DNA from: Ignatzschineria rhizosphaerae
GTDB taxonomy: Bacteria; Pseudomonadota; Gammaproteobacteria; Cardiobacteriales; Wohlfahrtiimonadaceae
Length of the DNA stretch: 64,000 nt
Assembly (NCBI RefSeq): GCF_022655595.1
Contig: NZ_CP093379.1
Span: 1,608,501 to 1,672,500 of the forward strand
Direction: 5' to 3'
Shown: piece after piece, positions 1 to 64,000 of the stretch
Layout of the letters: every line of letters begins with the position of its first letter
Position numbering within the stretch: the first letter of the stretch is position 1
Notes under the pieces: generated by a model
The model's input: only the letters and a program-made list of their open reading frames with translations
Told to the model about the DNA's origin: nothing
The model's database searches: none
Made by a program: the position numbers and the translations under genes

Positions 1-1042
1 TAAAGATTACTGTAATAGAGATACCTATCACCATCAATACAGGGTTTTGTGTATCAACCATCGTAAACATTAAATAAGGTGAGAAGATACAAACTCCGGA
101 GCTAAAGAGTAAGAACTTATAGCTATTAAACTTCTCGCCAACAAGCGCACTTAAAGGCTGACTGAAGAACTGGACAAAAGAGACCACTAACAACACGTTT
201 AAGATGAGTGTCCGATCCATTTTCAGGTAAGCCGTTGTATAAGAGAGCATAAAGGTATTAACGAAGTAGAAACCTGCAATTCCTAACACGTTTGCACCGA
301 TTGCTAAAAGAATCACTTTTGGCATTTTTGAGAAAAGCTCTTTAAATGGTGCCTCTTCTTTTCGTTTTTTAGATCTCTCAAGCGCTGCTTTTTCTCTAGC
401 TTCCACAAATTCTGGTGATTCATTCACACTGCGGCGTACTAAATACCCCACCACTAAAAGACCAAAGCTTGCTAAAAATGGTAATCTCCAACCATAGCTA
501 TAGAGCGCTTCATCATCCATCTCAGAAATCAATCTAAAAGCAATCGTGGCTAAAATTAATCCCGCAGGTGATCCTAACTGCGCAAAAGAAGCAAAGAATG
601 TTTTACGATGCGCAGGCGCATGCTCAGCGGCAATTAATACAGCACCGCCCCACTCGCCACCTACAGAAAGACCTTGGATAATACGAAGAATAATGAGCAA
701 TACTGGCGCTCCCACACCAATTTGCGCATATGTCGGTAAAAATCCAATACCAATTGTCGAAATCCCCATCATAAAGAGCGTGATAACTAGGGATTTTTTA
801 CGACCAATCTTATCGCCAATATGTCCAAAAAAGACAGCGCCGATAGGTCTTACTAATAGTCCAATTGCAAATGTTGCAAAAGAAGCCATCGTTGCAATAA
901 AGGTACTCTCTGTTTCAAAAAAGAGCGAACCAAAGATCATTGCTGAGGCAAATGCGTAAATATAAAAGTCGTACCATTCAATCATGGTTCCCAGAAACGC
1001 CGCAAGTGATGCGCGTACTGGCTGTTTTTTTGTGGTTGACAT
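1..1042 (-). CDS. MFS transporter, metabolite:H+ symporter (MHS) type, 3' truncated by the window edge
   Basis: The 347 codons visible encode the N-terminal part of a major facilitator protein. After a short cytoplasmic start comes the MHS-type first helix with IEWYDFYIYA, then GxxxDRxGRK-like loop GDKIGRKK near residue 80 and RIIQGLSVGGEWGG near residue 120, both hallmarks of the ShiA/ProP/KgtP group of proton symporters for organic acids, shikimate or osmolytes. The start ATG has a strong upstream GGAGGG. The gene is divergent from the LysR-type gene at 1211, which probably regulates it. Substrate cannot be told from sequence. The last helices lie outside the window. Confidence 0.9.
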   Translation of the reverse strand, partial: MSTTKKQPVRASLAAFLGTMIEWYDFYIYAFASAMIFGSLFFETESTFIATMASFATFAIGLLVRPIGAVFFGHIGDKIGRKKSLVITLFMMGISTIGIGFLPTYAQIGVGAPVLLIILRIIQGLSVGGEWGGAVLIAAEHAPAHRKTFFASFAQLGSPAGLILATIAFRLISEMDDEALYSYGWRLPFLASFGLLVVGYLVRRSVNESPEFVEAREKAALERSKKRKEEAPFKELFSKMPKVILLAIGANVLGIAGFYFVNTFMLSYTTAYLKMDRTLILNVLLVVSFVQFFSQPLSALVGEKFNSYKFLLFSSGVCIFSPYLMFTMVDTQNPVLMVIGISITVIF

Positions 1043-1157
1043 ACCACCCTCCACCTTCTGATTTGTTTTGAAATTGTTATCCCTTTCATTGCGAAAGGTC
1101 TTCTTATTTATCCGTCTCTTTCAACTTTTTTTCAAACGATAAATTTTAATGATTAAT

Positions 1158-1172
1158 ATTAGTTTTTCTAAT
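1158..1172. promoter_or_regulatory. Candidate LysR-type operator
   Basis: ATTAG-N5-CTAAT is a perfect inverted repeat containing the T-N11-A core typical of LysR-type binding sites. It lies between the divergent transporter gene and the LysR gene, about 40 bases before the regulator's start. The site is seen; its use by this regulator is inferred. Confidence 0.5.
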
Positions 1173-1210
1173 ACACTGAGAAAATAACCTTGAAGGAGAA
1201 AGGAAAACCT

Positions 1211-2143
1211 ATGAAAATAGAGAAATTAAACTGGACGTTATTACATACTTATTTAGTGATAGTAGAGGAGCAAAGCATTAGTAATGCTGCACTTAAATTA
1301 AATATCACACAATCAGCTGTTAGCCAAAACCTTAAAAAGCTGGAAGAGCAATTAGAAGTAAAACTTATCGAAAGAAGTAATAAATCCTTTGTTTTAACAG
1401 AAATTGGGGAATATCTTTATAAAACAGCCACAGATGTTTACTCAAAACTTGTGAAGTTTGAACAAAAGCTCACAGCTACTAGCAACACAATTAAAGATAC
1501 CCTTCATATCATGACGGTTTCAGGATTAGTCTCCAATGACTTTGATAACCTCTTAACCTATTTTCATAAACATTATCCTAATATTGACCTTAATATTAAT
1601 ACCGCAACCCATGCGGAAATTGTTAAAAAAATTGCCAACAATCAGCCTGCTATCGGCATCACCTTAGAGCCAAAAAGCTCCGATGAGATTGAAAAGCTCT
1701 TTTATCTTCCCCAACGATACTCTCTTTATTGCGGGAAATCTCATCCTCTTTTCCATAAACAGATTATCAATAAGAGCGATGTGATCGCCCAAGATTATGT
1801 GGCGTTTGATAGTGAGCAATTAGGGGCTGCGCTCTCTCCTATTGCCATTTTTAGAGATATGGAACACTTTACCGGCAAACAAGTCGCTATTACCAATAAC
1901 CTGCAAGAACTACAACGCTTAATTGTGACAGGCTATGGAATCGGCTGCCTACCCGATAATGCCGCAAAAAGTGCATTAGATCGCTCTATTCTTCGTAAAC
2001 TTCCGCCTTATCAGGGCGTTGCGGATGTGCCGGTTTATCTTATTTGGAATAAAAACCGTACCCTTAGAGCCAGTGAGCATGCTTTTTTAGATGCCGCCTC
2101 AGTCTCAATCTCTCCTGAGCTAAGTCAGCTACATACGATTTAA
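1211..2143 (+). CDS. LysR-family transcriptional regulator
   Basis: A 310-residue protein with an N-terminal winged helix-turn-helix (residues about 5-65, with SISNAALKLNITQSAVSQNL) and a C-terminal periplasmic-binding-like effector domain. I chose the ATG at 1211 because AAGGAGAAAGG lies just upstream; a TTG seven codons earlier sits before the ribosome binding site and is unlikely. It is divergent from the MHS transporter, the usual layout for a LysR regulator and its target. The small membrane-anchored gene at 2163 starts 19 bases after its stop and may be cotranscribed. Confidence 0.92.
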   Translation: MKIEKLNWTLLHTYLVIVEEQSISNAALKLNITQSAVSQNLKKLEEQLEVKLIERSNKSFVLTEIGEYLYKTATDVYSKLVKFEQKLTATSNTIKDTLHIMTVSGLVSNDFDNLLTYFHKHYPNIDLNINTATHAEIVKKIANNQPAIGITLEPKSSDEIEKLFYLPQRYSLYCGKSHPLFHKQIINKSDVIAQDYVAFDSEQLGAALSPIAIFRDMEHFTGKQVAITNNLQELQRLIVTGYGIGCLPDNAAKSALDRSILRKLPPYQGVADVPVYLIWNKNRTLRASEHAFLDAASVSISPELSQLHTI

Positions 2144-2162
2144 TCACTAGAGAGCATCTAAG

Positions 2163-2729
2163 TTGATTTATCCTCAAAGATTAGGTAACTTTAGCCCTTC
2201 AACCCTTAATGAGAAATTTATTGTGAGTAATAAAAAAGCTTCCATCATTGCCGTTATCCTCGTGATTGTCGGATTCTTAATCTATGATCGCTTCAAACCT
2301 CTGTCTGAAGAAAAGATTATCGCTAAACAAGGTCTTGCAACCGTTTATCTTGATAATAGCTATAAAAATATTGATTCCACTCACTCACCTGAAGGGACGT
2401 TACTCGCGCAACACTCTCAAAGACATGATATGACGGTTATTATCACCGGTGGTCACTTAACCGATGAAGAGGGCGCACTTAGCTTTGAAAGTTATGCGAA
2501 GTATCTTCAAGATAATGCGCCTAAAGGCAGTACTTTTACGATTATTAGTCGTGATCCTGCTAATGAAGAGTTTATCTACTCTCTCTCAATGCCTGATAGA
2601 CCATATTCTTGGCAACGATTAAAGCGCAACAAAGAGACAATGACGGTGATCTCTGTGGTCTCAGAATCTAACCCACCTAAAATGGACCCTATCACTATTT
2701 TAAACGAAGCTGAATTTGGTGTTCATTAG
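2163..2729 (+). CDS. Membrane-anchored hypothetical protein
   Basis: A protein of up to 188 residues that I do not recognise. Residues about 28-43 (SIIAVILVIVGFLIYD) form one hydrophobic segment, so the rest, about 140 polar residues, is probably periplasmic. The start is uncertain: TTG at 2163 gives the full length, while GTG at 2223 gives a 168-residue form that begins VSNKKA right before the membrane segment, which looks more natural. It follows the LysR gene by 19 bases and ends before a bidirectional terminator. Confidence 0.65.
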   Translation: MIYPQRLGNFSPSTLNEKFIVSNKKASIIAVILVIVGFLIYDRFKPLSEEKIIAKQGLATVYLDNSYKNIDSTHSPEGTLLAQHSQRHDMTVIITGGHLTDEEGALSFESYAKYLQDNAPKGSTFTIISRDPANEEFIYSLSMPDRPYSWQRLKRNKETMTVISVVSESNPPKMDPITILNEAEFGVH

Positions 2730-2761
2730 GTTACCACTCTTAGTTATTACCCACATAATAA

Positions 2762-2806
2762 AAAAATGGTGCAAGTATTCATGAATCTTGCACTATTTTT
2801 TTTAAG
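2762..2806. terminator. Bidirectional rho-independent terminator
   Basis: The stem GTGCAAG / CTTGCAC is flanked by A-run and T-run on both sides. It lies between the convergent genes ending at 2729 and 2802 and can serve both. Confidence 0.8.
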
Positions 2807-3656
2807 TAATCTCTTTTTGCACTAAAGTTGCCGCCTTAAAAATTTGCTGACGAAGCCAGATATGGTCTGCATCTTTATGTCTTTTTTCATGCCAGTAAGC
2901 AAAAATAGGATAATTATAAAAATCAAAAGGGAGCGGAAATAACTGCAAGTCGTGATCTTCACATAACTGCACCGCTAAGATTTTTGGGACAGTCGCCACC
3001 AAATCTGACGATAATAACAATCGAGATAAGCCTAAATAATTAGATAACCGAACAGTGATATGCCGTTTTTGTGATAAAGATTTCAATTCTCGCTCTACTA
3101 AAGAATCCTCGCCCTCATTATTGCTTACATCAATATGTCTCTCTCCAAAGTAAGCCATTGAATCACTTTTCATGCTATTTAACCGTGGATGCCCCGCTCT
3201 TACTAACCCTACATTATATTGACTAATAAGTCGCTTATGATAAAAACCCGCCTCAAGTTCTGGCACAAAACCTACCGCAAGATCCACTTCTCCTTGTTGC
3301 ATTCGTTCTTTTAAATTTTTTTGTGAAATACTCATGTTATAAGCAATAAAAGGGGCCTCTTGTTGGGATAAATTCAATAATTTAGGAAGCAAAATCATAT
3401 CGCCAATGTCACTTACCATTAAAGAAAACATATTCTTCGCTGTAGAAGGCTCAAAATCATCTGTAAAACTATAAACTGCTTCCAATGAGGTAATTGCTGC
3501 TAAAAATTTTGGATAAAGTTCATCTGCGAGCTCTGTTCCTTGCATCTCATACCCTACACGGGTAAATAGTGGATTATTATAATGCTCTCTTAATCGGCGC
3601 AAGCCTATACTCACCGCAGGCTGTGTCATCGCTAATGCATTCGCTGCATGACTCAC
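2802..3656 (-). pseudogene. LysR-family regulator with disrupted 5' end
   Basis: The reading frame encodes a LysR-type regulator (HTH residues SHAANALAMTQPAVSIGLRRL, then the effector-binding domain to residue 284). The only start in this frame is a GTG that skips the first helix. Upstream the frame continues with family-like residues ILLFDNKLLYIFVEIYQHKS back to 3716, where it meets TGA. An ATG at 3720 reads MNLTI then stops, but is one base out of register with the gene. Removing one base there would give MNLLFDNKLLYIFVEIY, a normal start. So a one-base insertion, a two-base deletion or a sequencing error probably broke the start, or a non-AUG codon is used. It is divergent from the hdeD-like gene. 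Confidence 0.75.
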
Positions 3657-3756
3657 ACTTTTATGCTGGTAAATCTCTACAAAAATATAGAGTAGTTTAT
3701 TATCAAATAGTAAGATTCATCTTCTATCGTATCGCTCTTGTTTTAAGGATTATGTT

Positions 3757-3769
3757 CCTATTCAATAGG
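3757..3769. promoter_or_regulatory. Palindrome between lysR-type and hdeD-like genes
   Basis: CCTATTCAATAGG is a perfect 13-base palindrome lying between the two divergent genes. It is a candidate binding site for the adjacent LysR-type regulator; this is inference from position alone. Confidence 0.35.
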
Positions 3770-3876
3770 TTGTATTACTAGAAAGAATAGTGAGTAAAAT
3801 CATTATCTGTTAAATTGTTTTCGCACTCTTTTTTAACACCATGTGCTTATCCCCCTATTAACCGAGGATTACAACA

Positions 3877-4431
3877 ATGACAATAGTACCAACTTCGCAA
3901 GACCCTTTAATTCATCAATTAAAAAAATATCGCGGCTTATTGATTCTTAGCGGCATTTTACTCACACTCTGCGGCATCTTATTTATTGGCTCCACCGCTT
4001 TTGCCACATTAACATCTGTTTATATGTTTGGTTTTATCATGGTTTTTAGCGGCATCATTCAACTTTTCATGAGCTTTCAAACCTTACAAGGCATGCAAAA
4101 ATTAGGCGCCATTATCTTTGCGATCTTTTATATATTAGCTGGTATTTTAGCTTTTAAAGCACCTCTTGCAACGGCGGCAGCATTAACTTGGTTATTAGCA
4201 GTTCTTCTTATTATTGGCGGCATTACTAGCGCTATTCATGCATTTCAAATGAGACCAATTAGCGGCTGGGGCTGGAGTCTTGCATCGGGCGCTCTTCTTT
4301 TAGTAACAGGGATTTTAATCTTAAAAGACCCAACTTCTCCTCTTTGGTTATTAGGTCTACTCTTAGGCATTGATCTCTTGGTAAGAGGCGTCAACTATCT
4401 TATGCTCGCCTTTGCTGTTAAAAAAGCCTAA
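3877..4431 (+). CDS. HdeD-family (DUF308) membrane protein
   Basis: A 184-residue protein with about six hydrophobic segments arranged as repeated two-helix units, glycine-rich turns such as GIITSAIHAF and SGWGWSLASGALLLVTG, and charged residues only in short loops. This matches the HdeD/DUF308 family; E. coli HdeD is an inner-membrane protein linked to acid resistance at high cell density. The ATG is preceded by GAGG. It is followed by a strong terminator, so it is probably monocistronic, and divergent from a LysR-type regulator. The acid-resistance role is carried over from the family. Confidence 0.85.
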   Translation: MTIVPTSQDPLIHQLKKYRGLLILSGILLTLCGILFIGSTAFATLTSVYMFGFIMVFSGIIQLFMSFQTLQGMQKLGAIIFAIFYILAGILAFKAPLATAAALTWLLAVLLIIGGITSAIHAFQMRPISGWGWSLASGALLLVTGILILKDPTSPLWLLGLLLGIDLLVRGVNYLMLAFAVKKA

Positions 4432-4452
4432 ACACCCCTTACAATTAAGGAG

Positions 4453-4487
4453 TAGGGAATCTTCAAGCATGAGATTCCCTATTTTAT
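4453..4487 (+). terminator. Rho-independent terminator of the hdeD-like gene
   Basis: The perfect 10-bp stem TAGGGAATCT / AGATTCCCTA with a 9-base loop is followed by TTTTATT, 22 bases after the stop codon. Confidence 0.9.
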
Positions 4488-4525
4488 TAGGGTCTGATTT
4501 TCCTAAAAAAGGGTTATCATAATAC

Positions 4526-4682
4526 ATAGTAAAATCGGTTGAAAAGTAACTGAATCAGATCGCCGGCGCATCGATTATGAGAAGCGCAAGAATCGTTCTA
4601 TCCGGCAGTATGCAAGCTAATTTGATACACTCTGTATCTCTAAATACTTTAAAAATAGTGTTTCTTAAACCGAATTGACTAT
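4526..4682 (+). repeat. Dispersed inverted-end repeat, short form (copy A)
   Basis: About 157 bp. The left end ATAGTAAAATCGGTTGAAAAG-like sequence is inverted at the right end (CTTAAACCGAATTGACTAT). The core holds the shared blocks GCCGGCGCATCGATTATGAG and CGTTCTATCCGGCAGTATGC. Similar sequence recurs throughout the window. It sits between the hdeD-like terminator and the phytase-like gene's terminator. Confidence 0.85.
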
Positions 4683-4686
4683 ATAT

Positions 4687-4715
4687 GAAAAAGCAGCCTT
4701 ATCAGGCTGCTTTTC
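4687..4715 (-). terminator. Rho-independent terminator of the phytase-like gene
   Basis: AAAGCAGCC / GGCTGCTTT stem with a 6-base loop and a T-run on the minus strand, just beyond the stop at 4748. Confidence 0.85.
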
Positions 4716-4747
4716 TAAAGTTATATTATTAACTCACTTTCTATTCG

Positions 4748-6064
4748 CTACCTTGCCTCTAATAACGCTTTCACATTAAGTAAGATAAGCTCATTATCAT
4801 CAGCTTCATTGGGGATTCTACTACTTGAAAATGGAAGATTATTATCATTGCCGACAATGATCGTTTCGCTATCGACGATATCCACATTTTCAATCGTAAA
4901 AAATGGGAAGACAAAATTACCGGCACTTAATGGTTTACGAGATAGATTATCAGGATCTTGAATCTTTAATAGATCAATAAAACCAATTTTTTCCACATCT
5001 TGATTTGGCTTATTGGCATCTAACTTAATTTTATAGATTCGCTTTATTTTAGGAAGATTATCCCGATCAAAACAGGCCGGCTTTGCCGCACCTTCACAAG
5101 CAAACTCAACCACGCCTTCCCCATTATCACGCTCAATAATTAAACCATATTGATCATCAATCATATTAAAATCCCCGATTGATAACCCTTTCTGTGCTAA
5201 TGGGTAATTCCAATAATTGCCCGTCCACTCACGCTTTGCCACATCAAATTCTAAAATCTGCAAATACTGACCATCACTGCCAATTAGAGCACCTTCCAAC
5301 AGTGGATAGAGTTTTCTTCCATCAGCGCTCACGGCCATTCCTTCAAAACCTTTAGAACGAAGTACCTCAAAATTGAGCTTTTGCTCTGGATTTGCCGGCG
5401 TTGTCATCGAATAATGATCCGGCGAGCGAAGCTTTTGCCCCTTAAATTCTGTCTCAAAGATCTCAACAATCTTCCCATCAAGGGTTGCTTGAATAAGGTA
5501 AGGCCCAAATTCATCACCTACCCAAAGATAACCGCCAGCGAACTGAAAGCTTTCAGGATCAAAGTCTGCGCCTGTTAAGTAACGTTCTTTTGTGGCTTCA
5601 TTTTGAATTCTAAAAGGAACTTTTCTGTCAGGATCGTGTAAAAAGATCGTCTTTAAATGCTTAAAAACATTATTATCAAAATCAACATCATATTGATTCA
5701 GGTAGAGCATAAAATCTGGGGAGTTCGCTTTTGAGCCTGCCCCATTATCTGTTAATAACCAGTAAGAGCCGTCCGGCATTCTCTTAATCCCTGAATGTCC
5801 TTGCAATGGTTGCCCCACAAAAGGAAGCGATAAACCTGTAGGACGCCCATTAGATGTGCCCTCTAAGCTCCCAGCAATATCATTACGAACCCCTTGAGTA
5901 AACTTTCCACTGATCTTAAGATCATCAGGCGCCTCATTCGGCGCTGAGATCATCGTGTTTGCAGGCAGATAAGCATGGCCAGATAACACAGCGGGATATT
6001 CTTGATCAGCAAAAACCATAGAACTTAAAAAAATAGCAGTAAATAACGTACTTTTACGAAACAT
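4748..6064 (-). CDS. Esterase-like phytase-family exported protein
   Basis: A 438-residue protein starting with a signal peptide (MFRKSTLFTAIFLSSMVFA, cleavage after VFA). The mature part carries family-typical strings: SGIKRMPDGSYWLLTDNGAG near residue 90, LTGADFDPESF and LWVGDEFGPYLI near 140-165, and ENVDIVDSETIIVGNDNNLP near the C-terminus. These identify the esterase-like/phytase-like beta-propeller family, probably a periplasmic hydrolase of phosphorylated or ester substrates. I chose the ATG at 6064, with GAGG upstream, over an ATG 24 codons earlier that would put non-signal residues first and overlap the next gene's terminator. Substrate unknown. Confidence 0.85.
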   Translation of the reverse strand: MFRKSTLFTAIFLSSMVFADQEYPAVLSGHAYLPANTMISAPNEAPDDLKISGKFTQGVRNDIAGSLEGTSNGRPTGLSLPFVGQPLQGHSGIKRMPDGSYWLLTDNGAGSKANSPDFMLYLNQYDVDFDNNVFKHLKTIFLHDPDRKVPFRIQNEATKERYLTGADFDPESFQFAGGYLWVGDEFGPYLIQATLDGKIVEIFETEFKGQKLRSPDHYSMTTPANPEQKLNFEVLRSKGFEGMAVSADGRKLYPLLEGALIGSDGQYLQILEFDVAKREWTGNYWNYPLAQKGLSIGDFNMIDDQYGLIIERDNGEGVVEFACEGAAKPACFDRDNLPKIKRIYKIKLDANKPNQDVEKIGFIDLLKIQDPDNLSRKPLSAGNFVFPFFTIENVDIVDSETIIVGNDNNLPFSSSRIPNEADDNELILLNVKALLEAR

Positions 6065-6134
6065 ATCGATAGCCTCTAAGCTAAGGGGAAGAGACTTTAT
6101 CGTACGAAGGTTTTTTAACAGCTGTATTACAAAC

Positions 6135-6166
6135 ATAAAAAAACCACCTTTTATGAGGTGGTTTTT
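6135..6166 (-). terminator. Rho-independent terminator of the small lipoprotein gene
   Basis: AAACCACCT / AGGTGGTTT stem with a long T-run on the minus strand, downstream of the gene ending at 6194. Confidence 0.85.
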
Positions 6167-6193
6167 AAAGGAATCCTAAAATAAGGCGTTAAA

Positions 6194-6604
6194 TTAGAAT
6201 CCATAATCCCATGCAAATGGGTTATCAAAGAAGAAGCCATCATTCCATGCATTTGCATCAGTATTAGCCCAAACCGCCATCTGCTCTGCTTGCATTGCAT
6301 TTTGCTCACGATAATCCTTCCATGCCATGTTGTAACATGCTTGGAATGCCTGGTTATTCACAGCTTTCACATATTTTTCTTCAAATACTTTTTTCTGTGT
6401 TTCTGAAAGCTTATTCGCATTTGGCATCTCTTTCATCAATTGCGCAGCTTCAGGGCTACATTGCTGAGCTAAGCTTACTTGTGTATCTAACATCTGCTGC
6501 GCACGTCTTTGTGCTTCTTCAGCTTTTTCAGCCGGAGTCATCGCACAAGCTGTAAGAAGACCTAAAGAAAGAACAAGTACTGATAGCTTCATGGTTGTTT
6601 TCAT
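6194..6604 (-). CDS. Small lipoprotein of unknown function
   Basis: A 136-residue protein with a lipoprotein signal peptide; the lipobox LLTAC places the modified cysteine at residue 20. The mature part is mostly helical and charged (AEKAEEAQRRAQQML), has two further cysteines (QQCSPEA and QACYNMA) that could form a disulfide, and ends in an aromatic- and Asp/Asn-rich tail (NDGFFFDNPFAWDYGF). AAAGGA precedes the ATG. I do not recognise a family. It has its own terminator. Confidence 0.85.
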   Translation of the reverse strand: MKTTMKLSVLVLSLGLLTACAMTPAEKAEEAQRRAQQMLDTQVSLAQQCSPEAAQLMKEMPNANKLSETQKKVFEEKYVKAVNNQAFQACYNMAWKDYREQNAMQAEQMAVWANTDANAWNDGFFFDNPFAWDYGF

Positions 6605-6745
6605 GCAAAATCCTTTTAACTAAATATCAATTGAGAATAAATCTTATTTACATAAGTATATATAAATTTACTAAAAACAGAAAGGTTATTTATCGGATTA
6701 AAAAAATATTCTCAACTCAACAATACCTTCATCAATAATTAACGA

Positions 6746-6808
6746 TTATAGCGATGGACTAAAGTGATCTTTTAGCTCCCTTATTTTATCAATGGTCGTT
6801 TTCTTCAT
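6746..6808 (-). CDS. Possible 20-codon small ORF
   Basis: In the 320-base gap between the lipoprotein and tetR genes, an ATG at 6808 preceded by AAGGGAAC opens a 20-residue frame beginning MKKTTIDKIRELKDHFSP. TATA-rich promoter-like sequence lies just upstream. It may be a real small protein or the 5' remnant of a lost gene. Weak evidence; the rest of the gap holds only AT-rich sequence and the tetR terminator. Confidence 0.25.
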   Translation of the reverse strand: MKKTTIDKIRELKDHFSPSL

Positions 6809-6841
6809 TGTCAGTTCCCTTATAAAAAATAGTATAAAATA

Positions 6842-6874
6842 TGAAAAAGGATGACTTTTAAAATCATCCTTTTC
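6842..6874 (-). terminator. Rho-independent terminator of the tetR-type gene
   Basis: AAAAGGATGA / TCATCCTTTT stem, 9-base loop, 55 bases beyond the stop codon of the TetR gene. Confidence 0.8.
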
Positions 6875-6927
6875 CTATATTGATTTAACCTCTTTAAATA
6901 CGGGATCTTTATAATTATTACTAATCT

Positions 6928-7518
6928 CTAAGCTTTAATACCTTCGAGCAGAATACGCCAGCACTCTAAGGTTTCTGCTAAACGCGCTTCTGAATCTTCT
7001 GCTTCAGCAATCCAAAAGGCTGATTCAAAAAGGCTACCATCGAGCATAATCGCCATAATTCTTGGGCTACTAAGACGGATAATTCCTTTTTTCATCCCTT
7101 CCTCAATTAAAGCAATATCCGAATCCATACAACGTCTTTGGATACTCATTAATTCCGTCCCTAAAATCGCTTTAGCATCTTTTAATAAGATCTGCTGAAA
7201 CTCAGGATCTAAAGAACGCTTTAAATAAGCAATTCCCCGCTTATAAAGCGCACGCCAAGGATCATCCTCTTTATTGGCAATCTCTTGGAGAACATCGTCT
7301 ATTTCTGTATCAATGAGGGTTACAATTTCTGCAAAAAGCCCCTTTTTACTGCCAAAATGATGATAAAGCGCACCCCGTGTTAAACCAACACTTGCTGTAA
7401 ATTCATCCATAGAGGTTGCGGCATAGCCATATTTCCCAAAATATTCCCGCGCAGCTTTGAGCAATTTCTCCTGCGTCTCTTCCATCATTTTTTCACGTTT
7501 AGTAGGCGTTTTTGCCAT
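6928..7518 (-). CDS. TetR-family transcriptional repressor
   Basis: A 196-residue protein with an N-terminal TetR DNA-binding domain (residues about 15-62: LLKAAREYFGKYGYAATSMDEF, then VGLTRGALYHHFGSKKGLF) and a helical C-terminal ligand-binding domain. It is divergent from the MFS gene at 7650, with a perfect inverted repeat between them, so it most likely represses that transporter and itself until a ligand binds. The effector is unknown. Confidence 0.92.
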   Translation of the reverse strand: MAKTPTKREKMMEETQEKLLKAAREYFGKYGYAATSMDEFTASVGLTRGALYHHFGSKKGLFAEIVTLIDTEIDDVLQEIANKEDDPWRALYKRGIAYLKRSLDPEFQQILLKDAKAILGTELMSIQRRCMDSDIALIEEGMKKGIIRLSSPRIMAIMLDGSLFESAFWIAEAEDSEARLAETLECWRILLEGIKA

Positions 7519-7607
7519 GTCGGTGCATTCTCCCGTTAGTATGAATTTTGAGCCATTCTAATTGACATCTTTACCCTGCGCAAATACAATCCACTCCTTG
7601 AGTATCG

Positions 7608-7624
7608 ACATACATTACGTATGT
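7608..7624. promoter_or_regulatory. Candidate TetR operator
   Basis: ACATAC-N5-GTATGT is a perfect 17-base inverted repeat between the divergent tetR-type and MFS genes, 26 bases before the MFS start. AcrR-type repressors bind sites with similar ACATAC half-sites. Binding is inferred. Confidence 0.65.
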
Positions 7625-7649
7625 TATTTTATCGCCCAAAAGGACCATT

Positions 7650-8852
7650 ATGGCTTCATATTTACAACTCCTTAAGACTCCCGGAAGTAAAGGATTTGTT
7701 TTCGCAGGATTGATTGCACGAATTCCGGTTTCAATGACAGCAATTGGTATTATCACCATGCTTTCAGAACTTCAAAAAAGCTATACTTTAGCAGGTGGTG
7801 TTGCCGCTCTATTTACCCTCTCATGCGCCATCATCGCGCCTCAAATTTCTCGAGCGGTTGATCGCTATGGACAAAGCCGAGTCCTTCCTTACGCTTCTTT
7901 CATCTCATTTATCAGTATTCTCGCACTACTTGCCGTTGCCTATTGGCAATTGCCAGTTTGGCTCTTATTTCTCTTTGCCATTACCGGCGGATTTATGCCG
8001 AGTATGTCGGCAATGGTTCGTGCCCGCTGGACGGAGATCTATCGCGGCAAACCAGAACTACAAACGGCTTATGCCCTTGAGAGCGTCTTAGATGAGCTCT
8101 GCTTTATCATTGGCCCACCTGTTTCTGTGGGGCTTTGCGTAGGCTTATTCCCACAAGCAGGCCCCCTTCTTGCAATGCTCTTCTTAGCTATCGGTGTCAC
8201 CGCATTTGTTCTTCAAAAAAGTACCGAGCCCCCGATCAAAGCACAAGAAATCCTGCACTCATCGGTGATTCATCTCCCTGTGGTGAAACTCTTAGCCCTC
8301 TTAATGCTCTTTCTTGGCATTATAGTTGGCACTATTGATGTGGCGAGCGTTGCTTTTGCTAAGGCGCAAAATATGCCGGCATCTGCGAGCATGGTGCTCT
8401 CTTTCTATGCAATTAGCTCTTGTTTTGCAGGGTTACTATTTGGGGCGATTCGCTTCCCGCTCTCTCTATCTAAGATGTTAGTGATCGCAACTATTGCGAC
8501 AATGGTTTCTAGTATTCCCTTAATATTTGTCTGGGATATCGTCTCCCTTTCAACCGTGGTCTTTCTTGCGGGATTCTTCTTCTCACCCACGATGATTATT
8601 GCCATGAGTTTAATTGAAGAGTCGGTACCTGAAGATCAGCTTACAGAAGGATTAACATGGCTTATTTCAGGCCTTGGAATCGGTGTTGCCTTAGGCGCTG
8701 CGATGGCAGGATTTGTAATTGATGAGTTTAATATTAGTACTGGCTTTATGGTCGCACTCTTAGCAAGCTTATTTGTATTCTTTATGGCGCTTTTAATCTA
8801 TAAAATAACGGTAAAACCGGTTATTTGTAGTGACCCTTGTTTAAATGGCTAA
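7650..8852 (+). CDS. MFS transporter, efflux-type
   Basis: A 400-residue membrane protein with about 12 hydrophobic segments. It contains a motif-A-like loop (SRAVDRYGQSRVLPYASF, residues about 67-84) and MSAMVRARW further on, as in sugar- and drug-efflux MFS members. AAGGA precedes the ATG. The divergent TetR regulator and shared operator suggest inducible efflux; the substrate is unknown. The stop codon TAA at 8850-8852 lies inside the target duplication of the insertion sequence that follows, so the coding sequence was not disrupted. Confidence 0.9.
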   Translation: MASYLQLLKTPGSKGFVFAGLIARIPVSMTAIGIITMLSELQKSYTLAGGVAALFTLSCAIIAPQISRAVDRYGQSRVLPYASFISFISILALLAVAYWQLPVWLLFLFAITGGFMPSMSAMVRARWTEIYRGKPELQTAYALESVLDELCFIIGPPVSVGLCVGLFPQAGPLLAMLFLAIGVTAFVLQKSTEPPIKAQEILHSSVIHLPVVKLLALLMLFLGIIVGTIDVASVAFAKAQNMPASASMVLSFYAISSCFAGLLFGAIRFPLSLSKMLVIATIATMVSSIPLIFVWDIVSLSTVVFLAGFFFSPTMIIAMSLIEESVPEDQLTEGLTWLISGLGIGVALGAAMAGFVIDEFNISTGFMVALLASLFVFFMALLIYKITVKPVICSDPCLNG

Positions 8853-8854
8853 TG
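8848..8854. repeat. Target-site duplication, left copy
   Basis: GCTAATG flanks the left end of the insertion sequence and is repeated at 9727-9733. It includes the MFS stop codon. Confidence 0.85.
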
Positions 8855-9726
8855 TGTTAGAAATCGGCGGGTTGTTTACACTTCAGTGTTAAAATAATTT
8901 TCTAAAACTTCATAAGGCGTTAAACCATTAATACCCTTATGAGGTTTTACTGTGTTGTAATAGTTCAAAAATCGTTTTAGCTTCTTTTTCCGATCATCTG
9001 AACTGATAAACTCCTCCTGATTATGCCACATTTCCATGAGTGTTCGAATGACTCTTTCTGCTTTTCCATTCGTTTGAGGGCAAGCTGGCTTTGTAAACTT
9101 TTGATTAATCTTATGTGTTAGACACATTTCGACAAAGGCATGTTCTGATGTACCTTTATACTCACGACCATTATCCGAATAGGTGCATTCTACAGTATAG
9201 GGACACTGTTCTAACAGATCCCATCGAAGAAATTCAGCAGCACTAAACTGTGATTTATCAGGATAAATACCGGCATAAAGTTCTCTTGAAAAATCATCAA
9301 TTCCTACAAATAAATACTCTCTAGTGCGATTTTTAAGATCTCCTTTTAAAAGAGGGAGCCGTTTAGTATCCACATGGACCATCTCGCCAGGATAGTTTTT
9401 GTTATAACGTTTAGCCCTCTTTTTAAGTTTCTCTTCAATAGATTTTTCAATCTTTGCAAGACGTTTAATGCCGTACTTAATTGTTCTATAACGTTCATTT
9501 TTACTAGCTAATGGCACAAACAAGTTCAATCTACCTTGTTTTAGTACTTTATAGATCGTAGGTCTGCTTACCATAAAACGCTCAGCTAGATAGGTTACGG
9601 TAAATTTTTCTTGATGATGTAATCGCCAAATCTCTTCTCGATGAAACGGCGTTAATTTTGTTTTTCGATGGATATTCATAACAGTATTTTCTCCTAATAC
9701 TGTAAACAACGCGATAAAATCCTACA
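8855..9726 (-). mobile_element. IS481-type insertion sequence (872 bp)
   Basis: Bounded by imperfect terminal inverted repeats: TGTTAGAAATCGGCGGGTTG at the left and, reading inward, TGTAGGATTTTATCGCGTTG at the right, both continuing TTTACA. It has a 7-bp direct target duplication GCTAATG. It holds a single transposase gene on the minus strand. Ends, duplication and open reading frame are intact, so it may be active. Confidence 0.9.
8876..9679 (-). CDS. IS481-family transposase
   Basis: A 267-residue DDE transposase. An N-terminal helix-turn-helix (FHREEIWRLHHQEKFTVTYL, then FMVSRPTIYKVL) precedes an integrase core with the acidic triad in VHVDTKRL, YSDNGREYKG and NGKAERVIRTL, and a C-terminal NYYNTVKPHKGINGLTPYEVL, typical of IS481/IS3-type integrase cores. 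I chose ATG 9679, with AGGAG upstream, over a TTG at 9709 that lies in the terminal repeat. It fills nearly the whole element. Confidence 0.92.
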   Translation of the reverse strand: MNIHRKTKLTPFHREEIWRLHHQEKFTVTYLAERFMVSRPTIYKVLKQGRLNLFVPLASKNERYRTIKYGIKRLAKIEKSIEEKLKKRAKRYNKNYPGEMVHVDTKRLPLLKGDLKNRTREYLFVGIDDFSRELYAGIYPDKSQFSAAEFLRWDLLEQCPYTVECTYSDNGREYKGTSEHAFVEMCLTHKINQKFTKPACPQTNGKAERVIRTLMEMWHNQEEFISSDDRKKKLKRFLNYYNTVKPHKGINGLTPYEVLENYFNTEV

Positions 9727-9733
9727 GCTAATG
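9727..9733. repeat. Target-site duplication, right copy
   Basis: GCTAATG, identical to 8848-8854, immediately outside the right end of the insertion sequence. Confidence 0.85.
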
Positions 9734-9784
9734 ATACAAAGTTATCTTTATAACGTATAACGCTATTGAGGACGAGTCCGCCAA

Positions 9785-9824
9785 AAATAAAAAGCGCCCC
9801 TAAGATTTAGGAGCGCTTTTTTTG
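9785..9824. terminator. Bidirectional rho-independent terminator
   Basis: A 13-bp stem AAAGCGCCCCTAA / TTAGGAGCGCTTT (one mismatch) with A- and T-runs on either side. It lies between the MFS/IS region and the convergent pyruvate carboxylase gene; before IS insertion it would have followed the MFS stop closely. Confidence 0.85.
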
Positions 9825-9842
9825 ATAATTGCGATTGATAGC

Positions 9843-9999
9843 CTAGTTGATTCTGTTTAAGAAACGCTATATCAAAAAACGAACAATATAGCGTATGAAT
9901 CAAACCAGATTGCATGATGCCGGATAGAATGATTCTTGTTCTTCTCATAACCGATGCGCCGGCAATCTGATTGAGCCACTTTTAAACCAATTTAACTAG
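9843..9999 (-). repeat. Dispersed inverted-end repeat, short form (copy B)
   Basis: 157 bp with ends CTAGTTGATTCTGTTTAAG and CTTTTAAACCAATTTAACTAG. The core reads GCATGATGCCGGATAGAATG and CTCATAACCGATGCGCCGGC, the reverse complement of copy A. It lies just downstream of the pyruvate carboxylase stop. Confidence 0.85.
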
Positions 10000-10011
10000 A
10001 AATTATATAGA

Positions 10012-13000
10012 TTACTTATCAATCTCCACTAAAAGATCATCTGCTTCAACGACATCCCCTTTCACTACTAATATCCTCTCAATAGCACCTGAGCTTTCTG
10101 CGCGAAGGGTTGTCTCCATCTTCATAGCTTCAAGTGTCACTATCGCATCACCCTCTTTAACAATATCACCCACTTTGACATGGATAGTTCCCACAACCCC
10201 CGGCATCATTGCCGCAACTTGGTAAGGATTTCCTTTTTCACGTTTTTCACGAAGAGGAAGATCTTTTACTAGATCATTCTTTTGAATAGAAAATGCCCGT
10301 GTTTCTCCATTTAACTCAAAAAAGACATTACAGTGCCCTGTCTGATCTGGCAAAGAGATCGCTAAAAGCTTAATTAAAAGATCCTTTCCATGATCAAGCT
10401 CAACTGTATGATAAGTATCTTTTTCTGGCCCATAGAAATAGATCTTAGAAGGGATATTTGAAACATTCCCATATTTTTCTTGATGCGCTTTAAAGCCCTT
10501 AAAGACGGCTGGATACATCAAATGAGAAGCTAAATCCTCATCACTAATCGTCAATCCTAAATAGCTCTCTAGATTCTCCTTTTCAGCCACAAGATCTACG
10601 GGTGGTAGATGCGCTCCTGGTCTTCCTTCTATTGGCTTATCATCCTTTAAAACTTTTGCAGTGATATCTGCCGGGAATCCGCCTTCCGGAATTCCAAGCT
10701 CTCCTTTAAGAAGCCCAACCACCGATTGTGGAAAGGCAATTTCACGCGCAGGATCTAATACATCTTTTGCCGTAATATCTTGCGTGACCATCATCAGCGC
10801 CATATCTCCAACGACTTTAGAGCTTGGCGTCACTTTCACAATATCCCCTAATAACTGATTCACCTCGGCATAAGCTTTTGAAACCTCTTTCCAACGAGGC
10901 TCTAAGCCCATGGATCTTGCTTGCTCACGAAGGTTGGTATATTGCCCGCCCGGCATTTCATGATTATAGACATCAGAAGTCCCTGAACGCATCGTTGCTT
11001 CAAAAGGTGCGTAAATTGAGCGAACACCTTCAAAGTAAGTAGAGATCTCATTCATAGCATCAAGGTCAATTTGTGAAGCACGTTCAGTGCCTTTAAGCGC
11101 ATGAATAATCGAACCCATTGGCGGCTGACTAGTCAATCCTGATAAGCTATCGATCGCCGTATCTACAGCATCAACGCCGGCATCAATTGCGGCTAATACA
11201 GTCGCTGCTGAAATTCCTGATGTATCATGCGTATGGAAATGAATGGGGAGCGAGACTTCATTTTTAAGTGCTGTCACTAAAGCTTTAGCCGCTTCAGGAC
11301 GACATACTCCCGCCATATCTTTAATACCAATAATATGTGCCCCTGCTTTTTCTAGTGCTTTTGCTAATTTCACATAATAACTAAGCTGATATTTAGGGCG
11401 TTTTGCATCAAAAATGTCTGCGGTATAACAGATCGTTCCTTCACAGAGCTTATTCGCTTCAAGCACGCTATCAATAGATACGCGCATATTATCGATAATA
11501 TTAAGTGAGTCAAAGACTCTAAAGAGATCAATCCCTTTTTCAGCGGCTTGTTTTACAAAATATTGAATCACATTATCAGGGTAGCTCGTATAACCTACCC
11601 CATTAACCCCACGAAGCAACATTTGAAAGAGTGTGCCAGGAATGAGCTGACGAAGCTTGACTAATCTCTCCCATGGATCTTCATTTAAAAATCGCATCGA
11701 AACATCAAATGTAGCGCCGCCCCAACATTCAATCGAAAAGAGCTCCGGCATTAATGCTTCATAAAAAGGCGCGATTTGCCAAAGATCATGAGAGCGCATT
11801 CTCGTTGCAAATAGGGATTGATGAGCATCTCGCATAGAGGTATCGGTAATTAAAACCTCTTTTTGTTCCCGCATCCAATTGGCAAAATTTTTCGGGCCTA
11901 ACTCTAATAAACGGGTTCTGGAACCTTTTGTTTCTTTTTTGTAGTCTTTTTGAAGTTTTGGTAAAACAGGTGTAATAAAGTGCTTAGGAAGATCTCTTCC
12001 TTCCAATTCTGGATTACCATTAACCGCAACATCCCCTAAAAACTTTAAGATAAGGTTTGATCGATCTTGGCGCTCTCTTAGATGAAAAAGCTCCGGATTC
12101 TCATCAATAAATTTTGTAGTATATTCACCGGCAATAAACTTAGGATGATTAATCACATTTTCAACAAAGGAGAGATTCGTTGAAACGCCGCGAATACGGA
12201 ACTCTCGAAGTGCGCGGTCCATACGATCAATCGCCTCAAGCGGTGTATTCCCCCATGTTGTCACCTTCACTAATAGAGAATCATAATAAGGGGAGATCAC
12301 TGCTCCTGAATAAGCCGTTCCGCCATCTAAACGAATCCCAAATCCTGCAGGCGAGCGATAAGCAATAATCGTGCCTGTTCCCGGCATAAAGTTATTTGCC
12401 GGATCTTCCGTAGTCACACGGCATTGCAGTGCGCTGCCTTTAAGATGAATCTGATCTTGAAGAGGAACTTCCACATCCTTAGAGCCAATAACGCCCCCTT
12501 CTGCGATCTGGATTTGCGCTTTGACGATATCAATTCCCGTAACTTCTTCCGTCACGGTATGCTCTACCTGAATGCGAGGATTGACTTCAATAAAGTAAAA
12601 CTGCTCGGTATCAGCGTCCATTAAGAACTCAACCGTTCCGGCATTACTATATTGTACGGCACGTCCTAATTTTAAAGCACTCTCACAGATCTCTTCTCGC
12701 TTTTCTTGCGATAAATAAGGGGCTGGCGCACGCTCAACAACCTTTTGATGGCGGCGTTGCACAGAACAATCTCGCTCCCAAAGGTGCACAATATTGCCAT
12801 GAGTATCTCCTAAAAGCTGCACTTCCACATGGCGTGCCTTTTGAATTAATTTCTCAAAATAGACTTCATCATTGCCAAATGCCGCTAAAGACTCTCCGCG
12901 CGCCTCTCTGACAGAATCCATTAACTGTAACTCATCATAAATCGCGCGCATTCCTCGCCCACCACCGCCCCAACTTGCTTTGAGCATGACAGGGTAACCA

Positions 13001-13476
13001 ATTTCTTTGGCGATTTTTTTAATAGATTCTTCATCTCTTGGCAGAGGATCTGATGCCGGCATTACCGGTACACCTGCGGCAATAGCGGCATTTCTAGCAG
13101 CAACTTTATTCCCTAAAGTATTTAAAACATCAAAAGAGGGGCCGATAAAAATAATCCCATTATCCCTGCACGCTTTGGCAAAATCAGGATTTTCTGCTAA
13201 AAAACCATATCCTGGGTGAATCGCATCGGTATTGGTCTCTTTGGCAATGCGAATAATATCAGCGATATCTAAATACGCTTCTAAAGGCTGTTTTCCTCGT
13301 CCTACCACATAACTCTCATCTGCATTAAATCGATGCGCTGCTCTACGATCTTGCTCAGCATAGATCCCTACGGTATTAATACCTAACTCAGCGGCGGCCC
13401 TGATAATACGAATCGCAATCTCAGAACGGTTGGCGACGAGAATTTTTTTGATCTTCTTCGGTGAATCTAAAGACAT
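10012..13476 (-). CDS. pyc: Pyruvate carboxylase, single chain
   Basis: A 1154-residue biotin enzyme converting pyruvate, bicarbonate and ATP to oxaloacetate in the cytosol, an anaplerotic reaction. Domains in order: biotin carboxylase (residues 8-460, KILVANRSEIAIRI, ATP-grasp GGGGRGM at 170-176, EVNPRIQVEHTVTE near 300); carboxyltransferase (from about 540, DTSMRDAHQSLFATRMRS, IGIKDMAG, HFHTHDTSG); and a C-terminal biotinyl carrier with AMKM, biotin lysine at 1119. Length and order match the alpha4-type enzyme. GGAGGA precedes the ATG. Many enteric gammaproteobacteria use PEP carboxylase instead, so this form is a lineage clue. No other gene shares its transcript. Confidence 0.97.
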   Translation of the reverse strand: MSLDSPKKIKKILVANRSEIAIRIIRAAAELGINTVGIYAEQDRRAAHRFNADESYVVGRGKQPLEAYLDIADIIRIAKETNTDAIHPGYGFLAENPDFAKACRDNGIIFIGPSFDVLNTLGNKVAARNAAIAAGVPVMPASDPLPRDEESIKKIAKEIGYPVMLKASWGGGGRGMRAIYDELQLMDSVREARGESLAAFGNDEVYFEKLIQKARHVEVQLLGDTHGNIVHLWERDCSVQRRHQKVVERAPAPYLSQEKREEICESALKLGRAVQYSNAGTVEFLMDADTEQFYFIEVNPRIQVEHTVTEEVTGIDIVKAQIQIAEGGVIGSKDVEVPLQDQIHLKGSALQCRVTTEDPANNFMPGTGTIIAYRSPAGFGIRLDGGTAYSGAVISPYYDSLLVKVTTWGNTPLEAIDRMDRALREFRIRGVSTNLSFVENVINHPKFIAGEYTTKFIDENPELFHLRERQDRSNLILKFLGDVAVNGNPELEGRDLPKHFITPVLPKLQKDYKKETKGSRTRLLELGPKNFANWMREQKEVLITDTSMRDAHQSLFATRMRSHDLWQIAPFYEALMPELFSIECWGGATFDVSMRFLNEDPWERLVKLRQLIPGTLFQMLLRGVNGVGYTSYPDNVIQYFVKQAAEKGIDLFRVFDSLNIIDNMRVSIDSVLEANKLCEGTICYTADIFDAKRPKYQLSYYVKLAKALEKAGAHIIGIKDMAGVCRPEAAKALVTALKNEVSLPIHFHTHDTSGISAATVLAAIDAGVDAVDTAIDSLSGLTSQPPMGSIIHALKGTERASQIDLDAMNEISTYFEGVRSIYAPFEATMRSGTSDVYNHEMPGGQYTNLREQARSMGLEPRWKEVSKAYAEVNQLLGDIVKVTPSSKVVGDMALMMVTQDITAKDVLDPAREIAFPQSVVGLLKGELGIPEGGFPADITAKVLKDDKPIEGRPGAHLPPVDLVAEKENLESYLGLTISDEDLASHLMYPAVFKGFKAHQEKYGNVSNIPSKIYFYGPEKDTYHTVELDHGKDLLIKLLAISLPDQTGHCNVFFELNGETRAFSIQKNDLVKDLPLREKREKGNPYQVAAMMPGVVGTIHVKVGDIVKEGDAIVTLEAMKMETTLRAESSGAIERILVVKGDVVEADDLLVEIDK

Positions 13477-13747
13477 GGAACTTCCTCCGGTAATGATTTT
13501 ATAGTTAAAGTTACTCTATCGGCATCTATTGATCTTTGTCTAGATAAAACTACACAAACACTACAAAGATACATCAACCTCAGAAAGATTCATAATGTTT
13601 TATCGCTCATTTACTGACAAATATAGATAGCATATTGATCCTATGGCGTAATCTTCAACTTTATCTCTTCATTAAAGTGGTGAGCACCTTCATCATTTCA
13701 TAAGAAAACATTATATTTACTATTTAAAGGCTGCATTTTCAATCCCT

Positions 13748-13929
13748 CATCAAATCGGTTTAAGAAAAACAGACCTTAAACAAGCTGGCACGGAATTTTA
13801 CAAAAAACACGAAACATTCCCTCTAGCGCTGCATCAATCTATCAAAGTACGTATTAAACAGTACTTGCAAGATGCCGGATAGAATCTATTTCACTATAAA
13901 GTAGCGTTTCTTAAAACGAATCGACGATA
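13748..13929 (-). repeat. Dispersed inverted-end repeat, long form with internal deletion (copy C)
   Basis: The end CAAATCGGTTTAAGAAAAA is followed by the long-form module (CAAGCTGGCACGGAATTTTA, CAAAGTACGTATTAAACAG, GCAAGATGCCGGATAGAAT), then a shortened right part ending GTTTCTTAAAACGAATCGAC. It occupies much of the 594-base gap between pyc and the symporter gene; the rest (13477-13747) shows no feature I can name. Confidence 0.75.
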
Positions 13930-13949
13930 TTTAGCAGCTTGATGAAATA

Positions 13950-13992
13950 ATAAAAAAATCCTCTTCAAGAAAAAATCTTAGAAGAGGATTGA
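13950..13992 (-). terminator. Rho-independent terminator of the symporter gene
   Basis: AATCCTCTTC / GAAGAGGATT perfect 10-bp stem followed on the minus strand by TTTTTTT, 78 bases beyond the stop at 14071. Confidence 0.9.
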
Positions 13993-14070
13993 ATAAAGTA
14001 TCTATTTTTATAATAGATCACTGATACTCCCATCAATGATATAAATATCAGCCGATGATTTCAGGCCGCA

Positions 14071-15489
14071 TTAGTTTAAATGGGCAATGGGCGTGCGATT
14101 AACGACCTCTTTTTGTGTGAAAGCGCTGACTACAATTAATGTAGCAATATTAAAGATCACGGCAATAATGCCAGGATTAATCGCATAAATACTGATCTTG
14201 CCAAAGTACAGGATAAATACCACGATAATTCCCACAACGATTCCTGCCATAATCCCTTTTGCCGTTGCGCGTTTGAAGAAGATAATTGCAAAGATCCCCG
14301 GCACAATCTGACTAAATCCGCCATAGGCTGTGCTAATTAAATTTAACATCAAACTTGGCAATGCAACTGTAATAATCATAGAGATCACAAGATAGATCAA
14401 AACGCTTGTTTGAGAATAACGGCGCTGAGATCTCTCTGGCACATTAGGAATAATATTACGAACAATTAATCCGGCAACGGCTAACGAAATTACAGAGAGA
14501 AGTAAGAATCCAGATAATGCAGCACCTGCGGCAATAAAGCCAATTACCCATGAAGGCAAGAGGTCAATCGCTGTGACAATAAAGGTATGATTAGGCTTAT
14601 CTGATAGATGTGGCAGATAAATCATCGCATAGTAAGATGTCGCAATTAAAAATGGGAACATCAGCATATAAAGAGGCATAAAGCGCTGCGCTTTTTGAAT
14701 TGTTTTCTCTGATTTACTGGTAAATACAACGGTAATTAGATGAGGTAAGCAATAAAACGTGATCGATTGCAAAATAATGGTGGAGATTGCAAAGTTAATC
14801 TCAGAACCATTTTGGAATTTCAAAATCGCACCTTTAGCTTTAGCACCTAAAAATAGGGGCTCCACACCGCCAACTTTTTGATATACGGCAATTCCCACCA
14901 CAACGATCGCGGCAAAAAGAATAATATCTTTAAAAATAGAAATCAGCGCTGGAGAGCGTACTCCTGAAACAGAGATATAGATATAAGCAATAGCGCCGGC
15001 AATCACCACACCGATATAAGGAGGAATATCGTAACCTAATGCATTAAGCGTAACAATTAACCCTTCAAATTGAAGCTGCGCCCATGGGACTAAGAACATC
15101 AATAACACCACCGCCACTACTAACTCTAAACTACGGCTAGAAAAGTGCTCTTTAAAAATATCAGCGGCTGTTAATGCATTATACTGATGTCCAGCACGCC
15201 AAATCAGCGGGGAGATAAAATATCCAAAGGAGTAAGAGAGGACGATATAGGCTAAAAACCAGATTCCATAACTAAAGCCGCCGGCATAAACACCGCCGGG
15301 AAAACCAATAATCGTCCCTATTCCATAAATTTCCCCCACCGCTAAGAAAAAGAGAATCATGACACTAAAGGATCTTCCGCCTACTAAGTAATCGCCAACA
15401 CTCTGCTTATTCGATTGCTTACCGGCATAAAAGGCGATTCCTAAGGTAAAGAGAATAATCGCTGCAAAAATGATAATGGATATAGACAT
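14071..15489 (-). CDS. Sodium:solute symporter (SSS family)
   Basis: A 472-residue membrane protein with about 13 hydrophobic segments. Family signs include GKQSNKQSVGDYLVGGRSFS near residue 20, GxxYGIGTIIGFPGGVYAGG near 55-75 and AAGAALSGFLLLSVISLAVAGLI in the second half, as in PanF/PutP-type symporters. The ATG at 15489, preceded by GAGGGGAAG, follows the stop of the DUF3311-type gene by one base, so the two are translationally coupled; this small-partner arrangement is common for the group. A FadR-type operator upstream of the pair and the nearby TPP enzyme suggest uptake of a carboxylate used in the same pathway. The substrate is not identifiable. Confidence 0.9.
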   Translation of the reverse strand: MSISIIIFAAIILFTLGIAFYAGKQSNKQSVGDYLVGGRSFSVMILFFLAVGEIYGIGTIIGFPGGVYAGGFSYGIWFLAYIVLSYSFGYFISPLIWRAGHQYNALTAADIFKEHFSSRSLELVVAVVLLMFLVPWAQLQFEGLIVTLNALGYDIPPYIGVVIAGAIAYIYISVSGVRSPALISIFKDIILFAAIVVVGIAVYQKVGGVEPLFLGAKAKGAILKFQNGSEINFAISTIILQSITFYCLPHLITVVFTSKSEKTIQKAQRFMPLYMLMFPFLIATSYYAMIYLPHLSDKPNHTFIVTAIDLLPSWVIGFIAAGAALSGFLLLSVISLAVAGLIVRNIIPNVPERSQRRYSQTSVLIYLVISMIITVALPSLMLNLISTAYGGFSQIVPGIFAIIFFKRATAKGIMAGIVVGIIVVFILYFGKISIYAINPGIIAVIFNIATLIVVSAFTQKEVVNRTPIAHLN

Positions 15490-15490
15490 A

Positions 15491-15715
15491 TTACTTCCCC
15501 TCTTTTGCGCTACGCGCATCATCTTTATCGAATAACATCCATGCCAGTGATAAGCAGATAGTTGTTAAAAAGAACCAAAGAAAAATCCAAAAATAGAGAA
15601 TGGGGAATCCAAACACCATTTTTTCTGAAAATCTAAAGAAGTAAATACCACCAAATATCCCTAGATAGGGAATTACAACACTGAGAATAAAGCTATAAAG
15701 CTTACCTTTAGCCAT
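15491..15715 (-). CDS. DUF3311-type small membrane protein, symporter partner
   Basis: A 74-residue protein with two hydrophobic helices and the stretch FGFPILYFWIFLWFFLTTIC, resembling the DUF3311 family found next to sodium:solute symporters. The ATG at 15715 has GGGAGG upstream; an earlier in-frame ATG lacks one. Its stop lies one base before the symporter start. Probably a subunit or assembly partner of the transporter (inference from conserved pairing). Confidence 0.85.
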   Translation of the reverse strand: MAKGKLYSFILSVVIPYLGIFGGIYFFRFSEKMVFGFPILYFWIFLWFFLTTICLSLAWMLFDKDDARSAKEGK

Positions 15716-15796
15716 ACGAATCCTCCCGGAAGGTTTTGCAATAAGATGCAATTTGTCATTATTCTTTTTTTAATATTTTTATATGATCAACTTAAA

Positions 15797-15811
15797 ACTG
15801 GACTGACCAGT
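15797..15811. promoter_or_regulatory. Candidate FadR/GntR-type operator 1
   Basis: ACTGGACTGACCAGT is palindromic except for one base pair and matches the TGGT-N3-ACCA pattern of FadR-subfamily GntR regulators. It lies about 80 bases upstream of the DUF3311-symporter unit and shares its core with 16772-16782. Confidence 0.7.
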
Positions 15812-16023
15812 GTGTTTTCATATTTCATTATTTTCCAAATGAAGTCAAATAATCTTCAACCCTAAAAAGATTCCCTGTAGCAAAAGCTATGCCAATTAGT
15901 ATTTTCTATCCCCTATTTCGATTGATATCGTGCAGTTATTCAGTATTTATCTTATAATTTGCTCGAAACACCTGATATTAAGTATCTGCATGGACTTGCA
16001 TGCTTTAAAAGTGAAGGCATTTT

Positions 16024-16719
16024 ATGAATTTATTTGAATCATCTAAAGAGAAAAAACTCTATCAACAAGTTGCAAGCACCCTCGCAAAACAGATTCAGCA
16101 GAAAGAATATCTGCCAGGAGAACGTTTACCATCAGAGAGAACGCTTGCTGAAAAGCTTGATATTAGCAGAGCTACCGTACGGGAAGCGATTATTGCTTTA
16201 GAGATTTTGGGCTTTGTTGAGATTCGCATGGGCGCGGGAATTTATGTTGTAGAATCCCCCACGATTCATAGTGATATCAGTATTGAATCATCCACTAAAA
16301 ATGAGATTACCCCCAACGAACTGATCGAAATCAGGCTCTTAGTAGAACCTGAATTTGCAGAGCTAGCCACGCAAAATGCAACGCAAGAAGACTTAGAAGA
16401 CTTTCGAAAATTACAAGCGGCAACAGAGCGTATCAATAGTCTGCAAGATCATTACTATTTTGATAAAAAATTTCACCTTCTTATTGCAGAAGCAACCAAA
16501 AACCCGCTGGCACGCAATATTATGAAACAGATCTGGGAGAGCGCTGAACAGAGCGTGATGCCCACAAACTTCAATAAGCATTATGTCACTAAACACTCTT
16601 GGGATATCTCCGTTTACGAGCATAAAGAGATCATTAATGCCATTTTATTACGAGATAAAAAACTTGCTCGACATGCGATGTATAGCCACTTAACAGGAGT
16701 TTTACTTCGCCTTCGCTAA
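16024..16719 (+). CDS. GntR-family regulator, FadR subfamily (FCD domain)
   Basis: A 231-residue protein. The N-terminal winged helix (residues about 10-75: LYQQVASTLAKQIQQKEY, GERLPSERTLAEKLDISRAT, VREAIIALEILGFVEIRMG) is classic GntR. The C-terminal all-helical FCD domain has the metal/ligand histidines expected in FHLLIAEATKNPL and YEHKEIINAI, HAMYSHL. It sits between two units that carry matching TGG-N5-CCA operators and is the obvious regulator of both. AAGG precedes the ATG. Confidence 0.92.
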   Translation: MNLFESSKEKKLYQQVASTLAKQIQQKEYLPGERLPSERTLAEKLDISRATVREAIIALEILGFVEIRMGAGIYVVESPTIHSDISIESSTKNEITPNELIEIRLLVEPEFAELATQNATQEDLEDFRKLQAATERINSLQDHYYFDKKFHLLIAEATKNPLARNIMKQIWESAEQSVMPTNFNKHYVTKHSWDISVYEHKEIINAILLRDKKLARHAMYSHLTGVLLRLR

Positions 16720-16771
16720 ATCTTTTCAAAACAAAAGTTGCTTATTTTTAAAATTATTGCCAACATCATAG

Positions 16772-16782
16772 TGGTCTGACCA
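16772..16782. promoter_or_regulatory. Candidate FadR/GntR-type operator 2
   Basis: TGGTCTGACCA is a perfect palindrome fitting the FadR-subfamily consensus TGGTNNNACCA. It lies between the GntR gene and the TPP-enzyme gene, 29 bases before the latter's start. Confidence 0.75.
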
Positions 16783-16811
16783 GAATGTGATTTTGGATAA
16801 TGGAGAAAATA

Positions 16812-18497
16812 ATGATGAAAAGAAATGGCGGAAAAATCTTAATGCAGCAATTAGCCAACCATGGCGTTAAAAGAATCTTCATGGTCCCTGGTGAAAGCTA
16901 TCTTCCTTGTATCGATGCCCTCAATGATTTTAAAACCATTGACCCCATTGTCTGCCGCCAAGAGAGTGGCGCTGCTTATATGGCAGAAGCTTACGGTAAG
17001 ATGACAGGTGAGCCTGGCATCTGCTTTGTTACTCGCGGCCCTGGCGCAACTAATGCGAGCATCGGTGTGCATACTGCCTTTCAAGATTCCACACCAATGA
17101 TCCTCTTTGTCGGACAAGTTGGTAATGATATCTACGATAAAGAAGCATTCCAAGAGATCGACTATGTCAGCATGTTCTCTAAGGTGGCAAAATGGGTGGT
17201 ACAAATTAACCAAACGGAGCGAATTCCTGAATATATCTCCCGCGCCTTTCATATTGCAACAAGCGGCAGACCAGGTCCTGTTGTAATTGCATTGCCGGAA
17301 GATGTCCTATGGGGAGAAGCTGAGATTCAAGATATTACTCGATATGTTCCGGTTAAATCTTATCCCCATCCACAAGACCTCGAAAAATTCCAAACACTTC
17401 TTGAAGAAGCTAAAAACCCGCTCATGATCATCGGTGGTAGCCGCTGGTCAAAAGAGGCTGTTACACAGATTCAAGATTTTGCGAAAAAATTTGAGATCCC
17501 TGTGACTTGCTCATGGCGTAGGCTTGAATGTTTTGATCATCATCACCCGAACTTTGCCGGACATATGGGCTGGGGCATGAGTGAAGAGCTTCGTCATAAT
17601 ATTAAAAATGCAGATCTTGTCATCGCTCTAGGCACACGCTTAGGGGAAGAAACAACAGAGATCTACACGGCAATTGAGAGCCCTTCCCCTAAGCAAAAAC
17701 TCATTCATATCCATCCTTCCCCAAGTGAATTAAATAGCGTCTATGATGCCGAGCTTTCAATTGCTGCGTCTGTTAAAGACTTTGCAATGGCAGCATCGAC
17801 CTTAACGCCAACTAAAGCCCTTTCTCGAGAAGCGTGGGTGACAAAGCTTCGTAATGAACACTTAGCCACCTTAAAGCCATTAGCTAGTAATGGTGCAATG
17901 AGCCTTGATACACTCTCAAGCCAAATGAATGAATTATTACCTGAAGATTTCTGCATTACTGTCGGCGCTGGTAACTACGCCCTGTATCCGCATCGATACA
18001 TTCAATTTAATGGTCTAGGATCAAGTCTTGCACCGACAGTTGGATCAATGGGCTACGGCTTACCTGCAGCCATCTCTTGCAAGCTTGAAAACCCTGATAA
18101 AACGGTTGTTTGCTACGCCGGCGATGGATGCTTTCAGATGAATCTTCAAGAACTTGGCGTTGCCCTACAATATAACCTTGGCATTGTCATATTAGTCTTT
18201 AATAATGGCATTTGGGGAACGATCCGCTCTCACCAGGAACGAGAATTCCCAGGAAGACCTATCGCCCTTGATTTTATGAACCCCAACTTTGCAAAACTTT
18301 GCGAAAGCTATGAAGGTTATGGCGAGATCGTCGATAAAACTGAAGACTTTAAAGCTGCCTTTGAAAGAGCCTTAGCCTTTGCCAACGAGCATCATCGCCC
18401 GGCTTTACTGGAGATTCGCTACGATTCTAATAATATTGCCCCTGGTGAAACCTTAATGGGGATTCGCGAAAAATCTCTCGACGCTCATAAAGCCTAA
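16812..18497 (+). CDS. Thiamine-diphosphate-dependent enzyme, acetolactate-synthase-like
   Basis: A 561-residue member of the acetolactate synthase/pyruvate oxidase/decarboxylase family. The N-terminal pyrimidine-binding domain has the catalytic glutamate in CRQESGAAYMAEAYGK (near residue 53); a central DHS-like domain follows (MIIGGSRWSKEA); the C-terminal domain has the Mg-diphosphate motif GDGCFQMNLQELG ending in NNG (about 437-468). No regulatory-subunit gene is adjacent and the context is a GntR-controlled symporter, so a catabolic role is likelier than branched-chain amino acid synthesis. Start chosen at 16812 (GGAG six bases upstream). The reaction is not determined. Confidence 0.85.
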   Translation: MMKRNGGKILMQQLANHGVKRIFMVPGESYLPCIDALNDFKTIDPIVCRQESGAAYMAEAYGKMTGEPGICFVTRGPGATNASIGVHTAFQDSTPMILFVGQVGNDIYDKEAFQEIDYVSMFSKVAKWVVQINQTERIPEYISRAFHIATSGRPGPVVIALPEDVLWGEAEIQDITRYVPVKSYPHPQDLEKFQTLLEEAKNPLMIIGGSRWSKEAVTQIQDFAKKFEIPVTCSWRRLECFDHHHPNFAGHMGWGMSEELRHNIKNADLVIALGTRLGEETTEIYTAIESPSPKQKLIHIHPSPSELNSVYDAELSIAASVKDFAMAASTLTPTKALSREAWVTKLRNEHLATLKPLASNGAMSLDTLSSQMNELLPEDFCITVGAGNYALYPHRYIQFNGLGSSLAPTVGSMGYGLPAAISCKLENPDKTVVCYAGDGCFQMNLQELGVALQYNLGIVILVFNNGIWGTIRSHQEREFPGRPIALDFMNPNFAKLCESYEGYGEIVDKTEDFKAAFERALAFANEHHRPALLEIRYDSNNIAPGETLMGIREKSLDAHKA

Positions 18498-18509
18498 AAC
18501 AAGCAGTAC

Positions 18510-18543
18510 CCATCTCCTATTCTCCACCTTCTATAGGAGATGG
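18510..18543 (+). terminator. Stem-loop downstream of the TPP-enzyme gene
   Basis: CATCTCCTAT / ATAGGAGATG, a perfect 10-bp stem without a T-run, directly before a second, canonical terminator hairpin. It may help termination or protect the mRNA end. Confidence 0.6.
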
Positions 18544-18545
18544 TT

Positions 18546-18581
18546 AAAAGCGAGGTATCTCCCAATACCTCGCTTTTTTTA
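18546..18581. terminator. Bidirectional rho-independent terminator
   Basis: AAGCGAGGTAT / ATACCTCGCTT perfect 11-bp stem followed by a T-run, between the convergent TPP-enzyme and racemase genes. Confidence 0.9.
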
Positions 18582-18618
18582 TCCCTTTTTTAAAGCGCTT
18601 TAAAAAGAGGTCAAACTA

Positions 18619-19308
18619 TTACTGAAGAGAAAAATCTACCGCTTTAAGGGCATGAAGATGGGTTGTATCAAATGTTGGTATAGTGAACTTCACATCTCCA
18701 ATTAGCATAGTGATCTCTGTACAGCCTAAAATCACCCCTTGAGCGCCTTGTGCAATAAGCTTTTCAACAATTTCACAATAAGTTCTTTTCGAGCTCTCTA
18801 AAATCATCCCTCGGCAAAGTTCTTGATAGATAATCTCATGAACTACTTTACGATCTCTCTCATCTGGAATCATGACTGATATCCCCATCTCTTCTAAACG
18901 GGATTTATAAAATTCCTGCTCCATCGTAAAAGCAGTTCCTAAGAGCGCAACATTAGTAATATTCTCCGCTAAGATCGCTTCCCCTGTTGCTTTGGCAACA
19001 TGGATAAAAGGTATAGAAATAGCATCTTCTATCTCTTTCGCTAATTTATGCATCGTATTGGTGCAAAGTACAACGCAATCAGCCCCAGCGCTTTCAAGCG
19101 CCTTTGCTTCATCTGCTAAAACCTTGGCGGCTAAATCCCAATCTCCTTGGCTTTGCATCTTCTCGATCTCTGCAAAATCAACGCTTGTCACAATCATTTT
19201 GGCAGAATGTAATCCCCCTAATCGTTTTTGTACTTCACGATTAATCCATTGGTAATAAAGCGCCGTTGACTCCCAGCTCATGCCACCGATTAAACCAATT
19301 TTTTTCAT
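18619..19308 (-). CDS. Aspartate/glutamate racemase family protein
   Basis: A 229-residue protein of the YgeA-type Asp/Glu racemase family. It begins KKIGLIGGMSWESTALYY and holds the two catalytic cysteines expected for PLP-independent racemases in VVLCTNTMHKLA (near residue 83) and VILGCTEITMLI (near 196). It acts in the cytosol on an amino acid, probably aspartate, glutamate or a related substrate. AGAGGA precedes the ATG. It converges on the TPP-enzyme gene, so a functional link is possible but not shown. Confidence 0.9.
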   Translation of the reverse strand: MKKIGLIGGMSWESTALYYQWINREVQKRLGGLHSAKMIVTSVDFAEIEKMQSQGDWDLAAKVLADEAKALESAGADCVVLCTNTMHKLAKEIEDAISIPFIHVAKATGEAILAENITNVALLGTAFTMEQEFYKSRLEEMGISVMIPDERDRKVVHEIIYQELCRGMILESSKRTYCEIVEKLIAQGAQGVILGCTEITMLIGDVKFTIPTFDTTHLHALKAVDFSLQ

Positions 19309-19390
19309 AATATCCTCTTTTTTTGTTGTCGTACTAAAGATATATACTGTTCATCCCCATGTCACAAGCTCTGTTTAAACAATTTTTAGT

Positions 19391-19548
19391 TATAGAAAAC
19401 CCGTTTAAAAGCCACTGAATCAAATTGACGGCGCATCTGTTATAAGAAGCGCAAAAGCTGTTCTAGCCGGCATCTGGCAAGCTAGCTTAATGTAAATGCT
19501 GTACTATTTTACTTTTAAAGCCATTTTTGTTAATCCTATTTTACGATA
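19391..19548 (+). repeat. Dispersed inverted-end repeat, short form (copy D)
   Basis: About 158 bp, starting near TATAGAAAACCCGTTTAAAAG, with core GCGCATCTGTTATAAGAAGC and GTTCTAGCCGGCATCTGGCA, and a degraded right end. It fills about half of the 315-base gap between the racemase and rluF genes; a terminator fills most of the rest. Confidence 0.8.
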
Positions 19549-19562
19549 TAAAAATTGCCATA

Positions 19563-19603
19563 ATAAAAGCCCCAATATCTCAAAATGATCTTGGGGCTTT
19601 TAT
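19563..19603 (-). terminator. Rho-independent terminator of rluF
   Basis: AAAAGCCCCAA / TTGGGGCTTTT perfect 11-bp stem, 21 bases beyond the rluF stop. Confidence 0.9.
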
Positions 19604-19623
19604 AACCAAATAGTGATAAGGTT

Positions 19624-20343
19624 CTACCAATCTTTTGGCTCATAATTGAGATCTTCAAAGAGCTTATCTTTCTCTTTTTTCGTCAGGTAACGCCATTCAC
19701 CAACCGGCATTCTGCCAAGCTCGATATTCATAATGCGTAATCTTTTAAGCTCAGTGACCGTATAACCTAAAGTCTCTGCCATACGGCGAATTTGGCGGTT
19801 TAAGCCTTGCATCAAAATAATATTAAACTGATGACTTGAGATCTGTTTAACTTGGCAAGGAAGGGTTGTTGTCCCCAAAATATTGACGCCAGCGGACATT
19901 TTTTCGACAAACTCATCAGTAATAGGACGATCAACTGTCACGATATACTCTTTTTCATGCTTATTTTCAGAGCGAAGAATCTCGTTAACAATATCCCCAT
20001 CATCGGTCATTAAAATAAGTCCTTCAGAATCTTTATCTAAACGCCCCACATGAAAGATCCGCGTTGGATAACGCATGAAATCCACGATATTCCCTTTTAC
20101 CGCTTTTTCTGTCGTACTTGTAATACCTACGGGTTTGTTCAGCGCGATATAAACATAACTCTGCGCACTTGCTGCATGGATTTGCGCACCATCAACAAGC
20201 ACTTTATCGCCCCGCTCAACTTGGTCGCCAACTTTTGCTTTTCGACCATTAATTCTTACTCGCCCTTCTTCTATTAATTTATCCGCACCACGTCTTGATG
20301 CTCGGCCAGAGTCACTAATAAATTTGTTTAATCGCATGCGCAT
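19624..20343 (-). CDS. rluF: 23S rRNA pseudouridine synthase, RluF type
   Basis: A 239-residue RsuA/RluB/E/F-family enzyme. The N-terminal S4 RNA-binding domain (residues 3-50, MRLNKFISDSGRASRRGADK) precedes the catalytic domain with ALNKPVGITST and the signature HVGRLDKDSEGLILMTDDGD, whose aspartate is the nucleophile, and the RNA-contact segment LMQGLNRQIRRMAETLGY. Among homologues this string set and length best fit RluF, which modifies U2604 of 23S rRNA. AAGGAA lies 10 bases before the ATG. It stands alone with its own terminator. RluB or RluE is the less likely alternative. Confidence 0.88.
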   Translation of the reverse strand: MRMRLNKFISDSGRASRRGADKLIEEGRVRINGRKAKVGDQVERGDKVLVDGAQIHAASAQSYVYIALNKPVGITSTTEKAVKGNIVDFMRYPTRIFHVGRLDKDSEGLILMTDDGDIVNEILRSENKHEKEYIVTVDRPITDEFVEKMSAGVNILGTTTLPCQVKQISSHQFNIILMQGLNRQIRRMAETLGYTVTELKRLRIMNIELGRMPVGEWRYLTKKEKDKLFEDLNYEPKDW

Positions 20344-20608
20344 CTTTGCTTGTTCCTTTATTTTGAAAACTTACCGCTTCAACCTTTTATGATAATCCCC
20401 CTAATCTATCAGATTCACACTAATAAATCTTATTGATCGCTTAAGGATTCCTTATAGATTTCTTATGGATGTCATAACTTCTTAATCTTTACGAAATTTC
20501 AATTTAAAAACAATTCATTGCCTAAAACTAGGAGCTTGTTAAAATCATGTCATTCAACTATCAACACCTGAGTATTATCGATAACTTTAATATGACTTTC
20601 TATCAAAC

Positions 20609-21193
20609 ATGACAACCACTCAATCTAAAAGACTTTCTCCAAAAATGTTCAACATTCTTACAAAGATGATGTTGCTATTTTTTGTCATGATTGTGATTTT
20701 TATGCCGGCATTTACGCCAGAAGCGCATCTTAGAGGTGGATTATTCTTCAAAGTGAGAGCGACAAATCTTCACTGTAGACTTGAATATGAGCAATACACC
20801 TTAATAGATACAAGAAATTACGTTGAAGCGCCGGCATTAACTTCCTTTGGTTATGGCATTGATGCAGGCACAATTTTTACCGTAGGAAATAACACCATTA
20901 CGTTAATTGTCGAGCCTGTGGAGACTCCCCAAAAGCCTCTTATCACAGATCGTTATTGTGAAATTGGCTTATCGCTTTATGTGGAAGATACTTTTAATGA
21001 TGCCTATTATGATCTTCCTTTTAATGTTGCTTTTGATGATAATGGTCAGCCTTACTCACTAGATAAAGGCGAAATGGATTCCCCCAATATTGAAACAGAT
21101 CCTAGAAATGAAATTTCCATAAACTATCATGAAGATGACCCTGAAATCATAGAATCCATCACATTACAAAAGCATGTTAATATTCAATTTTAA
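20609..21193 (+). CDS. Secreted or membrane-anchored hypothetical protein
   Basis: A 194-residue protein I do not recognise. An N-terminal hydrophobic stretch (MMLLFFVMIVIFMPAF, residues about 20-35) serves as signal peptide or anchor. The rest is beta-rich and acidic with two cysteines (ATNLHCRLEYEQ and ITDRYCEIGLSL) placed like a disulfide in an immunoglobulin-like pilin fold. It lies 209 bases before a fimbrial-adhesin-like gene on the same strand, so the two may form a pair. No clear ribosome binding site precedes the first ATG, and a start 12 codons later is possible. Confidence 0.6.
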   Translation: MTTTQSKRLSPKMFNILTKMMLLFFVMIVIFMPAFTPEAHLRGGLFFKVRATNLHCRLEYEQYTLIDTRNYVEAPALTSFGYGIDAGTIFTVGNNTITLIVEPVETPQKPLITDRYCEIGLSLYVEDTFNDAYYDLPFNVAFDDNGQPYSLDKGEMDSPNIETDPRNEISINYHEDDPEIIESITLQKHVNIQF

Positions 21194-21401
21194 TCAAAAA
21201 ACACCAATCTTCTAAATAACATTCGCATTAATGTAGGTAATTATTCATTTAGTTCTACTGCAATGCTAAAATGGGCTATCCATATCATCATAAGCTATGG
21301 TTTGTTAGCTTTATACTCTGCAGATTTCCTATAACGCTTCACTTTCCGGAAACAGTTCTATAACTAACCCCGCATCGATTTTTTGTAATTTTAGAGGGAA
21401 T

Positions 21402-22391
21402 ATGAAATATCTACTATCTAGTATCATTCTTACCCTTATAGCGATTATGCAAAATGCCTATGCAAAATGTGAGATCGTTTCAGGCGATGCGGGTCAAAAT
21501 GAGTATTATTTTAGATGGGAACAAAATGCGCCTTCAACAACAGAAGTATTAATTTTCACAGTAAAATGCACGGGCACAACAGGAACACTCATCACGCTTA
21601 GAAGCTCCCTTGATCCATTTTTAGTCTCCGATATTAAAAAATTAAGCAATGAAATAAAGGCGAGTGAAAAAAACTTACAAGTCAGCTTACAAATAACGCA
21701 AATAGAAGGCAATACCTACCCCGGCGGAAAATATACCTGGGACTTTGTAAATGATCGGTTTATCGCTGATGGCTCTACTGCCACATCTACTTTTGTACGC
21801 GAGAAAGGAACTTATCGTATCATTATTGAAAATAATAATGCGGTGCTAACAGGTTCAGGAAAAACATCAAATCGCTGGAACTTCTCATCACAAAGCTTAA
21901 TATCATTTACAGATAATGGCGTGGTTCTTCCATTTCGCTTTCGATTACAATTTTCAGAAGACATCAACCCTTGTAAAATTGATGCCTTTCAAATCAAAAC
22001 CCTTCCAAGCGATACGATCTCCTTTGGTTCCTTAGATTTAGCTCGCTTAAACTCAGGGCAAAAATTTCCCCAGCCCTTTTCTATTGAAGTCTCCCGAAGA
22101 CCTGAAAGCGAATGCAAAGATCTCATACAACCCAAAATCACCTTTTATTCCGACCATCCTCGCAAAAATCCTGAGGAGCTCATGATCGATAATAGCGGTC
22201 TCTTACTAATGATTAGAGATCATAGTAATCAGCCAATTCCTTATGATAATAAACAACTTTTAGGGACTTTAAATGTTGGCGAAAAAAAGTTTAGTGCAAA
22301 TTACAAAGCAGAAATCAGAAAAGATCCTGATAATCCCGTAAAAATTGGGGAGTTCAGCGCAATCGTTCGCTATATCGTTGAGATGAAGTAA
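21402..22391 (+). CDS. Fimbrial-adhesin-like exported protein
   Basis: A 329-residue protein with a signal peptide ending AYA (residue 21). The C-terminal half (about 190-329) has the layout of a chaperone-usher pilin domain: a first-strand cysteine (NPCKIDAF), ISFGSLDLARLNSG, a second cysteine (ESECKDL), LLLMIRDHSNQPI, and a closing IGEFSAIVRYIVEMK that resembles the beta-zipper ending of type 1 fimbrial subunits. The N-terminal half would then be a receptor-binding domain, as in two-domain tip adhesins. No chaperone or usher gene is in the window. GAGGG precedes the ATG. The family call is by pattern only. Confidence 0.6.
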   Translation: MKYLLSSIILTLIAIMQNAYAKCEIVSGDAGQNEYYFRWEQNAPSTTEVLIFTVKCTGTTGTLITLRSSLDPFLVSDIKKLSNEIKASEKNLQVSLQITQIEGNTYPGGKYTWDFVNDRFIADGSTATSTFVREKGTYRIIIENNNAVLTGSGKTSNRWNFSSQSLISFTDNGVVLPFRFRLQFSEDINPCKIDAFQIKTLPSDTISFGSLDLARLNSGQKFPQPFSIEVSRRPESECKDLIQPKITFYSDHPRKNPEELMIDNSGLLLMIRDHSNQPIPYDNKQLLGTLNVGEKKFSANYKAEIRKDPDNPVKIGEFSAIVRYIVEMK

Positions 22392-22416
22392 AACTGCTTT
22401 AAGTTAATTATCCCAA

Positions 22417-23484
22417 TCACACTATTTTTTGTAAGAGTGATCCTTTCCCAGCCTCAAAAAGAACTTCTGCAAAAGCGCCATTGATAAGCGAAAATTGCGG
22501 AGGAATGTGCCCGATATCAACATCATAGATAACAGGAATCTCAAGATCGGAGAATATCTTATGAAGAGCTTCTTCATAGCTTAAATACACAGGATCTGTC
22601 ACTTTTTCTGCAGCATTTCTGCCTAATAAAATGCCGGAGATATTACTAAACCAACCTTTCATTTTTAAGCTCAGTAGCGCTCTTGTTAACGTGCACGGCG
22701 GCATCTCTACATTTTCTAAATAGAGGATGATGCCCTGCTTTTGATGAGTTTGATAAAATTTGGGGAGATCGGCATATTGCGTGCCGGCAAGCCAAGCAAG
22801 TGTATCTAAACATCCACCAATGAGAACTCCACTAAAATGGCATTGCTGCAGCAAATTATTCAATACTTTCCACTCTGTTTTGGCAGTTAGATTAAATCCG
22901 CCATTCTCTGCAAAACTATTTGTCGTTGTTTCTTGGTAAAAACTAGAGGAACTCTGCTCTATTACGTGATGCTCTGAATTACCAGAACCTTCCAATACTT
23001 CCCAAATTTTTTGAGTTGTTTCATCTAAAATCTCTGGTGATAACTCCATTAAATTAGGGCCATGAAGCGTTTTCCAGCCTGAAATAGTGGTTAAAGACAC
23101 ATGCAAAGTACTTAAATCTGAGTAACCTGAGATCCACTTTGCGGGCACTCCTTTAAGCTTTTCAAAATCTAATAGTGGCAAAATCTCCATCGCAAGCTCG
23201 CCGCCCCAAGGCGGCAAAATCGCTTTAATCGTAGGATCTAATAAAAAATCCATTAACTCTTTCGCCCTTAAAGCTGATGAAGCACTTTGATTTTTATATT
23301 CTTCACGAAGACAAATCCCTTCCACCACCTCATACCCTCTTTGCTTAAGCTTAAAAATCGCTTGATCAAGCCGAGTATGAAGGGATTTTGGGACACCAGA
23401 TGATGGCGCTGTAATCGCTATTTTATCGCCTTTTTTTAAAGGTAAAGGAGATTGAAGCTTAAACGTCTCTTGAGTCTGCTTCAT
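22417..23484 (-). CDS. S66-family peptidase (LD-carboxypeptidase / MccF-like)
   Basis: A 355-residue serine peptidase of family S66. It begins KKGDKIAITAPSSGV, has the nucleophile-elbow string ISGYSDLSTLH (serine near residue 120), an acidic residue in LYLENVEMPP and the histidine in VDIGHIPPQF, the order of the Ser-Glu-His triad. PPWGGE matches the MccF/YocD branch, so it may cleave LD-peptides of murein or detoxify peptidyl-nucleotide antibiotics such as microcin C. It is larger than E. coli LdcA (304 residues). No good ribosome binding site precedes the ATG. It converges on the fimbrial-like gene with no clear terminator between. Confidence 0.88.
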   Translation of the reverse strand: MKQTQETFKLQSPLPLKKGDKIAITAPSSGVPKSLHTRLDQAIFKLKQRGYEVVEGICLREEYKNQSASSALRAKELMDFLLDPTIKAILPPWGGELAMEILPLLDFEKLKGVPAKWISGYSDLSTLHVSLTTISGWKTLHGPNLMELSPEILDETTQKIWEVLEGSGNSEHHVIEQSSSSFYQETTTNSFAENGGFNLTAKTEWKVLNNLLQQCHFSGVLIGGCLDTLAWLAGTQYADLPKFYQTHQKQGIILYLENVEMPPCTLTRALLSLKMKGWFSNISGILLGRNAAEKVTDPVYLSYEEALHKIFSDLEIPVIYDVDIGHIPPQFSLINGAFAEVLFEAGKGSLLQKIV

Positions 23485-23558
23485 CGTGAAGTTTTCATTT
23501 TATCAATTTTATATTTGTCATGAAGTGCCTAGCCCCACAGTAACAAATATTTCGAACA

Positions 23559-24461
23559 CTAATAAAACTTTTTCTTAGTGATAAAATAAACAAAACTCAT
23601 CACAGAGATAATATAGAGCGTTAATACCCCAAAAGAGACTAATAAAAACTCATTAACAGGAATCATCTGATCAATATGGCTAAAGAGCCAATCAAATAAG
23701 GCAAAAAGTGCTGTAGTGATAATCCCTAAACAGAACCCAATATAGATAATCGTGGGGATTTCTAAACGTTTAAGCGCCATTTTTTGAGATAACGCTAATG
23801 AGAATAATACCGTAAAGATAGCACCATTGACAATTAACATCGTGTCATACTCATTCATATTAAACGATGAGAAGCCCCGTGAAAGATAGAGATCAAACAA
23901 GAGGTAATAGACCGCAATAATTACAAAATAAAGTGGGATAAAGTTTGCAAAGGACCAATATCTTGCGGACTTCACAACATCTCCTTCAAATCGATCCAGA
24001 TAACTTCCTGATGATTTAAAAAGTAGCCATAAACCGGTCATATAGACAATTAAGTTAATTATTGCGCCAATGATATTCCCTAAAAAGTAGTAGACTAAGT
24101 AATATCCTGAATGATTTAAAAAGTTAAAAGCTGACTGGACAAAAATAAGTACCAAAACCTCTAAAATTAGCACAGTGAAAAATATGACAATACTATTTTT
24201 CACGCTAAAAATAGAGACTCTAAAATGGTAGGCAAACATCAAAATGGCAGAAAATTTTGCCCCCGCCCGTAAAAGCTGTTCAAAGAGCAAAATCAGTAGT
24301 GCAGATAAATCAGCGCTCCAGGCACCCCATGCAATCACAATATTAATTTTTAAAAACTTTAGAAAAAAGCTAACCAGTAAAACGCCCACTGCACCTATTA
24401 ATGGCAATGCATACAGTGAAAACTTCTGTGAAAACGGTCTTTCAACCTGATCGTTAAACAT
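23559..24461 (-). CDS. Multi-pass membrane protein of unknown function
   Basis: A 300-residue protein with about eight hydrophobic segments, rich in Phe, Ile, Leu and Tyr, ending in a short basic tail FITKKKFY. I see no motif for a named family. I prefer the ATG at 24461, where AGAGGA lies upstream; an ATG pair at 24494 has no ribosome binding site and adds 11 residues. It stands alone, 75 bases upstream of the S66 peptidase gene and in the same direction, so cotranscription is possible. Confidence 0.75.
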   Translation of the reverse strand: MFNDQVERPFSQKFSLYALPLIGAVGVLLVSFFLKFLKINIVIAWGAWSADLSALLILLFEQLLRAGAKFSAILMFAYHFRVSIFSVKNSIVIFFTVLILEVLVLIFVQSAFNFLNHSGYYLVYYFLGNIIGAIINLIVYMTGLWLLFKSSGSYLDRFEGDVVKSARYWSFANFIPLYFVIIAVYYLLFDLYLSRGFSSFNMNEYDTMLIVNGAIFTVLFSLALSQKMALKRLEIPTIIYIGFCLGIITTALFALFDWLFSHIDQMIPVNEFLLVSFGVLTLYIISVMSFVYFITKKKFY

Positions 24462-24749
24462 GAAAACATTTTCCTCTACTAATCTTTTCATCATCTGTAT
24501 AAATCACATCAATGATCTACTAAAGACAATGATGTATCCCCCTATTTTATAGTCTATCGGGGGGCTTTAGTAGCAATTCACGCCATAATTTACATTTCTC
24601 TATTTTGACTAGAAAAATTCTCCTTTAAAATCAGATTACAATAAAAAAGTTAACAATCGTTATCTTTTTTATTGACTTTTGAATCTACATTGTCTATTAT
24701 CAAACAAATAAAGTTAACTAACGTTTACTTACTAATAAGGAACAATATC

Positions 24750-25436
24750 ATGACAGATAAAAGACGCCCGATTAAAAGCCGCTCTAACCCATTAATGATT
24801 CGGTTGGCTAAATCACTTTCACAAAAAAATATTACCCCCAATCAGATCTCCCTTTTTAGTATCGTGCCGGCATTTATCACGATGCTTGCTTTAGCCTTTT
24901 GGCAAGTATCTCCCCAGTTATGGGTGCAGATTCTACTTTTAGCCGTAGCTATGATTGGGATTCAACTCCGCCTTCTTTGTAATCTTATTGATGGCATGGT
25001 CGCAATCGAAGGGGGTAAAGTCACGCCAGCTGGCGAGCTCTTTAATGAAGTTCCTGATCGTGTCAGTGATACTTTTTTCTTTATTGGCCTTGGGTTAAGT
25101 CTCATTGCCCCCTTTAGCTCTGATAATTCCTTTGGATTAGTATTAGGATTATTAGCCTCTCTCTTTGCCGCATTCACCGCTTATATTCGTGTTTTAGGGG
25201 TATCGATGGGAGCTCCAGCATTCTTCTCAGGCCCTTTTGCAAAGCAGCATCGTATGGCGTTAATGAGCGCTTCACTCTTTGCTACTATGATCGGCCGATT
25301 CTTCTCACTTACCACAGAGTTTCTCTGGATTGCGATGATCGTGATTATTATCGGCAGTTTCTTCACTGCAATAAGACGACTACTACAGATCTATCATTTT
25401 AAAAATGATGAAAATAGAGACAATATTGACTTATAA
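24750..25436 (+). CDS. CDP-alcohol phosphatidyltransferase family protein (YnbA-like)
   Basis: A 228-residue membrane enzyme of the CDP-alcohol phosphatidyltransferase family, which joins a CDP-activated lipid to an alcohol. About six helices are visible. The signature near residues 71-96 reads NLIDGMVAIEGG, then AGELFNEVPD, where the usual motif is D-x2-D-G-x2-A-R-x8-G-x3-D-x3-D; two of the four metal-binding aspartates are Asn and the Arg is Ile. The ATG has AAGGA upstream. It opens a three-gene set with a CdsA-like and a PlsC-like gene, as in the E. coli ynbABC region. Confidence 0.85.
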   Translation: MTDKRRPIKSRSNPLMIRLAKSLSQKNITPNQISLFSIVPAFITMLALAFWQVSPQLWVQILLLAVAMIGIQLRLLCNLIDGMVAIEGGKVTPAGELFNEVPDRVSDTFFFIGLGLSLIAPFSSDNSFGLVLGLLASLFAAFTAYIRVLGVSMGAPAFFSGPFAKQHRMALMSASLFATMIGRFFSLTTEFLWIAMIVIIIGSFFTAIRRLLQIYHFKNDENRDNIDL

Positions 25437-25534
25437 AAGCATAAAAAACTTCGCTCTAAATCCATTTTTAGCGCATGATATCTCCTATTACATGACATTT
25501 AGTCAGTCGCAATCATCTCTTTAAGGAGTTGAAA

Positions 25535-26470
25535 ATGTTTAACATTCCAAGTCACGCCTTCACAATGGGGCTCTCCCTGATGATTCTTTTAATCATCGCA
25601 AGCATCATTGTCTTTTTGAAAGTAAAACAAAATCCTAAAAAAGATTATCAAGAACTCGTACTTCGTACTCGCTCTTGGTGGTGGATGATTGCCATTATCT
25701 TAGGCGCTCTCTTTTTGGGTGCTAAAGCTACCACTATCCTTTTTGCCTTTATCAGCTTTTTAGCACTTAAAGAGTTCTACTCGATAACGCCCCTTCGCAC
25801 CGTTGATCGCCGCTTAGTCTTTTGGGCATATCTTGCGATTCCTATTCAGTTTTACTTTGCCTACATTCAGTGGTTTGGCATGTTTATTATCTTTATCCCG
25901 GTCTATATGTTTCTCTTTTTACCCTTTAGATCTGTCATGATTGGAGAAACAAAAGGGTTTATACGAGCCAATGCCGTCATTCAATGGAGTTTAATGCTCT
26001 GCGTATTTGGTTTTAGTCATATTGCTTATTTAGCCAATATTGATCGCATTAATATCAATGCCGGATTTTCTGGGCTGATTCTCTATCTACTTTTTATGAC
26101 GCAATTTAATGATGTTAGCCAATATGTCTCTGGGAAATGTTTTGGAAAACGTAAAATTATCCCTAAAGTAAGCCCGAATAAAACTTGGGGCGGATTTCTT
26201 GGGGGATTTATAGTCACCACAATTTTATCAGCCTTTTTAGCCCCTTATTTAACGATCTTAACCATGGAGCAAGGCATCATTGCCGGAATGCTCATCGCTG
26301 TTTCCGGTTTTGTGGGCGATGTTGTTCTCTCTTCTGTTAAACGTGATCTTCAAATTAAAGATAGTGGCACTTTAATTCCAGGGCATGGCGGCATTTTAGA
26401 TCGTGTTGATAGCTTAATGTACTCAACCCCTATCTTCTTCCATTACTTCTATTACATTACAGGAGCCTAA
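25535..26470 (+). CDS. Phosphatidate cytidylyltransferase-like protein (CdsA family, YnbB-like)
   Basis: A 311-residue membrane protein with about eight helices and the complete CdsA signature near its C-terminus: SSVKRDLQIKDSGTLIPGHG, then GILDRVDSLM. CdsA makes CDP-diacylglycerol from phosphatidate and CTP. The start is the ATG at 25535, six bases after AAGGAG. It follows the CDP-alcohol transferase gene by 98 bases and is followed at three bases by an acyltransferase, so the trio could supply and use an activated lipid. The essential housekeeping cdsA is probably elsewhere (inference). Confidence 0.9.
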   Translation: MFNIPSHAFTMGLSLMILLIIASIIVFLKVKQNPKKDYQELVLRTRSWWWMIAIILGALFLGAKATTILFAFISFLALKEFYSITPLRTVDRRLVFWAYLAIPIQFYFAYIQWFGMFIIFIPVYMFLFLPFRSVMIGETKGFIRANAVIQWSLMLCVFGFSHIAYLANIDRININAGFSGLILYLLFMTQFNDVSQYVSGKCFGKRKIIPKVSPNKTWGGFLGGFIVTTILSAFLAPYLTILTMEQGIIAGMLIAVSGFVGDVVLSSVKRDLQIKDSGTLIPGHGGILDRVDSLMYSTPIFFHYFYYITGA

Positions 26471-26472
26471 TC

Positions 26473-27147
26473 ATGAACGATAAGCCTCAAAAAAAACCAC
26501 GCATTAAGTGGATTAAGCTCCTCTTTTTTGCGCTGATCGTCAAACCGCTAGTCTTAATTGGTTTAGGTTTAAATATTATTAATCGCCCTAAACTTCCTAA
26601 AGAGGGGGCGGCAGTTATTGTGGCAAATCATACCAGCCACTTAGACACACTTGTCTTAATGAGCCTTTATCCGCTTTCAGTCATCAATAATATTCGCCCC
26701 GTTGCGGCGGCTGATTACTTTATGAAAAATCGTTACATGCGCTGGTTCTCCACGAGATGTATCGATATTATTCCTATTGATAGACAAGTGATGAAAGCAC
26801 CCGATCAGCTCTTTGCTGAGTGCCATCAAGCGCTGAATAATCAAGAGATCTTAATTATCTTTCCTGAAGGAACAAGATCCATTACTGAAGAGCGGGATTT
26901 TAAGCTAAAGCGCGGGATTCATATTCTCATCTCTAAATATCCAGATATTCCTGTGATTCCCGTTATATTAAGAGGATTAGGAAAAGCGCTTCCTAAAGGT
27001 GAAGCGCTCTTTGTCCCTTTTAATTCTGATGTGATTATTGGCGATCCTTTAGCGTATGATGAAAATGCTAAAACATACTTACAAACATTAGAAAACCAAT
27101 ACCATCAGCTTTTAACACAAGCATTAACACATCCCAATGAGTTTTAA
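26473..27147 (+). CDS. 1-acyl-glycerol-3-phosphate acyltransferase-like protein (PlsC family)
   Basis: A 224-residue acyltransferase with the block I motif NHTSHLDTL (residues about 52-60) and block III FPEGTRSIT, the catalytic and glycerolphosphate-binding sites of the PlsC family. One N-terminal hydrophobic segment anchors it to the inner membrane. AGGAG precedes the ATG, which begins two bases after the stop of the CdsA-like gene, so the two are cotranscribed. It would acylate lysophosphatidate or a related lysolipid. Confidence 0.9.
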   Translation: MNDKPQKKPRIKWIKLLFFALIVKPLVLIGLGLNIINRPKLPKEGAAVIVANHTSHLDTLVLMSLYPLSVINNIRPVAAADYFMKNRYMRWFSTRCIDIIPIDRQVMKAPDQLFAECHQALNNQEILIIFPEGTRSITEERDFKLKRGIHILISKYPDIPVIPVILRGLGKALPKGEALFVPFNSDVIIGDPLAYDENAKTYLQTLENQYHQLLTQALTHPNEF

Positions 27148-27172
27148 TGGCTTATGATTATTGCTCATGACC

Positions 27173-27203
27173 TTTAAGATCTCATGATGGTTGAGATCTT
27201 AAA
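27173..27203. terminator. Stem-loop between convergent genes
   Basis: TTTAAGATCTCA / TGAGATCTTAAA, a 12-bp AT-rich perfect stem between the convergent PlsC-like and DUF2145 genes. No long T-run, so termination is probable rather than certain. Confidence 0.55.
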
Positions 27204-27211
27204 ACCATGCA

Positions 27212-28093
27212 TTAACGTAGTTCTAGATGACAATAACTAGCATTTTGCGCCGCACTACTATTTGGTAAATTGGCACATTTCAATGTTTGTGGATTTTTAC
27301 CAATATAATTTAATACCGAATCACCGCTATTAATCAACAACTTGCCTTGATAACGATCTGCTCTGTCATGCCCTTTTAAAGAGACATTACCAACGGCTAT
27401 TGCTGCTAAACGCTGTTTTAAGATCGAAGCTGGTAATTCAGTACCTTGATAATCTTGTGATTTAAGCCATGCTTGCGCCTCTTCACGATTAGTAGTCGTT
27501 TGTCCTTTTGTTTTTGCTTCTGCCATCGCATAAAACTCTAAAACCCAGCCATTACTATTTTGATTAACAAGATTATAAGGATTGGCGACAGCGCTATATT
27601 CACGCTCAAAAACCCGCTTTCTTGCATTAGGATCTTGAAGTAATTGCTTTAAATGAGCTTGGATTTGCTTTGAAGGAATGACATACCCAAAAGTAAGCTC
27701 AGTGCTATTTTTAAGCTTAAGATTAGCCATTACGGGTTGTACAAAATTCCCTAAACCTTCTTGATATAATCCGCCTAAACTAGAAGGACATTCATTCAAA
27801 AGATGGTAAACTTGCCAGTTATTACGCTCTTTTACCATAAATGCAGCATGAGAGTAACGAATCCCATATTTATCTAAATCTTGTCCACTTCTTGCTAAAA
27901 TAATGACATCATTATTTAGGCGATTAAGCGCTGCTTCGAGATCTTTTCCTAGCACAAATGTTTGTTGCATTTCAATCGGGGTAAGCTCCGTAGCACCACA
28001 GCTATTTTCTGCCACCACTGTACTACAAGCGCCTAGCAATAATGCCATTCCTACAACTAATAACAACTTACATCTTTCAATAATTTGCCCCAT
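27212..28093 (-). CDS. DUF2145-family lipoprotein
   Basis: A 293-residue protein with a lipoprotein signal (lipobox LLGAC, cysteine at residue 23). The mature part has the DUF2145 pattern: LARSGQDLDKYGIRYSHAAF, then WQVYHLLNECPSSLGGLYQE and GYVIPSKQI further on. The Asp/Tyr/His/Cys content resembles an amidase- or NlpC/P60-like fold, but no activity is established for the family to my knowledge. Its start is two bases after the stop of the upstream small exported protein, so they form one unit. Confidence 0.87.
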   Translation of the reverse strand: MGQIIERCKLLLVVGMALLLGACSTVVAENSCGATELTPIEMQQTFVLGKDLEAALNRLNNDVIILARSGQDLDKYGIRYSHAAFMVKERNNWQVYHLLNECPSSLGGLYQEGLGNFVQPVMANLKLKNSTELTFGYVIPSKQIQAHLKQLLQDPNARKRVFEREYSAVANPYNLVNQNSNGWVLEFYAMAEAKTKGQTTTNREEAQAWLKSQDYQGTELPASILKQRLAAIAVGNVSLKGHDRADRYQGKLLINSGDSVLNYIGKNPQTLKCANLPNSSAAQNASYCHLELR

Positions 28094-28095
28094 TT

Positions 28096-28536
28096 TTAGA
28101 GCGCCTTGTTGTGTAAAATTGTTGCGTCTTTCTTATTCACAAAAAGGTATTTCGCATCGCCATTCACATAGAGCATTTGCTCCCCTTTCTCTCCTGCCTC
28201 AAGTTTAATTCTATCCTCAGCCGTGATTTTCACACGATCTTTCGCTTCTTTGGGGAGTTTTAATTGCACAGGATTCCCCTTTTCATCTTTCGCTTGAAGA
28301 TAAACAAACTCATCATCCTTAGCACTACTTGCTCGAGATGATCGGCTACTACCTTGAGCAGATTGAATCGGGATTACTACAGGACTGGCAGAAACCGCAA
28401 CCAACACAAATGAAGTCATGATTGTTGATGATTCACTATTGGTTAAATGCTGAGCAGATACCATTGTTGGGACTTGCGCTAAAGAAATAATAGACACTGC
28501 TAACAGGCTCATTTTAAACTTTTTAGAAAAAATCAT
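28096..28536 (-). CDS. Small exported protein, partner of the DUF2145 gene
   Basis: A 146-residue protein with a signal peptide (cleavage probably after VSA, residue 28), a Ser/Ala/Arg-rich linker (SSRSSRASSAKDD) and a C-terminal basic/acidic domain with KEAKDRVKITAEDRIKLEAG. No family recognised. GAGGG precedes the ATG. It is immediately upstream of, and in one unit with, the DUF2145 lipoprotein, suggesting they act together in the envelope. Confidence 0.75.
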   Translation of the reverse strand: MIFSKKFKMSLLAVSIISLAQVPTMVSAQHLTNSESSTIMTSFVLVAVSASPVVIPIQSAQGSSRSSRASSAKDDEFVYLQAKDEKGNPVQLKLPKEAKDRVKITAEDRIKLEAGEKGEQMLYVNGDAKYLFVNKKDATILHNKAL

Positions 28537-28722
28537 TAATAATCCCTCGTTAATAAAAATATTATTATTTCAGTATAATCTTATTGCGGCGACAATCCTA
28601 TTTAAATTCCTTCACCTATACTATTATTCATCTGCTTATTTGCCAAACTTTCATAATAAACCATGATTTTTTGCCGAGAATAAGCGACAATAAACGTTTA
28701 ATAGCTGATAAAATAAAGGTCT

Positions 28723-29493
28723 ATGGCACAGAAAAATCATCTCTTTCGCTTTGCTTCCCACAAAAACAATCGCGAAACACTTTATGGTGAAACAAGGCTT
28801 GATCGCTATTATCCTTTCTCAAAGGATAATCGTTTAACGGTGATGGTCTGGAATATCTATAAGCAGCAAAAACTCAATTGGCTCTCAATTCTTAAAGAGT
28901 ATGGGAAAGATCGTGATCTCATCTTATTACAAGAAGCCAAAGCCTCTGATGAGCTTGTAAAATTCTCTAAAGAGCATTTTTTAGTCGGCGATCAGGTCCC
29001 GGCAATTGAGATTACTAAAGATGCCTATGGCGTCATGACGCTTGCTTCTAGCTACCCTGTCTACTCAAGACCTTTTCGGACAGTCGAGCCCTTTCTTCGC
29101 CTTGCAAAATCAGCGCTTATCACAATTTATCCCCTTTATGATAAGCGCTTACTGATGGTCGTCAATATTCACTCTGTGAACTTTAGTTTAGGTGTGAAGA
29201 TCTACCGAGAGCAGATTCAATCAATTTCTGAACATGTCATGAACCACAATGGGCCTGTGATTTTTGCCGGAGATTTTAATACTTGGAGCCGAAAACGCTT
29301 ACATCTTCTCTATCTTTTTACCCGCAGAATGGGGCTAAAGCCAGTAAGCTTTGATAATGATTGCCGTAAATCCTTCCTCAACTCACCCCTTGATTTTGTC
29401 TTTTATCGTGGGTTGATTTTAGAAAAGAGCGAAGTACTACAAACCGATGCTTCAGATCATAATCCATTATTAGTAAATTTTAGAGTTCGGTAA
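28723..29493 (+). CDS. Endonuclease/exonuclease/phosphatase (EEP) family protein, YafD-like
   Basis: A 256-residue protein of the EEP fold. Metal and catalytic strings appear in order: MVWNIYKQQ (near residue 42), LILLQEAKA (near 68), VVNIHSV, FAGDFNTWSRKR (near 185) and DASDHNPLLV (near 245). Length and the SFDNDCRK.FLNSPLDFVFY segment resemble E. coli YafD. No signal peptide. The substrate, nucleic acid or phospho-compound, is unknown. AAAGG precedes the ATG; no terminator is obvious before the repeats that follow. Confidence 0.88.
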   Translation: MAQKNHLFRFASHKNNRETLYGETRLDRYYPFSKDNRLTVMVWNIYKQQKLNWLSILKEYGKDRDLILLQEAKASDELVKFSKEHFLVGDQVPAIEITKDAYGVMTLASSYPVYSRPFRTVEPFLRLAKSALITIYPLYDKRLLMVVNIHSVNFSLGVKIYREQIQSISEHVMNHNGPVIFAGDFNTWSRKRLHLLYLFTRRMGLKPVSFDNDCRKSFLNSPLDFVFYRGLILEKSEVLQTDASDHNPLLVNFRVR

Positions 29494-29516
29494 ATTTTTT
29501 AGTATTTGACCTCGAA

Positions 29517-29613
29517 TCAAATCAACTTACATGATGCCGGATAGATCGGCTTTCACGCTTCTCATAACCGATGTGCCGGCAATCTGATTCAGTGACTTTT
29601 AAACCGATTTTAT
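29517..29613 (-). repeat. Dispersed inverted-end repeat, left-truncated (copy E)
   Basis: Carries ACATGATGCCGGATAGAT, CTTCTCATAACCGATGTGCC and the right end GACTTTTAAACCGATTTTAT. The left end is degraded. It abuts copy F, both in the 459-base gap after the EEP gene. Confidence 0.75.
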
Positions 29614-29818
29614 AATCGATTTGGTTTAAGAAAAATAAGTCTAAAACAAGCTGCACGGGATTTTAGAAAGCACACAAAATATTCCCTCCAACCTTGCATG
29701 AATCTATAAAGGTACGTATTAAACAGGGCTTGCATAATGCCAGATAGAATGTTTCTTGTGCTTCTCATAACCGATGTGCCGACAATCGATTCAGTGACTT
29801 TTAAACCGTTTTTACTAT
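29612..29818 (-). repeat. Dispersed inverted-end repeat, long form (copy F)
   Basis: About 207 bp: left end CGATTTGGTTTAAGAAAAAT, long module (ACAAGCTGCACGGGATTTTA, GAATCTATAAAGGTACGTAT), core (TGCCAGATAGAATGTTTCTT, CTTCTCATAACCGATGTGCC), right end CTTTTAAACCGTTTTTACTA. Further decayed repeat sequence, including GCATTCCCTCC and AAAACGATTTTATAATAG, runs on to about 29905. Confidence 0.85.
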
Positions 29819-29952
29819 CACTTGCGGGCGCAAGATTGTAAGAAGAGTGCAAGCATTCCCTCCCGCCATGAGAGAGACTTTTTTTTAAAACGATTTTATA
29901 ATAGCAATTAAATACCTTTTATAAATCTTTAATTACTTAGAGACATCTAAAA

Positions 29953-30564
29953 TTAAAGATCGACTTTCTCAGTAATAAAGAGTGTTTCAACCTTTTCTAA
30001 ACGCTCGAGCAAACCGGCATAATCATTAGCGCGAACACTTAATGTCATCTCACAATTAACGCCATAATTCTCCGATACTTTACCGGCATTAAAATCATTA
30101 ATGACGTGATTAACATCATTAGTTGCCGGATAATCAAAGGTAAAGCTCACATTTAAACCGATGGTTTTGGTAACGATATTCGCCTTTTCAAGCGCATTAC
30201 GCGCCCCTTCTTGATAAGCAGAAACTAAGCCTCCCGTACCAAGCTTAATACCCCCAAAATAGCGCACAACCATCACTAAAACATTGGTGAGCTCTAATGA
30301 ACGGATCTGCCCTAAAATCGGACGACCAGCAGAACCAGAAGGCTCCCCATCATCATTTGCCCGATAATGCTCATATTTATCACCTAAAACATAAGCATAG
30401 CAAACATGACGAGAATCGTTATAACGTTTACGATACTCATCTAAAAGCTCATCAATTTGCGCTTCTGAAGTGACAGGAATAGCAAATGTGATGAAACGGC
30501 TACGCGAGATAACAAACTCATCCTCGCTCAAAGCTGTAATAGTTTTATATTGATCACTTTTCAT
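29953..30564 (-). CDS. yigZ: YigZ/IMPACT family protein
   Basis: A 203-residue protein of the UPF0029/IMPACT family, with the signature SRSRFITFAIPVTSE, AYVLGDKYEHYRANDDGEPS and VRYFGGIKLGTGGLVSAY (about residues 85-105), followed by a C-terminal domain with an EF-G-like fold. The cellular role of YigZ is not settled. The frame is open for 44 more codons upstream, but that stretch is atypically basic; the ATG at 30564 matches where the family begins. No Shine-Dalgarno is visible, while TATAAT ends seven bases before the ATG, so a leaderless message is possible. Confidence 0.88.
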   Translation of the reverse strand: MKSDQYKTITALSEDEFVISRSRFITFAIPVTSEAQIDELLDEYRKRYNDSRHVCYAYVLGDKYEHYRANDDGEPSGSAGRPILGQIRSLELTNVLVMVVRYFGGIKLGTGGLVSAYQEGARNALEKANIVTKTIGLNVSFTFDYPATNDVNHVINDFNAGKVSENYGVNCEMTLSVRANDYAGLLERLEKVETLFITEKVDL

Positions 30565-30765
30565 GAGCAAGATTATATCATGATCACGCTGATATTTTTG
30601 CTTCAGAAAAAGGAATCTTTTATCCCGAAGCCACCTTAGATAATAATAATTTTTTCGCCTTTGGTGAATACGCCTCGAAAACATCTTAATATCCACTTTT
30701 TTCTATTTGCGTGAATTCTATTACTGTACAAAAACTCCATAAAGCAAAAATAAAGCCCCCTACCA

Positions 30766-31245
30766 TTAAATCAGCTGACTATAATGCTGAAGGGTATTTT
30801 GTATTGGCTTTGGTAGTAGATCAAGATCTAAACTATCGAGCCAGTTTTTAATCTCCAGTCCAAGCGCTGTGCTACCTTCAAGAGATAATGCCCGATTAAA
30901 AAAGAGTGTATCGGGGTCTTCTTTGCGAGAAATCATCAATATTAAAGGATTAAATGTTGATTTAAGCATCACATCCGCTTCAATTTTCCGATCATTTAAT
31001 ACCACTAACTTCTCATCTTGTAGCGTAATTTTGACAGAGTAATCCAGATCCTCGACTAAGAGCATAAAGATCTGATCTTCTAAAAAATCTAAATCTCCCT
31101 CTTCAATCGCAGATTTAAAAAAGTGATTTAAAAGAGATGTCACTAGTTTAAGCTTTAGCCACTTTGGCATCACTTTTAGATGATACTTACACAAAGACGG
31201 GATAAGCACTGGAATTTTCTCGGTAATTTTTGTATGAAAGCCCAT
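30766..31245 (-). CDS. ubiT: UbiT, SCP2-domain factor of O2-independent ubiquinone synthesis
   Basis: A 159-residue protein with an SCP2 lipid-binding domain (LLNHFFKSAIEEGDLDFLED, then DRKIEADVMLKST and a C-terminal helix LPKPIQNTLQHYSQ). UbiT works with UbiU and UbiV to make ubiquinone without oxygen, probably by binding the lipid intermediates. GAGGAA precedes the ATG at 31245. It is divergent from ubiUV, the same gene neighbourhood as E. coli yhbT/yhbUV, and an FNR box lies where it would activate this promoter. The SCP2 and neighbourhood evidence together are strong. Confidence 0.93.
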   Translation of the reverse strand: MGFHTKITEKIPVLIPSLCKYHLKVMPKWLKLKLVTSLLNHFFKSAIEEGDLDFLEDQIFMLLVEDLDYSVKITLQDEKLVVLNDRKIEADVMLKSTFNPLILMISRKEDPDTLFFNRALSLEGSTALGLEIKNWLDSLDLDLLPKPIQNTLQHYSQLI

Positions 31246-31258
31246 AATTTCCTCATAA

Positions 31259-31272
31259 TTGATTGGTATCAA
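31259..31272. promoter_or_regulatory. FNR box serving ubiUV
   Basis: TTGAT-TGGT-ATCAA is a perfect match to the FNR consensus TTGAT-N4-ATCAA. Its centre is 72.5 bases before the ubiU start; activation from -41.5 would place transcription start near 31307, with a -10-like TATCTT at 31295-31300. E. coli ubiUV and ubiT are FNR-activated. Confidence 0.85.
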
Positions 31273-31309
31273 GACTCCTCTACTCTAAACAATCTATCTT
31301 GTAATAGCC

Positions 31310-31323
31310 TTGATTCTAATCAT
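31310..31323. promoter_or_regulatory. FNR box serving ubiT
   Basis: TTGAT-TCTA-ATCAT matches the FNR consensus at nine of ten positions. Its centre is 71.5 bases before the ubiT start; -41.5 spacing puts the ubiT transcription start near 31275, with TAGAGT (31287-31282, minus) as -10. Confidence 0.75.
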
Positions 31324-31337
31324 TCTATAGGAGAGTT

Positions 31338-32336
31338 ATGGAACTATTGTGCCCTGCTGGAAATCTTCCGGCACTCAAAACCGCCTTCGAATATGGTGCA
31401 GATGCCGCCTATATTGGTCTTAAAGATGAAACTAATGCTCGGCATTTTCCGGGACTCAACTTTACGGAAAAACGGCTCCAAGAAGCGATTAAAATCACGC
31501 GAAGCTTTGGCAGGAAACTCCACGTTGCCATCAATACCTTTGCCCATCCTGCCAAGCAATTTATCTGGCGAGAAGCCATTGATCGGGCTGTTGGTGAAGG
31601 GGTTGATGTCTTAATCCTCTCTGATATTGCAAATCTAGATTATGTTGCCGAAAAATATCCTGAGATGGAGGTTCATCTCTCAGTACAAGCATCTAGTACT
31701 TCTATTGAATCTATTAAGTTTTATCATCGGGAATTTAATATTGACCGAGTTGTGATTCCAAGAGTGCTCCCCATTCATCAAGTCAAATCATTAGCGGCTA
31801 TCTCTCCTGTTCCTTTAGAAGTCTTTGCCTTTGGTGGACTTTGCATTATGGCAGAAGGCCGCTGCTATCTCTCTTCTTATGTGACTGGAAAATCCCCCAA
31901 TACTGCCGGTGCTTGCTCCCCTGCGAAATTTGTTGAATGGTCTGAAATTGATAATGGTGGTCGCGAAACAAGGCTTAATAATGTCTTAATTGATCGCTTT
32001 ACCAAAGAAGAAAATGCCGGTTACCCAACGCTTTGCAAAGGCCGTTATACCGTAGAAGACTCCCTATCGCATGTGATGGAAGAGCCCACAAGCCTCAATA
32101 CTATTGCCTTAATTCCCGAATTTTTCAAAATAGGGATTGCTTCTGTGAAAATTGAAGGTCGCCAAAGAAGCCCCGCTTATGTCTCTAAAGTGACCCAAAC
32201 TTGGCGTGAAGCGATCGATCACTACCGATCAAATCCTAAAAACTTCCAGGTAAAAGCAAATTGGGAACAAGCACTTCATGAAATATCAGAAGGTCGCCAA
32301 ACCACTTTAGGGGCCTACAATCACAAATGGCTCTAG
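31338..32336 (+). CDS. ubiU: UbiU, U32-family 4Fe-4S protein of O2-independent ubiquinone synthesis
   Basis: A 332-residue peptidase-U32-like protein starting MELLCPAGNLPALKTAFEYG. The cluster-binding cysteines lie in GGLCIMAEGRCYLSSYVTG, TAGACSPAK and YPTLCKGRYT, matching the four-cysteine set of UbiU. UbiU and UbiV form a complex that hydroxylates the ubiquinone ring using prephenate as oxygen donor when O2 is absent. AGGAGA precedes the ATG. ubiV follows after 44 bases and ubiT is divergent. Confidence 0.95.
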   Translation: MELLCPAGNLPALKTAFEYGADAAYIGLKDETNARHFPGLNFTEKRLQEAIKITRSFGRKLHVAINTFAHPAKQFIWREAIDRAVGEGVDVLILSDIANLDYVAEKYPEMEVHLSVQASSTSIESIKFYHREFNIDRVVIPRVLPIHQVKSLAAISPVPLEVFAFGGLCIMAEGRCYLSSYVTGKSPNTAGACSPAKFVEWSEIDNGGRETRLNNVLIDRFTKEENAGYPTLCKGRYTVEDSLSHVMEEPTSLNTIALIPEFFKIGIASVKIEGRQRSPAYVSKVTQTWREAIDHYRSNPKNFQVKANWEQALHEISEGRQTTLGAYNHKWL

Positions 32337-32380
32337 TGGTGAAATCTCTTCTTATTCAACATACTTCAAAGGCCTTAACT

Positions 32381-33268
32381 ATGAAACTATCTCTTAGCCC
32401 GCTTCTTTACTGCTGGGACAGAAATAAAATTTATGACTTCTACGATAAAATAAAAGATACAGCGATCGATATTATCTATCTCGGAGAAGCGGTTTGCGCT
32501 AAACGCCAAGAGCTCAAGCTTGAAGAGTGGATAGAGATTGGCAAAAATCTGCAAAATGCCGGCAAAGAAATTGTGATCACCTCGCTAGCGCTTGTAGATA
32601 GCCCTTCAAAACTGCGGGATGTTAAAAATGCCGTCAGTAATGGCATCTTTACTGTTGAAGCCAATGATATGGCAGCGGTGAATCTCTGCTTTGAGCAAAA
32701 ACTCCCCTTTACCGCAGGTCATGCGCTAAATCTCTATAATGCACAAGCCCTCAACATCATGCTCCGAAATGGCATGAAACGTTGGTGCTTACCGGTAGAG
32801 CTCTCTAAAGCATGGATAGAAGAGATTAAGGCTCAAGCAACCATGATGAATATTTGGAATCAATTTAAGAAAGAGATTCTCGCTTATGGCTATCTCCCAC
32901 TCTCTTACTCAGCTCGCTGCTTTACAGCACGAAGCGTTGGGCGAGAAAAGGCCAATTGTGAAGTGATCTGCATTGAAGATCAAGCTGGAAAGGCCGTCTA
33001 CTCACAAGATCAAGAACGCTTATTTACCATGAATGGCATTCAAATGCAGAGCGGGCTTTGTAATAACCTGATTAATGAGTGTCACGAAATGCAAAATCTT
33101 ATCGACATTGTTCGCTTATCGCCGATAGATGATCAAGACTTTTTCAATGTTATTACCCAATACCAAGAAGCGCTCACAACACAAAAAGCAGATTTCTCCC
33201 TCAAAGAGCTTGAGTGTGATGGCTATTGGCGTGGCATTGCCGGCAAAGAAGTTAGCCCAGAGATTTAA
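32381..33268 (+). CDS. ubiV: UbiV, U32-family partner of UbiU
   Basis: A 295-residue U32-type protein. Cluster cysteines are visible in LLYCWDRNK and SARCFTARSVGREKANCEVI followed by C, as in UbiV (YhbV). It forms the heterodimer with UbiU for anaerobic ubiquinone hydroxylation in the cytosol. I chose the ATG at 32381 (AAAGG upstream), since the earlier ATG overlaps ubiU and adds an unrelated leader. It ends the operon. Confidence 0.94.
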   Translation: MKLSLSPLLYCWDRNKIYDFYDKIKDTAIDIIYLGEAVCAKRQELKLEEWIEIGKNLQNAGKEIVITSLALVDSPSKLRDVKNAVSNGIFTVEANDMAAVNLCFEQKLPFTAGHALNLYNAQALNIMLRNGMKRWCLPVELSKAWIEEIKAQATMMNIWNQFKKEILAYGYLPLSYSARCFTARSVGREKANCEVICIEDQAGKAVYSQDQERLFTMNGIQMQSGLCNNLINECHEMQNLIDIVRLSPIDDQDFFNVITQYQEALTTQKADFSLKELECDGYWRGIAGKEVSPEI

Positions 33269-33569
33269 AATAATATTTAAAAAACGCACTTCAAGCAGAA
33301 AATGAACTAATCCGATAATACTTAAAAGGTACAAATTCAAGATCCTCCCAATACTGCTCATGAGTGGCAAGGAGAACAACGATAGTTATACCCAGCATCA
33401 TGCAAGTGTAACAATCTCGCTTTGAAATCTGACAAAATAAGTTCATTCATAGCTGGAGAGAATGCTTGCATGCGTCTAATGATCGCTCGCCAGCAGGGTT
33501 TAATCCTTTTGAGCTTAAAGTAAAAAAATAGAATGATCCTAATGAGTTTCATATCTCAGAAGAAGACAA

Positions 33570-33625
33570 GCTCAAATGCTGGTGCATCAGCTGCAATAAT
33601 CGTTCTATCCAGCATCCTGCAAGCC
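33570..33625 (+). repeat. Decayed fragment of the dispersed repeat (copy H)
   Basis: CTCAAATGCTGGTGCATCAG, then CAATAATCGTTCTATCCAGC and ATCCTGCAAGCC align with the core of copy A at many positions. It lies in the 441-base gap 33269-33709, which otherwise holds further unassignable sequence (with CAGCATCATGCAAG near 33396) and a terminator. Confidence 0.55.
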
Positions 33626-33649
33626 ATAAAGGCTATCAATAATCCTATA

Positions 33650-33684
33650 CAAAAAGCCCGCTATATTTCATAGTGGGCTTTCTT
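33650..33684 (-). terminator. Rho-independent terminator of the aminotransferase gene
   Basis: AAAGCCCGCTAT / ATAGTGGGCTTT 12-bp stem (one G-T pair) with a T-run on the minus strand. Confidence 0.85.
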
Positions 33685-33709
33685 ATGATTAATAACCTTA
33701 AATTAGTAA

Positions 33710-34912
33710 TTATGCTTCGTAATTCTCTAACGCAATCGCTAAACGGCGACCGGCTTCACTTGCAAGCTTTTCATTGACAGTTGCAAATGAAAGGCGAAGG
33801 GTTTCATCTTCAGGCGATCCCACATAAAACGCCGAACCTGGTACAAATACCACTTCAGCATCGATAGCATGTTTAAGAAGCTTAGTAGCACTCATGCCTT
33901 TTGGCAGCTTTGCCCAAAGGAACATCCCCCCTGTTGGTTCTGCAAAGCTGATCTTATCGCCGACATGCTCTCTTAATGAGTCCATGAGCATTTGGCAACG
34001 CGCTTGATACGCTTTGGAGATCTCTTTAATACGCGGCTGTAAACGACCGCTTTTAAGGTAGTTAGCAACGATTAATTGCGATAATACCGGTGTATGAAGA
34101 TCTACAGATTGTTTACAGATTACAATTTTGTTACGAATTTTTTCACAAGTAACAATAAATCCTAAACGAAGCCCTGGGACTAGTACTTTTGAAAATGAAG
34201 AGAGATAGACGATATGCTCTTTCTCAACTTCCGTTTTCGCCAGTGAATAGATCGGCTTTGCAAGCGCCTCTGTGAAACGAATTTCCCCATAAGGGTCATC
34301 TTCAAAAATCACAAAGTTATGCTTTACTGCTAAATCTAAAATACGTTGACGCTTCTCTTTTGAGAGCGTTGAGCCTGTTGGGTTGGCAAATGTTGGAACA
34401 ATGTAAAGGGCTTTAATTTTCCCCTTTTCAAGGCGTGCTTCTAAAGCATCAACATTCAGACCATCAGCACCACCTTCCACATCTTCCACATTCGCACCGG
34501 TCATTTTAAAACCTTGAATCGCAGCGAGATAGGTTGGGCGCTCTACTAAAATTGTGTCACCTTCATCTAAAAAGGTACGCGCAATTAAGTCTAAACCTTG
34601 TTGTGATCCGCTTGTGACAATGATTTCGCTGTTTTTGGCGGCGATCCCACGATCACTGATCAATTTTACAATTTCTGATTGCAAAACTGGCTCACCATCA
34701 GTGGTACTGTATTGGTAAGCATTCACTTCACCAGAGGCAATGACTTCATTCAGAGCGGCATTAATTCCATCCATGTCAAACATATCTGCTGCAGGAATTC
34801 CTCCGGCAAGCGAGACGATATTTGGCATTTTACTATATTGTAAAAGATCTCTTACGATAGAGCTTTGAGAACCTTGAATGCGTTTTGCAAATAAACTCTC
34901 TAAATCCGCCAT
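33710..34912 (-). CDS. PLP-dependent aminotransferase, class I/II (2-aminoadipate/aromatic type)
   Basis: A 400-residue fold-type I aminotransferase. Visible sites: VSLAGGIPAADMFD near residue 34, YQYSTTDGEPVLQSEI, IIVTSGSQQGLDLIART, TFANPTGSTLSKEKR, FEDDPYGEIRF and the Schiff-base lysine in YLSSFSKVLVPGLRLGF (near residue 242). The pattern fits the LysN/AAT-I group that acts on 2-aminoadipate, aromatic or branched substrates. AGGAG precedes the ATG. It has its own terminator and is divergent from recC. Exact substrate unknown. Confidence 0.9.
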   Translation of the reverse strand: MADLESLFAKRIQGSQSSIVRDLLQYSKMPNIVSLAGGIPAADMFDMDGINAALNEVIASGEVNAYQYSTTDGEPVLQSEIVKLISDRGIAAKNSEIIVTSGSQQGLDLIARTFLDEGDTILVERPTYLAAIQGFKMTGANVEDVEGGADGLNVDALEARLEKGKIKALYIVPTFANPTGSTLSKEKRQRILDLAVKHNFVIFEDDPYGEIRFTEALAKPIYSLAKTEVEKEHIVYLSSFSKVLVPGLRLGFIVTCEKIRNKIVICKQSVDLHTPVLSQLIVANYLKSGRLQPRIKEISKAYQARCQMLMDSLREHVGDKISFAEPTGGMFLWAKLPKGMSATKLLKHAIDAEVVFVPGSAFYVGSPEDETLRLSFATVNEKLASEAGRRLAIALENYEA

Positions 34913-35063
34913 GATATATCACTACTCCTATGAATTTGTGTGATGAATTTTTATAAATAGATGATCAATTACCTTAAACTAAGGGTTATCTTAAAGGTTT
35001 ATTGATCTTATTAAGAAGGTCCATTGTTTCACTTAGAGGCTTATCAACGATAAAACCATTGAT

Positions 35064-35190
35064 AAAATAGTCCAAAAATAAAACTCCCCTTTCTTGACTA
35101 TACGCTGATATCACCGAGATATCAGGCAACAAAGTGGAACTTTGCTATAATACTGTATCAGATAAAATAGCCCTTAGATGGACTATTTTT
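35064..35190. other. Nested inverted repeats between the aminotransferase and recC
   Basis: In the 367-base divergent gap, AAAATAGTCC at 35064-35073 is repeated in inverse (GGACTATTTT) at 35181-35190. Inside lie CTGATATC-N5-GATATCAG (35105-35125) and AAAGT-GGA-ACTTT. An extended -10 promoter, TGCTATAAT with TATAAT at 35146-35151, points toward recC. The inner palindrome overlaps where its -35 would be, so it could be an operator; the whole could also be a structured RNA or small element. Confidence 0.4.
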
Positions 35191-35279
35191 CATGACTTCA
35201 TTCCGCCATTCATCTTATGATAATGAGAAGATCTTGTTAGCATTTTCTAAAACTTCTATTTTGGAGAGAATTGCCCATC

Positions 35280-38200
35280 ATGAGTTTCCATCTCTACTAC
35301 TCAAATCATCTTGATACATTGCAATATATTACGGGATATATCACCAAAATTGATCCTCAAAAAAGCCCTTTTGATAAAGAGTATTTTTTGGTACAAAACT
35401 TTGGAATGGCGAGATGGATGCAGATTAAACTAGCAAAGCAGCTCGGCATTTTAACGCAATCTGAATTTTTGCTCCCTGCCAAAATGCTGATGAATCTCTT
35501 AGAGATGATTTTCTCTGAAGAAGAACGTGAAAAAAAGCCCATTGAAAGACTCTCTAAAGACGAACTATTTTGGCCTTTGGTAAAGATCATCGATGATGCT
35601 CGCCATCAAGAAGATGCTTCAAGTTCAGACGAACTCTTTACCCCCATTCAAAATTATCTTACACAATACGATAAGGATACGGCATCAAAACAGGATAATA
35701 GCCCTCTTTTAGGAGTGCTGCATTTAGCACAAGAGCTTGCGGCTATTTTTGATAAATATATTGTCTACCGAAGTCAATGGATTAATGCTTGGACTAAAGG
35801 CGAATTAGCGCCCGCTTATTTTGATCAAAAACTCCCTGTGGAGCTAGAAGCTTGGCAAGCGGCCCTTTTTAAAAAGCTTTATGAAAATTTAGGATCTCCC
35901 TTACATTTTGGCTTACTGCATCCGCTGATTGAGCAGAAACTTCAGGATCCCAAAGTAATTAGCAAACTGCCTAAGCGCCTTTTTATTATTGGCTTAAACT
36001 CCCTACCGCCCCTTTTCTTAGATCTTATTGCGCAATTTTCTAAGGTGATGGATATCCATCTCTTTTTTAATAATCCCTCTCAATATTATTGGGGAGATCT
36101 TACCAAAAACTCAGAGTTACCAAGCTTTAATCTCATTAACTTCTTTGAACAAGCAAAGAGCCAAATTGATCCTATTTCTCCCCATATTCCCAAATCAGTA
36201 CTCAATACCTTAAATGAACATTGGCAAAATAGTTATGGCAATCCCCTATTAGCCTCTCTTGGCAAAGTGGGGCGAGATCATCTACATCTTTTACAAAAAT
36301 ATGATGGCGATTTAGATCTACAAATTACCGAAGCATTTTCTGAACCTGAGATCCATTCTCTCCTACAACATCTTCAAGCGGAGATCTACCACCTTCGCCC
36401 GGCGCGTGAAAGTGTGCCTTTTATTGTAACGCCCGATGATCGATCAATTCAGCTCCATTGTACTTATAGCCCGATGCGTGAAGTGGAAGCACTCTATGAT
36501 CAGATTTTGCATCAATTAGAGCATAACCCCGATCTTGCACCGGAAGATATTGTCGTCATGACGCCCGATATCGAGAGTTACGCCCCTTTTATTAATGCCA
36601 TTTTTGGTAGTGCTCCTAAAGAGCGTTATCTTCCCTACTCTATCTCTGATATTAGTTTAAAAGAGAGCGAAACAATCTTCACAACATTGCTACAAATTCT
36701 CTCTTTACCAGAAAGTGCCTTTAAAGCGAGCGATCTTCTCTTACTGCTACAGATGCCCGAGATTATGGCGCAGTTTCATTTTGAAGAAAATGATCTCTCA
36801 CTGATTCACTTTTGGATTCATGATGCCAATATTAAACAAGCCATTGATGGTGAGCATCTTACCGAGGAATTAAAAATCCCCTATCAAGATCAGTTTGATT
36901 GGGATATCAATAGCTGGCGTTGGGGCTTACAGAGAATGCTGCTTGGATACGGCACGGAAAGTTCGCCACTTGATCTTTATCATCCTCAAAGAGAAAATGA
37001 GCACCCATCACCACACACGATTATGCCCTACCCCCATATTGAGGGAAAAAATGCCAAGATCTTAGGAAATCTCTGTCACTTCCTAGATCTTTTAATCAGC
37101 ACAAAAGACCTTTTATCAGGTGAAAAAACAATTGCGCAGTGGCGCCTTATTCTTCCTAAAGTTTGGCAGGATTTTTTCCCACAAACACCAGAAAATAGCG
37201 ACAAATTGCACTATACACAAAAACTTTGGCAAAATATCTTAGAAGGGGCTGATAAGATTGGGTTTACTAAGGAACTTCCCTTAAAAGCGCTTACTCCCTT
37301 ATTAGAAAATAAACTACTGGAAGAAAAACCTGAACAAAACTTTATTCAAGGCAAGATTACCTTTTGCTCTTTTATCCCGATGCGCACCATTCCTTTTAAG
37401 ATGATTGCAATGATTGGGATGAATCAAGCAGATTTCCCTAAATCAACGGTTCATCACAGCTTTGACCTGATTCAATATCAACCAATGCGCGGTGATCGTA
37501 GCCGTAATACCGATGACCGCTATCTCTTTTTAGAAGCACTATTATCCGCAAAAGAGACGCTTTATCTTAGTTATATTGGTCGATCAATTCGCGATAACAG
37601 TACGCTCTATCCCTCTCTTCTTATTGATGAGCTCCTTCGGTATATCGATCAAGTTTCAACGACCTCAAAAGGGATAGAGACTTCAGCGCAAATCACCTCG
37701 CTTCATCCGATGGCATCTTATAATCCTGCACTCTTTAAAGAAAAGAGTATGATTCAAAGTTTTCAAAATGAGTGGATTTTAATGCATGAAAATATTGAAG
37801 ATTATCACGCGCCATACAACTATCTAGATCTCATTTGTAACTACGAAGCGCAAGATCGCATCACCCCACTCACCGACCTCTCCCTTGAGACATTAATTCG
37901 TTTTTACCAAGATCCTTGCCAATACTTTGCAGAGCAGCGCCTTAATCTCTCCCCCTTTCGGGATCAAACCACAAGCATTGAAGATGATGAACCCTTTACA
38001 ATTCATAAAGGGCTTGATGAATATCAGTTCTATCAAGCCTTAACTCATAATATTATGCAGTCAGGGCTCGCCTTACAAAATAGCAATCAAGAGATTATTT
38101 CAGAATCAACAATTGATGAGATTACCCAATCGCTCTATCAAAATTATCGCCTTCAAGGCATGCTGCCTAAATTTGCCTATGGGGAAATTTCATGGCTTGA

Positions 38201-38906
38201 TAAGAGCCTTTTTCCCAAAGAACTTGCTAAAAACCTCTTTGAATCACACTATCCTTATGGTCAATTTAATCTACTGAGCTTTAAAAGTGGCATTACGCTC
38301 CATGGCAAGATTCCTAAAGCCTCTATTGAGGGCAATATTATTCTCTTTGAAGTGGGATTATTAAAGCATGATCGCATTATGAAAGGCGCTATCACCAATC
38401 TCTTTTATCATGCAACAAAGACAACAGAAAATATCGCAGAAACACTCTTGCTCATCGGCAGGGGCAAAGAGGGGATTCAAAAGATTACCTATCCTTATTA
38501 TCAGCAATCTGAAGCCGCCACACTTTTAACACATCTTATCAAAGGATATCTTACCGGCATTAAAGGACCTATCCCTTATCTTTATAAGCGCCAGAGCCAA
38601 GAGGAAATATTCCAAGATTCTGATTTTAAAGAGGCCTTAATGACTTTACGCTCAGAACTCCCTCAATACTTCAAATGCTCATATCAAACATTTGATCCTG
38701 AAATCTTTTATACGCTACTAAAAGATGAGGATCTCATCAATTCCTTAGTACCAACTATCCGAAAGCAATTAAATAAGGTAAAATCTCTGGTGTCTGGAAA
38801 TAATTCATTCAATCGATTGTTTCTCCAATATGGAGATAAAGAGATATTTGGATTTATTCTTTTCTACCACCATTATCTCGATGAGTTAATGCCACATGAA
38901 CAATAA
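35280..38906 (+). CDS. recC: Exodeoxyribonuclease V subunit RecC
   Basis: A 1208-residue protein matching RecC in length and content. It starts MSFHLYYSNHLDTL, has PFDKEYFLVQNFGMARWMQI near residue 35, LPKRLFIIGLNSLPPLFLDL near 235, PSIQLHCTYSPMREVEALYD-like sequence (IQLHCTYSPMREVEALYDQI) near 390, FCSFIPMRTIPFKMIAMIGM near 690 and YQDPCQYFAEQRLNL near 880. RecC is the Chi-recognising subunit of the RecBCD helicase-nuclease in double-strand break repair. recB and recD are not adjacent. The start is ATG 35280 or the TTG three codons earlier, which is nearer to GGAG. The next gene overlaps its end by 11 bases. Confidence 0.93.
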   Translation: MSFHLYYSNHLDTLQYITGYITKIDPQKSPFDKEYFLVQNFGMARWMQIKLAKQLGILTQSEFLLPAKMLMNLLEMIFSEEEREKKPIERLSKDELFWPLVKIIDDARHQEDASSSDELFTPIQNYLTQYDKDTASKQDNSPLLGVLHLAQELAAIFDKYIVYRSQWINAWTKGELAPAYFDQKLPVELEAWQAALFKKLYENLGSPLHFGLLHPLIEQKLQDPKVISKLPKRLFIIGLNSLPPLFLDLIAQFSKVMDIHLFFNNPSQYYWGDLTKNSELPSFNLINFFEQAKSQIDPISPHIPKSVLNTLNEHWQNSYGNPLLASLGKVGRDHLHLLQKYDGDLDLQITEAFSEPEIHSLLQHLQAEIYHLRPARESVPFIVTPDDRSIQLHCTYSPMREVEALYDQILHQLEHNPDLAPEDIVVMTPDIESYAPFINAIFGSAPKERYLPYSISDISLKESETIFTTLLQILSLPESAFKASDLLLLLQMPEIMAQFHFEENDLSLIHFWIHDANIKQAIDGEHLTEELKIPYQDQFDWDINSWRWGLQRMLLGYGTESSPLDLYHPQRENEHPSPHTIMPYPHIEGKNAKILGNLCHFLDLLISTKDLLSGEKTIAQWRLILPKVWQDFFPQTPENSDKLHYTQKLWQNILEGADKIGFTKELPLKALTPLLENKLLEEKPEQNFIQGKITFCSFIPMRTIPFKMIAMIGMNQADFPKSTVHHSFDLIQYQPMRGDRSRNTDDRYLFLEALLSAKETLYLSYIGRSIRDNSTLYPSLLIDELLRYIDQVSTTSKGIETSAQITSLHPMASYNPALFKEKSMIQSFQNEWILMHENIEDYHAPYNYLDLICNYEAQDRITPLTDLSLETLIRFYQDPCQYFAEQRLNLSPFRDQTTSIEDDEPFTIHKGLDEYQFYQALTHNIMQSGLALQNSNQEIISESTIDEITQSLYQNYRLQGMLPKFAYGEISWLDKSLFPKELAKNLFESHYPYGQFNLLSFKSGITLHGKIPKASIEGNIILFEVGLLKHDRIMKGAITNLFYHATKTTENIAETLLLIGRGKEGIQKITYPYYQQSEAATLLTHLIKGYLTGIKGPIPYLYKRQSQEEIFQDSDFKEALMTLRSELPQYFKCSYQTFDPEIFYTLLKDEDLINSLVPTIRKQLNKVKSLVSGNNSFNRLFLQYGDKEIFGFILFYHHYLDELMPHEQ

Positions 38907-39597
38907 TAATTCACAATTAGCCAAAGAGTTGCAGCACCCGACTTCCAAGTATGATTATGATGGAATTACTGGGACTTGGCTCTTAATTCCAGCAAAAATT
39001 CATATCCTTCTGCTGGCCATTGCGTTACCTGTCATTTTATGGATGTTTCCTTATGTTCAGCTCAAAGGGAACTACCGCTATGTATTTGCTGATTATCGCT
39101 ACTATATCGCAGGCGCCGTCTCAATCTTTTGTATCGCATCTGCGCTTTTAAGCATCATCAAAGCCAAACAGGTTAAACAGCGAATCCGCCCTATGAGTGA
39201 TGTCAGTAGACAAAGCGTTACTAAATCTAAAAATAGTCGCTCAAAAAGGGTAACGACCACAGAAAAAAAACCAAAAATTCATATTGGTCATATTAAAAAA
39301 AGCACAGCGCTAAATAAAAATCAGCAAAAAGCAGAAGATGAAAGCTCAGCCCTTCCTAAAGACAAAAATGCAAAAGATAAAATGGCCAAAACCATTACAG
39401 ATGGCGTCATTAAAACGGCAGAAAAAAGAGCTGAATCAGAAACATTAGCCAAAAAGCCTAATAATGTTCAAACTAACATCCCCTTAAAACCCATTAAAAA
39501 TGAGTCCTTAGAGGATACAAATCCTAAACTTCAGAAAAATTCCCCAAAAACTTCAAAGCGCAAGAAAAATCCTAAACAGATGCAATTGGATCTTTAA
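38896..39597 (+). CDS. Hypothetical membrane protein with long lysine-rich tail
   Basis: A 233-residue protein with two hydrophobic segments (LLLAIALPVILWMFPYV near residue 35 and YYIAGAVSIFCIASALLSII near 70) followed by about 150 residues dominated by Lys, Ser, Thr, Asn and Glu with no predicted domain. I do not recognise it. It overlaps the recC end by 11 bases, so it is cotranscribed and probably translationally coupled. The tail looks disordered and cytoplasmic, perhaps nucleic-acid binding. Confidence 0.7.
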   Translation: MNNNNSQLAKELQHPTSKYDYDGITGTWLLIPAKIHILLLAIALPVILWMFPYVQLKGNYRYVFADYRYYIAGAVSIFCIASALLSIIKAKQVKQRIRPMSDVSRQSVTKSKNSRSKRVTTTEKKPKIHIGHIKKSTALNKNQQKAEDESSALPKDKNAKDKMAKTITDGVIKTAEKRAESETLAKKPNNVQTNIPLKPIKNESLEDTNPKLQKNSPKTSKRKKNPKQMQLDL

Positions 39598-39653
39598 GCG
39601 CAATAACTCACCGCTTCACCTGAAATCTTACTAACATAAGGAGTTTCTTCATC

Positions 39654-40514
39654 ATGGTCCAACAGATGGTTATTATCAGTGGTCTCTCTGGTTCTGGTAA
39701 ATCAATTGCCTTACAAACGTTAGAAGATGATGGTTTTTTCTGTATTGATAACCTCCCTATCTCCTTTGTTCCTCGTTTTATTGAGGAGATTCAACAAAAG
39801 AAAGGGATTGCAAGACTTGCCATTGGTGTTGATGCGCGGAGTTTTCCGGAAGATCTTTCTGAAGTTGAATTAATTTTTGATGAGATTGAAGCCTGCACAG
39901 CACTAACCCCTAAAATTCTCTTTCTCGATGCTAATGATGATGTGCTAATTAAGCGCTATAGTCATACTCGTAGAAGACATCCACTTTCAGGTATAGAGAA
40001 ATCTTTAGTGGATGCGATCCATTTTGAAAGAGAACTCCTTTCACCAATTAGGCATCGCGCTAATGTCTTTGTGGATACTTCATTTTTAAATGTCCATGAA
40101 TTACGCTCAATCTTAAAGCAACGTTTAATTGAAAATGAAGGAAACTCTCTCTTTATTCATATCATCTCCTTTGGGTATCGCAATGGCGTACCTTTAGATG
40201 CTGATTTTGTCTTTGATGCCAGAATGTTAACAAATCCCCACTGGATTCCACACCTTCGTGAATATACAGGCCTTGATCAAGAGATTGTGGATTTTTTTGC
40301 AGATACTGAAGATATCCAAGATTTTTATAATGATATCGCAAGCTTTATCACTAAATGGCTCCCTTCTTTTAAAAAAGGGACTCGCTCTTATCTCACCATT
40401 GCAGTGGGATGCACCGGCGGAAAGCATCGCTCTGTCTATCTTGCACAACGTCTATTTGAACTTTTGCAGGCTGAAAATAATGTTCTGGTCAAACACCGAG
40501 AGATCAACATTTAA
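39654..40514 (+). CDS. rapZ: RNase adapter protein RapZ (YvcJ family)
   Basis: A 286-residue P-loop protein with Walker A GLSGSGKS (residues about 10-17), FFCIDNLPISFVPRF, the family string RYSHTRRRHPL and the C-terminal GCTGGKHRSVYLAQRL. In E. coli RapZ controls glucosamine-6-phosphate synthase by guiding RNase E to the GlmZ small RNA; in other bacteria the family has other or unknown roles. AAGGAG lies 10 bases before the ATG. It is not next to ptsN/hpf as in enterics but follows recC and the Lys-rich gene and precedes folD. Confidence 0.94.
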   Translation: MVQQMVIISGLSGSGKSIALQTLEDDGFFCIDNLPISFVPRFIEEIQQKKGIARLAIGVDARSFPEDLSEVELIFDEIEACTALTPKILFLDANDDVLIKRYSHTRRRHPLSGIEKSLVDAIHFERELLSPIRHRANVFVDTSFLNVHELRSILKQRLIENEGNSLFIHIISFGYRNGVPLDADFVFDARMLTNPHWIPHLREYTGLDQEIVDFFADTEDIQDFYNDIASFITKWLPSFKKGTRSYLTIAVGCTGGKHRSVYLAQRLFELLQAENNVLVKHREINI

Positions 40515-40571
40515 TTTCAGCCTCTTTTTTTGCCCTTAAAATTTTATGCTTATTTAAATAAGGAAATCACA

Positions 40572-41456
40572 ATGTCCAACCTCATTGATGGAAAAGCATT
40601 TGCCCAAAACCTTCGTCAAACCATTACAACACAAACTGCGGAATTAGAAAAAAAACATCATATTCGTCCGGGTTTAGCGGTTATTCTCGTTGGAGAAGAT
40701 CCTGCAAGTCAGGTTTATGTTCGTAATAAAGAGAAATTTGCCATTGAGTGTGGATTTAAATCAGAGACTTTCCGTCTGTCTACAGATACAACGCAAGTAG
40801 AGCTTCTTGCCCTAATCGATCAATTAAATAATGACGCCACAATTCATGGGATTTTAGTGCAACTGCCGCTACCAAAACATCTTCATGAAGAGGAAGTGCT
40901 CAATGCCATTAATCCCCTTAAAGATGTCGATGGTTTCCACCCTGTCAATATCGGGCAACTCTCTATCGGTAAACCCTATTTAATTCCTTGTACGCCACTA
41001 GGCTCGCTCCTTCTTTTACAAGATAAACTAGGAAAAGATCTCTCTGGAAAACATGCTGTGATTGTGGGCCGATCCAATATTGTCGGCAAACCAATGATGC
41101 AACTGTTACTTTCACAAAACTGTACCGTCACTATCGCCCATTCACGGACAAAAGATGTTGCAAGCCTCTGCCGTGAAGCAGATATCGTCGTTGCTGCAGT
41201 AGGAGTTCCTAAGCTTGTTAAAGGGGATTGGATTAAAAAAGGGGCCGCTGTGATTGATGTGGGGATTAACCGCATTGAAGAAGATGGGAAAACTCGCTTA
41301 GTGGGAGATGTGGATTTTGATGAAGCGGTTAAAAATGCTGCTTATATTACACCAGTACCGGGCGGTGTTGGCCCTATGACGATTGCTTGCCTTTTAAGAA
41401 ACACCTTAACCGCGATGTGTTTACAAAATAATATTGAAGATCCTAATAAGCTTTAA
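40572..41456 (+). CDS. folD: FolD, methylenetetrahydrofolate dehydrogenase/cyclohydrolase
   Basis: A 294-residue cytosolic bifunctional enzyme interconverting 5,10-methylene-, methenyl- and 10-formyl-tetrahydrofolate with NADP. The catalytic Tyr/Lys lie in [14 protein letters not shown]; then [26 protein letters not shown], the dinucleotide loop [17 protein letters not shown] and the closing [16 protein letters not shown]. Start chosen at the ATG preceded by AAGGAA. It has its own downstream terminator and follows rapZ by 57 bases. Confidence 0.96.
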
Positions 41457-41491
41457 TAAAAATAAGGCTTTTAAGACTTATATCTTCCTCA

Positions 41492-41519
41492 AGATGCCGG
41501 AAAATTTCCGGCATTTTTG
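41492..41519 (+). terminator. Rho-independent terminator of folD
   Basis: ATGCCGGAAA / TTTCCGGCAT perfect stem followed by TTTTT, 36 bases after the folD stop. Confidence 0.9.
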
Positions 41520-41535
41520 ATTCACATTCTCATTT

Positions 41536-41744
41536 ATAGTCAAGCCTCTAAAAGTCACAGCACCAAATTACTGGCGCATTGATGATGAGAAGCACAAGAG
41601 TCGTTCTGTCCGGCATCTTATAAGCACTGTTTTTAATACATACCTTTATAGATTCATGCAAGGCTTGTGGGAATGATTCGTGTTCTTTCTAAAATCCCGT
41701 GCCAGCTTTTTTGACTTGCTTGTCTTAAACCGATTTTACGATAG
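41536..41744 (+). repeat. Dispersed inverted-end repeat, long form (copy I)
   Basis: About 209 bp, from ATAGTCAAGCCTCTAAAAG to CTTAAACCGATTTTACGATA, with core (GGCGCATTGATGATGAGAAG, GTTCTGTCCGGCATCTTATA) and the reversed long module (CATACCTTTATAGATTCATG, TAAAATCCCGTGCCAGC). It overlaps the start of copy J by four bases; together they fill most of the gap 41457-42138. Confidence 0.85.
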
Positions 41745-41897
41745 TAAATCCTGTTTAAAAGTCATTACATCAAATTGCCGGCGCATCGGTGATGAGAAGC
41801 ACTAGAGTCGTTCTATCTCGCATCATGCAAGCAAGTTTATTTCGCATGTTATACGGTTTTACTTTTAACATATTGTTTCTTAATCAAGATTGACTAC
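41741..41897 (+). repeat. Dispersed inverted-end repeat, short form (copy J)
   Basis: 157 bp from ATAGTAAATCCTGTTTAAAAG-like left end to CTTAATCAAGATTGACTA, core ATTGCCGGCGCATCGGTGAT and GTCGTTCTATCTCGCATCAT. Same orientation as, and directly joined to, copy I. 41898-42138 after it is AT-rich with no feature I can name apart from the esterase leader. Confidence 0.85.
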
Positions 41898-42138
41898 AAA
41901 GTCGAGATAATCGCTCATTTTAATAGATTCAAAATTTTTAAGCGCTAAGGCTTTTTCCCAAGAAAAATGCTCTTTTAAATAAAGTATCTCCCCTTATTTT
42001 AAGTAATAAATCCTAAAATCCCCTACTCAAAGCCTCTTAAAGCCGATATAGTGAAAAATATACCTTATTTTATAAGTCATCATGTAGCACTGCGATGTCC
42101 GTTTTAATATTTATATTCCACAGATGAAGGAGTCCATC

Positions 42139-42894
42139 ATGAGTAAAATTCTAACAGGCGCGGAAGATTTCTTTTTTGAAGGTGATCAAGTTGGTATTCT
42201 CGCAATTCACGGATTTACAGGGACCACTCAGAGTATGAGAAGCCTTGGTCAAGCTTTTGCCGATGCCGGATATACCGTATTAGGCCCTCGGCTTACAGGT
42301 CATGGCATCTCTCCTGAAGAGATGACTAAAGCGGAATTTAAAGATTGGTTTCAAGATGTGGAAGAAGCCCTAGATGAGCTTAGGCTTCATACAGATAAAA
42401 TATTTATTACAGGGCTTTCGATGGGCGGAGCTTTAACACTCTATCTTGCGGAAAATTATGAGGATATTTTAGGAATTATGCCTATTAATGCCGCAATTGA
42501 TATGCCTGATTTTAAAGAGTATTACCAAGCACAAAAAGCTGCCAATGTTGAATTTGTCGATGGCATTGGTTCAGATATTAAAAAGCCTGATGTGACAGAG
42601 CTTGCTTACCCTAAAACACCTGTAAAATCGATGAAAGAGCTATTAGATCTCATGAAGCACGTTCGAGAAGATCTGCCTAAAGTTACCTGCCCTACGCTTA
42701 TTTTTTCCTCTACAGTCGATCATGTTGTTCCTCCTGAAAATGCAAAGATTATTTATGAGGAAATCTCAAGCTCTGATAAGAGCATTATTAAACTTCCAGA
42801 GAGCTATCATGTAGCAACACTCGATAATGACGCAGATCTCATCGCGACAGAATCCATTAAATTTATTCGTGAAATTCTAGCTAGCGAAATCTAA
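42139..42894 (+). CDS. Alpha/beta hydrolase, carboxylesterase (Est30-like)
   Basis: A 251-residue cytosolic hydrolase. The catalytic serine is in ITGLSMGGALTLYLAE (near residue 95), the aspartate in SSTVDHVVPPEN (near 195) and the histidine in ESYHVATLDND (near 225); oxyanion residues are in AIHGFTGTTQSM. Size and motifs fit the Est30/YvaK monoglyceride-lipase-like carboxylesterases. AAGGAG precedes the ATG at 42139. Monocistronic, with a strong terminator. Substrate unknown. Confidence 0.9.
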   Translation: MSKILTGAEDFFFEGDQVGILAIHGFTGTTQSMRSLGQAFADAGYTVLGPRLTGHGISPEEMTKAEFKDWFQDVEEALDELRLHTDKIFITGLSMGGALTLYLAENYEDILGIMPINAAIDMPDFKEYYQAQKAANVEFVDGIGSDIKKPDVTELAYPKTPVKSMKELLDLMKHVREDLPKVTCPTLIFSSTVDHVVPPENAKIIYEEISSSDKSIIKLPESYHVATLDNDADLIATESIKFIREILASEI

Positions 42895-42913
42895 ATTTTA
42901 CGCTAACTTTAAT

Positions 42914-42951
42914 AAAAACCGATATTGAAATTTTCCAATATCGGTTTTTTA
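42914..42951 (+). terminator. Rho-independent terminator of the esterase gene
   Basis: AAACCGATATTG / CAATATCGGTTT stem with T6 tail, 20 bases after the stop. Confidence 0.9.
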
Positions 42952-42982
42952 ATCTCATTGAAGTAGATTAAATATTTTATAA

Positions 42983-43128
42983 ATATCGTTAAATCGGTTG
43001 AAAAGTCACTAAATCAGATTACCAGTATCAGTTAGAAGCAGCGCAAAACCGCCCTATTCTGGCATGATGCCAGCTAGTTTGATTCATATACTGTTTTAAA
43101 ACTGTGTCTCTTAAACCCAATCAACTAC
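42983..43128 (+). repeat. Dispersed inverted-end repeat, short form (copy K)
   Basis: From ATATCGTTAAATCGGTTGAA to CTTAAACCCAATCAACTAC. The core is more diverged (ACCAGTATCAGTTAGAAGC, CCCTATTCTGGCATGATGCC). It lies just downstream of the BCCT transporter gene. Confidence 0.75.
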
Positions 43129-43158
43129 ACAGCGATCTCTACTATTTAAAAATTTAGA

Positions 43159-43521
43159 CTATAAGGCAGATTCAGCAATCTCCTGCTTACGCTCACAGCA
43201 CTCTTTAAACTCAACCCTAATAGAAAACTTATGAATAGAACGATCCCTAATTCTTGCCTTTAAAGTAATAAGCTCATCAATCAGTTTTCGTTCATTGTCT
43301 GCAGCTTCCATCGCATCTGCCTTTAAAGCATTAAACTTTTCTAAGTAGAGATACTCCTCAGACCAAGGATCTACTTCTGGCAAGTTCTCAATATTAATAA
43401 TAGGATTTTGATAATCTTCGCGAATCTCTAAATCTACTTTAGCCACTCGACTAATAGAGATCATCAGCATTGTGATAATCACAAGCAAGGGCACGCCTGC
43501 TACAACGGATGCTGTTTGCAA
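43159..43521 (-). pseudogene. Out-of-frame 3' part of the BCCT transporter gene
   Basis: This frame encodes TLQTASVVAGVPLLVIITML, the last membrane helix of BCCT transporters, and about 90 cytoplasmic residues (EIREDYQNPIINIEN, ERKLIDELITLKARIRDRS). It has no start of its own. It joins the upstream frame within a (CT)6 tract at 43525-43536: with five CT units the two parts would read through as one protein of about 603 residues. Confidence 0.85.
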
Positions 43522-44972
43522 AGTAGAGAGAGAGAGTTCACCCCTGTGATCTGACTAATAAACATTAACGTCACCGGCATAAATGAGAGCGCAAATGCCC
43601 AAAAGAGACGATTCCAACGAAGAGGCTCATCTTCAATATTTCGCTGCACGACCGCTGCTAAAATATAAGACATAGAATCAAAGGTGGTTGCTGTAAAGAT
43701 AATGGCTAAAATCGTAAACAATCCAATAATTACTGGGGAAAATGGTAAGGAATCGAGCATTGCATAAATCGCAGCGGTATCCCCTTGCGATTGTAAAATC
43801 GCCACTAGATCAACCTCCCCCGATAATTGCAGATGTAGACCGTAATTTCCTAAAATAAAGAAGAAAAAAGCACAGCCTAAAGAACCAAGTGTAATACTAC
43901 CGGCAATCATATTTCGGATCGTACGACCCCTAGAGACTCTTGCAATAAAAAGACCAATCGTTGGTGCAAAAACTAGCCACCAAGCCCAATAAAATATAGT
44001 CCAATCTTGGGGGAAATTAGATTCTGGAAAGCCATCTAATCCACCAAATGGCTCTGTCCAAGTAGCCATGGAGAAGAAATTATCAAACATCAACCCAATT
44101 GATGCAATACTCGTATTCATAATAAAGACCGTAGGTCCTACAATAAATACAAAGAGTAATAAAATGACAGCGCCCCAAATCGTGACATTACTTAAAAATT
44201 GAATGCCGCGCTTTAAACCCGCATAGGCGGAATAAGCAAAAATAATGGTTGTCACAAGTAAGACGATCACTTGTGTTTGAATATTAATTGGCAATCCAAA
44301 GAGCTTATGGAGCCCTTCTGTAATTAAAGGTGATGCTAAGCCAAGACTTGTCGCTCCTCCACCTAAAATGCCAAATATAAAGAGGATATCAATCGTTTTT
44401 CCCAAATAACTATTACTATGCTTTTCCCCTAAAACAGGCTTTAACGCTACCGAGATCTTTAGAACAGGCTCTTTACGAACATAGAAAAAGTAAGCAATAG
44501 GAATTGCCGGCACAAGATAGATCGCCCAAGCAATTAATCCCCAATGAAACATCCCATAAGTTGATGCCCATGCAATCGCCTCATGACTACCAGACTCTAT
44601 ATTAAAAGGGGGTGTAATATAATAATAAGCCCACTCAATACTTCCTAAGTAGAGAATGCTTGCGCCAATACCACTACTAAAAAGCATCGCTCCCCAAGAT
44701 GGCGTACTAAATTCTGGCTCACAATTTTCTTCACCCAGTTTGATATAACCAATATCACTAAAGAAAATATAGATCAGAAAAAAGAGCGCTGCCAAGCCCA
44801 TTAATAAATAGAAAATCCCAAATTTATTTGTAACAAAATCCTTTGCTTGAGAGATCCAAACATCTCCTGCTTCTGGCCAAATAATCAGAGGGATTACAAC
44901 AAGTAATAATAAGAATATTGCACCAAAAAACGTATAAGAATCGATTAACTTCCAATTGAGTATTTTCTTCAC
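43500..44972 (-). CDS. BCCT-family betaine/choline/carnitine transporter, frameshifted near the C-terminus
   Basis: A 490-residue frame covering about 11 of 12 helices. Family strings: FSSGIGASILYLGSIEWAYY near residue 100, GMFHWGLIAWAIYLVPA near 140 and TIFYWAWWLVFAPTIGLFIA then RVSRGRTIRNMI in the second half. BCCT proteins take up betaine, choline or carnitine, some by sodium or proton symport, some by exchange. After ITGVNSLS the frame runs to LLCKQHPL and a stop because of a (CT)6 tract. GTG is the start, with weak AAAGG upstream. The missing end contains helix 12 and the cytoplasmic tail. Confidence 0.85.
   Translation of the reverse strand: MKKILNWKLIDSYTFFGAIFLLLLVVIPLIIWPEAGDVWISQAKDFVTNKFGIFYLLMGLAALFFLIYIFFSDIGYIKLGEENCEPEFSTPSWGAMLFSSGIGASILYLGSIEWAYYYITPPFNIESGSHEAIAWASTYGMFHWGLIAWAIYLVPAIPIAYFFYVRKEPVLKISVALKPVLGEKHSNSYLGKTIDILFIFGILGGGATSLGLASPLITEGLHKLFGLPINIQTQVIVLLVTTIIFAYSAYAGLKRGIQFLSNVTIWGAVILLLFVFIVGPTVFIMNTSIASIGLMFDNFFSMATWTEPFGGLDGFPESNFPQDWTIFYWAWWLVFAPTIGLFIARVSRGRTIRNMIAGSITLGSLGCAFFFFILGNYGLHLQLSGEVDLVAILQSQGDTAAIYAMLDSLPFSPVIIGLFTILAIIFTATTFDSMSYILAAVVQRNIEDEPLRWNRLFWAFALSFMPVTLMFISQITGVNSLSLLCKQHPL
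43525..43536 (-). repeat. (CT)6 dinucleotide tract inside the BCCT gene
   Basis: Six CT units on the coding strand between the codons for Val-Asn and Thr-Leu-Gln-Thr. Loss of one unit restores the full transporter frame, so the tract is a candidate slippage site. Confidence 0.7.
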
Positions 44973-45164
44973 ATTTAGCTTTTAACCTTTGATAAAAAAC
45001 ACTAATCCATGTTAGCACACTGATTTTTTATTCCTATCTTCCTTAGTATCATTCAGATTAAAACGTCCTTTACATCACTTTAGAGTATTAAGATCTTCCT
45101 ATAAAAAAGGGGGCATCTCTTAAAGATCCCCCCTTTTCCCACTTACGGGATCTATTCAATCTTG

Positions 45165-46379
45165 CTACATAAATCTTGTTGCCACTAAATAGATAATGGT
45201 TCCAGCATAGTTACCGATCACATATCCAACCGTACCAATTACTAAAATAGGACCGACTAAAGTTCTCCAGCCCTTACTAATAGCCATCGCAGCGGCCGTT
45301 GTAGGACCTCCAACGTTTGCGTTACAGACCAGTAATATCTCTTCTAAAGTAAATTTAAAGAGCTTACCGAACACTAAGCTAACAATAAGGTTAATCAACA
45401 TAATCATCACCACAAATAGTAGTAATAATGGCGCATTTTGTATAATCATCGGGATAGATGCAGGGATTCCAATCACTACAAAAAAGAGATAGACCATATA
45501 AGTCCCTAACTCTTGGCTACCATTTAACTTTTGGAAGGGTTTTTGAAATAAGAAGATTACGATAAATGTTAAAGTAGTTAAGATCAGATAAGGGTCTGTA
45601 ATAAAACTGACTAAAATCTCTAAAGCAAGGTTATCAATCATTGAACGAAGCGGTTTTAACCACGCCGCTAAAGTAAATGAAATCCCCACAATTAAAAGCG
45701 AAGCACCCATATTAATGGCAATATCTTTTAAAGAGATATTTCGTGGTTGCCAGTAGCTTGCGGCAAGATTTTCATCACTGTCATTGACATTTTTTTCCAC
45801 CTCATCAATATACGGCGTTTTAAAGCGCTTACGAAACCAACTCATGGCAGAAATGGTTAAAAGGACAATAAAATAGAGCGCCATGATAAGATTATCCGCC
45901 ACAATCGTTGATGCGACCATATCTTTTGTCGGTTCAAGCTTTGCAGTCATTGCCGCAAAGTTTACGCCTCCCCCAATATAAGATGCACCAATCATCCCAC
46001 TAATTTTATCAAGCTCTGGGATGACATTTTTGAAGGTAAAAAAGGCAATAAAGGCCCCTAACATTGTCCCGATAGAGCTTAATAAAAAGATAAAGAGTAA
46101 TCGGCGACTCTCTGTAAAAATACTTTTTACATTCACTTGGAATAAAAGGAGAGGGATAGCGATAGGAACAACATAAGCCCAAACCATATCGTAAACAGCG
46201 GCATCTGTGGGAATAATTTTAAAACTAGAAAAACTAATAGCAATAATCAGCGCAATCACAGCTCCAGGAACTTTTGCAGACCACTTATAGCGCTGCTCAA
46301 TAATAATTGATGCTGATGCTGCTACAAATAAAAATGCCAATAGCAGCCATGTTTGATCGGCAGATATTAATGTATTCAT
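45165..46379 (-). CDS. DUF819-family membrane protein (YjcL-like)
   Basis: A 404-residue membrane protein with about 10-12 helices. VPGAVIALIIAI near residue 37, SYIGGGVNFAAMTAKL near 133, and the C-terminal LLVCNANVGGPTTAAAMAIS and GTVGYVIGNYAGT are typical of DUF819 transport-like proteins. The paired glycine-rich half-helices suggest a secondary transporter. It lies directly downstream of, and probably cotranscribed with, a VanX-like dipeptidase gene (69 bases), so it may import the dipeptide or carry its products (inference). Confidence 0.85.
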   Translation of the reverse strand: MNTLISADQTWLLLAFLFVAASASIIIEQRYKWSAKVPGAVIALIIAISFSSFKIIPTDAAVYDMVWAYVVPIAIPLLLFQVNVKSIFTESRRLLFIFLLSSIGTMLGAFIAFFTFKNVIPELDKISGMIGASYIGGGVNFAAMTAKLEPTKDMVASTIVADNLIMALYFIVLLTISAMSWFRKRFKTPYIDEVEKNVNDSDENLAASYWQPRNISLKDIAINMGASLLIVGISFTLAAWLKPLRSMIDNLALEILVSFITDPYLILTTLTFIVIFLFQKPFQKLNGSQELGTYMVYLFFVVIGIPASIPMIIQNAPLLLLFVVMIMLINLIVSLVFGKLFKFTLEEILLVCNANVGGPTTAAAMAISKGWRTLVGPILVIGTVGYVIGNYAGTIIYLVATRFM

Positions 46380-46448
46380 CTCCCTCTTCTCCTTTTTATA
46401 AATTGTTATAAATTGTTATTCATCCTGAACTGTCTCAATGATTAAGGT

Positions 46449-47189
46449 TCACGATGACTTTTTTACATCCTTAATATCCGTAATACCATAAAATGCCTTA
46501 TTTTCGGTGTAATACCCCCAAAGCTGATTGCCAAAATCAAAATGCCACCATTCAGAAGGCAGATTACTAAAACCAACAGACCTCATCCCATGAATGAGAA
46601 GGCGGCGATTATCACGAATCTGTCTTGTCTCTAAATCATCACTCTCTTCAAAGTAATGACTCCAAGAAGCTTCATCCATCGCATCAAAACTTGTTCCCAT
46701 ATCTAGTTCTTGATTAGACGCCACATCAAATAGCGTTAAATCGATAGATCCCCCCGTTAAATGTGGGCTAGGCGCCATTGGATCTTGGCTTGGTTTTGCC
46801 ACAAACTGATTTAGAATCTCATCAATCTGCGCATCATTAAAATTGGGATATTCAACGACTAAGTTGTCTCTAAAATCGTGTCGTAATGCTGCTTGAACCG
46901 CGATGGGTCTCCAAGCATCTAAGACTAAAATCCCGAGGTTTTCAGGTAACTTTTCCAATAGTTGATAGAGTTTTTCTAAGATGGATTCTCGGGTATAAAC
47001 AGGCAATAGTGCCCCTGCAATATGGTCATGATAATAAGCAGAATAAACACTTAAACGAGCACTTGGCTTAATCTCCACTAAAGCTTCATGGCTTAATACA
47101 TTCTTTGTATCAATTAAAACTTCCCGTACTTTTTCCCACATCAAATCGCTATTTTTGACTGGCTTTTGAAGCCACTCCTGCGCACTCAT
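46449..47189 (-). CDS. D-alanyl-D-alanine dipeptidase-like protein (VanX/M15D)
   Basis: A 246-residue metallopeptidase of family M15D. Zinc ligands appear in the expected order: histidine and aspartate in SPHLTGGSIDLTLFD (near residue 125) and histidine in EWWHFDFGNQ (near 215), with the catalytic Glu in SEWWH. LVLDAWRPIAVQAALR near residue 88 holds the conserved arginine. No signal peptide, so it acts in the cytosol on D-Ala-D-Ala or another dipeptide. AGGGGAA precedes the ATG at 47189. No vancomycin-resistance genes are near; the partner is a DUF819 protein, suggesting peptide catabolism. Confidence 0.9.
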   Translation of the reverse strand: MSAQEWLQKPVKNSDLMWEKVREVLIDTKNVLSHEALVEIKPSARLSVYSAYYHDHIAGALLPVYTRESILEKLYQLLEKLPENLGILVLDAWRPIAVQAALRHDFRDNLVVEYPNFNDAQIDEILNQFVAKPSQDPMAPSPHLTGGSIDLTLFDVASNQELDMGTSFDAMDEASWSHYFEESDDLETRQIRDNRRLLIHGMRSVGFSNLPSEWWHFDFGNQLWGYYTENKAFYGITDIKDVKKSS

Positions 47190-47342
47190 ACGCTTCCCCT
47201 GTGATTTTTTATTATTAATGATCCCCAACATTGTGGTGATTTGTGACTAAAGTTTAAAACGATTTACAAAAACTAGCAATGCTTACATGACAAACTCTTT
47301 TCATGCGCGAACCGCTCTCCACTTTTACTAAGCACTCACCTA

Positions 47343-47379
47343 CAAAAAAGCCCCTAAACTTCATGTTTAGAGGCTTTTC
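47343..47379 (-). terminator. Rho-independent terminator of the amidohydrolase gene
   Basis: AAAGCCCCTAAAC / GTTTAGAGGCTTT (one mismatch) with a T-run on the minus strand, about 105 bases beyond the stop at 47485. Confidence 0.8.
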
Positions 47380-47484
47380 ATTTACTTTATCATCATTATA
47401 TACTGCTGAATGGAGTCAATATTACATAGGGATGTAATGCTCCTACCTTACCCTCAATGCCTTTAGTGTGTGTCTTTACAAGGC

Positions 47485-48522
47485 TTAAACACGAGCATAA
47501 GGCTCTAAACCTAATACCATACGACCATTTTTTGTGGCGATATTAATGGCTTCTTCAAGGTTTGTATAGCGGCAACCTGTAATAAGAAGTTTTAACTCCT
47601 CCCACATATCCCCATCACTAAATGGGAGCATGTAATCTGCGATATTATCCGTTCCTACAGCGACAGGAACTCCTGCTTTTGCAAGTTCATCGGCAGGTGT
47701 GATCGCATTACGTGTTGGCCCTTGCTCTTCACGACGAGGGCTATCAATCCATGCAAATGGACAAGCAATCACCATCATTTGTGCTTTGAGCATTTTCTCA
47801 TAAAGCATTTGACGATAGGCTTCATCATGCGCCGTAATAGAGATACTATGGATCGCCACAACTCTTCCTTCCATACCATGCTCGATTGTTTTATCAGCAA
47901 CTAACTCTGTCTCTTTCTCTTCTTTAGAGTTAAATTGGTCAACGTGAACATGAACCATTTTTCCTTGCGATTTAGCCGTTTGTAATAAGACATCCATATG
48001 AACGGCATCCATTCCTTCTCCATGATCACGTAAATCACGGCGAGGAAGACCGCCGATAATATCAACCTTATCAGCACCTTTATCAAACCAGTAACGCGCT
48101 TCTTTATCGATCACCCCTTTTAAGGTTTGATTCACAAGTTTAATGGTAATATCTTTCTCGTAATTAAGACGCGCACGAAGTGCTGCATTAATTGCACGCT
48201 CTTCAGCAATTGGGTCAACGTCAATAAAGCTACCCACAGCGGTAACACCTTGCTCGATCATACGCTCAATCCCCATAGAGAAATGGCGATAATAATCTTC
48301 CTCTGTCATATTTGCTTTAATACGATCAAGCGTGTCCCATTTTTCAATTAATGTTTGTGTTTGATAAACCTCAAAGCCCGCATAGTCAATAGTAAAAGCA
48401 CGGTCACCATGCATATGCGCATTGACCCAACCACCATTTTTTTTAATATTATTTAATAAATAAGCTTTTAAACTTCTAGTGTCCGTGTAAATACGATGTT
48501 CTTTAGCGATTAATGTGCTCAT
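47485..48522 (-). CDS. Amidohydrolase-superfamily protein, cytosine-deaminase-like
   Basis: A 345-residue metal-dependent hydrolase. The HxH metal site is in WVNAHMHGDRAFTID (near residue 36), followed by VHVHVDQFNS (near 195), AIHSIS (near 228) and the catalytic aspartate in VAVGTDNIADYM (near 298), the order seen in cytosine deaminase and related enzymes. The substrate, a cyclic amide, pterin or purine/pyrimidine-like compound, is not determined. AAGGAAA precedes the ATG. Upstream is a 39-codon leader ORF ending in a terminator hairpin, so expression is probably set by attenuation. Confidence 0.85.
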   Translation of the reverse strand: MSTLIAKEHRIYTDTRSLKAYLLNNIKKNGGWVNAHMHGDRAFTIDYAGFEVYQTQTLIEKWDTLDRIKANMTEEDYYRHFSMGIERMIEQGVTAVGSFIDVDPIAEERAINAALRARLNYEKDITIKLVNQTLKGVIDKEARYWFDKGADKVDIIGGLPRRDLRDHGEGMDAVHMDVLLQTAKSQGKMVHVHVDQFNSKEEKETELVADKTIEHGMEGRVVAIHSISITAHDEAYRQMLYEKMLKAQMMVIACPFAWIDSPRREEQGPTRNAITPADELAKAGVPVAVGTDNIADYMLPFSDGDMWEELKLLITGCRYTNLEEAINIATKNGRMVLGLEPYARV

Positions 48523-48595
48523 AGTTTTTCCTTTTTTTTAAATTTATTAAACAGCGGCAAGGTTGATTGCTTTTTTTACGCAAAAAAAAATAGGC

Positions 48596-48624
48596 AAAAA
48601 AAAACCTCCATTACAAATGGAGGT
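48596..48624 (-). terminator. Attenuator hairpin in the amidohydrolase leader
   Basis: ACCTCCAT / ATGGAGGT with a 5-base loop and eight or more T's on the minus strand. It lies about 75 bases before the amidohydrolase start and overlaps the stop codon of the upstream small ORF. Confidence 0.8.
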
Positions 48625-48730
48625 CTCTTTTCGTAAATTTTTTAATAGTAATAGAATCAAAAGAAATAGCGAAACGTCGTTGCATAGTGACGTTTTTTTT
48701 CATTCGTGATGTGCCATGATGCTGGGTCAT
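48611..48730 (-). CDS. Candidate leader peptide (39 aa) of the amidohydrolase gene
   Basis: ATG at 48730 is preceded by AAAGGAAATAGACG. The peptide starts MTQHHGTSRMKKNVTMQRRF and ends KKFTKRDLHL. Its TAA (48613-48611) falls in the loop and first base of the 3' arm of a rho-independent terminator, so a ribosome finishing translation would block hairpin formation. A second inverted repeat, AAACGTC / GACGTTT, lies inside the ORF (48695-48672). It resembles a cis-acting leader peptide; I do not recognise it as a described family. Confidence 0.6.
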   Translation of the reverse strand: MTQHHGTSRMKKNVTMQRRFAISFDSITIKKFTKRDLHL

Positions 48731-48897
48731 CGTCTATTTCCTTTTATCAGATTCCAAACAAACGAGTACATTCTAGGCGCTAAAAAAAAATTTGCAATCT
48801 TTTCTTGAAATTTCTTAATTTTATCGTTTTTTATCACAATAAAGCTCAGCCTTTTTAAAAGAGATAAAGCCAGATAACCGGATACTTTTATCTTATT

Positions 48898-49770
48898 TTA
48901 ACGACGTGTATTAGGCTGATTACCCCAATTTAATTTCTCTCTTAAAATAGAGAAATAGTGATAATCTTCTGAGTGAACTAAGGTTAATAAATGCTCAGAA
49001 GGCTCAATCGTTAATCGCTCTTCATTAGCTAACGTAAATAACTCTTGTCCATCACAGGTAACATTCACCGGTGTTTTCTCACGATCACTTGTCACCACTT
49101 CAACCTTACAATTAGCAGGAATCACTAAAGGGCGATGGCTAAAAGTATGAGGACAAATAGGAGAGATCACTATCGCAGGTAATGACGGATACATAATCGG
49201 CCCCCCCGTGGAGAGTGAATAAGCCGTTGAACCCGTTGGGGTTGCAAGAATAAGTCCATCAGCACGATAGGTTGAAAGATAATGGTCATTGACATAAACA
49301 TCTATCTCAATCAGACGTGAAAGCTCTGTTTTATGAATCACCACATCGTTCATTGCAAATGAGCGAAACTCATTATCAATTTTTGCTTTTAATAAAAAAC
49401 GCTCTTCCAGTTTTAATTGACCATCTAAAATTTCTGATAATCGTGTATGGAGCGCTCTTTGATCAATATCTGTTAAAAATCCTAATCTTCCTAAATTAAC
49501 ACCAAGCACCGGAATATTAAGTTGATGAACTTTACGAGCAATCCCTAAAAAAGTTCCATCTCCCCCAAAAGCGATAATTAAATCAGATGAAGCAATCTCC
49601 TTCATAATTGTTTCAGGATAAGTTAACGCTAAGCGATATTCTAAATTATCGACTTCAAAATAGGAGACACCGCGCTCATCCATAATATCTTTGGTACGCA
49701 AGACAGCTTCTTGAACCTCTTTCGATTCCTTATTACTGAGAATTAACGCGATTTTTTGAAATTTTTTCAT
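48898..49770 (-). CDS. nadK: NAD kinase
   Basis: A 290-residue ATP-NAD kinase that phosphorylates NAD to NADP in the cytosol. The GGDG motif is in IIAFGGDGTFLGIARKV (near residue 67), the NE/D-type motif in SFAMNDVVIHK (near 140) and the glycine-rich GLILATPTGSTAYSLSTGGP (near 173). The start has no strong ribosome binding site. Length is normal. It stands alone between two long intergenic regions. Confidence 0.96.
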   Translation of the reverse strand: MKKFQKIALILSNKESKEVQEAVLRTKDIMDERGVSYFEVDNLEYRLALTYPETIMKEIASSDLIIAFGGDGTFLGIARKVHQLNIPVLGVNLGRLGFLTDIDQRALHTRLSEILDGQLKLEERFLLKAKIDNEFRSFAMNDVVIHKTELSRLIEIDVYVNDHYLSTYRADGLILATPTGSTAYSLSTGGPIMYPSLPAIVISPICPHTFSHRPLVIPANCKVEVVTSDREKTPVNVTCDGQELFTLANEERLTIEPSEHLLTLVHSEDYHYFSILREKLNWGNQPNTRR

Positions 49771-50157
49771 TTTCTATGGTATTGTGACTTGTTTATAGTG
49801 GTTCATAGCATAGCACGTAACTTTTAGCTTAAAAGTTCTTATTTGCCATTTTATGATGCTATCTATAAAAAAACTGTCATTAGCCTAATATCTTCCTTTA
49901 AGATTTCACTCACTCTCTAACAAAATAGGAAATCCTCTTCCCTTACCTAATTATAGAGTAGGGTTTATCTCTCTTTTTAGAAAGTTAGCGAGAGCCTCCA
50001 GGAAGCGTATTGTTTTTAACCTAATCAATCAAGATATCTCCAGTTTATATTGAGAAGAAAATTGATTTAGATAAAAAATGACAGAAACGTACAAGCCATT
50101 CTCTCTTCACAGAGTAGAAGTTCCCTTAAACTACGCTAAATGAATATTGGAGGTATA
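49771..50157 (+). other. Long intergenic leader before the NhaD-type antiporter
   Basis: A 387-base non-coding stretch. Most is AT-rich, but GTTAGCGAGAGCCTCCAGGA near 49984-50003 is a GC-richer island in the probable 5' untranslated region. It could belong to a structured leader, for example an ion-sensing one, but I cannot draw a convincing fold by eye. No ORF or terminator is evident. Confidence 0.25.
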
Positions 50158-51579
50158 ATGCGTAAAGCCCTTTTTTTTCTACTTAGCATAAGCATGGTCC
50201 CAGGCCTTGCCTTTGCTGGAGGCGAGCTCTCATTTGATGGTCAAGACCTCTCTTTGCTTTGGTCTATTCCTTTCATCGGTATTATCCTATCGATTGCAAT
50301 CTTTCCACTTATTGCCCCGACAACTTGGGAAAATCATTATGGGAAAATTGTAGCAGCTTGGACGGTACTATTCTTTGTCCCTCTCTTTTTTACTTATGAT
50401 CTAAGTATCACCACCAATATCTTCGCGCATGCTTTAATCGAAGAATATATTCCCTTTATTTTACTTTTATTAGTTCTCTTTGCCGCATCAGGTGGGATTC
50501 ATATTTCAGGTAACTTAGTTGCAAGCCCGAAATTTAACGTCTCTATCTTAGCAATTGGAACGATTTTAGCTTCAGTAATGGGAACAACTGGTGCTGCGAT
50601 GCTCCTTATTCGCCCGATCTTATCGGCAAATAAAAATCGTAAACATCGTATGCATATTCCCATCTTCTTTATTTTCTTAGTGGCGAATATTGGGGGCGGT
50701 TTAACACCTTTAGGGGATCCACCACTTTTCCTTGGCTTCTTAAATGGCGTTGATTTCTTCTGGACTTTGCAACATATGTTCTTACCAGTTTTAATCTTCT
50801 CTATCATCTTGTTAGCAATTTTTTATGTGATTGATAGCTTCTATTTTAAGAAAGAAAATATCGCAAAATCAGATGAGAAAACAACTGTCGTCATCGTTGG
50901 AAAACAGAACTTCCTTATTATTCTTGGCGTTTTATTTGGCATTATTATGTCAGGAATCTGGATTCCGGGAATTACTTGGGATGTCTTTGGTGTTGAAGTT
51001 CATATTGAAAACGTCTTACGAGACCTCTTCTTTATCTTCTTAACATTTGTTTCCCTTAAGATCACATCGAAAAAAATCCGCACAGATAATAACTTCAATT
51101 GGCATCCTATTGTGGAAGTGGCAAAAATCTTTGCCGGTATTTTCTTAACAATTGTGCCAGTTATTACGATGTTAGAAGCTGGAAGAAATGGTGCATTTAG
51201 CAGTATCGTGGAAATTACCCACACAGATGCAGGTGAACCTATTAACGTGGTTTACTTCTGGGTCACAACTGTACTCTCTGCATTCTTAGATAATGCGCCA
51301 ACATACCTAGTATTCTTTAAAATGGCCGGCGCTCAAGCCCCTGAAGGCATTGCTGCTGCTGATTACCTTATGAATGGTATTCCGGCAACCCTTCTAGCGA
51401 TTTCGATGGGTACCGTATTTACAGGTCCATTAACTTATATCGGGAACGCACCGAACTTCATGGTGAAAGCAATGGCTGAACAAGAAGGCATTAAAATGCC
51501 CTCATTCTTTGGCTATATGTTCATTGCGATGATCGTGTTAATCCCCGTCTATATTCTTCTAAACATTATCTTCTTGTAA
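50158..51579 (+). CDS. nhaD: Na+/H+ antiporter, NhaD type
   Basis: A 473-residue membrane protein. An N-terminal signal-like segment (MRKALFFLLSISMVPGLAFA) is followed by about 12 helices. Conserved NhaD strings include LFAASGGIHISGNL near residue 115, GTTGAAMLLIRPIL near 142, NIGGGLTPLGDPPLFLGFL near 180 and the second-half FLDNAPTYLVFF and TYIGNAPNFMVKA. NhaD exchanges internal Na+ or Li+ for protons at the inner membrane. The ATG at 50158 follows GGAGG by three bases plus spacer. Terminator directly downstream. Confidence 0.92.
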   Translation: MRKALFFLLSISMVPGLAFAGGELSFDGQDLSLLWSIPFIGIILSIAIFPLIAPTTWENHYGKIVAAWTVLFFVPLFFTYDLSITTNIFAHALIEEYIPFILLLLVLFAASGGIHISGNLVASPKFNVSILAIGTILASVMGTTGAAMLLIRPILSANKNRKHRMHIPIFFIFLVANIGGGLTPLGDPPLFLGFLNGVDFFWTLQHMFLPVLIFSIILLAIFYVIDSFYFKKENIAKSDEKTTVVIVGKQNFLIILGVLFGIIMSGIWIPGITWDVFGVEVHIENVLRDLFFIFLTFVSLKITSKKIRTDNNFNWHPIVEVAKIFAGIFLTIVPVITMLEAGRNGAFSSIVEITHTDAGEPINVVYFWVTTVLSAFLDNAPTYLVFFKMAGAQAPEGIAAADYLMNGIPATLLAISMGTVFTGPLTYIGNAPNFMVKAMAEQEGIKMPSFFGYMFIAMIVLIPVYILLNIIFL

Positions 51580-51604
51580 GATTTTGTAAGAAGAGCCTAT
51601 GGAC

Positions 51605-51638
51605 AAAAGAAAGCGCTAGATTTTCTAGCGCTTTCTTG
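51605..51638 (+). terminator. Rho-independent terminator of the antiporter gene
   Basis: AAGAAAGCGCTAGA / TCTAGCGCTTTCTT perfect 14-bp stem, 26 bases after the stop. Confidence 0.9.
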
Positions 51639-51715
51639 TAATATTTATAAGCTGATCCCATTACGATGGTGATCATTATAATCGGACTTATAATTCATAA
51701 GGCAGGATAAATTAA

Positions 51716-52936
51716 ATGACTCTGTTAGTACAAAAATATGGCGGTAGTTCTGTTGCAAATATTGAACGTATTCAGAATGTGGCACGTCGTATTCAAAAAT
51801 ATCACGAAAAAGGAAATAAAATGGTGGTGGTTCTCTCTGCAATGTCAGGAGAAACCGATCGCCTCATACAGCTTGCACATGGATTGACCAAACGCCCTAA
51901 CCCAAGAGAAATGGATGCTTTAGTATCAACTGGCGAGCAGGTCAGTATATCTCTTTTATGTATTGCACTCGAAGCAATGGGCATTAAAGCAAAATCATAT
52001 AATGGTGACCAAGCTCGAATCTTAACAGACCAAGTTCATACCAAAGCCCGAATTAAAAACATTGATACCTCTGCAATGGAAGCTGATTTAAACAATGGTT
52101 ATGTTGTTGTCGTCGCAGGATTCCAAGGTGTTACAGAAGATGGATCTGTCACAACGCTTGGTAGAGGTGGATCAGATACAACAGCCGTTGCACTTGCCGC
52201 TCGTTTAAAAGCCGCAGAATGCCAAATCTTTACAGATGTCGATGGCGTTTATACAACGGACCCAAGAATTGAGCCTAAAGCTCGCAAACTTGATAAAATT
52301 GCTTTTGAAGAGATGCTTGAACTTTCAAGCTTAGGTTCAAAAGTATTACAAATTCGCTCAGTAGAGCTTGCCGCAAAGAACAAAGTACCGCTTCGTGTTC
52401 TCTCTTCATTAATTGAAGAAGGCGAAGGAACCCTTATTACTACAGAAAAGGATATTGACATGGAAGCAGCCATTATCTCAGGTGTTGCAACAAGTAAAAA
52501 TGAAGCAAAAATTACCGTGCTTGGTGTTCCCGATCAGCCTGGTATTGCCTTTAATATTCTTGAACAAATTAGTGATGCCAATATTGAAGTAGATATGATT
52601 GTCCAAAACATTTCACAAGATGGGACAACTGATTTTACCTTCACAACTAATGAAACTGATTTTGACCGCGCGTTAGAAATTACAGAAACAACGGCAAAAG
52701 AGATGGGTGCTCGCAAAGTTCTTGGTGATAAAGATATTGTAAAAGTCTCCTTAGTTGGCCTTGGTATGCGCTCACATGCTGGTGTTGCAAGTCTTATGTT
52801 TAAAGCACTCGCAAATGAAAAGATTAATATCAAAATGATTTCAACTTCAGAAATTAAAGTTTCTGTTATCATCGACAGCAAATATCATGAACTTGCGGTT
52901 AGAACACTTCATGATGCATTTAAGCTTGATGAGTAA
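51716..52936 (+). CDS. lysC: Aspartate kinase
   Basis: A 406-residue monofunctional aspartokinase, the first step of Lys/Thr/Met synthesis. The kinase domain opens VQKYGGSSVANIERI and contains TLGRGGSDTTAVALAARL (near 155) and FTDVDGVYTTDPRIEPKARK. Two C-terminal ACT domains follow (KITVLGVPDQPGIAFNILEQ near 265 and VSLVGLGMRSHAGVASLMFK near 345), the site of feedback by lysine and/or threonine. AGGAT precedes the ATG. The gap upstream is too short for a lysine riboswitch. The gene-family name lysC/ask is not resolved further. Confidence 0.95.
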   Translation: MTLLVQKYGGSSVANIERIQNVARRIQKYHEKGNKMVVVLSAMSGETDRLIQLAHGLTKRPNPREMDALVSTGEQVSISLLCIALEAMGIKAKSYNGDQARILTDQVHTKARIKNIDTSAMEADLNNGYVVVVAGFQGVTEDGSVTTLGRGGSDTTAVALAARLKAAECQIFTDVDGVYTTDPRIEPKARKLDKIAFEEMLELSSLGSKVLQIRSVELAAKNKVPLRVLSSLIEEGEGTLITTEKDIDMEAAIISGVATSKNEAKITVLGVPDQPGIAFNILEQISDANIEVDMIVQNISQDGTTDFTFTTNETDFDRALEITETTAKEMGARKVLGDKDIVKVSLVGLGMRSHAGVASLMFKALANEKINIKMISTSEIKVSVIIDSKYHELAVRTLHDAFKLDE

Positions 52937-53002
52937 TCATCGTTATATCTTTTTTTGACGTTTACGATTACCATTTAAGTCAATATTTATAAAAAAGGAT
53001 TT

Positions 53003-53027
53003 CGCCGTTAACTTTCACTTAACGGCG
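53003..53027 (+). promoter_or_regulatory. Hairpin between Shine-Dalgarno and start codon of tamA
   Basis: CGCCGTTAA-N7-TTAACGGCG lies between AAGGA (52995-52999) and the tamA ATG (53035). No other ribosome binding site is near the ATG. Folding the hairpin would bring AAGGA to about 10 unpaired bases from the ATG. It could also act as the lysC terminator (tail CTATTTT). Confidence 0.55.
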
Positions 53028-53034
53028 CTATTTT

Positions 53035-54819
53035 ATGAAAAAGATAAAGTTACTCTCGCCACTTCTTCTCATTACGCTCTTCTTTTTAAATCTCAGTTTT
53101 GCGGAGAAGAAGATGGAGGTAAAAATTGAAGGAATCTCCCATAAAAAAGCACTTGAAAATGCTCAAAATGCGGCAGAGATTTATGCACTTAATGGTAAAA
53201 CAGCGCCCCCTGAGCTACGCATCCAATGGCTATATGAAGAAGGGGTTAAGCAAATTAGTAACTCACTTCAACCCTATGGCTTTTACCGCGCGAAGATCAA
53301 GGGTGATCTCATCTTCGGCCAAGAAACGATCTCTGTAACATACAGAGTCGACCCCGGTCCACAAATCCCCATTGGCCAGATTATTCTTGGCGTTACGGAC
53401 CTTGAATCTGTTAAAGAGAGAAATACCAAAGAAGCTCCAGATGAGTACAAGGCTTTCACTAAAATCATCAATAGTAGTAAGCTAAAAGTCGGGGCACCAC
53501 TGAATCATACGCAATATGAATCAACGAAAAGCAAGCTCTCACAAAAGGCTTCAGAACTGGGTTATTTTGATGCTTTTTATCCTTATCATGAGTTAGTCGT
53601 GAATCTCAATAAGTATGAAGCTGATATCGACTTACAGATGACTCTCGGTGATCGCTATCGTTTTGGTACTTCTACTTTTCATCAAGAATATTTTTCTGAT
53701 GAGTTTCTCAATCGCTTTTTGCATAATATGCGTCTCAATAATGATTATAGCGATGAAAAACTAGTTCAACTTCAATCCACATTTAATGAAACAAACTATT
53801 TTGAGGATGTCGTGATTATGCCTCAAAAAAATATGGAAACGAAAGAAGTTCCTCTTGATATCTATCTTCGCCCAAGAAAACAGCGCACTTTAACATTTGG
53901 GGTTGGATACTCTTCTGACATCGGTCCTAAAGTGATGGGAGGACTTAACTGGCATTACTTTAATCCTTATGGTCACAAACTTTCTACAAGCTTCCTCTTT
54001 GGTCAGAAAAAACGCGATGCCACCATCAATTATCAAATCCCAGGCTCAGATCCAACCCAAGATGCGTACAACATCTTCTTTAATTATGATTTTGAAAATA
54101 CCTCAACAAAAGATTACACCACCTATTTAGTCGGGGCATCTAAAGAGAGAACCCGAGATCAATACAAATATGGCTACTCCCTACACTACCAATATGATCG
54201 CTTTAGAGACGTTTATGGCAGTAAGCAAAATAGTAAATTATTAGTGCCGACATTTTATGGGGAGTGGAAATCTGCAAAAACAATTCCCTTTAATCAATTT
54301 GGCTTTAAAGTGGAAGGAAAAATTCGCGGTGCGATGAGCTCTGTTGGTTCAGATATCTCCTTTCTACAAGCAAGTATCGGCGCTCATACCTTTATTCCGC
54401 TTGGGGAGAATAATCGGCTCTTAATCAGAGGCATGATTGGCAATACCACCATTAAATCTGAAGATCTTAATAAACTTCCACCAAGCTTACGTTTCTATAC
54501 AGGCGGCGATAATACGGTGCGTGGCTATAAATATGATGGCATTGGTGAAAGAGGCTATAACGGCGAAATCTATGGAGGAAAAAAGCTTGCTGTTGCCAGT
54601 ATTGAATACGAACACAAAATATCCCCAAGCTTTGCAATCGCGACCTTTGTTGATGCTGGAGATGCGTATAATAGTAAAATCGATTTAAAATATGGCGCAG
54701 GAGCAGGAATTCGCTGGTACTCTCAAATAGGCGCCGTCAAACTCGATCTTGCACATGGCTTTGACAAAGATTTTGGCGATACCGTCCGCTTACATCTTAA
54801 TATTGGCTTAGAGTTATAA
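53035..54819 (+). CDS. tamA: TamA-like outer-membrane assembly factor (Omp85 family)
   Basis: A 594-residue protein with signal peptide (cleavage after SFA, residue 23), three POTRA-type periplasmic domains (about 25-285, with LQPYGFYRAKI and VDPGPQIPIGQI) and a C-terminal 16-strand barrel with the Omp85 motif SLRFYTGGDNTVRGYKYDGI (near 485-505). It ends in an outer-membrane-type strand VRLHLNIGLEL. TamA works with inner-membrane TamB in outer-membrane protein or lipid transport; tamB is not adjacent here, unlike in enterics. Translation may depend on the upstream hairpin. Confidence 0.92.
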   Translation: MKKIKLLSPLLLITLFFLNLSFAEKKMEVKIEGISHKKALENAQNAAEIYALNGKTAPPELRIQWLYEEGVKQISNSLQPYGFYRAKIKGDLIFGQETISVTYRVDPGPQIPIGQIILGVTDLESVKERNTKEAPDEYKAFTKIINSSKLKVGAPLNHTQYESTKSKLSQKASELGYFDAFYPYHELVVNLNKYEADIDLQMTLGDRYRFGTSTFHQEYFSDEFLNRFLHNMRLNNDYSDEKLVQLQSTFNETNYFEDVVIMPQKNMETKEVPLDIYLRPRKQRTLTFGVGYSSDIGPKVMGGLNWHYFNPYGHKLSTSFLFGQKKRDATINYQIPGSDPTQDAYNIFFNYDFENTSTKDYTTYLVGASKERTRDQYKYGYSLHYQYDRFRDVYGSKQNSKLLVPTFYGEWKSAKTIPFNQFGFKVEGKIRGAMSSVGSDISFLQASIGAHTFIPLGENNRLLIRGMIGNTTIKSEDLNKLPPSLRFYTGGDNTVRGYKYDGIGERGYNGEIYGGKKLAVASIEYEHKISPSFAIATFVDAGDAYNSKIDLKYGAGAGIRWYSQIGAVKLDLAHGFDKDFGDTVRLHLNIGLEL

Positions 54820-54858
54820 ATCTCTACAATAGACAATAACTTTACTACCCAAAAAATT

Positions 54859-54908
54859 CAGAAAAGCATTGCCTGATACAGACCCTCTTCAGACAATGCT
54901 TTTCTATT
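54859..54908 (+). terminator. Rho-independent terminator of tamA
   Basis: GAAAAGCATTG / CAATGCTTTTC perfect 11-bp outer stem, with additional CTGA/TCAG pairing inside, then TTTTCTATT. Confidence 0.85.
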
Positions 54909-54960
54909 ATGATCTTTATCAAAAGAGATCTAATAACATTATCACTCTGGAGTTTTATCG

Positions 54961-56298
54961 ATGTTGCCAAATTGGTATTTTGAAATTTTTAATCGTTATA
55001 AAGAACAGCTACAGCGCAAAAATGCGCTCTACTTAGCGCTTAGCGCCGGAGTTGACTCTAATACCTTATTACATTGGTTATCGATATTTAAAGATGAACT
55101 CCCCCCGATCTACACCATTCATGTCAACCACAACTGGCATGGTGATTACTCTCATCTTTGGGCCAATTTTGCTAAAAAAAGAGCTGAATATTATGGCTTT
55201 ACTCACTTTCACTATGAAGTCTATTTTAAAGATCATGATCCAAAAGGGTTAGAAGCTGCCGGCAGAGAGGCTCGCTACTTAAAGTTTGGAGAGACGATGC
55301 AAGAAAACTCCCTACTTTGTGTAGGACATCATCGCTCAGATCAAGCTGAAACACTAATGCAACGCTTACTTCGTAGCTCAGGTGTTCGGGGACTTGGCGC
55401 AATGCGAGATTTTAATAAAGTAGAATTTGGTCCTCATACAATTGAACTTTTTCGTCCTTTTCTCTCCATCTCTAAAAAATCACTTTACGAAACTGCCACA
55501 AAATTATCACTACCATGGTTAGAAGATTATACCAACCATGAAGCGGATGATATGGAGCGCAATATTATCCGTAACAACCTCTTTAAAACAATGGAAGATG
55601 AATTTCCAAAATATGAAGCAGCGTTTTATCAAGTCACACAATTCATGCAAGAAGCTGATGATTTACTGCAAGATATTGCCGCGGAAGATTTAACTAAAAT
55701 TGGCGCTCAAAACCCTTTTTCCCCAAAAAACTCTACACTATTAATTAACCTTCCGGCATTACAAAAGCTCTCATATTTACGGCAGAAAAATGCTCTTCAA
55801 GCTTGGATTCGTCCCCATAATCTTATTTTTACCCAAAAACAGCTCTCAGAATTTTTCCGTGTTTTTGTAGAACAAGTGCCGACTCATCAAAGCTTTTTTA
55901 AATTAGAAAACTTTGGAATCTTCTATTTTCAAGATCATCTGTATCTACGCCCTTTAGTGGAAGATTCAATCACGCCAACATTACAATTTACCAAAGCAAC
56001 TAATGCGCCCTCTCAAGCTTTCTGGGACCAAAAAAACTTAGCACTTATAAAGCGAGAAGGTGGCGAGCGCTTTCATCCTATTAATCGAGATAAAAGCCAA
56101 TTATTACGAAAACTCTTACAAGAGCAGAATTTACCTCAGTGGGAACGTGATAACTGCTGGCTCTTAATAGATTTAGATACTAAAGAGATTCTTTGGATTA
56201 ATCATCTTGGCTTTTCTAAATTACTAATGCCTTATATAAAAGAAGAAGGAGTCACTCCTTCTCTTGCACTTTTCATAACCGATGTGCCGGCAATCTAA
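54961..56298 (+). CDS. tilS: tRNA(Ile)-lysidine synthetase TilS
   Basis: A 445-residue PP-loop enzyme that converts C34 of tRNA-Ile(CAU) to lysidine so that it reads AUA. The PP-loop is LALSAGVDSNTLLH (residue 27-40); most family members have SGGxDS, so Gly to Ala is notable. HVNHNWH, GHHRSDQAETLMQRLLRSSG and the C-terminal TilS domain with GGERFHPINRDKSQLLRKLL are family-typical. GGAG precedes the ATG. The last 11-12 residues (SLALFITDVPAI) are encoded by a half-copy of the dispersed repeat, which also supplies the stop. Confidence 0.93.
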   Translation: MLPNWYFEIFNRYKEQLQRKNALYLALSAGVDSNTLLHWLSIFKDELPPIYTIHVNHNWHGDYSHLWANFAKKRAEYYGFTHFHYEVYFKDHDPKGLEAAGREARYLKFGETMQENSLLCVGHHRSDQAETLMQRLLRSSGVRGLGAMRDFNKVEFGPHTIELFRPFLSISKKSLYETATKLSLPWLEDYTNHEADDMERNIIRNNLFKTMEDEFPKYEAAFYQVTQFMQEADDLLQDIAAEDLTKIGAQNPFSPKNSTLLINLPALQKLSYLRQKNALQAWIRPHNLIFTQKQLSEFFRVFVEQVPTHQSFFKLENFGIFYFQDHLYLRPLVEDSITPTLQFTKATNAPSQAFWDQKNLALIKREGGERFHPINRDKSQLLRKLLQEQNLPQWERDNCWLLIDLDTKEILWINHLGFSKLLMPYIKEEGVTPSLALFITDVPAI

Positions 56299-56327
56299 TG
56301 GAGTCATTTTAAACCGATTTTGCCATA
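56258..56327 (-). repeat. Half-copy of the dispersed repeat overlapping the tilS end (copy L)
   Basis: CTTGCACTTTTCATAACCG, then ATGTGCCGGCAATCTAATGG and TTTAAACCGATTTTGCCATA match the right half of copies E and F. The first 41 bases are tilS coding sequence. Confidence 0.8.
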
Positions 56328-56329
56328 AA

Positions 56330-56363
56330 ATAAAAAAGCGACCTTCAAAGATCGCTTTTTTTA
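56330..56363. terminator. Bidirectional rho-independent terminator
   Basis: AAAAAGCGA / TCGCTTTTT stem with A- and T-runs, between convergent tilS and the metQ-like gene. Confidence 0.8.
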
Positions 56364-56392
56364 TGCCTATTAACGCCGCACTCTACACAAAC

Positions 56393-57208
56393 CTACTCTA
56401 ATAATGCGGGTGGTAAAATCCAATAATTATTTTGATTATGCGCCTTCATATACGCTTTAAATTCAGGAGAGTTATAAGCTTTGATAATCGCTTTGGCCCA
56501 ATCACTCTCTTGGTCTTTTCCTTTTATGACGACTTGCAAGTAAAGATCATCTAACAATGATTCTTGCGCTAATACATTACTAGGATCAAGTTTCCCTAAC
56601 CAGACAATACTCCCCGGAATTACCGCAAAATCAGCATCATCTAAAATTCTAGGAATTAAACTTGAATCCACCTCTTTAATATTTAACTGATAAGGATTAC
56701 CGGCAATATCATTTTTTGAAGCTTGCATTAGATTGATCCCAGGTTTTAACGAGATCCAACCAACCTTTGCTAATAATCCATAAGCTCTTGCTGCATTAGA
56801 GGCATCTTGTGGGATTAAAATCGTCATATTTTCGGCAACATCTGTTAAAGATTGATGCCTATTTGAAAAGATTCCCGCCGGTACTGTTGGAATCTTTTGA
56901 ATGGCAACAAGATCTGTTCCACGCTGCTCATTAAATACTTTCATAAATCCAGCGTGCTGGGAAACAACAGCATCCACCGAATTTTCTGTCATCGCAATAT
57001 TCGCCTCTAACAAGGCAGAAAAATTGATATGCTTAATCGTATATCCCTCTTTCTCTAAAATCGGCACAATCGCGGCATCAAATAGCTCATCATAAGGTCC
57101 AGGTGAAACCCCCATCGTAATAACCTTACTATCTTGCTCTTTAGAGCAGCCCACCAATAATGATAACCCCGTTATCATCACCGCTAACATCAATCCCCAT
57201 CGCTTCAT
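56393..57208 (-). CDS. MetQ/NlpA-family substrate-binding lipoprotein
   Basis: A 271-residue lipoprotein (lipobox LLVGC, cysteine at residue 21). The mature protein has the NlpA-family layout: ITMGVSPGPYDELFDAAIVP, SALLEANIAMTENSVDAVVS, then TILIPQDASNAARAYGLLA and ADFAVIPGSI. It would bind methionine or another amino acid on the periplasmic face for an ABC importer. No metN/metI genes are adjacent, so the transporter partner is elsewhere. AGAGG precedes the ATG. The name metQ is not certain because NlpA paralogues differ in ligand. Confidence 0.88.
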   Translation of the reverse strand: MKRWGLMLAVMITGLSLLVGCSKEQDSKVITMGVSPGPYDELFDAAIVPILEKEGYTIKHINFSALLEANIAMTENSVDAVVSQHAGFMKVFNEQRGTDLVAIQKIPTVPAGIFSNRHQSLTDVAENMTILIPQDASNAARAYGLLAKVGWISLKPGINLMQASKNDIAGNPYQLNIKEVDSSLIPRILDDADFAVIPGSIVWLGKLDPSNVLAQESLLDDLYLQVVIKGKDQESDWAKAIIKAYNSPEFKAYMKAHNQNNYWILPPALLE

Positions 57209-57520
57209 ACTTACCTCTTATTTTAGTGATTCATTAAGCAACCCAACAAAAACATACTAAACATATATATAATAAACACAATATAAATAAGAGTATAACG
57301 CAAACTATTGCACAAATACAAACTCGCATTATAAAAAGAATTCATCAATGGCGAATAAAACAAAATAACATTAAAAATCAATAAGAAAAGAACCATTTAC
57401 CCAGTAACTATTGACAAGTACGCTATGATATTAAGATAGGGATATACTCCTTTAATACTTCATTTAAAGAGCCCCATTCCGAATACCGATCCATAGATCA
57501 AACCACCCACGAGGAAATTC

Positions 57521-58633
<1,113 letters not shown>

Positions 58634-58722
58634 GCGTTTTAAAATCGAAAAAATCACGAAAACGTGCTACTATTCATACTATTTAATTCACTCTTATATA
58701 CCAAATAAAGGCAATTAGGATT

Positions 58723-60369
58723 ATGTCTGAAAATATTGTTCGCACCAACTTTATTCGTCAAATTATCGATAAAGATTTAGAGAGCGGAAAATACCAGAGT
58801 CCCTCTGATATTCACACGCGCTTTCCACCGGAACCGAATGGTTACCTTCACATCGGGCATGCGAAATCTATCTGCCTTAACTTTGGTATTGCAAAAGATT
58901 ACGGCGGTCGCTGTAATCTTCGCTTTGACGATACCAATCCCACAAAAGAAGAGATCGAATATGTTGAAGCGATTAAGGCTGACGTTGAATGGTTAGGCTT
59001 TAAATGGGATGACCTATTCTATGCTTCAGATTATTTTGAAAAATTCTATGAAGCTGCTATTCACTTTATCAAAAAAGGCATTGCCTACGTTGATGATAGT
59101 AGCGCTGAAGAGATCCGTGAAATGCGTGGGACATTAACAGCGCCAGGCGTTGAATCTCCTTATCGCAATCGTACTGTTGAAGAGAATCTTGACCTTTTTA
59201 CTCGCATGCGTGCCGGCGAATTTAAAGATGGTGAAAAAGTTCTTCGTGCAAAAATCGATATGAGTTCACCTAATATGAATATGCGTGATCCAGCGCTCTA
59301 TCGTATTCGTCATGAATCTCACCACCAAACAGGGGATGCTTGGTGCATCTATCCGATGTATGACTTTGCTCATGCTTTAAGTGATGCCATTGAAGGGATC
59401 ACTCACTCAATCTGTACTCTTGAGTTTGAAGACCATCGCCCGCTTTATGATTGGTGTGTTGAAAATGCAGAAATGCCGCACGCTCCACATCAATATGAGT
59501 TTTCACGCCTTAATATTGAATATAACGTGATGTCCAAACGCCTTTTAACGCAACTTGTTTCATCAGGTTTTGTCGATGGCTGGAATGACCCACGTATGCC
59601 AACCATTTCTGGTCTTCGTCGCCGAGGATGTCCTCCTGAAGCATTACGCCTTTTCTGTGAAAGAATTGGGGTGACAAAATCAGAAAATATGATTGAGCTC
59701 CAACAACTTAGCCAATCGATGCGTGATGTGCTTAACGAAAAAGCAGATCGCCGCATGGCTGTCTTAGAGCCACTAAAAGTGACTTTAACAAATCTTAATC
59801 ATGATGAAATGCTCACCATTGCAAATCATCCACAAGATGAGACGCGCGGCACTCGTGAAATAAATTTTAGCAATACACTCTATATTGATAAAGCTGATTT
59901 CCAAGAAGAAGCGAATAAAAAATATAAACGTTTAGTACTCGATAACTATGTTCGTCTACGTGGGGCTTATATCATTAAAGCCACAGATGTTGTAAAAGAT
60001 GAAAATGGCGATATTATTGAAGTCATTGCTGAGATTGTCCCAGGATCCCTTGGTAAAAATGTTGAAGGCGTTAAAGCACGTGGCGTTATTCAATGGGTAT
60101 CTGCAAAAGATGCCGTGGATATTACCGTACATAACTATGACGTTCTTTTCACGGAAAAAAATCCGCAAGGAATGCCGGGTGAACTGACTGATTATCTCAA
60201 TAAAGATTCTCTTCACATCACTGTAGGTAAAGGCGAACCTGCTCTTTTAGATGCGCCTATCGAAGAAGCCTATCAATTTGAGCGAATTGGTTACTATGCC
60301 CGTGACTCTAAATCTGACAAACTGGTATTCAACCGAGTTGTTGAGCTAAAAGATAGCTTCGGAGAATAG
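58723..60369 (+). CDS. glnS: Glutaminyl-tRNA synthetase
   Basis: A 548-residue class I synthetase charging tRNA-Gln. The HIGH motif is in [20 protein letters not shown] (residues about 30-49), KMSKS-type [10 protein letters not shown] near 270, and the GlnRS-specific [10 protein letters not shown] and [15 protein letters not shown]-like segment ([20 protein letters not shown]), followed by the C-terminal anticodon-binding barrels. AGGA precedes the ATG. The amino-acid permease genes start three bases after its stop, so they are probably cotranscribed. Confidence 0.97.
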
Positions 60370-60372
60370 AGT

Positions 60373-61068
60373 TTGAGTGAGATAATTCAATATGGCCCCT
60401 CACTCCTTGAGGGGTTTTTCATTACTATTACCTTAGGTGTTCTATCCTTCTTTATTGCCGCAGGATTAGGATTTGGATCAGCGCTCTTATCATTTAGCAA
60501 ACATCGCTCATTACGCTTTGTTTCTAAAATCTACACCACGATTATTCGTGGAATCCCTGATATCGTTTTAATCTTCCTGCTCTTTTTTGGCTTACAAGAA
60601 CTCCTAAACACCATTACAGAATCTATTGGGCTTGGCACCATTTTATTAAATCCCTTTATTTCTGGAATTATTACGATTGGGCTAATCTTTGGCGCTTTTA
60701 TTTCAGAGACCTTTCGTGGTGCATTAATGGCAGTTCCTAAAGGACAATTTGAGTCTTGTATCGCGCTTGGCATGTCAAAGGCATACTTTTATCGCCGAAT
60801 TATCTTCCCGCAAGCGATGCGCTTTGCCTTACCTGGCCTTAGCAATAACTGGTTAGTCATGCTCAAAACAACAGCTTTAGTCTCTCTTATTGGGCTCCAT
60901 GATCTTGTATTTATCGCTAATAATGCCGGTAAAGCCACAAGGCTCTCCTTTGATTTTTATCTAGTAACAGCGCTTGGCTTTCTACTTTTAACAAGCGTTT
61001 CTATCTTAATCATCAAATATCTAGAGCACCACTATAGTACGGGCTATAAAGATGAGGTGTCATTATGA
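60373..61068 (+). CDS. Polar amino acid ABC transporter permease (HisQ type)
   Basis: A 231-residue permease with about five helices and the EAA loop SETFRGALMAVPKGQFESCI, ALGMSKAYFYRRII (near residue 115-150), closest in pattern to HisQ/ArtQ-type permeases for basic amino acids. The start is TTG at 60373, nine bases after GGAG that overlaps the glnS end. Its stop overlaps the start of the next permease by ATGA. No binding-protein or ATPase gene is adjacent. Confidence 0.9.
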   Translation: MSEIIQYGPSLLEGFFITITLGVLSFFIAAGLGFGSALLSFSKHRSLRFVSKIYTTIIRGIPDIVLIFLLFFGLQELLNTITESIGLGTILLNPFISGIITIGLIFGAFISETFRGALMAVPKGQFESCIALGMSKAYFYRRIIFPQAMRFALPGLSNNWLVMLKTTALVSLIGLHDLVFIANNAGKATRLSFDFYLVTALGFLLLTSVSILIIKYLEHHYSTGYKDEVSL

Positions 61069-61787
61069 TTGAATCATTTTATTACACCTTATTAGATCTA
61101 TTTCCAAGTGATTATTTACCAGATGATTTTTTACCAGCCGTTTGGTTAACCATTAAACTTACGGCAATTGCTTCTATTGCTGGACTCGTTCTTGCTATCC
61201 CTCTATCTATTTTTGCGCTTTCCAAAAAAGCGATTATTCGCCTTCCGATTGATGCATTTAGCTATTTCTTTAGAGGGACACCGCTACTAGTTCAGATTTA
61301 CCTTATCTACTTTGGATTAGGGCAATTTGAAGCCATTAGAAATAGTGGCTGGCTTTGGGATAACATCCTTACAGATGCTTATAAGTGTGTTTTAATCGCA
61401 TTTACGCTAAATACCTGCGCTTATACCATTGAGATATTCAAAGGGGCACTAAAGCATACTCCTAAAGGTGAAATTGAGGCAGGAATTGCATTTGGAATGA
61501 GTAAATTTACGCTCTTTAGACGCGTTATTTTTCCATCAGGATTTAGACGCGCACTGCCAGCTTACAGTAATGAAGTTATTTTTATGCTTCATGGAACAGC
61601 GCAAGCATCCGTCCTAACGCTTGTTGATATTCTAGGTTGGGCAAGAAAAGTCTATAGTATTACCTACTCACCATTTATTCCTTTCTTAATTGCAGCACTT
61701 GTCTATCTTGTCTTAACTTTCTGCTTAGTTGCAATATTTCGTTACTGCGAAAGACGCTGGTTATCACATTTACAGCCCACCTATTAA
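61065..61787 (+). CDS. Polar amino acid ABC transporter permease (HisM type)
   Basis: A 240-residue permease with about five helices and the EAA loop EIFKGALKHTPKGEIEAGIA, FGMSKFTLFRRVIF. SYFFRGTPLLVQIYLIYFGL near residue 65 is typical of HisM/ArtM. It forms a heterodimer with the preceding HisQ-type subunit in the inner membrane. The four-base start/stop overlap shows translational coupling. Substrate probably His, Arg, Lys or ornithine (inference). Followed by a strong terminator. Confidence 0.9.
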   Translation: MIESFYYTLLDLFPSDYLPDDFLPAVWLTIKLTAIASIAGLVLAIPLSIFALSKKAIIRLPIDAFSYFFRGTPLLVQIYLIYFGLGQFEAIRNSGWLWDNILTDAYKCVLIAFTLNTCAYTIEIFKGALKHTPKGEIEAGIAFGMSKFTLFRRVIFPSGFRRALPAYSNEVIFMLHGTAQASVLTLVDILGWARKVYSITYSPFIPFLIAALVYLVLTFCLVAIFRYCERRWLSHLQPTY

Positions 61788-61811
61788 GCGCAATTAAAAA
61801 AATTAAACTAT

Positions 61812-61847
61812 TAAAAAAGCATCAGTTTGAACTGATGCTTTTTCTTT
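61812..61847 (+). terminator. Rho-independent terminator of the glnS-permease unit
   Basis: AAAAAGCATCAGTTT / AACTGATGCTTTTT near-perfect stem with a T-run, 25 bases after the hisM-type stop. Confidence 0.9.
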
Positions 61848-61858
61848 GTTAGACATTT

Positions 61859-61955
61859 TATAGTTGATTCGATTTAAGAAACACTATTTTTAACCGTATT
61901 AAGGGTACAAATTATGTATCAAATTAGCTTGCATGTTTTTGAAAATTACGTGCCA
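61859..61955 (-). repeat. Truncated dispersed repeat (copy M)
   Basis: Begins TATAGTTGATTCGATTTAAG and runs into ATCAAATTAGCTTGCATG, matching the right end of copy A in reverse, then decays after about 61940 (TTACGTGCCAGCAG may be a trace of the long module). It lies in the 385-base gap between the permease and dnaG genes; 61956-62172 shows nothing further I can name. Confidence 0.65.
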
Positions 61956-62172
61956 GCAGTTTTAAGCTTTTTTGATTCGTATCGGAATTTAATGCGTAAT
62001 AGCTATATTTAACTCACTAAAAGCAAAGTCTTAATGAAAAACTCTCAAAAAAAATAAAGAGTTATAAACATATTTGGTTTGAAAAACATATTGGGTTTGA
62101 AATCTCAATAAGGACACATCCTATAAATACCCCCTATTTTGATCTGCAATAGTCAGTTTTCAATATCCGAAT

Positions 62173-63909
62173 CTAAGAATGACGGAGCAACATCAACTCA
62201 TCTTCCGTTAATGGCTCATTATTTTGTAGTTTTGCCAGCACTTTCTTTAAAGGAGATTCCCCTTTCGCAAGTTGCTGCATCAAATCTTTTAGCTCCCCTT
62301 CTTGGAGCTCTTCATCAATGATTAACTCTTGCATTGCAAGATTTCTAAGCCATTGCCCCCAGGGTTCTTCCTCAAAATGACGTATTAACTGCGCTGCCGT
62401 TGCAAGATTTTGGTAATCTTTAATAGCTGCAATCACCTCATAAAGCAAATTTTGCTGACGATCTTCGCTCTCTAATAAAAAATGAAGTCCCTGCAGATCC
62501 CTTGCTAAAGCTGGCTTACTTAATAATAAAATTAAAATGCGTTCAACCAGTGATTGACCACTACTAAAATTGACTTTCCGGCGAGAAGTCGTGCTACGCC
62601 CCTCTTTTACATAACGATTTAATAAACTTTCTGCTAAATTTGCACGACGACCAAGCTCTGCTCGCAGAAAATCACGTAGCGGAATATCTCGCATACTATT
62701 AATTTTCTCACCAGCAATTTCTAAAAACTGTGAACGCCCTTCAAAAGAATTCATATTCACGTCACTTTCAGCGGCTTCAAATAAGAATTGTGAAAGTGGT
62801 GCAGCATTTTTAACTAAATTTTGAAAAGCCTCTTTACCATGCGCCTGAACATAACTATCAGGATCTTCTCCCTCTGGGAGAAATAAGAATGAGACCTCTT
62901 TCCCTGCAGTTAATACAGAAAAAGACTCATCCATCGCTTTATGCGCCGCGCCTCTACCCGCCCTATCACCATCAAAACAGAAAACAATCCGTGAAGTATA
63001 ACGAAGTAGTAACTCAATTTGACGATGACCAATAGCCGTCCCTAATGTTGCAACGCTATTTCCAATCCCATAATGCGAGAGCATTACAACATCCATATAG
63101 CCTTCTACAACAATAATTTCATTGTAATCTCGGCAATATTTACGAAGCTCATAAAGACCATAAACTTCCTCGCCTTTTTTAAAGATTGGTGTTTCTGGGG
63201 AGTTTAAGTATTTAGGCTCACCTTGATCTAATATGCGCCCACCAAAGCCAATCGTATCACCTTTACGGTTACGAATTGGGAACATAATACGATCCCGAAA
63301 TCGATCATAACGCCGATGATTATCAGACTCACTCAGTAAACCTGCTTCTAATAGCTCATTTTCAGGAATATCATGTTTTGTCAGCTCCGTTAAGAGCCCG
63401 TTCCAGCCTTCTGGCGCAAAACCAATTCCAAACTTTTTAGCATCATCGCCGGTAATACCACGTTTTTGCAGATAATTAACCGCACGCTCTTTATCACTAG
63501 AAATACGCAATTGCTGACGATAAAAAGCCTCTGCCATACTCATCACTTCAAGCAGATTCTTTTGACGCTTAATAGCCGCTTCTGATTGCTTACTGCGACT
63601 TTCATAAGGAACTTCTAACCCTTCAATTTGCGCAAGTGCCTCAATAGCCTCTACAAACTCAAGCCGCTCATAGTTCATTAAAAAATCAAGCACACTACCG
63701 CTTGCATTACAGCCAAAACAGTAATAAAACTGCTTTGGCTCACTGACCGTAAAGGAAGGTGTTTTTTCATCATGAAAAGGACAACAAGCCTTATAGTTAC
63801 TTCCTGCTCTCTTTAGCGGAACACGTTGGTTAATAACACTGACAATATCCGCCCTTGCTATTAACATATCGATAAATTCGCGCGGAATAAACCCCTTACC
63901 TTTACTCAT
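62173..63909 (-). CDS. dnaG: DNA primase DnaG
   Basis: A 578-residue primase making RNA primers at the replication fork. N-terminal zinc finger (residues 40-64: CCPFHDEKTPSF, YYCFGCNASG); TOPRIM core with EIIVVEGYMDVVMLSHYGI (near 262), GTAIGHRQ and FCFDGDRAGRGAAHKA (near 308), then PEGEDPDSYV; and a C-terminal DnaB-interaction helical domain (from about 445). Length is normal. The ATG follows the YqeY-type gene by 19 bases, so it belongs to the yqeY-dnaG macromolecular-synthesis operon. Confidence 0.97.
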   Translation of the reverse strand: MSKGKGFIPREFIDMLIARADIVSVINQRVPLKRAGSNYKACCPFHDEKTPSFTVSEPKQFYYCFGCNASGSVLDFLMNYERLEFVEAIEALAQIEGLEVPYESRSKQSEAAIKRQKNLLEVMSMAEAFYRQQLRISSDKERAVNYLQKRGITGDDAKKFGIGFAPEGWNGLLTELTKHDIPENELLEAGLLSESDNHRRYDRFRDRIMFPIRNRKGDTIGFGGRILDQGEPKYLNSPETPIFKKGEEVYGLYELRKYCRDYNEIIVVEGYMDVVMLSHYGIGNSVATLGTAIGHRQIELLLRYTSRIVFCFDGDRAGRGAAHKAMDESFSVLTAGKEVSFLFLPEGEDPDSYVQAHGKEAFQNLVKNAAPLSQFLFEAAESDVNMNSFEGRSQFLEIAGEKINSMRDIPLRDFLRAELGRRANLAESLLNRYVKEGRSTTSRRKVNFSSGQSLVERILILLLSKPALARDLQGLHFLLESEDRQQNLLYEVIAAIKDYQNLATAAQLIRHFEEEPWGQWLRNLAMQELIIDEELQEGELKDLMQQLAKGESPLKKVLAKLQNNEPLTEDELMLLRHS

Positions 63910-63928
63910 TAATCAGTGCAACCCTCTA

Positions 63929-64000
63929 TTAACCTAAACGGCTCTTCACAATTGCGCTCACAGCTGACATATCAGCTTTACCTAAAAGCTCAGGGCGAAT
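63929..64000 (-). CDS. YqeY/GatB-domain protein, C-terminal end only
   Basis: The last 23 codons read IRPELLGKADMSAVSAIVKS then RLG and stop, matching the C-terminus of YqeY-family proteins (tRNA amidotransferase GatB-like tail domain), which commonly lie between rpsU and dnaG. The rest is outside the window. Confidence 0.75.
   Translation of the reverse strand: MRPELLGKADMSAVSAIVKSRLG

Follow-up and report, generated by a model that had tools for sequence, protein, structure and literature searches.

The region studied lies on the minus strand of a 64-kb stretch of DNA from Ignatzschineria rhizosphaerae, referred to here as the window. A gene encoding an amidohydrolase of the PRK06886 type is preceded by a short leader with a predicted promoter, a small ORF and an intrinsic terminator (Table 1). 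An earlier note made from the sequence had described a Shine-Dalgarno sequence (SD), an ORF of 39 codons with its TAA inside a terminator, and an amidohydrolase gene downstream, all of which were found. The TAA (48613-48611) sits inside the terminator loop; the stem, ACCTCC/GGAGGT, occupies 48624-48604 and the 9-U run 48604-48596, and the amidohydrolase start at 48522 is 73 nt past the U run. Only two copies of this terminator pattern were present in the 3.07 Mb genome, the second following a tRNA-Lys gene. Downstream of the amidohydrolase, and read in its direction, come genes for a VanX-like dipeptidase, a DUF819 membrane protein and a BCCT transporter (window positions 43500-47231); since they did not adjoin it in the other genomes read, they probably do not form one operon with it.

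Table 1. Positions of features in the window (upper eight rows) and of dihydroorotate-dehydrogenase-like genes at related loci (last row).
Feature	Position	Strand	Basis and remarks
Promoter, TTGCAA (48797-48792), 16 nt, TAGAAT (48775-48770)	48770..48797	-	Promoter scan; region kept in 9/9 Ignatzschineria
Predicted transcript start, GUUUGUUU	48756..48763	-	Putative +1 G at 48763, six bases past the -10
Leader-ORF Shine-Dalgarno, AAGGA	48739..48743	-	Sequence
Leader ORF, 39 codons + TAA, MTQHHGTSRMKKNVTMQRRFAISFDSITIKKFTKRDLHL	48611..48730	-	ORF list; conservation in relatives
Hairpin within ORF, AAACGTC...GACGTTT	48672..48695	-	Candidate RNA polymerase pause hairpin; statistically weak
U-rich tract ahead of terminator, CUAUUUCUUUU	48659..48669	-	Pairing with leader SD region AAAAGGAAAUAG possible
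Intrinsic terminator (putative attenuator)	48596..48629	-	14-bp stem folded in isolation, -15.8 kcal/mol, 9 U
PRK06886-type amidohydrolase, 345 aa	47485..48522	-	NF005365, PF01979, PDB relatives
Dihydroorotate-dehydrogenase-like gene near PRK06886	L048:7097-8164, L054:7108-8163, L055:4598-5695, L138:5060-6109		PF01180

The second hairpin that the earlier note had placed within the ORF does exist, here and in some relatives, but its energy (-5.5 kcal/mol) was only slightly better than that of shuffled sequences (-4.3 kcal/mol), and in a scan of three sequences it did not stand clearly above shuffles. Dinucleotide shuffles of this leader contained an SD-led ORF reaching the terminator in about 7% of cases and any such ATG-initiated ORF in about 38%. 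With a chance of that order for the SD-led ORF a single locus proves little, and it was therefore left to the relatives to decide.

The amidohydrolase matched the NF005365/PRK06886 model at 463 bits (cut-off 340) as well as PF01979, and its best matches in the PDB were cytosine deaminases, in keeping with its first description as cytosine-deaminase-like. Judged by sequence, which also places its fold, the protein is related to CodA; CodA cytosine deaminase (1k6w) and AtzC (2qt3) are among its relatives. The residues aligned with the metal site and the catalytic histidines and aspartate of CodA (H36, H38, H193, H225 and D292 in PRK06886) were invariant. CodA Glu217 aligned with Gln196, invariant in 12 PRK06886 proteins, and in AtzC this position is occupied by His (PMC4577212). 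The Gln in place of Glu217 makes a plain cytosine deaminase role doubtful, although AtzC shows the position to be variable, and the chemistry of PRK06886 cannot be read off the alignment. A literature search on PRK06886 returned nothing, and the family carries the name 'hypothetical protein'.

All nine Ignatzschineria genomes contained the amidohydrolase gene, the other eight being 92–97% identical to that of the window. The order of elements was the same in 9/9: a TTGC...TAGAAT-type promoter, an invariant TACTCGTTTGTTT at the predicted start, a leader ORF of 34–50 codons and the terminator. In the other Ignatzschineria leaders the start codon was preceded by a purine-rich stretch. ORF and hairpin both follow the conserved promoter, so that transcription starting downstream of the hairpin, a refuting condition of the earlier note, was not borne out. 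Terminators were of CCTCC/GGRGG type with 8–9 U, or CCTTC/GAAGG in genome G004, and the ORF stopped in the terminator loop in five genomes (the window genome G000, G003, G004, G006 and G007) and 2–6 nt short of the stem in the other four. Compensatory pairs, which the earlier note had proposed as a check on the hairpin, were found in G004, G006 and G007: between the two closest species a C-G pair in the window genome is replaced by U-A in G004, and an A-U pair is changed to G-C in G006 and G007. The peptide, on the other hand, was barely conserved between congeners. Comparison of leader codons gave 3 synonymous and 10 nonsynonymous changes between G000 and G004, and 3 and 24 between G000 and G006, a drift close to neutral. 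This goes against the preference of the earlier note for nascent-peptide arrest, in which the peptide, as in the TnaC or SpeFL type, would stall the ribosome with a small-molecule ligand. Such an arrest would suit a leader that ends at a hairpin and the conservation of the first 13 leader residues in a second family (see below), but we consider it very unlikely: peptides were almost wholly different between lineages, those 13 residues coincide with an inverted repeat, and the position of the ORF end was variable, lying anywhere between 6 nt ahead of the stem and more than 100 nt past it.

The same arrangement was found in other lineages. A leader ORF and terminator preceded the gene in Orbaceae (Gilliamella, Orbus, Frischella, Schmidhempelia and Zophobihabitans), nearly all of whose loci kept it, and in two MAGs of other lineages (L024 and L055); here the terminators were of TCCTCC/GGGGGA type, mostly with 8 U. 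In Gilliamella the ATG was mostly 52–57 nt ahead of the stem and its frame reached or passed the stem. Many Orbaceae leaders contained no clear SD, which counts against the interpretation given below. Relatives that kept the terminator also kept the ORF, contrary to the other refuting condition of the earlier note (a hairpin kept without the ORF), the sole exception being L053, where an ORF of 14 codons stops before the stem. Two side observations concern this family: a conserved box, CTCAAAAATAATACTTTAACTATTTCATTTATTTA, lies upstream of the leader promoter (for example about 260 nt ahead of the gene in L040) and is a possible regulator site, and one genome, ESL0721, contained five PRK06886 loci (L051, L052, L057, L060 and L061), of which several lie close to the end of a contig and one is broken; they are either true copies or assembly duplicates.

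In a further family, to which we give the inferred name Pasteurellaceae-like, the amidohydrolase gene was present in 94/101 genomes. A terminator was found in 18 of the 30 loci examined; its absence from the other 12 is a further point against the interpretation below. In all 18 terminator-bearing loci the frame beginning MLL.KN was open through the terminator, with 1–6 stops in each other frame, and in 16 the ORF extended beyond the amidohydrolase start. Among the 12 loci lacking the terminator, six ORFs were broken after 7–14 codons. Indels ahead of the terminator in an eight-sequence alignment were multiples of three. In shuffles the tail stayed open with a probability of 0.2–0.5 per locus; the joint improbability of 18 open frames is large, although the loci are related to one another. 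The arrangement draws its significance from the relatives: all nine Ignatzschineria genomes, almost every Orbaceae locus and these 18/18 keep it. A nearly invariant 40-nt inverted repeat (AATGTTATTAAT.AAAAATC.G.GAATTTTT.ATAACATT) surrounds the leader start about 180 nt ahead of the gene in L144-L173 and could act as an operator or at the RNA level; repeated ACCRATA motifs occurred upstream of the promoter in many Pasteurellaceae-like loci.

The terminator might merely end the upstream gene, with the ORF a product of chance: in the window genome, L022 and L024 that gene is nadK, reading in the same direction. We regard this as highly improbable. The gene upstream of the unit varied between lineages, and in Orbaceae and Pasteurellaceae-like loci, where genes other than nadK are found there, ORF and terminator stayed with the amidohydrolase; moreover, a conserved promoter separates nadK from the ORF, and the other frames are closed.

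What is kept across lineages is an open frame up to the hairpin, the hairpin itself and U tracts. A tract of four or more U within 50 nt of the stem was present in 24/27 representative leaders (10.9 expected), while A4 occurred in 9 of the same leaders vs 9.5 expected. Total U before the stem was only modestly above A, the genomes being AT-rich, and the excess was inconsistent, A exceeding U in several Orbaceae leaders, which again counts against the reading proposed below. Runs of a codon were absent from the leader ORFs in every lineage and residue usage was broad. Thus, although a leader ORF plus terminator is also what an attenuator of the trp or his type responding to amino-acid starvation would have, such control is extremely improbable, as the earlier note had already judged for the window.

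Structure in the leader ahead of the terminator was moderate in two groups (mean z of -2.0 in Ignatzschineria and -1.9 in Pasteurellaceae-like genomes) and absent in Orbaceae (-0.2), so that a conserved RNA fold in this part of the leader was rejected as a core feature. Covariation in a middle hairpin of the Pasteurellaceae-like leaders was weak. These values bear on an alternative, also named in the earlier note, in which the regulated step is initiation of leader translation: RNA structure would sequester the SD and start, or a factor or ligand would bind them, and the frequency with which ribosomes get as far as the terminator would be set in this way. Candidate structures are a long-range helix in Ignatzschineria, where folds of the window genome paired AAAAGGAAAUAG with CUAUUUCUUUU, and an inverted repeat AATGTTAT...ATAACATT that includes the start codon in the Pasteurellaceae-like genomes, whose 5' element is nearly invariant. 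The z values of these two groups agree with such control; the lack of excess structure in Orbaceae does not, no aptamer-like sequence was shared among the leaders of the lineages, and no Rfam family matched them at gathering score. We consider this alternative fairly unlikely.

Attenuation of pyrBI is the textbook case of nucleotide-dependent coupling. The E. coli K-12 pyrL leader, used as positive control, showed the same anatomy as the PRK06886 leaders: a leader ORF that extends to an intrinsic terminator near the gene, a U tract before the stem (U5, starting 29 nt ahead of it) and a stem with a C-rich 5' arm and a G-rich 3' arm (CCCCTC/GAGGGG, with U8-GCC within the ORF). A pyrL hairpin ahead of the U tract (CGTCT...AGACG) has a possible counterpart at the matching place in the statistically weak hairpin at 48695-48672. 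U8-GCC or U8-GTC also ends many terminators of PRK06886 leaders, a likeness too short to tell descent from convergence. The two differ in the controlled gene, a PRK06886 amidohydrolase here and aspartate carbamoyltransferase (ATCase) there, and in the end of the ORF, which in Ignatzschineria lies within the loop or shortly ahead of the stem, whereas pyrL runs beyond it, ending 3 nt before pyrB. UTP-dependent coupling at pyrL is established (PMC10135430, PMC5021804, PMC3641672). The predicted GUUUG start six bases past the -10 matches the 5'-GUUUGC-3' start of the E. coli carAB P1 transcript (PMC6245113), which with codBA and upp exemplifies reiterative transcription at a UTP-sensitive start; it was invariant in Ignatzschineria but only partly present in other lineages, which counts against a pyrBI-type mechanism.

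The leader is probably an attenuator like that of pyrL-pyrBI, coupled to translation and sensing UTP. RNA polymerase would start at about 48763. With plentiful UTP it would outrun the first ribosome, so that the hairpin forms and transcription stops; with scarce UTP it would slow at the U tracts, letting the ribosome that translates the leader close up and cover the 5' half of the terminator stem; transcription would then continue into the amidohydrolase gene. The peptide sequence would be irrelevant, only an open frame bringing the ribosome to the hairpin being of account, and the GUUUG start could add a second UTP-sensitive layer. We base this reading on the promoter, ORF and terminator kept across lineages despite different upstream genes; on the frames open through the terminator where the others are closed, and the decay of ORFs where the terminator is missing; on peptide drift, U-tract enrichment and the pyrL control; and on the carAB-like start and the lack of ATCase described below. 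The proposal of the earlier note, a leader-ORF attenuator whose hairpin would be covered by the ribosome during translation, is likewise supported. That note also knew of no described case of this arrangement for the enzyme family, which appears to hold for PRK06886 as far as searched; the arrangement itself is already known from pyrL-pyrBI. The same anatomy could in principle read anything that alters ribosome-polymerase spacing. In the mgtCBR leader, ORFs and attenuators serve other signals (PMC3641672), and a coupling sensor of the mgtL/mgtCBR kind, responding to Mg2+, ATP or translation capacity, would follow the same ORF-terminator logic. The mgtCBR leaders share the coupling of leader translation to termination, but the PRK06886 leader is without their Pro-codon control region and Mg2+ transporter gene, and three features, namely the U tracts, the kinship of the enzyme with cytosine deaminases and the genomes devoid of recognisable ATCase, speak for pyrimidines, making another signal unlikely.

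Synthesis of the pyrimidine ring ordinarily begins with the ATCase reaction. None of the 47 PRK06886 genomes scanned had an ATCase above cut-off; three sub-threshold matches were examined and proved to be ornithine carbamoyltransferases. Among 377 sampled Gammaproteobacteria, 346 (92%) had an ATCase above cut-off, and the three with PRK06886 over cut-off all fell among the 31 without, an overlap with a chance of about 5e-4 if the two were independent, but few lineages are represented. The link between PRK06886 and the absence of ATCase thus reflects few lineages and not many independent events, and members of the Pasteurellaceae-like family without PRK06886 also had no ATCase, which counts against it. 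Searches with PyrC models found nothing convincing in the window genome and most other PRK06886 genomes, several Orbaceae included, while Orbus and Zophobihabitans possess PyrC; the sub-threshold matches examined in G001 and Gilliamella were dihydropyrimidinase and allantoinase. As some PRK06886 genomes are MAGs, single gene absences weigh less. Ignatzschineria, including the window genome, kept a class 2 PyrD without recognisable PyrB or PyrC. A divergent dihydroorotate-dehydrogenase-like gene of about 355 aa follows PRK06886 in Orbus, Zophobihabitans and L055 (Table 1); in Gilliamella and Schmidhempelia it is elsewhere, beside an ApbE-like gene and a large flavin-reductase-like gene. Haemophilus influenzae, of the Pasteurellaceae, has been described as a pyrimidine auxotroph (PMC13328217).

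The CodA relationship, the ATCase-less genomes and the dihydroorotate-dehydrogenase-like neighbour in some loci suggest indirectly that PRK06886 probably serves pyrimidine supply in bacteria that do not build the pyrimidine ring de novo. We put forward only tentatively, as a doubtful though real possibility, that PRK06886 replaces ATCase in these mostly dihydroorotase-less Gammaproteobacteria, for example by closing or opening a ring in an amidohydrolase reaction that supplies dihydroorotate or uracil, under a pyrBI-style UTP attenuator perhaps inherited from a lost pyrBI. A conserved pyrBI-style design before PRK06886 in ATCase-less bacteria predicts a pyrimidine-supply role in Pasteurellaceae-like bacteria, bee-gut Orbaceae and Ignatzschineria, and so gives a family of 'hypothetical proteins' a function that can be put to a direct test; it may also be relevant to the retention of PyrD in Ignatzschineria, where neither PyrB nor PyrC is recognisable.
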